Positions 1 through 35,194 of a DNA stretch of 35,194 nucleotides are shown here, piece after piece. The translations under genes were made by a program, and so were the position numbers. Source of the stretch: Flavobacteriaceae bacterium (GTDB lineage: Bacteria; Bacteroidota; Bacteroidia; Flavobacteriales; Flavobacteriaceae); the NCBI GenBank assembly GCA_028280265.1, contig JANQMD010000014.1:1-35194 (forward strand). Direction: 5' to 3'. A model generated the notes under the pieces. It saw nothing but the letters and a program-made list of their open reading frames with translations. It did no database searches and had not been told where the DNA came from. Each line of letters opens with the position of its first letter. The stretch's first letter is position 1.

Positions 1-168
1 TTTAGAATTTAGTATAGTTTTATATACTATTGCCCAATCTTTAGCTTTAGAAGTAAAACCTTTATGATTTGATAAATGATATTTTAATCTTTCTTCAATG
101 GATAGACTAGTATATCCAACGTAAAATCTTTGAATTTGCTTAGAGAATAATATATAAGTAGTAAACAT
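1..168 (-). CDS. GIY-YIG nuclease family protein, 3' part cut by window edge
   Basis: The frame is open from an ATG at 168-166 to base 1, giving 56 residues with no stop, so the C-terminus lies outside the window. The N-terminus reads MFTTYILFSKQIQRFYVGYT. It has the beta-strand pair of the small stand-alone GIY-YIG (UPF0213-like) domain, with YIL followed about ten residues later by YVGYT. Conserved downstream residues (ERLKYHL, the K-x-x-T of HKGFTSKA, and DW) also fit. Family members are about 80-100 residues long and are thought to be single-domain endonucleases. Their cellular role is mostly unknown. It lies 48 bp downstream of tRNA-Pro on the same strand, but a hairpin separates them. 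The family call is sure; the function is not. Confidence 0.85.
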   Translation of the reverse strand, partial: MFTTYILFSKQIQRFYVGYTSLSIEERLKYHLSNHKGFTSKAKDWAIVYKTILNSK

Positions 169-185
169 AGCTTAGCTAAAATAAA

Positions 186-212
186 AAATCCTCTACAAAA
201 AGCAAAGGATTT
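186..212 (-). terminator. Intrinsic terminator after tRNA-Pro
   Basis: On the - strand, AAATCCT pairs with AGGATTT across a 13-nt loop and is followed by a T-rich tail (TTTATTTT). It begins four bases after the tRNA 3' end and stops before the GIY-YIG start, so the two genes are probably separate transcripts. Confidence 0.6.
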
Positions 213-215
213 AAG

Positions 216-290
216 TCGGGGTGGCAGGATTCGAACCTGCGACCTCCTGCTCCCAAAGCAGGCGCGATGACCGGGCTACGCTACACCCCG
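216..290 (-). tRNA. tRNA-Pro (anticodon TGG)
   Basis: The reverse complement folds as a tRNA. The acceptor arms are CGGGGTG and CACCCCG, the anticodon stem-loop is CCTGC-TTTGGGA-GCAGG with anticodon TGG, and the T-arm is GCAGG-TTCGAAT-CCTGC. The discriminator base is A at 216. The 3' CCA is not encoded. The apparent + strand protein frame over it (MAGFEPATSCS) is the usual antisense artefact of tRNA genes. Confidence 0.97.
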
Positions 291-318
291 AGAATATAAA
301 ATTCATAGTGTATTTTAT

Positions 319-338
319 CTCGAGTAAAGTCGAAAGGC
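319..338 (+). repeat. Degenerate flavobacterial intergenic repeat (GAGnnnAGTCGAAA type)
   Basis: CTCGAGTAAAGTCGAAAGGC resembles the short 'GAGCGnAGTCGAAA' sequences that are common between genes in Flavobacteriaceae. Similar relics lie at 10463-10489 (opposite strand) and 19700-19724. The assignment rests on resemblance only. Confidence 0.4.
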
Positions 339-415
339 TACACCTCGAAAAGGATTGCAAAGCTACCATATTATTTCTATATTGTAAAGTGATTCTTCAA
401 TAAAATAACCCTAAA

Positions 416-1510
416 ATGAAGCAAAATAGAGTCCTCCTTTTTCTGTCAGTTTGTTTGTGTTGTATATGTAGTCTAGCTTTTGCTCAGAATGCTAAATATG
501 AGGTTGTTGTGAGTGATCTTGATATTCCTTGGGGTTTTACTTTTTTGCAAGATAACTCGATGTTAATTACAGAAAAAAGTGGTAAAATGATCCACTTTAA
601 AAAGGGACAAAAAATAACCGTTTCTGGTTTGCCTAAAATGAACTCTTACGGACAAGGAGGATTGATGGATGTGGAGTTACATCCAGATTTTAAAAATAAT
701 AACTATATCTACTTTACCTATGCGGCAACCCACGGAAGAGGAAGAGGCGCCAATACGGCTTTGGTGAGGGCTCAATTTAAAAACTCGAAGTTGAGTGATG
801 TAAAAATCTTATACAAAGCCACGCCTAACTCGACAAGAGGTCAACATTTTGGTTCTAGAATTGCTTTCGACAGAGAAGGATATCTATATTTTAGTGTAGG
901 TGATAGAGGAAATAGAGATTTGAATCCACAAGATATTACCAGAGATGGAGGAAAAATTTACCGTTTGCATGATGATGGTAAAATTCCTGAGGACAATCCT
1001 TTTTTTAATAGATCCAATGCTAAGAAAGCGATTTATAGTTATGGTCATCGTAATCCGCAAGGAATGGAATTGAATCCGTTTACAGGTGATATTTGGACGC
1101 ATGAACATGGTCCTAGAGGCGGAGATGAGATCAATATCATTCGAAAAGGAAAAAATTATGGATGGCCCAAGACAAGTTTTGGAATCAACTACAGCGGATC
1201 AAAATTTACGAATAAAACCTCTATCAAAGGAATGGAAGATCCTTTACATCATTGGACACCTTCGATTGCACCGAGTGGAATGGCATTTATTTCTAGCAAC
1301 CGTTATGGTGATTACAAAGGAAGTTTATTAGTAGGGTCTTTAAAATTTCAGTATGTTTCTATTTGTACCTTAGACAATGGAAAGGTGATCAAAGAAGAAA
1401 AAATACTTGAAGATTTGGGAAGGGTTCGATCTATAGAACAAGGTCCAGATGGATTTATCTACGTTGGAATCGAGAATTTGGGTATTGTAAGACTAAAAAG
1501 TATCCGTTGA
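416..1510 (+). CDS. PQQ-dependent sugar dehydrogenase (YliI/Asd-like)
   Basis: This 364-residue exported protein of the soluble glucose/sorbosone dehydrogenase family is expected to be a six-bladed propeller that oxidises aldoses with pyrroloquinoline quinone in the periplasm. A signal peptide covers about residues 1-24 (LLFLSVCLCCICSLAFAQ). Family landmarks are the early HPDF at 89-92, HFGSRIAF with the likely catalytic His144, FSVGDRG at 159-165, YGHRNPQGM with Arg212 in the PQQ-binding position, and HGPRGGDEIN at 231-240 followed by NYGWP. The length fits the family. No PQQ-synthesis gene is in the window, so cofactor supply is unknown. The gene stands alone, and the next gene has its own promoter motif. 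The substrate cannot be read from the sequence. Confidence 0.9.
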   Translation: MKQNRVLLFLSVCLCCICSLAFAQNAKYEVVVSDLDIPWGFTFLQDNSMLITEKSGKMIHFKKGQKITVSGLPKMNSYGQGGLMDVELHPDFKNNNYIYFTYAATHGRGRGANTALVRAQFKNSKLSDVKILYKATPNSTRGQHFGSRIAFDREGYLYFSVGDRGNRDLNPQDITRDGGKIYRLHDDGKIPEDNPFFNRSNAKKAIYSYGHRNPQGMELNPFTGDIWTHEHGPRGGDEINIIRKGKNYGWPKTSFGINYSGSKFTNKTSIKGMEDPLHHWTPSIAPSGMAFISSNRYGDYKGSLLVGSLKFQYVSICTLDNGKVIKEEKILEDLGRVRSIEQGPDGFIYVGIENLGIVRLKSIR

Positions 1511-1533
1511 TATTTTCATTTCAAATCCAAAAG

Positions 1534-1559
1534 TTGTAACGTTTTAAAAAAATGACTGT
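1534..1559 (+). promoter_or_regulatory. Candidate ECF-sigma promoter, copy 1
   Basis: TTGTAAC, 15 nt, then CTGT. The same two blocks with the same 15-nt spacing recur at 3021-3046 before the ECF sigma gene. An AAC-containing -35 is typical of ECF promoters. The motif lies 26 bp before the hydrolase start codon at 1586. Confidence 0.55.
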
Positions 1560-1585
1560 TTCTCTGTTTGTAAAACTTATGAACA

Positions 1586-3019
1586 ATGAAACAACTATCT
1601 ACATTATTAAGCTTTCTTTTTTTATTTATAACACTTTCTGCTGCAAGTCAAATAGAGAATGAGGGTAGTATTGATAAGTATATAAAGCATTTACAAAAGA
1701 GACATGAAATTCCTGGAGTTTCTGTAGCGATCTTGAAAAAAGGTCAAGTTGTCTATAGAAAGAATTTTGGAAAGGCCAATATGGAGCATAGAAGTCCCAT
1801 TACTGATAAATCTATTTATCGTGTTTATTCTCTGACAAAACCCATTGTATCTGTTGCCGTTTTTCAACTTGTTGAAAGAGGTAAATTATCTCTAGGAGAT
1901 GTAGTTTCAAAGTATGTTGATGACCTTCCAGAATCGTGGAGGAATACAAAAGTCAAACATTTACTCACACATTCTTCGGGTTTTCCCGATATGGCACCCT
2001 ACAATAGAATGTCTAAATTGACTGAAGAGGAAGCAAAAAACCTTATTTTCAAGGAAAAAAAGACAGCAGGTTTGGGAGAAAAGTACGAGTACAATCAAAC
2101 TAATTTTTGGTTACTGCAATTAATTATTGAAAAAGCATCAGGAGAAAAGTTGGAAGACTTTATTTCAAAGAATCAGTTCAAAAACGAAAAAAAGAAGGTC
2201 TTCTTCTCATCAAACTCAAAAAGAATTATAGAACATAGAGTTTCTGCATATTTCCCTTTCGAAACGGGAACCATACAGATTAGTCATCCTACTTTAAAAG
2301 GAAGGTATATGTTTGCGGCAAATGGCTTAAATATTACACTCGAAGAGTTTATTAAATGGGATCAAAGATTTCGGAACAATGAATTGATTCGTGAAGAGAC
2401 AAAAGATAGGATGTGGAGTGTTTTTTCGTATACAAACTCTAACAAGCAATTTACGTATGGATGGAATAAAAGAGTGATCAATGATCACAATTCTTACGGA
2501 TTTTCGGGCTCTTTAATCACAGCTTATCGCATTTTTCCTGAAGATGATTTAAGCATTATCTTTCTTTCTAACGGATTAGGAAATTACTACAATATCGAGA
2601 ACATTATCAATCACATTGTGAGTTTGGTAGACAAAAATATTACCGATTATCAGAACAAGGCTTTCGAGCTATTTTCACAAGCCATAGTTGATGGTAATGT
2701 ATCCACACTTAACAAGCAGTTTTTGGAGCTAAAAAGGCAAGGTGAGTCTGCAAATATGAATCTAGAGGCAGCGATTAATGATGTGGGTTATCAATTGGTC
2801 AATCAGAAAAGGATGCAAAAAGCAGTTGAGGTCTTTCGATTTAACACAGAGAAATATCCAAAATCAGCCAACGCATTTGATAGTCTGGGAGAAGTTTACT
2901 TAATGCTAAATGATATGGATATGGCAGAGAAACATTACAAGAGAGCAGTAGCTTTAGGAGGAACTAATGGCAACGCAAAAAATATGCTAGAACAAATAAA
3001 ACAAACAAAAAAGAATTAA
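1586..3019 (+). CDS. Exported serine hydrolase, beta-lactamase/PBP4 fold, with C-terminal TPR
   Basis: This 477-residue protein belongs to the class C beta-lactamase-like superfamily, which includes D-aminopeptidases, esterases and PBP-like enzymes. A signal peptide spans about residues 1-21. The nucleophile motif S-L-T-K is at 82-85, followed by the family HLLTHSSG at 125-132. A Y-N-Q variant of the YxN motif is at about 169-171, and a G-F-S-G loop at about 310 takes the place of KTG. Residues from about 370 to the end form a helical region with one clear TPR unit (FDSLGEVYLMLNDMDMAEKH), a tail common in flavobacterial members. It is probably periplasmic; the substrate is unknown. An ECF-type promoter motif shared with the downstream sigma gene suggests that it belongs to that sigma factor's regulon. 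Confidence 0.88.
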   Translation: MKQLSTLLSFLFLFITLSAASQIENEGSIDKYIKHLQKRHEIPGVSVAILKKGQVVYRKNFGKANMEHRSPITDKSIYRVYSLTKPIVSVAVFQLVERGKLSLGDVVSKYVDDLPESWRNTKVKHLLTHSSGFPDMAPYNRMSKLTEEEAKNLIFKEKKTAGLGEKYEYNQTNFWLLQLIIEKASGEKLEDFISKNQFKNEKKKVFFSSNSKRIIEHRVSAYFPFETGTIQISHPTLKGRYMFAANGLNITLEEFIKWDQRFRNNELIREETKDRMWSVFSYTNSNKQFTYGWNKRVINDHNSYGFSGSLITAYRIFPEDDLSIIFLSNGLGNYYNIENIINHIVSLVDKNITDYQNKAFELFSQAIVDGNVSTLNKQFLELKRQGESANMNLEAAINDVGYQLVNQKRMQKAVEVFRFNTEKYPKSANAFDSLGEVYLMLNDMDMAEKHYKRAVALGGTNGNAKNMLEQIKQTKKN

Positions 3020-3020
3020 T

Positions 3021-3046
3021 TTGTAACGTTTTTAGAAAAAGGCTGT
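3021..3046 (+). promoter_or_regulatory. Candidate ECF-sigma promoter, copy 2 (autoregulatory)
   Basis: TTGTAAC-N15-CTGT, matching the copy at 1534-1559 in both blocks and spacing, with an A/T-rich spacer that begins GTTTT in both. It starts one base after the hydrolase stop codon and lies 37 bp before the sigma start. Autoregulation of the sigma operon is the simplest reading. Confidence 0.6.
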
Positions 3047-3082
3047 ATATCAGTTCAAAGCTAACCAACATAGATTGTAAAA

Positions 3083-3637
3083 TTGAATACATTATCAGAC
3101 AATTCATTAATGTTAAGAGTAAAAGCAGGCGAGACACAAAAGCTTGGACTGCTTTACGAAAGATATAAGAAAAGACTCTTTGGTTTCTTCTATCAGATGA
3201 ATAAGGATGCTGCTTTAAGTGAAGATCTCGTGCAGAATGTTTTTGTAAAGATTTTAAAGTACAAGCATACGTATACAGAAGAGAGTAAGTTTGTGGTTTG
3301 GTTATTTCAAATTGCCAGAAACACAAGCTACGACAGTTTTAAAAAAGTAAAAAAGAACATGCATAAAGATATTGATGAAGTTGGATATTCAATTGATTCA
3401 AATGAAGATAATATGCAGGCGGTAATGGTAAAAAAGGAGAATGTAAGAACCCTAACGAGAGCCATGGAGATGTTAAATCCTGAGAAAAAAGAACTATTAG
3501 TTTTAAGTAAGTTCAAAGGGTTGAAGTACAGAGAGATTGGAGAGATTGTAGGTTGTTCTGAAGGCAATGCCAGAATTAAAGTACACAGAGCATTGAATGA
3601 ATTAAAAGGAATTTTTCTAACGTTAGAAAACAGATAG
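3083..3637 (+). CDS. ECF-type RNA polymerase sigma-70 factor (TTG start)
   Basis: This 184-residue sigma factor contains only regions 2 and 4. Region 2 spans about residues 22-90 (LLYERYKKRLFGFFY, then DLVQNVFVKILKY and FVVWLFQIARN). Region 4 spans about 120-178, with helix-turn-helix residues YREIGEIVGCSEGNARIKVHR. I prefer the TTG start because the residues before the first internal ATG (LSDNSLML) match the usual N-terminus of this flavobacterial group; the alternative is the ATG at 3110. It sits two bases before the putative anti-sigma gene, so the pair is probably translationally coupled. A promoter motif directly upstream suggests autoregulation. The inducing signal is unknown; the neighbours point to envelope stress. 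Confidence 0.93.
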   Translation: MNTLSDNSLMLRVKAGETQKLGLLYERYKKRLFGFFYQMNKDAALSEDLVQNVFVKILKYKHTYTEESKFVVWLFQIARNTSYDSFKKVKKNMHKDIDEVGYSIDSNEDNMQAVMVKKENVRTLTRAMEMLNPEKKELLVLSKFKGLKYREIGEIVGCSEGNARIKVHRALNELKGIFLTLENR

Positions 3638-3639
3638 AA

Positions 3640-4431
3640 ATGGATTACAAAGAATTTAAAGAGTTAATGATTGATTATCTGTCAGATAATTTATCGGAGG
3701 AAAAAGTAGCAGAATTTGAAGCATTTTTAGCAGCAAACTCAGAGTATAAGGAAGAGTTTGAAGCTACTCAACTTTTTTGGAATGCTGAAGAAGAAATTCC
3801 AGAGCCCTCCGCTGCTATGGATGTAAAGTTTTATACCATGCTTAATGAGGAAGAGCAAAAGAGCACAAAAATTTCTATTTTCCGCAAAATAGAGCAGCTA
3901 TTGTTAGGAAGTTTCCCCAAACAGTTGGCGTACACACTAGCAGTGTTATTGGTAGGTTTTTTCTTTGGAAATCGTCTTTTTACTGAGAAACCTGTTGTTA
4001 ATCAAGACGTATTGCAAGCAGCAAAACAAGAAACAGCAGATGTTCGATCTCAATTGGTTTTAACTTTATTAGATCAGCCATTAGCGAGTAAGCGATTACA
4101 AGCGGTAAGTGAAGTAACCAAGTTAGATACAGTGGCAGAAACGATTATTAAAGCATTGTTTTCAACACTAAACAACGATGCGAACGTGAATGTACGTTTG
4201 TCAGCAATTGAAGCATTGAAAAATTATACGCATATTCCTCTGGTAAGAGAAGGTTTGGTCTCCTCAATCATTCATCAAAAATCACCTTTGGTACAAGTAG
4301 AACTAGCCGATTTGATGGTGTTGTTGCAAGAGAAAAAGGCAGTAAAGTCTTTTGAAAAATTAATCAAAGAAGAAGATGTAAATATAAGTGCAAAACAAAA
4401 AATGGAGCAAAGTATTCAGAGTATTTACTAA
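3640..4431 (+). CDS. Putative membrane anti-sigma factor with HEAT repeats
   Basis: This 263-residue protein is encoded two bases after the ECF gene. Residues 1-75 form an acidic helical cytosolic domain (DYLSDNLSEEKVAEFEAFLAAN) like the N-terminal part of anti-sigma factors, but without the zinc-binding H-x3-C-x2-C. One membrane segment lies at about 97-110 (LAYTLAVLLVGFFFG). Residues from about 130 to 250 look like two or three HEAT-type helical repeats, for example NVNVRLSAIEALKNY, and would be periplasmic. The anti-sigma role is inferred from gene order, topology and the helical N-terminus. The HEAT part could be the sensor or could bind the DUF4097 proteins encoded next. No signal peptide is seen. 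Confidence 0.75.
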   Translation: MDYKEFKELMIDYLSDNLSEEKVAEFEAFLAANSEYKEEFEATQLFWNAEEEIPEPSAAMDVKFYTMLNEEEQKSTKISIFRKIEQLLLGSFPKQLAYTLAVLLVGFFFGNRLFTEKPVVNQDVLQAAKQETADVRSQLVLTLLDQPLASKRLQAVSEVTKLDTVAETIIKALFSTLNNDANVNVRLSAIEALKNYTHIPLVREGLVSSIIHQKSPLVQVELADLMVLLQEKKAVKSFEKLIKEEDVNISAKQKMEQSIQSIY

Positions 4432-4441
4432 GTATTAACAT

Positions 4442-4463
4442 TGTTGATATGACGATATCAACA
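4442..4463 (+). promoter_or_regulatory. Perfect 9-bp inverted repeat between anti-sigma and DUF4097 genes
   Basis: TGTTGATAT-GACG-ATATCAACA lies 10 bp after the anti-sigma stop. There is no T tract, so it is unlikely to be a classical terminator. It could be an operator, an mRNA processing hairpin or an attenuating structure inside the operon. I know of no matching family. Confidence 0.4.
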
Positions 4464-4478
4464 TGAGAATAAATGGTC

Positions 4479-4579
4479 ATTCCCTAATGATGGGAATCTA
4501 AAATAGAAGTTTGATGTAAATGGCAAGTCCTAGGTCGCTTTTTACAAAAAGAAACAACAGTCATTCCTACTTCGGTAGG
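4479..4579 (+). repeat. Two further small hairpins in the 170-bp gap, repeat-like
   Basis: ATTCCC/GGGAAT (4479-4484 with 4492-4497) sits in a sequence (GTCATTCCC...GGGAATCT) like the 'TCATTCCT...AGGAAT' short repeats of Flavobacteriaceae. A second hairpin, CCTAC-TTCG-GTAGG (4566-4579), follows TCATT in the same way. These look like two relics of one repeat family in the 5' region of the first DUF4097 gene. Confidence 0.4.
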
Positions 4580-4601
4580 GCAAACATCAAAACAAAATAG
4601 T

Positions 4602-5516
4602 ATGAAACATTTAAAATTATGTAGTATCCTTTTCGTCTTAGGTTGTGTGATATCACTTTCAGCACAACGCTACGAAAAAGAGAAAAGGTATAACGAGACA
4701 GAAACGATTAAAAAAGAATTGAGTTTTCTAACATCATCACCAGACAATATTGTGGTTATAGACAATGTATATGGGTCCATCGATGTAGAGGGATATAATG
4801 GAAGTACCATTCAAGTAGAAGTTGTAAAAACGGTAGCAGCAGACACAAAAGAAGATTTGCAACAAGGGATGAGAGAAATAGGAGTAAAGTCAGCCAAAAA
4901 AGAAGATGCCGTTTATGTGTATATGGATTCTCCTTATTCTAAATTCGATTTGGAAACTGGAGGCTTTGAACATCATGAGTTTCATTTTGGATCTAGACGA
5001 AGTTATAAGCACAGAAAAAGAAGAATGTATAGATACCGATTGGACTTTAAAGTAAAGGTTCCCAAAAATGCAAGCATCGATGTTAAAGCAGTGAACAGAG
5101 GAAACATTACGGTAAAAGATGTGCAAGGGAAGTTGTTGATTGTTCATAACATTAATGGGGCAATTACCATGACCAATGTGGCTGGACAGACAGATGTGAA
5201 TGCTTTGAATAAAGATATCAATATCACCTATGCAAAGAACCCTACAAAAGAGAGTTGGTACAAATCATTGAATGGAGACATTAATGTTAAATTCAAAAAG
5301 GATTTAGATGCTTCTATTAGTTACAAGACGATGAATGGAGGTTTTTACACCAACTTCGATGTAGAGAGAACGGTGCCTAAAATTAACAAGGTAAAAGAAT
5401 CTAGAAGAAACAAAACGAAATATAAAATAAACTCAAACAGGCATTTTAAAATCGGTAATGGAGATGTACACTTACATTTCGATCAGTTGAATGGAGATGC
5501 TTTTGTAAAAAAATAA
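4602..5516 (+). CDS. DUF4097 family beta-helix surface protein, first of tandem pair
   Basis: This 304-residue exported protein has a signal peptide over about residues 1-21 (ending LSAQ). The mature part opens with the family strand pattern IVVIDNVYGSIDVEGY, has an insert rich in His, Arg and Tyr at about 125-145, then beta-repeat strands such as VNRGNITVKDVQG, INGAITMTNVAG, LNKDINITY and LNGDINVKF. Such right-handed beta-helix proteins (DUF4097, related to head-GIN 'adhesin' domains) lie beside envelope-stress regulators in several phyla, but no biochemical activity is established. It is closely related to the next gene, sharing VNRG, NGxI, ALNKDI and SLNGDI in the same order, so the pair arose by duplication. 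It is probably co-expressed with the sigma/anti-sigma pair. Confidence 0.82.
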   Translation: MKHLKLCSILFVLGCVISLSAQRYEKEKRYNETETIKKELSFLTSSPDNIVVIDNVYGSIDVEGYNGSTIQVEVVKTVAADTKEDLQQGMREIGVKSAKKEDAVYVYMDSPYSKFDLETGGFEHHEFHFGSRRSYKHRKRRMYRYRLDFKVKVPKNASIDVKAVNRGNITVKDVQGKLLIVHNINGAITMTNVAGQTDVNALNKDINITYAKNPTKESWYKSLNGDINVKFKKDLDASISYKTMNGGFYTNFDVERTVPKINKVKESRRNKTKYKINSNRHFKIGNGDVHLHFDQLNGDAFVKK

Positions 5517-5528
5517 GAACCTAAGAAC

Positions 5529-6338
5529 ATGAAAAATTTAAAACTCATTATAGCAAGTGCTTTACTATTGATATCAGTTCAATTAACAGCGCAAGAAACA
5601 GTAACAGTACCACTTTCAAATCCTGGAAAAGAAGGATTGTTAAAACTGGGAATCATCAGCGGATCCATTACTGTAAAAGGTTATTCTGGAAAGGAAGTCA
5701 TTGTAAAAGCAACCAGAAGAGAAGGAAGAAAAAGCAGAAGAAAAAGCAATACAACGAAGAATGGCTTGAAAAGAATTTCTGTAAATTCTCTAGAGTTTAG
5801 CGCAGAAGAGTACGACAATACTGTAAGAGTGAGAAACTCTGTACACGGAACCACAGATTTTGATATTCAAGTGCCTAAAAACTTCTCATTAAAAATTTCT
5901 ACCGTAAACAGAGGAGAAATCTATGTGGAAAATGTGAATGGGACCATGGATATTAGTAATACAAATGGTAAAATAACCTTGAAAGACATTAGTGGTTCGG
6001 TGAGCGCAGATGCACTAAACAAAGATATCAAAGTAACATTTGTAAAAGTAACTCCTGATGTTCCAATGGCTTTTAGTAGTTTGAATGGAGACATTGATAT
6101 AACTTTTCCAAAAGATATTAAAGCTGATATTAAGGTAAAATCAGACCGAGGAGAAATTTTTACAGATTTCGATTTAAAAACCAAACCTTCAAAAGCGAAG
6201 ATTACCAAAGGTGAGTCTAGCAACGGAAATACCTATAAAGTGAAAGTAGAAAAATGGATTACTGGTTCTATCAATGGAGGAGGAGCAGAAATCTTATTCA
6301 AAAACTTTAATGGAGATGTGATCATTAGGTCAAAATAA
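5529..6338 (+). CDS. DUF4097 family beta-helix surface protein, second of tandem pair
   Basis: This 269-residue exported protein starts 12 bp after its paralogue. A signal peptide covers about residues 1-21 (LLLISVQLTAQ). A basic stretch with repeated R and K at about 60-80 replaces the longer insert of the first copy. The repeat strands match the first copy position by position: VNRGEIYVENVNG, TNGKITLKDISG, ALNKDIKVTF, SLNGDIDITF and a final FNGDVIIR. Location is periplasmic or on the outer membrane. An intrinsic terminator follows 20 bp after the stop, so it ends the operon. The function is unknown; a structural or damage-sensing role in the envelope is a guess from context. Confidence 0.82.
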   Translation: MKNLKLIIASALLLISVQLTAQETVTVPLSNPGKEGLLKLGIISGSITVKGYSGKEVIVKATRREGRKSRRKSNTTKNGLKRISVNSLEFSAEEYDNTVRVRNSVHGTTDFDIQVPKNFSLKISTVNRGEIYVENVNGTMDISNTNGKITLKDISGSVSADALNKDIKVTFVKVTPDVPMAFSSLNGDIDITFPKDIKADIKVKSDRGEIFTDFDLKTKPSKAKITKGESSNGNTYKVKVEKWITGSINGGGAEILFKNFNGDVIIRSK

Positions 6339-6357
6339 CAACAAGAAAATAGCAAGT

Positions 6358-6385
6358 AAAGGCTCCCAGTTGGGAGCCTTTTTTT
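6358..6385 (+). terminator. Intrinsic terminator of the sigma/DUF4097 operon
   Basis: GGCTCCC-AGTT-GGGAGCC followed by seven T, 20 bp after the second DUF4097 gene. Confidence 0.93.
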
Positions 6386-6438
6386 ATGATATAGCTATTG
6401 CTTTAAAATACTTGTTGTTATGTAATTATCTTGGAGGT

Positions 6439-6774
6439 ATGAAATTCATTAAAAAAGAAAGTAGCTACAACGTCCAAATTAAAAGTATCCTTGGGAAAGG
6501 GAGTATCAGCGAATATTAATATGAACTCATCTGACCATTTAACAAGTTTAATTGGTATCTTACGGCCTTCAAAGAGGTTTTAGAAAATAAGTTGGATGCT
6601 GGTTTCTATTACCGATTTGTGAATTATCAATTTTAAAATGAATTAAACCCAATAATAACTCAACATTATGTAAGAACAAGTTTTTTTCATAATTTATCCA
6701 GAAGCTTAGTAATAAGTTCTTCAGGAGAAAATAGAACTAGAGTTGATAATATAATAAACTGTATACAAGAATAA
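6439..6774 (+). pseudogene. Decayed gene, probably an outer-membrane beta-barrel remnant
   Basis: From an ATG at 6439 (preceded by GGAGG) one frame runs 111 codons to a TAA at 6772. It is broken by in-frame stops at 6517, 6532 (TGA) and one after VNYQF near 6634. The pieces between the stops still read like one protein: KEVLENKLDAGFYYRFVNYQF is typical of an amphipathic barrel strand, and QHYVRTSFFHNLSRSLVISS has the alternating pattern of a second strand. No frameshift is needed to join them. That fits a gene inactivated by nonsense changes after loss of its 5' part, next to a terminator. The exact family is not recognised. Alternatively the first 26 codons could be a free-standing mini-ORF with a strong ribosome site. 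Confidence 0.5.
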
Positions 6775-6787
6775 TTAAACGATTTTA

Positions 6788-7552
6788 ATGATGATGAAAA
6801 AAGAAACCTTAAAAATTAGTTTGTTGACACTTTTATTTGTTGCTTATTCATGTGGAAACAAACCAAAAGAGGTAAAACCGACCAATAATGAAATAAAAAA
6901 GACTGAGGTGTTTTCTAAGTCTGAAGATGACTTAAAAACAAAAGGAGACTCAAATGACTTACATCAAGTGAAAGTAAATGAAATTTTACCTGCTGATCAA
7001 TATATTTATTTGAATGTAACGGAAGGAGATAAAGCATTTTGGATAGCAACCAGAAAAATGGAAGTTGAAAAGGGGAAAACTTATTCCTATCGCGGTGGGT
7101 TGCTCAAGAAAAACTTTGAAAGTAAAGAGTACAAAAGAACTTTTGAAACCATATACTTAGTGTCTAGTTTGGTTGAATCGAATCATTCTCAGAGTGTTCA
7201 ACTGAAAAAAGATACAAATGAGAAGGTTGATATTTCTACTCATACCGACGAAATTATCCCACGCAAAGGATCGATCAAAATTTCAGAATTGGTAAAAAAT
7301 CCTAAAAAATACGAAGGAAAAACTGTTCAAATCACAGGGAAATGTGTAAAAATAAACCCTTATATCATGCAGAGGAACTGGATTCATTTACAAGATGGGT
7401 CTAAAAACGATTTTGATTTGGTGATTACTTCTAGAGCTTATGTTTCAGAAGGTTCAATAGTTACTATAAAAGCAAGAGTATCATTAGATAAAGATTTTGG
7501 GGCAGGTTACAGATATGATTTAATTCTTGAAGATGGAGTTGTGATCCAGTAA
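6788..7552 (+). CDS. Lipoprotein with C-terminal OB-fold-like domain
   Basis: This 254-residue protein has a lipoprotein signal (LLTLLFVAYSCG; lipidated Cys at about residue 22). Three ATG codons in a row leave the start open by two residues. A charged linker of about 40 residues follows. Then comes a domain typical of Bacteroidota 'DNA-binding/NrfJ-like' proteins (ADQYIYLNVTEGDKAFWIA, YSYRGGLLKKNFESKE, FETIYLV). Last is a second OB-type beta-barrel from about residue 165 (YEGKTVQITGKCVKINPYIM, then WIHLQDG). Similar proteins are often annotated as nitrite-reductase-associated or cytochrome-related, without proof. It lies just downstream of a decayed gene. The 3' flank carries a 37-nt element shared with another gene's 3' flank. 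Confidence 0.75.
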   Translation: MMMKKETLKISLLTLLFVAYSCGNKPKEVKPTNNEIKKTEVFSKSEDDLKTKGDSNDLHQVKVNEILPADQYIYLNVTEGDKAFWIATRKMEVEKGKTYSYRGGLLKKNFESKEYKRTFETIYLVSSLVESNHSQSVQLKKDTNEKVDISTHTDEIIPRKGSIKISELVKNPKKYEGKTVQITGKCVKINPYIMQRNWIHLQDGSKNDFDLVITSRAYVSEGSIVTIKARVSLDKDFGAGYRYDLILEDGVVIQ

Positions 7553-7610
7553 AAACTACATTGGTGCAAGCGGAGCATTGACAGAAGACTAAATGTTAAT
7601 TTCTAGGCAA

Positions 7611-7647
7611 GCCTCAGAGTGTTCAATTCTTTGACGGTGCCAATAAA
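7611..7647 (+). other. 3'-UTR conserved element, copy A
   Basis: The 37 nt starting GCCT and ending GACGGTGCCAATAAA match, without length difference, the 37 nt at 22151-22187; the last 15 bases are identical. An additional upstream match CTACAT(T/C)GGTGC occurs at 7556-7567 and 22137-22148. Each copy lies after a + strand gene and is followed within 0-6 nt by a strong hairpin. It may be part of a small RNA, a 3' UTR element or a DNA repeat. Confidence 0.5.
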
Positions 7648-7675
7648 GAACCGCCGCATAAAAATGCGACGGTTC
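7648..7675. terminator. Hairpin between convergent genes, probable terminator
   Basis: GAACCG-C-CGCAT / ATGCG-A-CGGTTC with one mismatch and an AAAA loop. It has no T tract on the + strand and a weak one on the - strand (TTTATT). It sits 26 bp past the end of the DUF5916 gene, so it could serve either strand. Confidence 0.55.
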
Positions 7676-7700
7676 AAACTATTCAAATAATCACAAGCCT

Positions 7701-9917
7701 CTAGAATTGCTTGAGAAACGTTATTTTACTGATCAATTGTCTGTCCACTTGTACTGGATTAAAAACATCCGTTTGAACATCGTTAAAGACCAAGTAAATG
7801 AAAGATAAAGGAGTATACTCCCAACTTAAGCGAGTATTCCATCTTCCTTGTTTGTTAAAGCTGTTGTATTGATAAAATGCATTGAATTGTACTCTAGGAT
7901 TCAATGCTAGCCTCAAATTTCCACTGTATAAGTTTGTTGTTAAATTTTCATTGGCCGCTCCAATGTTTACGAGTTGATTGTTTTCGTAATTGGCAGATAA
8001 TGAGATATGAGGTAATGGAGAATACCTTGTAGAAGCCACTAGAGTTCTTCTTTTACCATTGTAAAAGTCACCAAAATCGTATCGTATACTACCAGAAAAT
8101 TTTCTCGATTGATCTGATCTGTAGCTGAATGCGTGACGTGTGTAATAATATCTATCCTGAGTAATTTGAAGACCTAAAGGAGCAAAATTAAAATTGATAT
8201 TCTGCCAGGTAGGAGTGAACGAAAACTCCAAAAAGCTATTGTCTTTGAACCATACCCAAACAGGAAAAATCCATAAACTAGCTTGTTGAAATTCTGAAGG
8301 ATTATTTGCATTGTGATTGTAATTAACAAATACCCCAGGATCCCATCGTCTAATCCAACTAAGTTTTTCATTTTTTGGCCTCCAAATATAGTATCCTCCA
8401 GGATTGTGTCTTATTACATTGTTTTGTCTTACAAATCCCATTTTAGGATTGTACTTTTCATCGGTATATTCTGTCACCCAACCATAATAGTAATCGTTAG
8501 AGTCGTTTCCAATGAATACTCTTCCTGCAAATCCAGTCTCTCCTGTAAACTCATCAATAGAACTCGTAAGAATATACTGTATATCCCACTGACTAGAAGG
8601 GCGAATTTGTCCATCTAAAGTGATGGTCGTATTGTTGTTACTTTCTAAATTTTGAGAATTAAATCTTTCATCAAAGCGATGAGTGATCATAACTCCAATA
8701 TTATTCTCTCTACCATAATTTTGCAAGTATCTAAACACGCCAAAATTTGATGCAGGAGAATTGTCTGTTTCACGTTGTCTTACATACAATCCTGCGATGG
8801 CATTTTTTTGAGTTCTTCTCGTAAAGCGTGTCCCAATATCTATAGGTGCAGCCGTGGCATTAAACTCGCCTTGTAAACCAATTCTTCTACTAAAAAAAGG
8901 TCGTATAGAAGTTTGGAGTCCACCAGCCCATATTCCTGAATTCTCTAGAAAAAATTGTCTTCTTTCAGGAAAAAAGATATTAAAACGTTCTAAGTTATTT
9001 ACTGCTCTGTCAATATCAGCTTGAGCAAAATCGGTATTGATGGTAAGATCCATCACTGTTTTTGGATCTACTGCCCATTTTACATCAACTCCTACTTTAC
9101 CATCACGATCTATATTTTGAACAGAATTTCCTGCTTTGCTTTCATTGAATTGATATAAAGAATAAGGTTCAATTCGAATGTTTGAGGAGGATGGGGGAGC
9201 TTGAATTCCTACCAGCTTTGCAGCATAAGTCATTCTATACGGTGTAAATGATTGCGGAATGGGAGGAAAACTAGAAATCTCTACTTCTCTTCTTGCATAA
9301 CGGACCAAGGTGATTCCTAGCTCAATGATATTGTCATCTTTAGGTAAATTATATCTTAATGATTTGAAAGGGATTTCAAATTCAGCATAATAACCTTTTT
9401 CAGTTCTTTTTGTGCGTACCTTCCAGAGCGTATTCCATCCGTTGTCAAATGAATTTCCATTAAAGTTTTGAAAATCTCGTTGATTTCCATAAGGAGTGGT
9501 TTGAAACCCTTGTGCATACTGCTTCAAATTTTGAGGATCTAAAGCAATTCCAAAAATATCATTAGGTCCCCATGAAAAATCTCTACGTAAATCTTGTACT
9601 CTAATTCCTTTTTGCCCAAGAGAATCCGCACAGAAAGCCCCTACGTATAAATTCTTATTATCATATAAGAAACGTACTTCTGTTTTAAATTTTACAGGAC
9701 CGCCTTGTCTGGGTTCTCTACGAAAAAAGTTACTAATAGTGACTGCGTTTTGCCAATCTGATTCAGATAAATCGCCATCTACTTTAACTTTAGAGTTTAC
9801 TTTTGTAACTCTTATTTTTTGTATTTCCTCTGGTGGTGGAAAATTTCCTTGTGTATTATCTTGTGCAATTGCTTTACTAACAAATAGTAGTGCAATCATA
9901 AAAATGATATATCTCAT
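7701..9917 (-). CDS. DUF5916 outer-membrane protein with CBM9-like N-terminal domain
   Basis: This 738-residue exported protein has a signal peptide over residues 1-18 (ALLFVSKAIAQ). The N-terminal domain, about residues 35-230, is of the carbohydrate-binding family 9 type: VDGDLSESDWQNA, the strand VRFLYDNKNLYVGAF, then GYYAEFEIPFKSLRY. The rest, about 240-738, is the DUF5916 beta-barrel, recognised by NNLERFNIFFPERRQFFLEN followed by PFFSRRIGL and many Tyr/Trp/Phe-rich strands ending in a terminal Phe (FLKQF), as expected for an outer-membrane barrel. Proteins of this architecture are very common in Bacteroidota and are suspected to be outer-membrane pores or binding proteins linked to peptidases or glycans. 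No substrate is proven. It is transcribed alone. Confidence 0.87.
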   Translation of the reverse strand: MRYIIFMIALLFVSKAIAQDNTQGNFPPPEEIQKIRVTKVNSKVKVDGDLSESDWQNAVTISNFFRREPRQGGPVKFKTEVRFLYDNKNLYVGAFCADSLGQKGIRVQDLRRDFSWGPNDIFGIALDPQNLKQYAQGFQTTPYGNQRDFQNFNGNSFDNGWNTLWKVRTKRTEKGYYAEFEIPFKSLRYNLPKDDNIIELGITLVRYARREVEISSFPPIPQSFTPYRMTYAAKLVGIQAPPSSSNIRIEPYSLYQFNESKAGNSVQNIDRDGKVGVDVKWAVDPKTVMDLTINTDFAQADIDRAVNNLERFNIFFPERRQFFLENSGIWAGGLQTSIRPFFSRRIGLQGEFNATAAPIDIGTRFTRRTQKNAIAGLYVRQRETDNSPASNFGVFRYLQNYGRENNIGVMITHRFDERFNSQNLESNNNTTITLDGQIRPSSQWDIQYILTSSIDEFTGETGFAGRVFIGNDSNDYYYGWVTEYTDEKYNPKMGFVRQNNVIRHNPGGYYIWRPKNEKLSWIRRWDPGVFVNYNHNANNPSEFQQASLWIFPVWVWFKDNSFLEFSFTPTWQNINFNFAPLGLQITQDRYYYTRHAFSYRSDQSRKFSGSIRYDFGDFYNGKRRTLVASTRYSPLPHISLSANYENNQLVNIGAANENLTTNLYSGNLRLALNPRVQFNAFYQYNSFNKQGRWNTRLSWEYTPLSFIYLVFNDVQTDVFNPVQVDRQLISKITFLKQF

Positions 9918-10013
9918 TTGAATTAGAAAATGCGTTAATACAACACAGATCTAGATGAACGGAGAGTTTCCACTTATCTGTGCATATTAATTGTTAAATA
10001 GAAAATGAAAGTT

Positions 10014-10313
10014 CTAATTCAAAGAAGGTGGCGGCCTACTAAATAGAGCATGAGACTGCTCTGGGGTATAAATTTTAGATGTATAGACATCAATAATAAA
10101 GAAAAATTCCTCTGGAGTTTTATCAATTTCAATAGGATCATTGGCTCCTTCAAATGGAGAAAATTGATCAACCAAAGCTTTTTCACAAACTTCGCATTCT
10201 ACAATTTTTGTATCATGGTCGTGAAGTAAAATATGATAGCCAAAAGCTTTTCCTCCTACAAAAAGTAGTAAGAAAAATGATGCTAATAGTGTTTTAAATA
10301 GTTTGGTTCTCAT
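10014..10313 (-). CDS. Small membrane-anchored protein with His/Asp cluster and CxxC
   Basis: This 99-residue protein begins with a hydrophobic signal or anchor segment (LLASFFLLLFVGGKAFG). Next come HILLHDHD and CEVC, a His/Asp cluster 7 residues before a C-x2-C, which suggests metal binding or a thiol pair. It ends in the motif SRPPPSLN, which recurs at the C-terminus of many short flavobacterial proteins of unknown function. Such genes often stand before outer-membrane receptor genes, and here the next gene downstream is the DUF5916 barrel, 96 bp away. It is not a c-type cytochrome, because the CxxC is followed by Glu, not His. No function is assigned. Confidence 0.7.
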   Translation of the reverse strand: MRTKLFKTLLASFFLLLFVGGKAFGYHILLHDHDTKIVECEVCEKALVDQFSPFEGANDPIEIDKTPEEFFFIIDVYTSKIYTPEQSHALFSRPPPSLN

Positions 10314-10366
10314 ATATTAGCAATAAAAGTAATTATTATCTAGATAGAAAAACAAAAAATTATCAT

Positions 10367-10396
10367 AAAAAAACCGTTCCAATTGGAACGGTTTTT
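10367..10396 (-). terminator. Terminator of the fad operon (bidirectional shape)
   Basis: AAACCGTTCC-AATT-GGAACGGTTT with seven A on the left flank, which gives seven T on the - strand, and five T on the right. It lies 102 bp after the fadE stop. Confidence 0.88.
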
Positions 10397-10462
10397 AAAC
10401 AAACAACTAAATTCTAAAACCTATTAAGTTGAAGAAAATTATATACATAATTTGTTACGGGA

Positions 10463-10489
10463 GGCATTTCGACTCCACTTAATGTGACA
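10463..10489 (-). repeat. Flavobacterial intergenic repeat relic
   Basis: On the - strand it reads TGTCACATTAAGTGGAGTCG then AAATGCC. This is very close to the 'TGTCACATTGAGCGGAGTCGAAATG' type of short repeat found between genes in Flavobacteriaceae. It lies between fadE and its terminator. Confidence 0.5.
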
Positions 10490-10497
10490 AACTATTG

Positions 10498-12312
10498 TTA
10501 GAAGCAGTAACTATTTTCTGCTTTCATCTTTTCTGCAATTGTATTTCTTAATTCTACAACATTCGGATAGTTTGCATATTTTGTAAAACGCTTTAATCCC
10601 ATCAACATCATTCTTTGCTCATCACCTTCTGCAAAGGAAATGATTCCTTCACGTCCGTTTTTAATGATAATATCCACCGCATTATACAAATACAATTTTG
10701 CCATGGCAATCTGTCCAACTTGAGCTTCCTCTCCAAAACGCTTTGCATTCTTCTCGGTCCTTAACAATGTAGATTCTGCCATGTAGATTTCTATCAAAAT
10801 GTTTGAGGCTGCCATTAACAACTGCTGATGTTTCTCTAAATCAGGTCCAAATTTTTGAACAGCTGATCCAGCAACCATTAAAAATACTTTTTTCAATTTA
10901 CGAATTATTTCTTTCTCTTCAGCAAATAATTCAGAGTAATCTGGAGTATCAAAAGAAGGAATGCCCATTAATTCGTCTGCAACCGCCATTGCAGGGTTTA
11001 ATAAATCTACATGCCCTTTCATAGCTTTCTTTACCAACATTCCCACAGATAACATTCTATTAATCTCATTGGTTCCTTCGTAGATTCTTGCAATACGAGC
11101 GTCTCTCCATGCCGATTCCATGGGAGTTTCTTCAGAGAATCCCATTCCACCAAAGATTTGAATTCCTTCATCAGAACAGTTTTGAACATCTTCAGAAACT
11201 GCCACTTTTAAAATGGAGCATTCAATCGCGTACTCCTCAACCCCTTTTAGTTCTGCTTCTTGATGCGTGTTTCCAGCTTCCATTCGCATTGCGATACGAT
11301 CTTCAATGTTTTTTGCTGCTCTGTAGCTAGCAGATTCACCAGCATAACAATTGGTTGCCATTTCAGCAAATTTCGCTTTGATCGCACCAAAATCAGCCAA
11401 AGGAGTTTTAAACTGCTTACGCTCCGTTGCATATTGTATACCGTAATTAATTACTCTTCTTTGAGAGTCGATACAAGCAGCAGCTAATTTGATACGTCCT
11501 ACGTTTAATGCGTTCATGGCAATTTTAAATCCACCCCCACGGACAGAAAGCATGTTTTCAACAGGAACCAATGTATCGCTAAAAAATACCTGACGGGTAG
11601 AAGAAGCACGAATACCTAATTTGTGCTCTTCTTCACCTAATGTAATTCCATTTGGGTTATTTGGATCGTACTCAACAATAAAACCTGTGATGTTTTTATC
11701 ATTTTCTATGCGGGCAAATACAATCATTAAGTCACAGAAGCCAGCATTTGAGATCCACATTTTTTGCCCGTTGATTTTGTAAGCTTTTCCGTCTTCAGTA
11801 AGCTCGGCTGTAGTTTTTCCTGAATTTGCATCAGATCCAGCTGTAGGCTCAGTCAAACAATAAGCTCCCATCCATTCTCCTGATGCCAATTTAGGGACGT
11901 ATTTTTTCTTTTGCTCTTCATTTCCATAGAGTGTAATAGGCATGGTTCCAATTCCAGTATGAGCTCCAAAAGCTGTGCTGAAAGAACCTGTTCCACTAGA
12001 AATATATTCACAAACCAACATGGTAGAGACAAATCCCATTCCTAATCCTCCGTATTCTTCAGGAACAGAGACACCTAAAAAACCTAGTTCACCTGCTTTT
12101 TTCATACACTCTTCAGTAAGGGCATAATCTTTATTCTCAAAACGCTCTTTATGAGGAATAATCTCACGATCATTAAATTCTTTTACAGCGTCTCTCATCA
12201 TTTGTTGCTCCTCAGAGAAATCTTCTGGAGTAAAAATGTCTTCACAATTGGTCTCTTTTACTAGGAATTGGCCTCCTCTTAAAATTTCTTGTTTCTCTTC
12301 TAACGTTTCCAT
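10498..12312 (-). CDS. fadE: Acyl-CoA dehydrogenase (FadE-type, beta-oxidation step 1)
   Basis: This 604-residue flavoenzyme oxidises acyl-CoA to trans-2-enoyl-CoA and passes electrons to electron-transfer flavoprotein. The N-terminal helical domain spans to about residue 155. FAD/substrate motifs are YCLTEPTAGSDANS and MWISNAGF, then LGIRASSTRQVFFSDTLVP. The C-terminal helical part has GGMGFSEETPMESAWRDARI followed by RIYEGTNEINRM. A further helical extension of about 170 residues (DELMGIPSF to the end) makes it longer than the 380-residue short/medium-chain enzymes and matches the size of Bacillus FadE (about 590). It is the last gene of a marR-fadN-fadA-fadE set on one strand. The 418-bp gap to fadA is filled by a broken four-helix-bundle gene, so fadE may have lost or changed co-transcription. 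Confidence 0.93.
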   Translation of the reverse strand: METLEEKQEILRGGQFLVKETNCEDIFTPEDFSEEQQMMRDAVKEFNDREIIPHKERFENKDYALTEECMKKAGELGFLGVSVPEEYGGLGMGFVSTMLVCEYISSGTGSFSTAFGAHTGIGTMPITLYGNEEQKKKYVPKLASGEWMGAYCLTEPTAGSDANSGKTTAELTEDGKAYKINGQKMWISNAGFCDLMIVFARIENDKNITGFIVEYDPNNPNGITLGEEEHKLGIRASSTRQVFFSDTLVPVENMLSVRGGGFKIAMNALNVGRIKLAAACIDSQRRVINYGIQYATERKQFKTPLADFGAIKAKFAEMATNCYAGESASYRAAKNIEDRIAMRMEAGNTHQEAELKGVEEYAIECSILKVAVSEDVQNCSDEGIQIFGGMGFSEETPMESAWRDARIARIYEGTNEINRMLSVGMLVKKAMKGHVDLLNPAMAVADELMGIPSFDTPDYSELFAEEKEIIRKLKKVFLMVAGSAVQKFGPDLEKHQQLLMAASNILIEIYMAESTLLRTEKNAKRFGEEAQVGQIAMAKLYLYNAVDIIIKNGREGIISFAEGDEQRMMLMGLKRFTKYANYPNVVELRNTIAEKMKAENSYCF

Positions 12313-12326
12313 GTCTATAAATTTTT

Positions 12327-12342
12327 AATTCTCAATTTTGAG
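12327..12342 (+). repeat. Single heptamer-repeat relic beside the four-helix-bundle pseudogene
   Basis: AATTCTCAATTTTGAG sits directly at the 3' end of the pseudogene. It contains one unit (TTCTCAA, 12329-12335) of the heptamer that is repeated eleven times at 35118-35194. CTCAATTTTGAG is itself a palindrome. Confidence 0.45.
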
Positions 12343-12697
12343 TTATTGTTTACTTAGTTGAGTTGTTTTTACAATTTTGGTGAGAATTTTCACTAAGTTT
12401 TCAACTTCTCTTTGATGATTTTTTACATTGATTCTCGTCAACTCTGATTTATCTAGCAGTTGTAACCAATACCTTGTTTCTCTGGCCTCTTTGGATGAGA
12501 TCGACATTTTATGAACGAAATCTTTTCTTGAAAAAGCGGCTGTTGCTTCTTGTATATTAGCTCCAATACTTGTTCCACTTCTTAATAATTGTTTAGAAAT
12601 TACATACTCGTTTTCATCTTTTAGTTTCTTATACAGTTCGATAATTACGAGTGCAAAATCTAAAACTCTTATCCAGAATTATATTCTCTTTTTTCAT
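12343..12697 (-). pseudogene. Frameshifted four-helix-bundle protein (23S rRNA IVS / bAvd-like family)
   Basis: Reading begins at the ATG at 12697 with KKENIILDKSF, the usual start of this family. After a frame change near 12659-12666 it continues with ALVIIELYKKLKDENEYV, QLLRSGTSIGANIQEA, RKDFVHKMSISSKEARETRYW and LQLLDKSEL, to a TAA at 12343. The total span is one base more than a multiple of three. Removing one base near 12665 (AGTTTTAGATTTT read as AGTTTTGATTTT) restores one protein of about 117 residues, which is the family length. The family includes 23S rRNA intervening-sequence proteins and the accessory protein of diversity-generating retroelements, and is also found alone. Here it interrupts the fad operon. 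A sequencing error is the other explanation. Confidence 0.85.
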
Positions 12698-12730
12698 AGC
12701 TATTCATAATTTAAAATTTCACATTTATAA

Positions 12731-13921
12731 TTAGTTCAGGAACTCGAAAATACCCGCAGCTCCTTGACCAGTTCCCACACACATGGTAACCATACCATAT
12801 TTGTTTTTCATCTCACGCTTGCGCATTTCATCAAATAATTGAACGGATAATTTTGCTCCTGTACACCCAAGAGGATGCCCTAAAGCAATGGCTCCTCCAT
12901 TTACGTTTACAATGTCTTGATTCAAATCCAACTCTCTCATCACAGCTAATGATTGAGAAGCAAAAGCTTCGTTGAGCTCTATCAAATCAATATCACTTTG
13001 TTTTAATCCTCCTTGTTTCAATGCTTTTGGAATTGCAGCAACAGGTCCAATTCCCATAATTCTTGGAGGTACTCCCGCGGCAGCATAGCTTACCATGCGT
13101 GCAATTGGCTCTAATTTTAGTTCCTTCACCATTTCTTCACTCATCACCAAAACAAAGGCAGCTCCATCACTGGTTTGTGATGAGTTCCCAGCTGTTACAG
13201 AACCATTGGCTGCAAATACAGGACGTAATTTTGCTAAGGCCTCTTTGCTTGTTCCACGACGAGGCCCTTCATCTTTATTCACTGTAAATTTTCTTGTGGC
13301 TCTTTTACCTTTTCCATCGATATAAGTTTCTTCTACTTCAACGGGAGCAATCTGATCTTGAAAACGATCCTCATCCAATGCTTTTAAAGCTTTCATGTGT
13401 GAATTGTAAGCAAACTCGTCTTGATCCTCACGAGATACTTTGTATTTCTCTGCTACAGCTTCTGCAGTATTTCCCATTCCCCAGTAATAATCTTCATGGC
13501 CAGAATTCACAATGTCATAGTTGAGCTCTGGTTTGAAACCTGTCATAGGTACTGAAGTCATACTTTCTGTACCTCCAGCAATGATACATTCTGCCATTCC
13601 CGACTGAATTTTAGCCACTGCCATTCCAATGGTTTCCAGTCCTGAAGAACAAAAACGATTTACAGTGACACCAGGAACATCCACTGTATTCAATCCAATT
13701 AGAGAAATGATACGTGCCATGTTCAATCCCTGTGATCCTTCTGGCATGGCATTTCCTACAATGACATCGTCAATACGATTTACATCAAAGTCAGGCATTT
13801 TTCCCATCATGTATTGAATCGTTTCGGCAGCCAATTCATCGGCTCTTTTAAATCTGAATCCACCTCTTTTGGATTTTCCAACGGCAGTTCTATATCCTTT
13901 TACTATATATGCTGTTTTCAT
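12731..13921 (-). CDS. fadA: Acetyl-CoA C-acyltransferase (3-ketoacyl-CoA thiolase)
   Basis: This 396-residue degradative thiolase cleaves 3-ketoacyl-CoA with CoA to acetyl-CoA and a shortened acyl-CoA, the last beta-oxidation step. The active-site triad is visible: nucleophile Cys91 in NRFCSSG, His349 in GHPLGCTGA and acid/base Cys381 in MCVGTGQGAAG. The family NEAFAS motif is at about 330. The length is typical for a complete enzyme, expected in the cytoplasm. It lies 75 bp after fadN and before fadE on the same strand, the order of the Bacillus fadNAE operon. Biosynthetic acetyl-CoA acetyltransferase activity is the alternative, but the context makes degradation far more likely. Confidence 0.94.
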   Translation of the reverse strand: MKTAYIVKGYRTAVGKSKRGGFRFKRADELAAETIQYMMGKMPDFDVNRIDDVIVGNAMPEGSQGLNMARIISLIGLNTVDVPGVTVNRFCSSGLETIGMAVAKIQSGMAECIIAGGTESMTSVPMTGFKPELNYDIVNSGHEDYYWGMGNTAEAVAEKYKVSREDQDEFAYNSHMKALKALDEDRFQDQIAPVEVEETYIDGKGKRATRKFTVNKDEGPRRGTSKEALAKLRPVFAANGSVTAGNSSQTSDGAAFVLVMSEEMVKELKLEPIARMVSYAAAGVPPRIMGIGPVAAIPKALKQGGLKQSDIDLIELNEAFASQSLAVMRELDLNQDIVNVNGGAIALGHPLGCTGAKLSVQLFDEMRKREMKNKYGMVTMCVGTGQGAAGIFEFLN

Positions 13922-13962
13922 AATTTCGATTTTTAGATAGTTAGATTTATAGAAAATTAGAA

Positions 13963-13978
13963 GTCTAGTAATCTAGAC
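13963..13978. repeat. Small palindrome in the fadN-fadA gap
   Basis: GTCTAG-TAAT-CTAGAC within a 75-bp stretch containing several further TCTA/TAGA words (AGTCTAAGTGTCTAA). It looks like degenerate 'TCTAGAC' intergenic repeat debris and has no T tract for a terminator. Confidence 0.35.
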
Positions 13979-13996
13979 ATCCAACAGTCTAAGTGT

Positions 13997-16402
13997 CTAA
14001 TTTCTCAATGGTTTACCAGTTTTTAACATGTGTTGGATTCGCTCCAATGTTTTACGTTCTGTACATAGACTTAAGAATGCTTCGCGTTCGATATCTAATA
14101 AATACTGTTCAGAAACTTTTGTAGGCTCTGATAAATCACCTCCAGCCATTACATAGGCTAGTTTGTTTGCTATTTTTTGATCGTGCTCAGAAATGAATCG
14201 AGACGCTTTCATGGAGTCAGTTCCTACCATGAATGTTCCTAGGGCCTGCTTACCAAGAACCAAGATATCTTTGCGCATTGGTTTTTGTGTGTATCCAGCC
14301 TCGGCAAGTAACAATGCATGTTTCTTAGCTTCAGCGATCTGACGATCTTTGTTCACTACTATAACATCTTTTCCTTTTTGAAGTACATTCATGTCAAATG
14401 CCTCGTAAGCTGAAGTCGCTACTTTGGCCATACCAATAGCCAAGAAATGCTCTTGTAAAACATTCAGTTGGACATCTCCTTGGTGGAATAAGTCTTGCGC
14501 TCTTAAAGTCATTTCTTTTGATCCACCACCACCAGGAATTACACCGACACCGAACTCTACTAGTCCAATATAGGTTTCCGCAGCAGCCACTACCTTGTCG
14601 GCATGCATGGACAATTCACATCCACCCCCTAAAGTCATTCCATGTGGTGCAGCGATTGTAGGAATTGAAGAATAACGCATACGCATCATGGTATCTTGGA
14701 AATACTTAATAGCATAGTTCAATTCATCATATTCTTGTTCTACAGCCATCATAAAAATCATTCCTATGTTGGCTCCTACCGAGAAGTTGGCAGCTTGATT
14801 ACCAACGACAAGTCCTTGGTAATCTTTTTCTGCCATGTCTAGGGCTTTGTTCAAGCCGGCTAGTACATCTCCCCCGATTGTATTCATTTTCGATTGGAAT
14901 TCTACATTTAAAATTCCATCTCCTAAGTCTTCTACAACTACCCCAGAGTTTTTGAAGACTTCTTTGGATTCTCTAATATTGTCTAAGATGATAAAGGCAT
15001 CTTGACCAGGTTTCTTAGCTTGAGATTTTGAGGGTATGTCGTAATAATACGTGGCCCCATCTTTTACACTATAGAAAGATTTGGAACCTGATGCTAACAT
15101 GTCTACTACCCAAGCTGCTGGTTCCTTACCTTCGGCTTTCATCAACTCTATTCCTTTTTCTACTCCAATGGCATCCCAAATTTCAAATGGACCATTTTCC
15201 CATCCGAAACCTGCTTTTAAAGCATCGTCAATTCTGTATAGTTCATCTGAGATCTCAGGAATTCTGTTTTGTACATAAGCAAACATGGCAGCAAAGCTCT
15301 TTCTGTAGAACTCACCAGCTTTGTCTTTTCCACTCACCAATACTTTGAAACGATCAATAACATTGTCTATGGTTTTGGTCAATTCTAAAGTTGCGAATTT
15401 CGCACGTTGCTTGGGTCTGTATTCTAAAGTATCTAGATCCAAAGAAAGGATTTCTTTTTTGCCATTTTCACCCACTACTCGTTTGTAAAACCCTTGCTTT
15501 GTTTTGCTTCCCAGCCACTTGTTTTCCATCATGGTATTTACGAAATCAGGAATCTCAAAGATGTCTCTCATTTCGTCATTAGGACAATTGTCTTTCACGC
15601 CATTCGCTGTGTGTACCAGTGTATCCAATCCAACGACATCAATAGTTCTGAAAGTAGCGGATTTAGGGCGCCCAATAACGGGCCCTGTCAACTTATCTAC
15701 TTCTTCAATAGTTAATCCCATTTCTTTGACAATATGAAACAAACTAGCAATTCCAAAAATTCCAATCCTGTTTCCAATGAAGGCTGGTGTATCTTTGGCT
15801 AGAACAGAAGTTTTTCCTAAAAATTTATCTCCATACATCATCAAGAAGTCGGTAACCTCTTGTTTGCATTGGGGTCCAGGAACTACTTCAAATAATTTTA
15901 AATATCTAGGTGGATTAAAGAAGTGAGTTACTGCAAAGTGCTTTTGGAAATCTTCACTTCTTCCTTCATTCATAAACTTGATAGGTATCCCAGAAGTATT
16001 GGAAGTAATAAGCGTACCAGGAGTTCTGTACTTTTCAACTTTTTCAAAAACTTGTTGTTTGATGTCTAATCGTTCAACAACCACTTCCATTACCCAGTCT
16101 ACATCTTTGATTTTATGTAAATCATCATCCAAGTTACCCGTAGTAATTCGTTCTACAAACTTTTTAGAGTAAATAGGAGAGGGCTTCGATTTTAAAGATG
16201 CAGCCAATGCATCATTCACCAATCGATTGCGAACTACTTTATCTTCTAAAGTCAATCCTTTTGCCTTTTCCTTATCATTCAATTCTCTTGGAACAATGTC
16301 CAATAAAAGAACTTCAACACCTATATTGGCAAAGTGACAAGCGATACCGCTTCCCATGATTCCGGAACCGATAATTGCTACTTTTTTAATTCTTCTAGTC
16401 AT
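13997..16402 (-). CDS. fadN: 3-hydroxyacyl-CoA dehydrogenase / enoyl-CoA hydratase (FadN-type)
   Basis: This 801-residue bifunctional enzyme performs the hydration and NAD-dependent oxidation steps of beta-oxidation. The dehydrogenase comes first: a Rossmann start KVAIIGSGIMGSGIACHFAN at residues 7-26, then THFFNPPRYLKLFEVVPG and the helical C-domain (GNRIGIFG, KSATFRTIDVVGLDTL). The crotonase domain is C-terminal, at about 490-690, with oxyanion-hole residues in ANFSVGANIG and the GGGCELSMHADKVVAA / GVGVIPGGGGSKEM segment. This order is the reverse of E. coli FadB and equals Bacillus FadN, whose length is close to this one. It follows marR by 14 bp and is likely controlled by it. Confidence 0.93.
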   Translation of the reverse strand: MTRRIKKVAIIGSGIMGSGIACHFANIGVEVLLLDIVPRELNDKEKAKGLTLEDKVVRNRLVNDALAASLKSKPSPIYSKKFVERITTGNLDDDLHKIKDVDWVMEVVVERLDIKQQVFEKVEKYRTPGTLITSNTSGIPIKFMNEGRSEDFQKHFAVTHFFNPPRYLKLFEVVPGPQCKQEVTDFLMMYGDKFLGKTSVLAKDTPAFIGNRIGIFGIASLFHIVKEMGLTIEEVDKLTGPVIGRPKSATFRTIDVVGLDTLVHTANGVKDNCPNDEMRDIFEIPDFVNTMMENKWLGSKTKQGFYKRVVGENGKKEILSLDLDTLEYRPKQRAKFATLELTKTIDNVIDRFKVLVSGKDKAGEFYRKSFAAMFAYVQNRIPEISDELYRIDDALKAGFGWENGPFEIWDAIGVEKGIELMKAEGKEPAAWVVDMLASGSKSFYSVKDGATYYYDIPSKSQAKKPGQDAFIILDNIRESKEVFKNSGVVVEDLGDGILNVEFQSKMNTIGGDVLAGLNKALDMAEKDYQGLVVGNQAANFSVGANIGMIFMMAVEQEYDELNYAIKYFQDTMMRMRYSSIPTIAAPHGMTLGGGCELSMHADKVVAAAETYIGLVEFGVGVIPGGGGSKEMTLRAQDLFHQGDVQLNVLQEHFLAIGMAKVATSAYEAFDMNVLQKGKDVIVVNKDRQIAEAKKHALLLAEAGYTQKPMRKDILVLGKQALGTFMVGTDSMKASRFISEHDQKIANKLAYVMAGGDLSEPTKVSEQYLLDIEREAFLSLCTERKTLERIQHMLKTGKPLRN

Positions 16403-16416
16403 TTGTTTTTGATTTG

Positions 16417-16881
16417 TTACACAGCTTTCTTATCGATCTTTCCATCACGATAAATCATTTTATCTGCTATTAGTTTGTTTATGATTGAGGTAACTTTAAA
16501 AAAAGATTCCAATTCATTTTCTGTAATGTGCTCACGAATGGCATTGTTAAAGGTGATTACTGACTCTTTAGAAACTTCACGCATCTTTTTTCCATAATCT
16601 GTGAGTTTAATGATAACACTTCTTCCGTCATCGGGGTTCTTCTCACGAACAATGGCCCCTTTTTCTTCCATGGTCTTTAATATTCTGGATAAACTTGTAG
16701 GTTCCATTCCCATAGAAGGTCCTAAAGCAGTTGAAGGAGTGCCATTCTCATAATCAATATTGAGTAAAACAAAGGCAGTAGCCATGGTGCTATCGTGTCT
16801 GGCGGCACGTTCATTATATAGCTTTGCTACAGCCGTCCAGGTAGCTCTTAATTGATGATCAATCGACTTATTTTTATCCAT
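16417..16881 (-). CDS. MarR-family regulator of the fad operon
   Basis: This 154-residue winged-helix repressor is predicted from the ATG at 16881 (MDKNKSIDHQLRATW). An in-frame upstream start at 16941 would add 20 residues, but it would read through the operator palindromes and a promoter-like element, so I reject it. MarR features are the dimerising helices at each end, the recognition helix area GMEPTSLSRILKTMEEKGAI and the wing with NPDDGRSVIIKLTDYGKK (Asp-Arg pair). It precedes fadN by 14 bp in an operon. Twin palindromes directly upstream suggest autorepression. The ligand is unseen; acyl-CoA is a reasonable guess given the operon. Confidence 0.9.
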   Translation of the reverse strand: MDKNKSIDHQLRATWTAVAKLYNERAARHDSTMATAFVLLNIDYENGTPSTALGPSMGMEPTSLSRILKTMEEKGAIVREKNPDDGRSVIIKLTDYGKKMREVSKESVITFNNAIREHITENELESFFKVTSIINKLIADKMIYRDGKIDKKAV

Positions 16882-16886
16882 TGTGT

Positions 16887-16894
16887 CAAAGATA
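16887..16894 (-). promoter_or_regulatory. Candidate -7 element before marR
   Basis: On the - strand this reads TATCTTTG, an exact TAnnTTTG match, five bases before the marR ATG. If used, the transcript would be leaderless or nearly so. A clear TTG -33 partner is not seen at the usual distance, so it may be chance. Confidence 0.35.
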
Positions 16895-16904
16895 TGAAAA
16901 TTTG

Positions 16905-16949
16905 TTATGCATGCATAGTAAATTGATAAAAAATTATGCATGCATAGTA
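16905..16949. promoter_or_regulatory. Twin palindromic operators TATGCATGCATA
   Basis: The 16-bp sequence TTATGCATGCATAGTA occurs twice (16905-16920 and 16934-16949), 29 bp apart, each with the perfect palindrome TATGCATGCATA. The second copy is further flanked by inverted arms ATTGATAAAAAA (16922-16933) and TTTTTTATCAAT (16951-16962). Twin dyads of this size immediately upstream of a marR gene are the classical form of MarR operators. Binding by this protein is inferred. Confidence 0.8.
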
Positions 16950-17000
16950 TTTTTTTATCAATGAAGATTGAATAAAAGGACTTTAAATATGTAATACCTT

Positions 17001-17197
17001 ATACGTAGTAACACTTAAGATCATTCAATTCGGGTTTGTTATTTTACTTGAATCATCTATTGATAACTTCTTTTTTAAAACACATGTTAAGTTTTAATGC
17101 ATTGATAATGAGTTTTTTATGGTAAAAAAAAGTATTGATTGGACTAAGATATTAAACATTAGATAAAAACTAATTTAGAAAATACGTAGTAATACGT
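17001..17197. promoter_or_regulatory. Repeated ATACGTAGTAAYAC motif upstream of the T9SS gene
   Basis: ATACGTAGTAACAC at 17001-17014 recurs as ATACGTAGTAATAC at 17182-17195. The second copy extends into the dyad ACGTA-GTAA-TACGT (17184-17197), which ends just before the -33 element of the candidate promoter at 17199. It is a plausible activator or repressor site. The intervening A/T-rich sequence holds no gene that I can support. Confidence 0.4.
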
Positions 17198-17198
17198 A

Positions 17199-17229
17199 AT
17201 TGAAAAACTAACAATGGGTAGTACATTTG
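17199..17229 (+). promoter_or_regulatory. Bacteroidota-type promoter (TTG / TAnnTTTG)
   Basis: ATTG at 17199-17202, 19 nt, then TACATTTG at 17222-17229 followed by C. This matches the Bacteroidota housekeeping consensus in sequence and spacing. It gives a 5' untranslated region of about 110 nt before the T9SS gene. Confidence 0.65.
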
Positions 17230-17348
17230 CATCAAGTTTCCCCAAATCATAATATTTAAGGTTCGTATAACAATAACAATAACAATTTCTGACCTTGAAG
17301 TATAGTTAAAATTCCCCAACAATTTTTTGTTAGAATATTAAATGACAG

Positions 17349-19340
17349 ATGATGAGAAAATATTATGTAACGCTAACTTTTTTAATGTCTATTTTTATTA
17401 TTACCCCCTCTCATTCCCAAACTTTTGATTGGGAGAATTCTCACGTTGATGGAGTAGGAGTTAAACAAACGGTTAATGGAGTACAGGCAACGGTTACGGT
17501 TCAAGAAAAAGTGTCACGTACTAGTCTGGGAGGATATTTAGGAACGTCAGGTAATACTATATATACCACATATGCAAATTCTCATATAACTATTAAATTC
17601 AGCAAACCCATAGATGTATCTAAGATCTTTTTCTTTGTATACATAGGTTATGGTACTTATGATTTTACTTCAGTGGGAAATGAGAACAACCAGACAGTAA
17701 GTATAACAAGCACTTCGACCAATCCGTCGATAGGTGAATACGTCGTACTTAATTGGGCAAGAGTTACAGAAATAAGAATAGCTCGTAGAACTGGTTTTAT
17801 GTGGGCAGGAATAGATAATATTCACTTTTCATTACCTCCAGACCCGATAACTTGGAATGGGACTACCAATACTGACTGGAATACTGCAAGTAACTGGAGT
17901 ACAAATACAGTGCCCAATTACTTACACGATGTAGTTATCCCAAGTGGATTGACTACTTATCCAACACTACCAGCAAACTCTGAAATCAAAGTCAATTCTG
18001 TTACTATGAGTTCTGGCGCATGCTTGGTTACCAAAGATGCTACCTCTTTTACAGGTAAAGTAACTTATAAAAGGACAATTCAGGGAGTTACGGGAAATAA
18101 GAAGGGTTGGTATTTGATGGCATCTCCAGTAAAAGGACAAACCTATGATGAAGCCTATGTTGCGGCAAATAATATTGCTACTAGCGGAACAAATAGAGCT
18201 ATTGCTACCTATGATATAGGTCAAAATAGATGGCGATATATGCAAGCTGGTACTACTAATGATTTCAAGCAAGGAGCGGGGTATTCTATGAAAAGAGCAT
18301 CGTCAGGAGATATTAGTTTTACAGGAACCTTAAATCTAGACGATTCAGGCGTAGATGTGCCCTTAACTACAGAAAATAACAGGCATTATAATTTAGTTGG
18401 CAATCCCTATACATCTTATATTGATGGAACTCAACTGTTAAATCAATTAAGTCTTTCAAAATCACAAACGGTATGGGTTTGGGATCAGACCACTGGTGAG
18501 AACGGTATGTTCAATGTAAAAACTACTATGAATGTAGGGATGATTGCTCCGGGTCAAGGATTTTTTGTGTGTACCAACCCTGGAGGTGGTACATTACACT
18601 TTTCAGAGTCTATGCAGCAACACAATACAGCAGATACATTCTCAAGAAAAGTTTCTCACCCAGAAATAAAATTGACTTTATCAAAGGAGAATATTCACCA
18701 TAGCTCTACCGTATACTATGGAGACAATGCTACAGAAGGATTTGACGTAGGTTTGGAAGGAGAGCTATACAATGGATCTAAAAACTCATTTGCTATTTTC
18801 ACAAACTTAGTGTCTGGAACGGATAATAAGGACTATCAAATTCAAACCTTACCCAAAGATGGTATAGAAACCACTGTAGTCCCAGTAGGAGTGTATGCGG
18901 ATGCTGGAACTCAGATTAAGATTTCAGCAGAGATGACAAATCTTCCTGAGGGAATAGAAGTATACTTAGAGGATAAGTTAACAAACACTTTTACTTTATT
19001 AAATGATTCGTCAAGTTATACAACTACACTTGCTGAAGATATGAATGGTGTAGGACGATTTTATATGCGTACAAGTTCGCAAGCGTTGAGTACTGGTGAA
19101 GTTCGTACGGAAACGGTAAAGGTTTACAAGACTTCGGAAAATATGTTACGTGTAATTGGTTTAGATAGTGGAGATGCTCAAGTACATGTATACAATGTAC
19201 TAGGAAAGAAAGTAACCGCTTCAAGATTCACGGCCAACGGATATAATGAGATTTCGCTTCCAAAAGTAGAGACTGGAATGTATATTGTTCAGGTGTCAAC
19301 TAAAAATGGTAAATTTACCAAGAAGATCATGATCGAATAA
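17349..19340 (+). CDS. T9SS type A sorting domain-containing secreted protein
   Basis: This 663-residue secreted protein has a signal peptide over about residues 1-24 (FIITPSHSQ). Residues 25-165 form a beta-rich domain of PEP-CTERM/discoidin-like look. Residues 170-440 contain the flavobacterial surface-protein pattern TWNGTTNTDWNTASNWS, then VTYKRTIQG and GWYLMASPV with YNLVGNPYTSYID. The last 70 residues are a type A sorting domain: VHVYNVLGKKVTAS, LPKVETGMYIVQV and a basic end, KFTKKIMIE. It should cross the outer membrane through the type IX system and be released or anchored to lipopolysaccharide. No catalytic domain is recognised. A 54-residue exported mini-protein gene follows 30 bp later, before the terminator. 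Confidence 0.9.
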   Translation: MMRKYYVTLTFLMSIFIITPSHSQTFDWENSHVDGVGVKQTVNGVQATVTVQEKVSRTSLGGYLGTSGNTIYTTYANSHITIKFSKPIDVSKIFFFVYIGYGTYDFTSVGNENNQTVSITSTSTNPSIGEYVVLNWARVTEIRIARRTGFMWAGIDNIHFSLPPDPITWNGTTNTDWNTASNWSTNTVPNYLHDVVIPSGLTTYPTLPANSEIKVNSVTMSSGACLVTKDATSFTGKVTYKRTIQGVTGNKKGWYLMASPVKGQTYDEAYVAANNIATSGTNRAIATYDIGQNRWRYMQAGTTNDFKQGAGYSMKRASSGDISFTGTLNLDDSGVDVPLTTENNRHYNLVGNPYTSYIDGTQLLNQLSLSKSQTVWVWDQTTGENGMFNVKTTMNVGMIAPGQGFFVCTNPGGGTLHFSESMQQHNTADTFSRKVSHPEIKLTLSKENIHHSSTVYYGDNATEGFDVGLEGELYNGSKNSFAIFTNLVSGTDNKDYQIQTLPKDGIETTVVPVGVYADAGTQIKISAEMTNLPEGIEVYLEDKLTNTFTLLNDSSSYTTTLAEDMNGVGRFYMRTSSQALSTGEVRTETVKVYKTSENMLRVIGLDSGDAQVHVYNVLGKKVTASRFTANGYNEISLPKVETGMYIVQVSTKNGKFTKKIMIE

Positions 19341-19370
19341 AAAATGAACTTTAGGTAGAATGGATAAATT

Positions 19371-19535
19371 ATGTCTAAAAAATCTCTCTCTCAAGACATC
19401 TCACGTAAAGAAGCACTCAAGAAAATAGGTAATTACGGAAAGTATACTGCGTTAACTGCTCTAGGCACTTACTTGCTATTGAGTCCTAAACATGCACAGG
19501 CAGATTCTATACAAGATCAAGGCTCAGGTTTTTAA
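19371..19535 (+). CDS. 54-residue exported mini-protein downstream of T9SS gene
   Basis: ATG at 19371 to TAA at 19533-19535. The protein begins with a polar, basic stretch (SQDISRKEALKKIGNYGKYT). A hydrophobic segment (ALTALGTYLLLSP) follows, then a signal-peptidase-like site KHAQA before the last ten residues, DSIQDQGSGF. Short proteins with SRKEALKK, a hydrophobic core and a Q/A-x-A site seem common in Flavobacteriaceae. No function is known to me. It lies 30 bp after a T9SS cargo gene and just before an intrinsic terminator, so the two are probably one transcript. If cleaved, it would release a decapeptide; if not cleaved, it is a small inner-membrane protein. The gene looks real because of its composition, position and terminator. 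Confidence 0.75.
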   Translation: MSKKSLSQDISRKEALKKIGNYGKYTALTALGTYLLLSPKHAQADSIQDQGSGF

Positions 19536-19563
19536 ATAGATTTGATAAAATAAATACGAAAAG

Positions 19564-19595
19564 TCTCAACAACCAAAAATGTTGAGATTTTTTTT
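19564..19595 (+). terminator. Intrinsic terminator after the mini-protein gene
   Basis: TCTCAACA / TGTTGAGA with an 8-nt loop and eight T. It starts 28 bp after the mini-protein stop codon. Confidence 0.9.
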
Positions 19596-19871
19596 AGTCA
19601 TACAAAATATAGTACAAATCATCAACTTAAAATCTCCACTGATTTTTCATCAGTCTTGGCTTTTTTGATCCGTTTTTGGTTCTGTTATGCTAAGTGCTAG
19701 TGCTGAGTATATCGAAGTGAATGCAAAAATAAATATCAATAAGTTTCTTTATTAGTGTAGCGGTAATGGTTATAAATTGATTTGCTTTTTCTTTTTTATA
19801 GAATCAATTTAAAAGAAACACACAACTTCTGTGACTGATCTTCTTAACTCTCTCTTTAAAACTTACACAGT
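19596..19871. other. 276-bp gap without a supportable gene
   Basis: The gap lies between a + terminator and the 3' end of the thioesterase gene. It holds a degenerate intergenic repeat (19700-19724, GTGCTGAGTATATCGAAGTG), a small hairpin CTGAT/ATCAG (19639-19653) and a wide inverted repeat AAATTGATT/AATCAATTT (19774-19782 with 19802-19810) that might end the thioesterase transcript. No coding frame here convinces. Confidence 0.4.
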
Positions 19872-20432
19872 TTACGAAATAGTGTCAGTTAAATCTACTT
19901 TCACATTCTGTCTCTCCAATAATTCTATGTGTTCTTTGAGTTTAAAATTCTTTCTGCTAAATCGAGAACTTCTATGTCTTCCTTCCTGTTGTCTGGTAAC
20001 ACTTCTCGCAAATCGACGGACTTCTTCCTCATTACTTAAGATGATTCCAGGAACAGGCACACTGTTTCCTTTTTCGTCTTTAGCGACCATTGTAAAATAG
20101 GAAGAGTTACAATGCTTTACTTCTCCTGTACGAATGTTTTCAGATTCTACGCGCAGTCCCACAACCATTGAGGTGCGCCCTGTATAATTAATAGATGCTT
20201 TTAAGGTGATCAACTCACCGACTTCAACAGGGTTGAGAAAATTGACTTTGTTTACAGAAGCTGTCACGCAATAATGTCCAGAGTGTTTGGAAGCACAGGC
20301 AAAAGCAATCTGATCCATAAGATTTAAAATATGGCCACCATGAACTTTTCCACTAAAATTCGAATGGGAGGGAAGCATTAATTCAGTAATACTTACCTGA
20401 GATTCCTGAATAGTTTTGAATATTTGTGACAT
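19872..20432 (-). CDS. Acyl-CoA thioesterase, hotdog fold (YciA/ACOT-like)
   Basis: This 186-residue enzyme is predicted to hydrolyse acyl-CoA to fatty acid and CoA in the cytoplasm. I start at the ATG at 20432 rather than the in-frame TTG three codons earlier. The hotdog signature is clear: FSGKVHGGHILNLMDQIAF with the active-site Asp on the central helix. Strands TASVNKVNFLNPVEVGELI and GRTSMVVGLRVESENI follow, and YFTMVAKDEKG is the typical 'thioesterase strand' end. The last 45 residues are basic (RRFARSVTRQQEGRHRSSRF) and longer than usual for YciA. It stands alone, but it fits functionally with the fad operon nearby. Confidence 0.9.
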   Translation of the reverse strand: MSQIFKTIQESQVSITELMLPSHSNFSGKVHGGHILNLMDQIAFACASKHSGHYCVTASVNKVNFLNPVEVGELITLKASINYTGRTSMVVGLRVESENIRTGEVKHCNSSYFTMVAKDEKGNSVPVPGIILSNEEEVRRFARSVTRQQEGRHRSSRFSRKNFKLKEHIELLERQNVKVDLTDTIS

Positions 20433-20839
20433 AAAACGCAATTTGATTCCATAAAGATAGTCAATGAAAGTTGAAGCATAGTGCTTGAAGCATTATGAAT
20501 TCTTACTAACATAAATAAATAAGATAGGATTGACTTTTATATGGCGTTGAACGGGTTTGAATAATTTGAATCTGGGTTTGAAGTTGCTTTGTACTTTAGA
20601 GTAAATTTTCATGTTTCTTTTACTATGAAATTTGTGCTGGAAAGAATTGTAATAGTTAGTTTGTATGGTGTTCACAAAAATTACGACTAAGGGACGGTAA
20701 TCAAAATCGTTTTCTCTAGGGAAGAAATTTTCACTAGAAATAATGAACCAATTATTAGAATATTCTTATTATCTAAAAATAATGATTATTTTTAACCAAC
20801 TAACAAATTAAAACCGTTAGCCAACCCTATATAAAACTG
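20433..20839. other. 407-bp intergenic region between divergent genes
   Basis: This should contain the promoters of the thioesterase (-) and ankyrin (+) genes, but I find no exact TAnnTTTG/TTG pair. The one clear structure is the AT palindrome at 20774-20794. A 60-codon - strand frame at 20493-20675 has odd composition (many Lys, Phe and Asn) and no domain, so I do not call it. Confidence 0.4.
20774..20794. promoter_or_regulatory. Perfect AT-rich palindrome upstream of the ankyrin gene
   Basis: TAAAAATAA-TGA-TTATTTTTA: nine-base arms about a TGA centre, 46 bp before the ankyrin start. The core AATAATGATTATT partly resembles Fur-family boxes (ATAATGAT..ATCATTAT) but does not match the full consensus. 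A regulator-binding site is plausible; iron control is speculative. Confidence 0.45.
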
Positions 20840-21376
20840 ATGAAAAAAGTATACTCTCTTCTTCTGTTCTTTATGGTTTTTATCTCTATGAGTTCAATTG
20901 CCAATGCTCAGGAAAATGCGATTTTCGATATTGCACGTCATGGAACTTTAGAACAATTAAAAGAGGCGATGAAATCTGATGCCAATGTGATTAATATATT
21001 GAGTAAAGATGGATATTCGTCATTAACATTGGCTTGTTATTACAGCAATAATGAAGTTGCCAAGTACCTTATTGAGCACGTGAAAGATGTGAATTCAAAG
21101 AGTGGTTATGGAACTCCTTTGATGGCAGCTACAGTTAAGAAAAACACAGAACTTATAGAATTGCTACTGAAAAAGAATGCAGACCCCAATGCTACTGATC
21201 AAAATGGTTCAACGGCATTGCACTTTTCAGTCATTTTCAGTTATGAAGATATTGTGAAGTTGTTAATGAAATACAAAGCAGATTCTACAATGAAAGACAA
21301 TCGAGGGAAAACTGCCCAAGATTATGCAAACATTACTGGGAATCAAAAAATTATTAAACTATTAAAGACTAAGTGA
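20840..21376 (+). CDS. Exported ankyrin-repeat protein
   Basis: This 178-residue protein has a signal peptide over about residues 1-24 (MSSIANAQ). The mature part is four to five ankyrin repeats: FDIARHGTLEQLKEAMKSD, then GYSSLTLACYYSNNEVAKYL. They continue with GTPLMAATVKKNTELIELLL, GSTALHFSVIFSYEDIVKLL and GKTAQDYANITGNQKIIKLL. It is probably a periplasmic protein-binding scaffold; the partner is unknown. In other bacteria, short exported ankyrin proteins accompany catalases or other redox proteins. Here the partner gene starts two bases after the stop and encodes a DOMON-type T9SS protein, so the two are very likely co-translated. An AT palindrome lies upstream. Confidence 0.88.
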   Translation: MKKVYSLLLFFMVFISMSSIANAQENAIFDIARHGTLEQLKEAMKSDANVINILSKDGYSSLTLACYYSNNEVAKYLIEHVKDVNSKSGYGTPLMAATVKKNTELIELLLKKNADPNATDQNGSTALHFSVIFSYEDIVKLLMKYKADSTMKDNRGKTAQDYANITGNQKIIKLLKTK

Positions 21377-21378
21377 AT

Positions 21379-22125
21379 ATGAAAAAAACACTACTCTTAC
21401 TTTTTTTAAGTGCATCTATATCCATGTTTGCACAAAGTTTTTCTACAGGGGAGCAAACTCTTCTTACTGGTTTTACCGCTAAAATTGATATTGATGGGCC
21501 TTCTGGAAAAACTACATTAACGCTCAAAGCACCGTCAAATGTTTGGTTCGCCATTGGTTTTGGAGGTCAAAATATGTCGGCAGGTGTCGATGTTTTTAGA
21601 ACAGATGGAACAAACATTACCGATGCTTTTTCCAACGCTAGGGCCTTACCTCCAGCAGACTCAAGTCAAGATTGGACAATGGTTTCTAATACGGTTTCTG
21701 GAGGAACTAGAACAATGGTGGTAAGTAGAGCCAACAATACAGGAGATTCCAGTGATTATGTATTTAATGCATCTGCGGGTTCTATTCCTGTTATCTATGC
21801 CCATGGTTCCTCTACAGTGTATGCTAATCACCTTGGTACACGAGGCTTTACCACCTTGGGAGTAACCTTGGGAATTCCTGAAGCGAAAAAGTTGGAATTT
21901 AGCATGTACCCAAACCCAGTAAAGAATGTTGTGGGTATTCAGTTGCCAACAGGAACAAGAACAGCAGAAGTTGGAATTTTTGATTATACCGGAAGAAGAG
22001 TAAGAGTGAAAAGGATAACAGCTACAAACGATCAGTTAAATGTAACCGATCTGGCATCAGGAATGTATATCATTCGAGTTTTGTCTAAAAACAAAATAGG
22101 TGCGCAAAAATTTGTTAAGGAATAA
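21379..22125 (+). CDS. DOMON-domain protein with T9SS type A sorting domain
   Basis: This 248-residue secreted protein is called from the ATG at 21379. A GTG at 21373 is in frame but overlaps the ankyrin stop and would only add two residues. A signal peptide covers residues 1-19 (SASISMFAQ). Residues 20-165 match the DOMON beta-sandwich: APSNVWFAIGFGG, MSAGVDVFRTDG, DWTMVSNTVSGGTRTMVV, then VIYAHGSS and ANHLGTRGF. The Met of NMSAG and a His in YAHG or ANHLG are possible b-type haem ligands, as in cellobiose dehydrogenase-type DOMONs. The last 75 residues are a T9SS type A domain (FSMYPNPVKNVVGIQL, GMYIIRVLSKNK). It would be an extracellular haem or sugar binder encoded with a periplasmic ankyrin partner. 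Confidence 0.85.
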   Translation: MKKTLLLLFLSASISMFAQSFSTGEQTLLTGFTAKIDIDGPSGKTTLTLKAPSNVWFAIGFGGQNMSAGVDVFRTDGTNITDAFSNARALPPADSSQDWTMVSNTVSGGTRTMVVSRANNTGDSSDYVFNASAGSIPVIYAHGSSTVYANHLGTRGFTTLGVTLGIPEAKKLEFSMYPNPVKNVVGIQLPTGTRTAEVGIFDYTGRRVRVKRITATNDQLNVTDLASGMYIIRVLSKNKIGAQKFVKE

Positions 22126-22150
22126 AACCTTGTAAGCTACATCGGTGCTG

Positions 22151-22187
22151 GCCTTGAGTATTTAAATCCTTGGACGGTGCCAATAAA
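22151..22187 (+). other. 3'-UTR conserved element, copy B
   Basis: 37 nt matching the element at 7611-7647: both start GCCT and share the exact final GACGGTGCCAATAAA. It lies 25 bp after the DOMON gene and 6 nt before its terminator hairpin. Confidence 0.5.
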
Positions 22188-22193
22188 AATATC

Positions 22194-22224
22194 AAACCGA
22201 TTGTTCCAACAATCGGTTTTTTTT
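22194..22224 (+). terminator. Intrinsic terminator of the ankyrin/DOMON operon
   Basis: AAACCGATTGTT-CC-AACAATCGGTTT with a run of eight T. Confidence 0.93.
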
Positions 22225-22272
22225 ATGCCTTTTTTAAGTTAAGTTTGTAATCAACATACTAAAATAGCTGTC

Positions 22273-23448
22273 ATGAATTACATTCTTTTTGATGGTAGTG
22301 TAAGAAACTCATTACTCCCTTTTACCTACACTCGACCAGTTGCTGATATCAGAGTTGGAATTTTAACCATCAGAGAAAAATGGGAAAAAGTATTGGGTCT
22401 GACGACTACGACAATTACTGAAGAATATTTAGAAGAAAAATACCCTATGGTAGAAATGGAAGAAAATGTGATGATCAACGGTTCCTTTCTTCCTAGCAAA
22501 GAACTCGTAAGCAAAGTGAAAAGCTTAGAAGAGAATCAGGCTATTTTTCAAGGAGATGAAGTGATTGCATTCTATACATCCGTTGCACAAGATGAGGTAG
22601 ATTTTAACTCCTATGAACAACTAGAGTTGGAAGAAGAGGTACTACAAGTGAAAAATACTTGGGATATTTTCGCCTTGAATGAAAAAGCGATCCAGAATGA
22701 TTTTGAGCTCTTAACAGAAGGGAGAAAATCACAGCCCATTCCTGAAGGAGTACAATGTGTAAATAAAAAGCAAATTTTTATAGAAGAAGGAGCTAAGGTT
22801 TCGTTTAGTATTTTAAATGCGGAAACTGGGCCTATATACATTGGCAAAAATGCTGAAATTATGGAGTCTTGTGTGGTTCGAGGACCGCTAGCGATGTGTG
22901 AAAAATCGGTATTAAAAATGGGAGCCAAGATTTATGGAGCAACTACGTTAGGTCCCTACTGTAAAGTGGGAGGAGAGGTAAATAACTCAGTCTTATTTGG
23001 TTACTCTAACAAAGGTCACGAAGGTTTTTTAGGAAATTCAGTGTTGGGAGAATGGTGTAATCTAGGAGCTGATACCAATACGTCAAACCTCAAGAATAAT
23101 TATGCGGAAGTTAAACTATGGGATTATGAATCTGGACGTTTTGCAAGGACAGGTTTGCAGTTTTGTGGCCTTATCATGGGAGATCACTCTAAATGTGGCA
23201 TCAATACCATGTTTAACACAGGAACAGTGATTGGTGTAAGTGCCAATATCTTTGGGAGCGGATACCCAAGGAATTTCATTCCTTCGTATAGCTGGGGAGG
23301 TGCTTCAGGATTTACAACATATCAATTGAGAAAAGTCTTTGAAGTTGCAGATGTAGTAATGAAAAGGAGAAACCTTGAGCTAGCAGAAATGGACAAACAG
23401 GTTCTGGAGCATGTATTTGAAGAGACAAAAAAATATAGAAACTATTAA
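22273..23448 (+). CDS. GlmU-like sugar nucleotidyltransferase / hexapeptide protein
   Basis: This 391-residue cytoplasmic protein belongs to the Bacteroidota 'putative sugar nucleotidyltransferase' group. The N-terminus MNYILFDGSVRNSLLPFTYT replaces the LAAGxGxRM loop of true GlmU, so nucleotide chemistry may be altered or lost. RPVADIRVGILTIREKW is a group signature. From about residue 180 a left-handed beta-helix is visible as imperfect hexapeptides: GPIYIGKNAEIMESCVVRGP, VLKMGAKIYGATTLGPYCKV, then SVLGEWCNLGADTNTSNLK and VIGVSANIFGSGY. This part is expected to trimerise and carry acyltransferase-type sites. The role in cell-wall or LPS precursor synthesis is inferred. It stands alone between two terminators. 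Confidence 0.87.
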   Translation: MNYILFDGSVRNSLLPFTYTRPVADIRVGILTIREKWEKVLGLTTTTITEEYLEEKYPMVEMEENVMINGSFLPSKELVSKVKSLEENQAIFQGDEVIAFYTSVAQDEVDFNSYEQLELEEEVLQVKNTWDIFALNEKAIQNDFELLTEGRKSQPIPEGVQCVNKKQIFIEEGAKVSFSILNAETGPIYIGKNAEIMESCVVRGPLAMCEKSVLKMGAKIYGATTLGPYCKVGGEVNNSVLFGYSNKGHEGFLGNSVLGEWCNLGADTNTSNLKNNYAEVKLWDYESGRFARTGLQFCGLIMGDHSKCGINTMFNTGTVIGVSANIFGSGYPRNFIPSYSWGGASGFTTYQLRKVFEVADVVMKRRNLELAEMDKQVLEHVFEETKKYRNY

Positions 23449-23453
23449 AATTG

Positions 23454-23490
23454 AAAAGCCCTGTTAGTGTTGAACTAACAGGGCTTTTTT
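23454..23490. terminator. Bidirectional terminator between convergent genes
   Basis: AAAAGCCCTGTTAGT / ACTAACAGGGCTTTT with a 5-nt loop and six T on the + strand, A/T-rich on the other side. It serves the GlmU-like gene (+) and probably the head-GIN gene (-). Confidence 0.92.
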
Positions 23491-23513
23491 ATGATTGGAA
23501 TTCTTCTTTAATT

Positions 23514-24242
23514 CTAGTTTCTGCTCACGACACTTCCTGAGCCAACAGATTTTGTTTTTACTTTGTCTGGATCTCCTTTGTAGTAAATACTTCCAGATCC
23601 TGCTACTGTAGCACTGATTTCATTTTTTACAGTAGTTCTAATATCTCCAGAACCAGCAATGGTAGCTTTTAAAGTATTCGTCTCTAATTCGTAGGCTTTG
23701 ATAGTTCCTGAACCTGCGATTGAACATTTGAAATAATCTGCCTTACCAGATAATTTAATATTACCAGAACCTCCAATAGAACCTTTTACATTGTTTGCAT
23801 CGATACTTAAAGAGATGTTTCCTGAACCACCTAAGCTTACATTAAAATCATCAGCTCTTAGGGTGGCATCACTTTTTACATTTCCTGACCCCCCCAAGGA
23901 TACATGATCGATATCGCTTACTGGAACCGTAACTTTCAGTTTACGAGTAGTTTTGATATTGACTCCTTTTTCAACCTTAATTTTTAAAGTTCCTCTTTTT
24001 ACTTCTGTGATAATGTATTCCAATAAATTTTCTTCTCCTTCAATGGTCACTTTTCCTTCTTTCCCTTTTACTAAGATAACATCGAAGAACCCGCCAACAC
24101 TAACACCGTCGTAGTCTCCAGTGTTTCTTGTCTCTGTTTTTACTTTTCCGTTTCCACGAACTCTTTCACTGTTCCACCAGCTCTGAGCACTCAAGCTTAT
24201 GGTGAAAAGTAAAATGATAGATGTAGTAATTATTTTTTTCAT
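23514..24242 (-). CDS. Head-GIN domain (DUF2807) exported protein
   Basis: This 242-residue protein has a signal peptide over about residues 1-19 (LFTISLSAQ). It is the textbook head-GIN pattern. The lead strand is YDGVSVGGFFDVILVKG, then VTIEGEENLLEYI, followed by at least six turns each carrying a GSG or GGSGN corner (HVSLGGSGNVK, NVSLGGSGNISL, KGSIGGSGNIKL, KCSIAGSGTIKA, KATIAGSGDIRT, SATVAGSGSIYY). A right-handed beta-helix at the cell surface or in the periplasm is expected. It was named after a proposed autotransporter adhesin, but no activity is shown. It is the last gene of the second ECF operon, 30 bp after the DUF4097-like gene. Confidence 0.9.
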   Translation of the reverse strand: MKKIITTSIILLFTISLSAQSWWNSERVRGNGKVKTETRNTGDYDGVSVGGFFDVILVKGKEGKVTIEGEENLLEYIITEVKRGTLKIKVEKGVNIKTTRKLKVTVPVSDIDHVSLGGSGNVKSDATLRADDFNVSLGGSGNISLSIDANNVKGSIGGSGNIKLSGKADYFKCSIAGSGTIKAYELETNTLKATIAGSGDIRTTVKNEISATVAGSGSIYYKGDPDKVKTKSVGSGSVVSRN

Positions 24243-24272
24243 GGTATTTTGATTTTATAAGTTTAGTTATTA

Positions 24273-25352
24273 TTAATTTTCGTAAAATGACACACTTCCA
24301 TATTGTGATTTGATGGTCACTTTAGAACCGGATTTTCCTTTTCCATAAACACCTTCGTAGTATTTTTTTGTGCTTTTTTCAATACTCTTGAAAATTTCAA
24401 TGTTGCCACTTCCTTTTCTGAATCCAGCATACTGAAGGTCAACTTGAAAATCAAAGCTAGCACTAGGGTCAATTCCTATTTTAATGCCTGCGTATTCGCT
24501 ATTGATGTATACAGATTCAAATCCTTTGGCTAAGTTTTTAATTCGAATAGAACCGTAATCAGACATCAGCTTTAATTTGTTGGAGATGGTTCCGAATCGG
24601 AAGCTCGTGTAATCTCCGTTTCCATCTGCACTACCTACATTTTCAGCTTCCACATTTCCATAATCTGTGTTGAAATTTAAGCTTTCAACATTTTTAAATT
24701 TAGCATTTGAGTAGTCTGCATTTAATTTCACAGATTGAGAATTTTCAATACTTAATTTTGAATAGTCTATGTTCACCGATCCATTTTTCATTGAATTGAC
24801 ACTTGAATTGGAACAGTAATCTAAACTAATTTTTGTGTTATCACCTCTTAAGTCTCCGATACTAATTTTACCATAGTCACAGCTAATATTTGCTTCTCCA
24901 TCCAATTCACTTAAGCTGATGGCTCCATAATCATTGCTGAGATCCACATTGTTGGTCACAGGCATCTTGATTGTATAATCAATTTTGTATGAGATTTTTC
25001 GATTTCTCCCCCATTTAAACCAACTGTTCTTTTTTTCAAATACAGTTTTGGCTTCTACAAGGCTTGCAGAGCTGTTGAATTCTACATCAATCATCTCTAA
25101 TTGATCTTCTACATTGCCCAAATCATTCCCTTTCACAGTAATCAATACATCAATCTGAATGGTGTTTTGAGACCAAGTAGTCACATTCACATCTCCATAT
25201 TTGTTACTAACATCAAGGGTTGCATTGCTGTTTACTTTGAATGTTTTGTTGATTTCTTTGCTTCTCTCATGTTTCTTATTCCCTGTATCATTTGCTAAAG
25301 TTAAAGCAGGAACTAGGAATAATAACAGAGCTATTTTATGAATAGATTTCAT
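24273..25352 (-). CDS. DUF4097-like exported beta-helix protein with DYG repeats
   Basis: This 359-residue exported protein has a signal peptide over about residues 1-20 (LFLVPALTLAND). The first strands (TFKVNSNATLDVSNKYGDVN, TWSQNTIQIDVLI) are the DUF4097 entry motif. The region from about 150 to 300 is a run of turns marked by D-Y-G, D-Y-S or D-Y-C (LSNDYGAISLSEL, ISCDYGKISIGDL, ISLDYCSNSS, VNIDYSKLSIEN, LNADYSNAKF and so on), so each coil carries a Tyr ladder. It starts 17 bp inside the anti-sigma gene end, so translation is coupled. Location is periplasm or cell surface. It is distantly related to the two + strand DUF4097 proteins in the window. The function is unknown. Confidence 0.82.
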   Translation of the reverse strand: MKSIHKIALLLFLVPALTLANDTGNKKHERSKEINKTFKVNSNATLDVSNKYGDVNVTTWSQNTIQIDVLITVKGNDLGNVEDQLEMIDVEFNSSASLVEAKTVFEKKNSWFKWGRNRKISYKIDYTIKMPVTNNVDLSNDYGAISLSELDGEANISCDYGKISIGDLRGDNTKISLDYCSNSSVNSMKNGSVNIDYSKLSIENSQSVKLNADYSNAKFKNVESLNFNTDYGNVEAENVGSADGNGDYTSFRFGTISNKLKLMSDYGSIRIKNLAKGFESVYINSEYAGIKIGIDPSASFDFQVDLQYAGFRKGSGNIEIFKSIEKSTKKYYEGVYGKGKSGSKVTIKSQYGSVSFYEN

Positions 25353-25857
25353 TTCCTAAGGTTTTTGAGTTCTTGATTTGTTGAATTTGATTTAGTGTGT
25401 TTTGAAGTACTTCTAGTCGTTTTTGATAATTGCTGATCATTTCGCTGATTAAACTTGTATGATCGCCGCCATCGTTTAATTCTTTTAAAAATACTTTGTA
25501 TTTGTCTTCGAGGTCCTCTAGTTTATCGAGTGCTTCCTCTATAATTTTTTCAGTATCTAAACTTCTACTTTTTTCTATCTCTTGAAGCTCTACATTAATA
25601 GTATTTACAAAATAGGTTTCTACTTCTTGCATTTTTTGTGAAGTATCACTTAAAGTTCTCTTTCCATTGATATTTTGCCCGAGAAAGAAACCAACCAGTA
25701 ATACAACAGAGGCAGCTACACTCATCCATCCCCAAGATCTTTTCTTTTGTGGTTTTGCGCCTTGCAAACGCTTTTCAAAACGGTTCATATGACCTGAATG
25801 TGGTTCAAGAGTATTGAAATCGTTCTCCGTGAAAAAATTATGTAATTTATCTTCCAT
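25336..25857 (-). CDS. Putative membrane anti-sigma factor with coiled coil
   Basis: This 173-residue single-pass protein has a short cytosolic N-terminus (residues 1-42, ending in KPQKKRSWGW), a membrane segment at about 44-60 (VAASVVLLVGFFLG), then a periplasmic helical part from about 70 to 165 rich in E, K, L and Q, which looks like a coiled coil (DKLEDLEDKYKVFLKELNDG). No zinc motif. It overlaps the sigma gene by 11 bp and the DUF4097-like gene by 17 bp, so all three are tightly coupled. The anti-sigma role is inferred from order and topology, and it is analogous to the HEAT-type protein of the other module. The periplasmic coiled coil may sense the envelope. Confidence 0.77.
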   Translation of the reverse strand: MEDKLHNFFTENDFNTLEPHSGHMNRFEKRLQGAKPQKKRSWGWMSVAASVVLLVGFFLGQNINGKRTLSDTSQKMQEVETYFVNTINVELQEIEKSRSLDTEKIIEEALDKLEDLEDKYKVFLKELNDGGDHTSLISEMISNYQKRLEVLQNTLNQIQQIKNSKTLGNEIYS

Positions 25858-26413
25858 ACAACTGTGTGTTTATCGTATCTTCTACTAATACTTGTTTTAG
25901 TTTTTTCTTTGCTCTTGAAATGGTTGTTCTTACGTTTTCGTTAGAATATCCCATAATTTGAGCAATTTCTTCATAATCATAGCCTTCAATTAAATTTAAT
26001 GTCAGCGCTAACTGATAGTTCTGTTTCAAGGAATTGATTTTCTCCACAACCTGATTGGCTTTTAAGGAAGAATAATCAATCTTTTCTTCTTCTATCTCAT
26101 AACTTGGAACTACCTCCATTTTTACTTCTTCATAGCGATTGTTCTTTTTCAATTGTGTTAGACTTTTATTGATGACAATCCGTTTCAACCAAGCTCCAAA
26201 AGTCACTTCACCTTTGAACATATACAATTTTGTGAAAGCTGTTAAAAAAGCTTCTTGCATAATATCTTCTGCCTCAAATTCATCGTTCAAAATTCGGTAT
26301 GCAGAATTGTACATAGCCTTATAGTAGCTTTTGTATATCTGCATCTGAGCACTTTGATCAGATTTCTTGCAGCGATCTAACAGTTGGTTGATATGTTGAT
26401 TATGAGCTTCCAA
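25847..26413 (-). CDS. ECF-type RNA polymerase sigma-70 factor (TTG start)
   Basis: This 188-residue sigma factor has region 2 at about 22-90 (YKSYYKAMYNSAYRI, AEDIMQEAFLTAF, TFGAWLKRIVINKSL) and region 4 at about 125-182 (LNLIEGYDYEEIAQIMGYSN, NVRTTISRAKKKLKQ). The start is TTG at 26413: there is no ATG or GTG upstream before a stop in this frame, and the next ATG would remove the conserved NQHINQLLDRCKKSDQSAQM part. It heads an operon with anti-sigma, DUF4097-like and head-GIN genes. A candidate ECF promoter lies 20 bp upstream, with blocks that differ from those of the other sigma module, so the two systems may be insulated. Confidence 0.94.
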   Translation of the reverse strand: MEAHNQHINQLLDRCKKSDQSAQMQIYKSYYKAMYNSAYRILNDEFEAEDIMQEAFLTAFTKLYMFKGEVTFGAWLKRIVINKSLTQLKKNNRYEEVKMEVVPSYEIEEEKIDYSSLKANQVVEKINSLKQNYQLALTLNLIEGYDYEEIAQIMGYSNENVRTTISRAKKKLKQVLVEDTINTQLYGR

Positions 26414-26432
26414 AGAAACATTTCTATACTAG

Positions 26433-26459
26433 AGACAATTCACTTTTTGGTTTGTGACA
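26433..26459 (-). promoter_or_regulatory. Candidate ECF promoter of the second sigma operon
   Basis: On the - strand: TGTCAC, 17 nt, GTCT, ending 19 bp before the TTG start. TGTCAC/GTCT resembles ECF -35/-10 blocks and differs from TTGTAAC/CTGT of the first module. Only one copy is seen here, so support is weaker. Confidence 0.4.
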
Positions 26460-26539
26460 GTTTTAGTAATTAAGTTAAGATTTTAAATCATATTATTTAT
26501 GAAAAGTAAAGTATATATAACAGCAAAAAAGATAAATAA

Positions 26540-26559
26540 GAAGCTCATAAAATAGCTTC
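26540..26559 (-). terminator. Weak hairpin downstream of the GNAT gene
   Basis: GAAGCT / AGCTTC with an 8-nt loop. The - strand tail TTATTTATCTTTTTT is T-rich. It lies 38 bp past the GNAT stop. Confidence 0.45.
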
Positions 26560-26597
26560 CTATTCTTAAAATAAAAAATATCGATAAATTATGATGA

Positions 26598-27482
26598 CTA
26601 ACCTAACTCTAAGGTTGTAATGCCATACACTTTATTAAGTTCAATTTTAGGAGCTTCACCATAATACATTCTAATACAATCAAAAACATGCTCAGCTTCG
26701 TATTTTTGGACTAAAGCTAATGCGGATTTATTAATTAAAGGAACATCTATAAATAAACTTTCTCCCTCGGTAGCATTGAGGCAAGCCTTGTATAGTTCTT
26801 CAGCAATTTCGAAACTATCTGCAAAAAGAGGACAAACTTTATAACCATATTCTGTTTTTCGAATCATGGCATATCCTTTTAATTGATTGTTTTCTAAGTA
26901 CTGAAACCTTTTGGAACTTGAGATTTGAAACCAATGCTTTAAAAATCGCTCTCTAGAAACTCCAAAGCAAGTTTTATCATAATTAACGATAGTGGAGAAA
27001 TCTTTTGCTTGAATACTATTAATGGCTGGATGTAGTTGATATGTACTTCCTTTTTTCTCATAACGTTTATCTCCGAATGCAGTTTGAAAACCACCCTTTT
27101 GGTAAAAAGGTTGCATTTCTAGGGCAGCATCCATTCCAATAGAAGCTCCTTTTTTTAACCGTTTTAAAAGAGTATCCCTTCGCAAGTACCACAATTTTTT
27201 ACCAAAACCGTGTGAACGAAACTCGGACTTTAAAATAAATAGACCCATAAAACCAAAATTTCCTTCATAAGAAACAATAGCTCCTCCACCAATCATTTCA
27301 TCTTTTAAAAAACATCCAATAAAAGCATTAGGGTCAGTAGCATAAAAAGCTTTGGCATCTTCAATACCTGGGTTCCACCCTTCGTCTTTTGCCCAAGAAA
27401 TTAATTTTTGAACACCTTCTATACCTAAGGTTTTAAATTGAAGATTATTTTCGTTTGTATAATTAGTCTTATCGTCCATCAT
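26598..27482 (-). CDS. GNAT family N-acetyltransferase, two-domain
   Basis: This 294-residue protein is called from the ATG at 27482. An in-frame TTG at 27521 would add 13 residues without support. The N-terminal GNAT domain, about residues 15-140, shows FIGCFLKDEMIGGGAIVSYE and GLFILKSEFRSHGFGKKLW, which contains the acetyl-CoA loop R-x-x-G-x-G-K. The second half, from about 150, is the YitH-like C-terminal acetyltransferase domain (YDKTCFGVSRERFLKHWF, then YEAEHVFDCIRMYYG). The second Gly-rich loop is not visible there, so only the first domain should bind acetyl-CoA. The acceptor is unknown. It is monocistronic between the sigma operon and lon. Confidence 0.85.
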   Translation of the reverse strand: MMDDKTNYTNENNLQFKTLGIEGVQKLISWAKDEGWNPGIEDAKAFYATDPNAFIGCFLKDEMIGGGAIVSYEGNFGFMGLFILKSEFRSHGFGKKLWYLRRDTLLKRLKKGASIGMDAALEMQPFYQKGGFQTAFGDKRYEKKGSTYQLHPAINSIQAKDFSTIVNYDKTCFGVSRERFLKHWFQISSSKRFQYLENNQLKGYAMIRKTEYGYKVCPLFADSFEIAEELYKACLNATEGESLFIDVPLINKSALALVQKYEAEHVFDCIRMYYGEAPKIELNKVYGITTLELG

Positions 27483-27639
27483 GATAGCAACGAAAATAGT
27501 TGTTTTGTTCTCATGAATCAAGTTTCATGCTGACTTATCTAGAGTTGGCATAAGAATTGCCTTTGTATTAGTAGTAAAGCAATTCTAAATCTATTTTAAT
27601 CACTGGTAGTCAGTTTTTTAAATTACATTTAGTTGTTTT

Positions 27640-27666
27640 TTGACCACTTTTTAGGTGAAGTATAAT
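27640..27666 (+). promoter_or_regulatory. Possible lon promoter
   Basis: TTGACC, 15 nt, TATAAT, 25 bp before the lon ATG. It looks like an E. coli-type promoter with a short spacer; the Bacteroidota TAnnTTTG is absent. TGTCA-CAA-TGACA (27666-27678) follows directly. Low confidence. Confidence 0.3.
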
Positions 27667-27691
27667 GTCACAATGACAGATAAAAGAGCAT

Positions 27692-30148
27692 ATGAGTAAA
27701 TCGAAAATAGTAACACTAGACAGTTTGTCGCTTTCCAATATCTTAAATGAAGATTCGGAATTAATTCCGTTGATGACGCCTGAGGATGAAGAGATCATTA
27801 ATAATGAAGATGTACCTCAAGAGCTTCCTATTTTACCTCTGAGAAATACAGTCTTATTCCCAGGGGTTGTGATTCCTATTACAGCAGGAAGAGATAAATC
27901 CATTGAGCTCATCAATGATGCGAACAAAGGAGACAAGGTGATTGGTGTTGTAGCACAGAAAAACGAGGAAATAGAAGTTCCTACGTCAAAAGATATTTAT
28001 CAAACAGGAGTTGTTGCACAAATTTTAAGAGTGCTAAAGATGCCTGATGGAAATACCACAGTGATCATCCAAGGGAAGAAGCGTTTTGAAATTCTGGAGA
28101 TGGTGCAAGAGCAACCGTATTTGAAAGCAAGAGTTCAAGAGGCACTAGAGGACAAAGAGATCGACGATAAGAAGGAGTTTGAAGCAATCATTGATTCCAT
28201 CAAGGAACAAGCTTTGGAAGTAATCAAAGAGAATCCAATGCTGCCCTCAGAAGCATCCTTTGCGATTAAAAACATCCAGAGTAATTCCTTTTTGGTGAAT
28301 TTTATTGGATCTAATATGGATCTGTCTGTAATGCACAAACAAGTTTTGTTAGAAAAGGACAGCCTGAAGGAGAGGGCATTACTTACCCTAAAGCACCTGA
28401 ATAAGGAGTTACAAAAGTTACAGCTTCGAAATGATATTCAATCCAAGACGCGTTCCGATTTGGATCAGCAACAAAGAGAATATTATCTAAATCAGCAATT
28501 AAAAACGATCCAAGAAGAGTTAGGAGGAGTTTCCAACGATCAGGAGTTAGAAGAAATGCGCATCAAGGCCAAATCTAAAAAATGGTCTCAAGAAGTGGGC
28601 GAAACTTTTGATAAAGAATTGAATCGTTTGAGAAGAATGAACCCTCAAATGGCAGAGTACGGAGTACAAAGGAATTATTTGGAGCTCATGTTAGAATTGC
28701 CATGGGGAGAGTATACCGAAGATCAGTTTAATCTGAAAAATGCACAAGATATTCTGAATAGAGACCACTTTGGTTTGGAGAAGGTGAAAGAGAGAATCAT
28801 AGAGCATTTGGCGGTTTTAAAGCTAAAAGGAGATATGAAATCGCCTATCATTTGCTTGTACGGACCTCCAGGTGTGGGAAAAACATCCTTGGGTAAATCT
28901 GTAGCAGAATCTTTGGGAAGAAAATACGTGAGAATGTCTCTTGGAGGACTGCGTGATGAAGCCGAGATACGAGGACATAGAAAAACTTATATCGGGGCAA
29001 TGCCAGGAAGATTGATTCAGAATTTGAAGAAAGCAGGAACATCGAATCCAGTTTTTGTCTTGGATGAAATTGATAAGTTAGGACAGAGCCATCAAGGCGA
29101 CCCTTCTTCTGCAATGTTAGAGGTATTGGACCCTGAGCAGAACACAGAATTCTATGACAATTATTTAGAAGTAGGTTATGACTTATCGAAAGTATTGTTC
29201 ATTGCTACAGCAAATAACTTAGGTCAAATTCCATGGGCATTAAGAGATCGTATGGAAATCATCAATGTTACTGGATATACAATTGAAGAAAAGGTAGAAA
29301 TCGCTAAAAGACACTTGCTGCCAAAGCAATTGAAAGAGCATGGTTTGGAAGCGAAGCATTTGAAATTAGGGAAAACCCAGATTGAGAAGATTGTTGAAGG
29401 CTATACAAGAGAGTCTGGAGTTAGAGGACTGGAAAAGAAAGTAGCAAAAGTTGTTCGATATGCAGCGAAGTCAATCGCTTTGGAAGAGGAATACAATATT
29501 GCCATTACCAATGAAGATATTGAGGAGATATTAGGAGCTCCAAGATTAGAGCGTGATAAGTATGAGAACAATGATGTTGCTGGTGTTGTCACTGGTCTAG
29601 CTTGGACGAGTGTGGGTGGAGATATCTTGTTTATAGAATCTATTTTATCGAAAGGAAAAGGAGGATTGAGCATCACAGGGAACTTAGGAACTGTCATGAA
29701 AGAGTCTTCTACCATAGCAATGCAGTACATCAAAGCCAATGCAGAGGAGTTTGGGGTTCATCCAGATATTTTAACTCAATACGATGTTCATATTCACGTT
29801 CCTGAAGGAGCTACTCCTAAGGATGGTCCTAGTGCAGGAGTTACCATGCTAACTTCTTTAGTCTCTGTATTTACTCAAAGGAAGGTAAAAAGTAGGTTGG
29901 CAATGACAGGAGAAATCACTTTACGAGGGAAAGTGCTTCCTGTAGGCGGAATCAAAGAAAAGATTCTTGCTGCGAAAAGAGCTAATATCAAAGAGATTAT
30001 CTTATGCAAAGAAAATGAGAAAGATATTGCTGAAATTAAAGAAAGCTATTTGAAAGGCTTAAAGTTTCATTATGTAAGTGAGATGAAGGAAGTGATTGAG
30101 ATCGCATTGACAAAACAAAAAGTAAAGAACGCTAAGAAGTTGATATAA
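27692..30148 (+). CDS. lon: ATP-dependent endopeptidase La (Lon)
   Basis: This 818-residue LonA-type protease degrades misfolded and regulatory proteins in the cytoplasm as a ring hexamer. The domains are complete: the N-terminal substrate domain ([20 protein letters not shown], about 45-240), a coiled-coil region ([19 protein letters not shown]) and the AAA+ module. The AAA+ module has Walker [10 protein letters not shown] at 391-399, Walker B VFVLDEID at 454-461 and the arginine-finger area. The protease domain follows, with the catalytic dyad Ser714 in KDGPSAG and Lys757 in GGIKEKIL. The length is typical. An acidic 40-residue N-terminal extension precedes the conserved domain, as in many Bacteroidota. 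It is monocistronic with a strong terminator. Confidence 0.97.
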
Positions 30149-30149
30149 C

Positions 30150-30181
30150 AAAAATGCCTCTCAATTTTGAGAGGCATTTTT
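30150..30181. terminator. Bidirectional terminator lon / pqiA-like
   Basis: AAAAATGCCTCTCA / TGAGAGGCATTTTT around ATTT, with A and T tracts on the outer sides. It lies between the lon stop and the - strand pqiA-like stop, three bases away. Confidence 0.93.
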
Positions 30182-30183
30182 GT

Positions 30184-31425
30184 TTATGATTTTTTTACTT
30201 TTTGAGAAATAAATAAGCTAAAGAGTACAAAGCCTGTAAAGGCATAGAAGCCAAACAGCAACCCTGATTTATTCATAGTGAGAATGCCCATGGATTTAGT
30301 AATGGTTTGGAATTGATTTAACTGTTCATTAATCAATCCATCAAACCCTAAATAAGCCATAAAAAGAGCGATGACAAAAACATCGGCCATCGACCATTTA
30401 CCCGTCTTAAATACAAACCATTTGATAATGCTGTTTTCTTTTAATTTTTTACTGTAGACATAAAACAGAGAGGAAATCATCTTCGATAGTGGCAATAAAA
30501 CACTGAATAAAAAGACGAGCCCTCCTACAAAAAACAAATCCCACCTGTCTTGTGAAATCAAAAGGTCTACCACCTCTGTAATACTCTTACTTCTGTAAAA
30601 TAGTACCTGATCTGTAAATTGAATCGTTTCGCCCATAAAAGCGAAATTCAATTCTGAGATACGAGCATCAATGGCAATCATAGGTAAGAACACGCCTAAG
30701 AAAAGTAAAAACAAACTGTACACAATAAATAGTACAAACTCGGCTTTTGTTTTCTTTTTTAGGAATAAGAGGGCTAATAAAAAGGTTCCGAAAATACTTG
30801 ATAGAATGATCAAGTACATCTTTTTGGAAGTACTATTCTCTTCAATTTTAGATTCTATGATGGTCAAAGTATCAGATTTATTGGTGCCCTCATACTTTAC
30901 AATGATATTATTCATGGATGTATAATCGGTAGCGAGCGTCGTATCGCTGGTATAATCATCCAATAATTTTTTGATATAATCTTCCATCATTGGACCATTA
31001 TCGCCACTTAAAAATTGCTCGTATATCTGATCGGTAAAGAATGGAATTTGCTTTTTTACCTGCTCAAAGACTCCTGAAAAAGATGAAATGGACTTTAAAA
31101 AACTAGATACACCTCCTTTGGGTTCACTCTCTTTTAATGTTTTTTGATAATTATCAATCGCCTTTTCTAAGAAAATTGAGATCTGTTTTTTGATGGTCTC
31201 TTCATCCGTGTCTCCAATACTAAAATCCTGAATATTTTGAGCGATGACTCGAGCAAAAACAGCTTTCCATTCATCGGGATTAAACATCCCATACTTGATG
31301 TCGGAGAGCTCGACAAGATGATCGTTGTATTGTTGATTTAATTTTTCTTGATGATAAATTTGATAGCCAAAAAATACAGAGGCAGAAAAAAGGAGGGTTA
31401 AAAAAATTAGTCTTAAAGCTTTCAT
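30184..31425 (-). CDS. PqiA-like (paraquat-inducible protein A) membrane protein
   Basis: This 413-residue inner-membrane protein has an N-terminal membrane helix (about 4-21), then a large periplasmic helical domain (about 25-200; FNPDEWKAVFARVIAQNIQDF). The C-terminal half has about five membrane helices. The PqiA signature is near the end: WFVFKTGKWSMADVFVIALF (compare GRWSMLDVF). PqiA proteins act with MCE proteins in lipid transport between membranes. No MCE (PqiB) gene is next to it here, and the N-terminal domain is not part of standard PqiA, so the role could differ. It is the last gene of the - strand run; mscS begins 57 bp upstream. Confidence 0.83.
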   Translation of the reverse strand: MKALRLIFLTLLFSASVFFGYQIYHQEKLNQQYNDHLVELSDIKYGMFNPDEWKAVFARVIAQNIQDFSIGDTDEETIKKQISIFLEKAIDNYQKTLKESEPKGGVSSFLKSISSFSGVFEQVKKQIPFFTDQIYEQFLSGDNGPMMEDYIKKLLDDYTSDTTLATDYTSMNNIIVKYEGTNKSDTLTIIESKIEENSTSKKMYLIILSSIFGTFLLALLFLKKKTKAEFVLFIVYSLFLLFLGVFLPMIAIDARISELNFAFMGETIQFTDQVLFYRSKSITEVVDLLISQDRWDLFFVGGLVFLFSVLLPLSKMISSLFYVYSKKLKENSIIKWFVFKTGKWSMADVFVIALFMAYLGFDGLINEQLNQFQTITKSMGILTMNKSGLLFGFYAFTGFVLFSLFISQKVKKS

Positions 31426-31482
31426 GGTTTTATTTGGTTTACTCAGCCTTAAGACTAATTTAGAGGTTTTTTGTTACGTATA

Positions 31483-32298
31483 CTAATCGTTTTTGTGCAA
31501 ATGCACATCCATTTGTGGGAATGGAATATTCAGTCCTTCTTTATCAAATGTATTGTATACGTTTTCATTCATATCGAAAAAGACACCCCAGTAATCTTCT
31601 GCTTTTACCCAAGCTCTTACAGCAAAATTCACGGAACTATCAGCCAATTCAGAGATACCAATGAAAACTTCAGGATCTTTCAAAATACGTTTGTCATCAT
31701 CCGCTAACTTTTTAAGCACTTCTCTTGCTTTCTCAATGCTATCTCCATATCCAATACCTACAGTCCAATCTACTCTTCTCAAAGGTTCTGTTGAATAATT
31801 TGTCATGGAAGAGTTTGACAAGCCACCATTAGGAATGATAATTGTTTTGTTGTCTGGAGTCGTTAAAATGGTATTGAAAATTTGTATTTCTTTCACACTA
31901 CCTGAATGGCCTTGCGCATCGATAAAATCACCAACTTTGAAAGGCTTAAACAAGAGAATCATAACACCGCCAGCAAAGTTTTGTAAAGTACCCGATAGTG
32001 CCATACCTACGGCCAAACCTGCAGCACCTAAGATAGCAATGAAAGAAGTCATTTGAATTCCTACCATTCCAAGAACACTAATTACAAGCATTACTCGTAA
32101 TAGAATACCAAATAAGCTTTTAAGAAAAGGTTTTAAGGAAGCATCCATATTTCTTTTCTCTAAGAATTTGGAGAAGTTTTTCATGATGACTTTGATCACC
32201 CAGGATCCAATGATCCATACGAGAATGGCTCCTAATAATTTTGGACCATATTCAACGGTCATGTTGGTCATCTTTTCTAAGATTTTTTCTACGTCCAT
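31483..32298 (-). CDS. mscS: Small-conductance mechanosensitive channel (MscS family)
   Basis: This 271-residue inner-membrane channel opens under membrane tension to release solutes on osmotic down-shock. The length is close to E. coli MscS (286). Three membrane segments are seen at about 18-40, 60-82 and 84-115. The third, pore-lining helix is the Gly/Ala-rich GAAGLAVGMALSGTLQNFAG, followed by VMILLFKPFKVGDFIDAQG, which opens the beta domain. The C-terminal alpha/beta domain has VGIGYGDSIEKAREVLKKL and ends in FPQMDVHLHKND. It starts after the TfoX-like gene by 10 bp and is probably in the same transcript. Confidence 0.95.
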   Translation of the reverse strand: MDVEKILEKMTNMTVEYGPKLLGAILVWIIGSWVIKVIMKNFSKFLEKRNMDASLKPFLKSLFGILLRVMLVISVLGMVGIQMTSFIAILGAAGLAVGMALSGTLQNFAGGVMILLFKPFKVGDFIDAQGHSGSVKEIQIFNTILTTPDNKTIIIPNGGLSNSSMTNYSTEPLRRVDWTVGIGYGDSIEKAREVLKKLADDDKRILKDPEVFIGISELADSSVNFAVRAWVKAEDYWGVFFDMNENVYNTFDKEGLNIPFPQMDVHLHKND

Positions 32299-32308
32299 AG
32301 TTCGTTAG

Positions 32309-32635
32309 TTATTTAGGTTTTAAAGTATTTACATAGCTATGACCCAAAAGTAAGTAAGAAGTCACTAAATCTAAGTTAGATTTTAATAAAGATTTTGGAA
32401 TGAGTACATAGTCACGCATTTTGGCTCCATAAGAGCGAAATTCTCCGGATTCAGGATGGTCTTCTAAAAACTTTTTTTGATCTTCTTTTGAAAGCCGGAT
32501 TCCAAGCTCTCCTGCTTTGTTTAATAAGGAGAACATATACCCATTTGCTGAGGTATAAGGCATGGTTTTTCCTTTACGCTCAATGCCAGCTTTGGAAGCA
32601 ATAGCATCGTAAAGTGCAAGCTGTTCTTCGTACAT
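32309..32635 (-). CDS. TfoX N-terminal-like small protein
   Basis: This 108-residue protein starts two bases after the upstream lipoprotein gene stop (ATG at 32635). The longer frame from 32665 would overlap that gene by 28 bp and is less likely. The core (SANGYMFSLLNKAGELGIRL, then GEFRSYGAKMRDYVLIPKSL) fits the fold and spacing of TfoX N-terminal domains (MmcQ/YjbR relatives), with a short helical start. In gammaproteobacteria TfoX promotes competence, but isolated domains like this one have no known role. It sits between an NTF2-like lipoprotein and mscS in the same direction. I consider the family call probable, not sure. Confidence 0.6.
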   Translation of the reverse strand: MYEEQLALYDAIASKAGIERKGKTMPYTSANGYMFSLLNKAGELGIRLSKEDQKKFLEDHPESGEFRSYGAKMRDYVLIPKSLLKSNLDLVTSYLLLGHSYVNTLKPK

Positions 32636-32637
32636 CT

Positions 32638-33135
32638 TTATTCTTTTTCTGGCATACTCTGCCAAATGATATTAAAGATTTTCCATTGATCGTTCACTTT
32701 GCCTAGATGAAAATAATCAATACCCCATTCTGCAGTTAACTTGGCAGATGCTGTTTTGGAATTCACATCATAAATTTCAATCTTTTTGGGTGAATTTTCT
32801 TTGACACTTTTACCGTCTTTGTTCCAACGTGCAGCCAAACGTACCAATCGATCATAGGACATCGGTAAGTTATCCATAAATTCTTTCTTTTTAGGATTGT
32901 ACCAATAGCCTAACTTTCTTAAAGTGGTGTCGACACTTTTTTCAATTCTGGTGGAGTCTACTTGATACAAACCCTCTACATAATCCTCAATAGCCGCTTT
33001 GACCCCATTGTAGTCAGATTGACTCCAAGAGGTTTTTACTTCCTGATTTGAGTTGTTGTTTTCAGTATTCTTCTCGCAAGATGTGTATAACATTCCTACA
33101 GTGACTAAAGTGGTAATAAATAAAAAATTTCTCAT
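32638..33135 (-). CDS. Lipoprotein with NTF2-like (lumazine-binding type) domain
   Basis: This 165-residue protein has a lipoprotein signal (FITTLVTVGMLYTSCEKN; lipidated Cys20), then a 15-residue polar linker. The domain from about residue 38 is of the 'putative lumazine-binding'/SnoaL-like NTF2 type: DYNGVKAAIEDYVEGLYQVD, the strand SKTASAKLTAEWGIDYFHLG, and the end VNDQWKIFNIIWQS, which is highly typical. Such domains form small pockets for ligands, and many exported copies in Bacteroidota have no known function. It comes 45 bp after the glycosyltransferase gene and is followed with two bases of spacing by the TfoX-like gene. Confidence 0.8.
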   Translation of the reverse strand: MRNFLFITTLVTVGMLYTSCEKNTENNNSNQEVKTSWSQSDYNGVKAAIEDYVEGLYQVDSTRIEKSVDTTLRKLGYWYNPKKKEFMDNLPMSYDRLVRLAARWNKDGKSVKENSPKKIEIYDVNSKTASAKLTAEWGIDYFHLGKVNDQWKIFNIIWQSMPEKE

Positions 33136-33180
33136 GATTAACTTTTAAGAATTCTAAAGTTAGTAATTATAATGAGAAAA

Positions 33181-34263
33181 CTAAGAAATTAGTGATTGGT
33201 AGAGTTGGTAGGTATCTTTTACAGTCTGTGAGATATGATAAACGGTATTGATACGCTCTTTTGCATTGTTGCCCATTGTTTCTCTAAGTTCATCATTATT
33301 AATCAATGAAGAGATTGCGGTGCCTATAGCTTTTGAATCTTTTTTTGGAACCACAATACCGGAGTTTTCGTCAATCAGTTCGGTGCAACCTCCAGCGTCT
33401 GTCATTACAATCGGTTTGCCAACGCACATCGCTTCACTAATAGCGCGTCCAAAACCTTCTTCTAAGGAAGTCTGTGCGTAGATATCGCTACTCTTTAAAA
33501 TTGAGATGACATCGTACCTTCTCTCTAAGAGATGAATGTTTTTACCAATCGGACTATTGGCTTTCAGTTTTTGAAAATCGGCATGATCAGTATTGTCACC
33601 AACAAGGACATAATGTACTTCTTTATCAGTTTTTAAATGATAAGAGGATTCTAAGAAATATTTAGTGCCCTTTACTTTTCGATGATTTCCTACAAGGGTA
33701 ACAACAAGCGCTTCCTTGGGAATTCCAAATTCTCCCATGTCTTTTTCTACTTCATGAGCAAACCAACGAGGATTGTATCCTTTGTATATTCTGGTGACCT
33801 TATTTTTTCTAGACCCAAAGAGTTGCTTTTTTACGTGCTCATATACATATTGACTGTTTGCTATAATAGCATCGACTCTAGAGTTCAGGTATGTCAAATA
33901 AGAACTGGGATCGTACCAGTGTAAACTGGTTGAACCAAAATAAGTGACGATCTTAATATTGGTTTTTTTTAGAGCTATTAAGGCGTTTCTTGTGGATTTC
34001 CCATCAATAGAATGAACCAAATCTATTTGATATTTGTCAACAAGTTCTTTTAAGTCATTGATAAAATCTTTATCGATGGATTTTTTAGGATATACTTTTT
34101 CGTAAGTAACTTTTTTGGCATTCAGGTTTTCTGCTACTTCATCAGAGAAATTTCCTATCAACAATGTGTTTACACCATATTCTTTCAACCCAATCATCAA
34201 TTCAATTTGAGCTTGTTGAGAAACAAAAGGTTCGTTTCCACGTATGGTGAATAAGACATTCAT
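33181..34263 (-). CDS. Glycosyltransferase family 4
   Basis: This 360-residue cytoplasmic GT-B enzyme shows the N-terminal acceptor half with NVLFTIRGNEPFVSQQAQIE and the typical DLVHSIDGKSTRNALIALKK segment. The donor half has VTLVGNHRKVKGTKYFLES and VLVGDN, then the E-x7-E motif of GT4 (EEGFGRAISEAMCVGKPIV) and TDAGGCTELIDENSGIVVP. It should transfer a sugar from a nucleotide donor to a glycan or lipid acceptor, probably for surface polysaccharide or a glycolipid; the sugar is unknown. It starts 3 bp after the mazG stop, so the two are in one operon. No other glycan genes are around. Confidence 0.92.
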   Translation of the reverse strand: MNVLFTIRGNEPFVSQQAQIELMIGLKEYGVNTLLIGNFSDEVAENLNAKKVTYEKVYPKKSIDKDFINDLKELVDKYQIDLVHSIDGKSTRNALIALKKTNIKIVTYFGSTSLHWYDPSSYLTYLNSRVDAIIANSQYVYEHVKKQLFGSRKNKVTRIYKGYNPRWFAHEVEKDMGEFGIPKEALVVTLVGNHRKVKGTKYFLESSYHLKTDKEVHYVLVGDNTDHADFQKLKANSPIGKNIHLLERRYDVISILKSSDIYAQTSLEEGFGRAISEAMCVGKPIVMTDAGGCTELIDENSGIVVPKKDSKAIGTAISSLINNDELRETMGNNAKERINTVYHISQTVKDTYQLYQSLIS

Positions 34264-34266
34264 AAT

Positions 34267-35046
34267 CTAGTGATGCATTTTCTTCGCTTTATTCCAAAAT
34301 ACATCCATCTCGGCAAGTGACATGTCCGTCAGTTTTTTACCGATTTTTTCAGCTGCTTTTTCTAAATACTGAAAACGCTCTATAAATTTTTGATTGGTTC
34401 TCTCGAGCGCATTTTCTGGATTTACGCCAATAAAGCGGGCATAATTGATCATGGAAAAAAGAACATCGCCAAATTCAGAAGCGATCTTATCTGAATTTCC
34501 ATTGTTAATTTCTGCATTTAACTCCGACAATTCTTCTTGAACTTTTTTCCAAACTTGATGTGGCTCTTCCCAGTCAAAACCAACTCCAGCTACTTTGTCT
34601 TGAATGCGATTGGCTTTCACCAGCGCAGGTAGGCTTTTAGGAACCCCTTCTAAAACCGATTTTTTCCCCTCTTTTAACTTGAGCTTTTCCCAGTTTTGTT
34701 TGACTTCCTCTTCATCCTTCACTTCAACATCTCCATAGATATGAGGATGGCGATCAATTAATTTTTCAGAAATAGAATTTGCAACATCTGCAATGTCAAA
34801 AGCCTGTTTTTCAGACCCTATTTTTGCGTAAAAAACAATATGGAGTAAGACATCACCCAATTCTTTTTTAATTTCCTCAAGGTCATTTTTTAGGATGGCA
34901 TCTCCTAACTCATAGGTCTCTTCTATGGTTAAGTGTCTGAGAGATTCTAGGGTTTGTTTTCGATCCCATGGGCATTTCTCTCGCAGATCATCCATGATGT
35001 CTAACAATCGATTGAAAGCTTGTAATTGTTGGGATCTAGAATTCAT
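34267..35046 (-). CDS. mazG: Nucleoside triphosphate pyrophosphohydrolase MazG
   Basis: This 259-residue cytoplasmic enzyme hydrolyses (d)NTPs to NMP and pyrophosphate, a house-cleaning role. Two MazG units are present. The first begins MDDLREKCPWDRKQTLESL, with the metal-binding motif EETYELGDAI and ELGDVLLHI. The second (QVWKKVQEELSELNAEIN, then KIASEFGDVLFSMINYARFI) carries the same E-x2-E and E-x2-D pair. RIQDKVAGVGFDW marks the full-length E. coli type. The ORF is complete, and the ATG at 35046 is the natural start. It lies 71 bp from a heptamer repeat array. It is the first gene of the - strand run mazG-GT4-lipoprotein-TfoX-mscS-pqiA. Confidence 0.95.
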   Translation of the reverse strand: MNSRSQQLQAFNRLLDIMDDLREKCPWDRKQTLESLRHLTIEETYELGDAILKNDLEEIKKELGDVLLHIVFYAKIGSEKQAFDIADVANSISEKLIDRHPHIYGDVEVKDEEEVKQNWEKLKLKEGKKSVLEGVPKSLPALVKANRIQDKVAGVGFDWEEPHQVWKKVQEELSELNAEINNGNSDKIASEFGDVLFSMINYARFIGVNPENALERTNQKFIERFQYLEKAAEKIGKKLTDMSLAEMDVFWNKAKKMHH

Positions 35047-35117
35047 TTTGTAGTTTATAAAGTTTAAAAGTTTTTTGTTAGAAAGTTTAGTTTGTATATA
35101 TTTTTACTACAATTTTA

Positions 35118-35194
35118 TTCTCAATTCTCAATTCTCAATTCTCAATTCTCAATTCTCAATTCTCAATTCTCAATTCTCAATTCTCAATTCTCAA
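35118..35194. repeat. Heptanucleotide tandem repeat, at least eleven perfect copies
   Basis: TTCTCAA is repeated eleven times without a mismatch from 35118 to the last base of the window, so the array continues beyond it. It lies 71 bp upstream of the mazG start. The unit is not a multiple of three and is unstable by nature, so copy number may vary. One unit also occurs at 12329-12335 beside the four-helix-bundle pseudogene. Confidence 0.97.

Follow-up and report, generated by a model that had tools for sequence, protein, structure and literature searches.

A predicted autoregulated ECF sigma factor module with a HEAT-repeat membrane protein, tandem DUF4097 proteins and an exchangeable upstream gene in Bacteroidota

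Genes and features of the locus

The window, i.e., the whole stretch of DNA analyzed here, comprises 35,194 nt and corresponds to positions 1-35,194 of the forward strand of contig JANQMD010000014.1 from a Flavobacteriaceae bacterium (GCA_028280265.1). It harbors a module in which a hydrolase gene, occupying a position referred to as the slot, is followed by a predicted promoter, the genes of an ECF sigma factor, a HEAT-repeat membrane protein and two DUF4097 proteins (D1 and D2), and finally by a terminator-like hairpin (Table 1).

Table 1. Features of the module in the window.
Feature	Position	Strand	Basis
Predicted promoter upstream of the hydrolase gene in the slot, TTGTAACGTTTTAAAAAAATGACTGTTTCTC	1534..1564	+	Matrix from other genomes, second best window position
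Slot gene encoding a PF00144 serine hydrolase, predicted to be exported, with a TPR-like region at the C-terminus	1586..3019	+	Pfam, sequence
Promoter of the sigma operon, predicted to be autoregulated, TTGTAACGTTTTTAGAAAAAGGCTGTATATC	3021..3051	+	Best window position; motif before orthologues
ECF-type sigma factor (regions 2 and 4), TTG start	3083..3637	+	Pfam
Predicted class I-like membrane anti-sigma factor	3640..4431	+	Pfam, AlphaFold2 model, PDB profile search
Conserved leader preceding D1, with a core (4521-4545) and flanking TTTGATG / CATCAAA arms	4510..4592	+	Genus comparison
D1, DUF4097 (Toastrack) protein, predicted signal peptide (judged by eye)	4602..5516	+	Pfam
D2, DUF4097 (Toastrack) protein, predicted signal peptide, beta-helix model	5529..6338	+	Pfam, structure model
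Intrinsic-terminator-like hairpin and T run, operon end	6358..6385	+	Sequence

The initial annotation had placed the sigma factor and anti-sigma candidates 2 bp apart and had described two DUF4097 genes followed by a terminator. Both statements hold: the sigma gene extends to 3637 and the HEAT gene begins at 3640, the DUF4097 matches (24.8 and 36.0 bits) exceed the Pfam cut-off of 22.9, and the hairpin has 10 pairs (6358-6381). The sigma factor of 184 aa matched Sigma70_r2 (50.1 bits) and r4_2 (48.1 bits), both above the cut-offs, and no match to region 3 was obtained with Pfam. For the slot hydrolase the PF00144 score was 160.7 bits against a cut-off of 27; the protein carries SLTK at residues 82-85, Tyr169 and FSG at 306, and the SxxK motif reads SLTK or SLSK in the five homologues compared.

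In the AlphaFold2 model of the HEAT protein, N-terminal helices (3-14, 20-32, 35-48 and 58-76) are followed by a hydrophobic helix (93-112) and by HEAT repeats at approximately 149-262, with good confidence at residues 1-50 and from residue 171 on and weaker confidence in between. HEAT_2 scored 22.0 bits, below its cut-off of 27.7, and most of the 120 listed homologues carry a precomputed PF13646 match. The PDB profile search returned alphaRep and the PP2A scaffold, and Foldseek with the model returned helical-repeat proteins, none of them at an E-value of 0.001 or better. As predictions, the model and the PDB profile matches support HEAT repeats. None of the anti-sigma families in Pfam and NCBIfam matched the protein above cut-off. 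We infer that helices 3-76 are cytoplasmic, that the HEAT domain is located outside the cytoplasm and that the protein acts as an anti-sigma factor.

The model of D2 is all-beta, and its best PDB match was 4qrk (E 4.5e-10) with a TM-score of just 0.41-0.50. In NCBIfam all matches remained below the cut-offs: D1 resembled LiaX, and D2 resembled LiaG, LiaX and the LiaF C-terminus, the latter weakly (E 0.0083; 16.2 bits vs. a cut-off of 57). Among the seven window proteins scanned, no PspA, PspC or LiaF-type partner scored above cut-off. The apparent signal peptides of D1 and D2 are at odds with the prediction, given in the available part of PMC11237479, that Toastrack domains are intracellular.

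The gene set of ECF sigma factor, HEAT-repeat membrane protein, two DUF4097 proteins and terminator is recurrent across Bacteroidota. The sigma gene precedes the HEAT gene in all 29 family loci and all 28 phylum loci examined, and in the 28 phylum loci a sigma gene, a DUF4097 gene and TGTAAC within 200 nt occur together. Literature searches yielded no published description of an ECF sigma factor combined with a HEAT protein and tandem DUF4097 proteins. The genomes behind the named L loci and G handles are partly the same (L116 = G237, L118 = G015, L120 = G012, L121 = G005, L122 = G494, L123 = G357, L125 = G499, L126 = G440, L127 = G442, L128 = G121 and, by sequence, L119 = G498); all counts are given per set and are never added.

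Among 97 genus genomes, 12 contain the core of the leader in front of D1, with 13 occurrences in total, all located at the start of D1 or just before it. The core shares its frame with the longest D1 reading frame in G442 and G499; a small protein conserved over the whole set was rejected, as one extra core base breaks the shared frame in G003, L114, L122 and G494. The predicted RNA structure comprises seven pairs with no compensatory changes, and Rfam gave no match to the leader stretch up to an E-value of 1.

The promoter motif and its distribution

TTGTAAC-N15-CTGT had initially been noticed twice with identical spacing, before the hydrolase and before the sigma gene. Both occurrences were verified as exact matches at 1534-1559 and 3021-3046, compared with 0.01 expected in the window, and at least two matches were found in none of 100 shuffles. 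With two mismatches allowed, the count in the window was at chance level (11 vs. 12.0 expected); it is therefore the exact form of the motif that carries signal. Within the whole genome of 3.3 Mb, TTGTAACGTTTT-N10-CTGT is exact at only these two places, followed by six sites with two mismatches. With up to three mismatches a total of 73 sites was counted, fewer than with the reversed control (110), and the relaxed motif with two to three mismatches was dropped as evidence for want of an excess over chance or over this control.

In related genomes TGTAAC is present within 130 nt upstream of the sigma gene in 40 of 43 distinct regions of the family set (chance approximately 3.8% each) and at the same place in all 28 regions of the phylum set. 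One of the remaining family regions (L116) has a 30-bit site farther upstream, in another (L128/L203) the site stands before the upstream M61 gene, and the last reads TGTCAC. The 40 distinct orthologous sites all have GT at a fixed -10 place, with GTWTA in 31 of them, and vary in the two bases preceding GT. The CTGT of the motif as first described was thus a coincidence and is ruled out as the -10. Judged from the aligned sites, the conserved -10 is xxGTWTA and the predicted promoter has the form TTGTAAC-N15-xxGTWTA, for which we infer specificity of the sigma factor.

A matrix was trained on the 40 TGTAAC-picked sites upstream of the sigma genes of other genomes, one of which (L099) is nearer to the paralogous type B described below. 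Sigma sites necessarily score high with this matrix, having supplied its training set, to which neither the window sites nor the slot-gene sites belong. In the window the sigma site ranked first with 33.5 bits and the hydrolase site second with 28.4 bits, and a matrix of non-genus sites only still ranked the hydrolase site second (24.6 bits). For scale, the best scores over 703,280 positions of the base-shuffled window were 21.2 and 13.2 bits.

Of 11 strict matches in the 97 genus genomes, 10 stand before this sigma gene, and in 11 module-bearing genomes all 13 sites with at most one mismatch are at the module locus. Strong sites seem, by sequence, confined to one locus. A wider regulon of weak sites may exist; of the sites with two to three mismatches elsewhere in these 11 genomes, a few resemble other promoters, with a CGTCTW -10 or with a sigma-54-like pattern, TTGGCACG.

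Paralogous sets reside in the same genomes. One of them, designated type B, shows the same gene order in 20 of 20 loci examined; upstream of its sigma gene the -35 remains TGTAAC-like, and the -10 place reads CTATATA in 16 of the 20 loci. This pattern, together with two short blocks at fixed spacing that are tied to the module's sigma gene phylum-wide, argues for an ECF promoter, and we consider it very improbable that another DNA-binding regulator uses the motif as its operator or that a primary sigma factor uses it as a promoter. The primary motif of F. psychrophilum, reported as TAnnTTTG in PMC9723704, is also different. In the genus three kinds of sigma factor occur, each beside a HEAT-domain gene and DUF4097-like genes. 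With the type A matrix, a score of 31.2 bits was obtained for the promoter of the paralogous operon in the genome that contains the window, therefore cross-recognition by the module sigma factor may be possible.

The phylum-wide gene order and promoter support, by comparison, the autoregulated operon of ECF sigma factor, HEAT anti-sigma factor and DUF4097 proteins proposed in the initial annotation. It is likely, as far as comparison of sequences can tell, that the sigma factor switches on its own operon and the slot hydrolase.

The exchangeable slot gene

A PF00144 hydrolase with a promoter site occupies the slot in five genomes, the window included. The -35 and the spacing are the same in all five, save for a TGTGAC -35 in one, and the sites of the four other genomes score 33.0, 18.1, 16.0 and 15.8 bits. 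In other lineages the same promoter stands before families unrelated to the hydrolase, namely an M61 peptidase of 497 aa (two loci, 28.1 and 33.8 bits) and an IHGV-repeat protein (two loci, 22.4 and 34.1 bits); in some lineages the slot is empty. Control of the slot gene by the module sigma factor is, in terms of comparative sequence evidence, well supported. The hydrolase, initially regarded as an output of the module, accordingly appears to belong to the regulon and is not a fixed part of it: it adjoins the module in 3 of 14 module-bearing genus genomes.

A different M61 peptidase of approximately 622 aa, encoded upstream of the sigma gene in 8 of 20 family loci, has no site (at most 2.4 bits). 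In G456, where the module is present, a hydrolase homologue with 52% identity is encoded elsewhere and has a weak TTGCAAC site (4.6 bits); for the other 10 homologues, which have approximately 36-43% identity and are never encoded beside the module, the highest score is 10.6 bits. Within the phylum sample, from which the slot of L270 was left out (two divergent sets, the second one displayed), a slot gene with a site was detected in only 1 of 20 loci, and its 17.7 bits, obtained with a separate matrix, are no better than the 16.9-20.2 bits of sites inside the D1 coding sequence of eight loci. These, approximately 2.0-2.25 kb past the sigma start, were taken as coding conservation and rejected as promoters.

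A distance of 1.5 kb separates the two window sites, which are near-identical; at the -10 place the hydrolase site reads GTTTC instead of GTWTA, and L123, L126 and L127 possess a second upstream site with a gap too small for a gene. Such features would be expected if the hydrolase site were a relic or had arisen incidentally through local duplication and the hydrolase stood outside the regulon. The sites before hydrolases elsewhere have diverged in sequence and yet kept -35 and spacing, and good sites precede unrelated slot genes, which makes this explanation improbable.

Proposed regulation and related systems

Taken as a whole, we consider it fairly probable that the locus is an autoregulated sigma factor module with periplasmic envelope sensing by DUF4097 and HEAT proteins and with the slot gene as output. 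At rest, the N-terminal helices of the anti-sigma factor would hold the sigma factor at the inner membrane, with the HEAT domain in the periplasm. D1 and D2, as predicted exported beta-helix proteins, would most likely dock on the HEAT domain and signal the condition of the envelope, as RseB does on RseA; this docking is speculative and drawn by analogy, and envelope stress or damage as the stimulus is likewise speculative. Damage would draw away or alter D1 and D2 and free the sigma factor. The latter would transcribe its own operon, whereby sensor and inhibitor are restored and the response is damped, as well as the slot gene, here a serine hydrolase predicted to act on the envelope and in other lineages a different predicted exported protein.

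Alternatively, the DUF4097 proteins may themselves be outputs that coat or brace the envelope, with the operon autoregulated and the HEAT domain sensing something else directly. D1 and D2 are predicted to be exported and are encoded downstream of the promoter, and the available part of PMC11237479 reports Toastrack proteins elsewhere in envelope-protection operons. Against this, each of the three sigma kinds in the genus is accompanied by a HEAT gene and DUF4097-like genes, and the pairing is found in all 28 phylum loci and all 20 type B loci. Such constant pairing suggests a direct functional link between HEAT and DUF4097 proteins, and we regard the role as mere outputs as rather unlikely. 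The sensing model may be extended, tentatively and with some doubt, to a phylum-wide module of a periplasmic HEAT anti-sigma factor and an exported Toastrack damage sensor, with a refillable output slot for one gene and parallel paralogues having their own -10.

The proposed logic of a periplasmic partner on an anti-sigma domain is that of RpoE-RseA-RseB, with HEAT and DUF4097 domains instead of the RseA and RseB domains. Lia and PSP-type Toastrack systems (LiaF, LiaG, LiaX) likewise link DUF4097 proteins to envelope-stress regulation; the module differs from them by an ECF sigma factor in place of two-component control and by the apparent signal peptides of its DUF4097 proteins. With class I pairs (RseA-RpoE, RsiW-SigW, RskA-SigK) it shares adjacent genes for sigma factor and predicted membrane anti-sigma factor and the predicted autoregulation. 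The three N-terminal helices plus a fourth in the model resemble the class I layout of a three-helix bundle, a linker and a fourth helix, as given in the available part of PMC7406223. Unlike these pairs, the module has a HEAT domain beyond the membrane helix and two DUF4097 partner genes, and its HEAT protein matches none of the anti-sigma families above cut-off. SM6 promoters of F. psychrophilum, assigned to an alternative sigma factor with a CGT -10 and T9SS targets in the available part of PMC9723704, are ECF-type and from the same bacterial family; the module differs in its GTWTA -10 and in strong sites seemingly confined to one locus.

The control of envelope stress in Bacteroidota has received little study. 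With a promoter readable from sequence alone, a constant core operon and an exchangeable output gene, the regulon can be predicted in genomes that have yet to be studied, and the -10 differences among many co-resident copies represent a natural set for the study of sigma factor specificity. If the docking were true, Toastrack proteins would gain a defined partner outside the cytoplasm.

Gene set and its occurrence in related genomes

Features of the gene set and its surroundings in the window
Feature	Position (nt)	Strand	Remark
Glucose/sorbosone dehydrogenase-like gene	within 416-6385		outside the set
PF00144 serine hydrolase gene	1586-3019		in the slot, directly upstream of sigma
ECF sigma gene	3083-3637		
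Gene of the 263-aa protein (HEAT gene)	3640-4431		
Leader	4510-4592		between HEAT gene and D1
D1, first DUF4097 (Toastrack) gene	4602-5516		
D2, second DUF4097 gene	5529-6338		
Terminator-like hairpin	within 416-6385		3' end of the set
DUF5916/CBM9 protein gene	7704-9917	-	downstream of the set

A homologue of the 263-aa protein, the predicted membrane anti-sigma candidate with HEAT repeats, is encoded in 13 of the first 39 genomes searched (own genome included). Eighteen places were mapped and seven kinds of genome neighborhood were collapsed to three types: type A, the window's own kind, present in four relatives; type B, which keeps the gene order at about 30% identity; and type C, in which the match is limited to the HEAT part and one DUF4097-like gene occurs. 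The genome of the window carries one set of each type, the further two (types B and C) at C60:158989-159732 (L056) and C51:75667-75999 (L067); the third gene of its type C set stays just under the DUF4097 cut-off (21.4 vs. 22.9 bits).

The search of related genomes for the gene set, as proposed in the initial annotation, demonstrated its recurrence. In the family-level sample, matches came from 47 of 397 genomes, own included, and in all 29 fetched loci the sigma gene lies directly 5' of the HEAT gene; a D2-like gene was present in 29 and a D1-like gene in 25 of them within the stretch fetched, and one locus (L099) is nearer to type B. Type A sets (at least 57% identity) were found in 14 of 97 genomes of the genus sample, own included. 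In the phylum sample 49 of 395 genomes matched, and sigma, HEAT and DUF4097 genes are arranged in this order in each of the 28 top-scoring loci that were newly fetched. Among the named carriers are Tenacibaculum aiptasiae, Polaribacter aquimarinus, P. porphyrae, Pontimicrobium aquaticum and one Cyclobacteriaceae MAG.

Two sigma/HEAT sets stand side by side and divergent in a distant relative (L270, G683 C5). Relatives of the DUF5916/CBM9 protein are encoded downstream of three of 20 type B operons (L250, L261, L269). The sigma gene has an apparent TTG start at 3083, likewise its orthologues in L052-L055 and several more family loci, and low translation may be the consequence.

Predicted promoter motif

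TTGTAAC-N15-CTGT, described initially before the hydrolase and the sigma gene, is indeed located at 1534 and 3021, its sole occurrences in the window, and an extended form has exact matches in the whole genome only at these two sites. Upstream of orthologues the motif was likewise recovered: 49 sigma-upstream regions were collected, 43 of which were distinct after removal of duplicates, and TGTAAC occurs within 130 nt upstream of sigma in 40 of them. Of the other three, one has its site further upstream, one has it ahead of the upstream gene, and one carries the variant TGTCAC. CTGT was wrongly taken as the -10 element; the block conserved at fixed distance is GT (40/40 sites), extended to GTWTA in 31.

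A matrix of the 40 sites from other genomes, which includes no window site, scored 33.5 bits at 3021 and 28.4 bits at 1534, the third-best position of the window reaching 8.5 bits; the top scores in base-shuffled window sequence (703,280 positions) were 21.2 and 13.2 bits. With a matrix of the 26 non-genus sites only, the window values were 28.9, 24.6 and 12.7 bits. The strict pattern TGTAACGTTTT-N12-GTWTA matched 11 times in the 97 genus genomes (reversed control: once), ten times before a type A sigma gene and once in a neighborhood that lacks any relative of the set. In 34 loci, 30 of 402 ORF-upstream regions exceeded 12 bits, all of which precede a type A or B sigma gene or a slot gene upstream of sigma; over the full 413,627 bases of these loci two of 36 positions above 12 bits lie elsewhere, and in 20 further family loci (213,008 bases) one position above 12 bits, at 13.0 bits, falls outside these places.

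Type B sets appear to be parallel systems: gene order is unchanged in 20/20 fetched loci and a TGTAAC-type -35 element (CGTAAC in one) occupies the same distance in all 20, whereas the -10 element CTATATA was found in 16 of the 20 loci and was absent from all 16 type A promoters compared from the same genomes. In the window's genome the type B promoter reaches 31.2 bits with the type A matrix, and the separation of both types is weaker there. Type C loci L066, L067 and L069 show a differing upstream pattern, by eye roughly TTGNGACAC...CTTACGT. Three sites (G456 C1:1227622, G005 C18:517411, G003 C5:352888) share the -35 element TTGTAACGTTTT but carry a CGTCTW -10 element and are possibly promoters of another ECF sigma factor.

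Predicted proteins and the leader before D1

The model of the 263-aa protein (mean pLDDT 81.3, pTM 0.42) begins with three helices and has a fourth at residues 58-76; a hydrophobic helix (93-112) and a domain of helical repeats, which extends to residue 262, follow. Confidence in this domain is high from residue 171 on (pLDDT above 90) and lower ahead of it. Flanking net charges of +2 (N side) and 0 (C side) at helix 93-112 suggest an N-in, HEAT-out topology. A similar layout is described for class I anti-sigma factors in PMC7406223; profile scans against known anti-sigma families gave no match above cut-off. D1 and D2 both exceed the Pfam DUF4097 cut-off and have apparent signal peptides by eye, and the model of D2 is rich in beta strands and resembles a beta-helix (mean pLDDT 83.8; best PDB match 4qrk). 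Toastrack, defined in PMC11237479 as uniting the DUF4097-type families, is predicted there to be intracellular; the paper also refers to an operon-linked sigma factor, in another context, and its main text contains the word HEAT once (heat shock) and ECF not at all.

The leader, found in type A operons of the genus, has inverted arms on both sides of a 25-nt core of high conservation. Among the 97 genus genomes, 12 contain this core, with 13 copies in total (reversed control: 0); every copy lies just 5' of D1, except in two genomes, where it stands at the start of the longest D1 frame. G003 and G494, the other two type A genomes, have a core variant longer by one base. A search of the window's genome gave no further copy, Rfam gave no match to the leader, and a reading frame is not conserved throughout. 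Either an RNA hairpin or a DNA dyad is conceivable for the leader, and covariation does not discriminate between them because the paired bases hardly vary.

Occupants of the slot upstream of sigma

The PF00144 hydrolase gene lies immediately 5' of sigma in the window and in four further loci, namely L118 of P. porphyrae (59%), L119 (51%), L124 (52%) and L114 of T. aiptasiae (41%). Each of these five is preceded by a predicted promoter site, with 15.8-33.0 bits for the four outside the window, which represent 4 of 16 named loci. Four of 20 family loci examined have other slot genes with sites: a 497-aa M61 peptidase in two genomes (28.1 and 33.8 bits), which seems to lead the operon in one of them since sigma lacks its own site there, and in two more a predicted exported protein (22.4 and 34.1 bits; L218 5306-6367, L220 4455-5618) with repeats of about 29 residues bearing IHGV/HSV and no Pfam match above cut-off. 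In 8 of the 20 loci the slot is taken by an M61 protein of some 622 aa with no promoter site; M61 proteins are therefore common neighbors which only sometimes carry the promoter.

A slot gene preceded by a site was found in a single locus of the phylum sample, L289, out of 20 fetched (19 usable); it encodes a PF00144 protein. The 17.7 bits of this site (separate matrix) are weak evidence by themselves, as they fall within the range of eight D1-internal sites; L285 has a PF00144 gene in the slot and no site. Two predicted promoters stand 67-116 nt apart before sigma with no intervening gene in L123 (5270, 5386), L126 (918, 985) and L127 (5318, 5386), which may mark the loss of a slot gene.

From these sequence comparisons we interpret the slot as an output position whose occupant can be exchanged. 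This is opposed by the distribution of the hydrolase: of 13 homologues obtained in one search besides the window's own only those of G015 and G498 adjoin the module, and the remaining 11 reach at most 10.6 bits. The proposal that the hydrolase is an output is supported by comparison as regards a predicted promoter of its own; the enzyme is one of several occupants and not a fixed component. The main inference of the initial annotation, an autoregulated module that would reach the hydrolase, is well supported at the level of sequence, and its sensing step is hypothetical.
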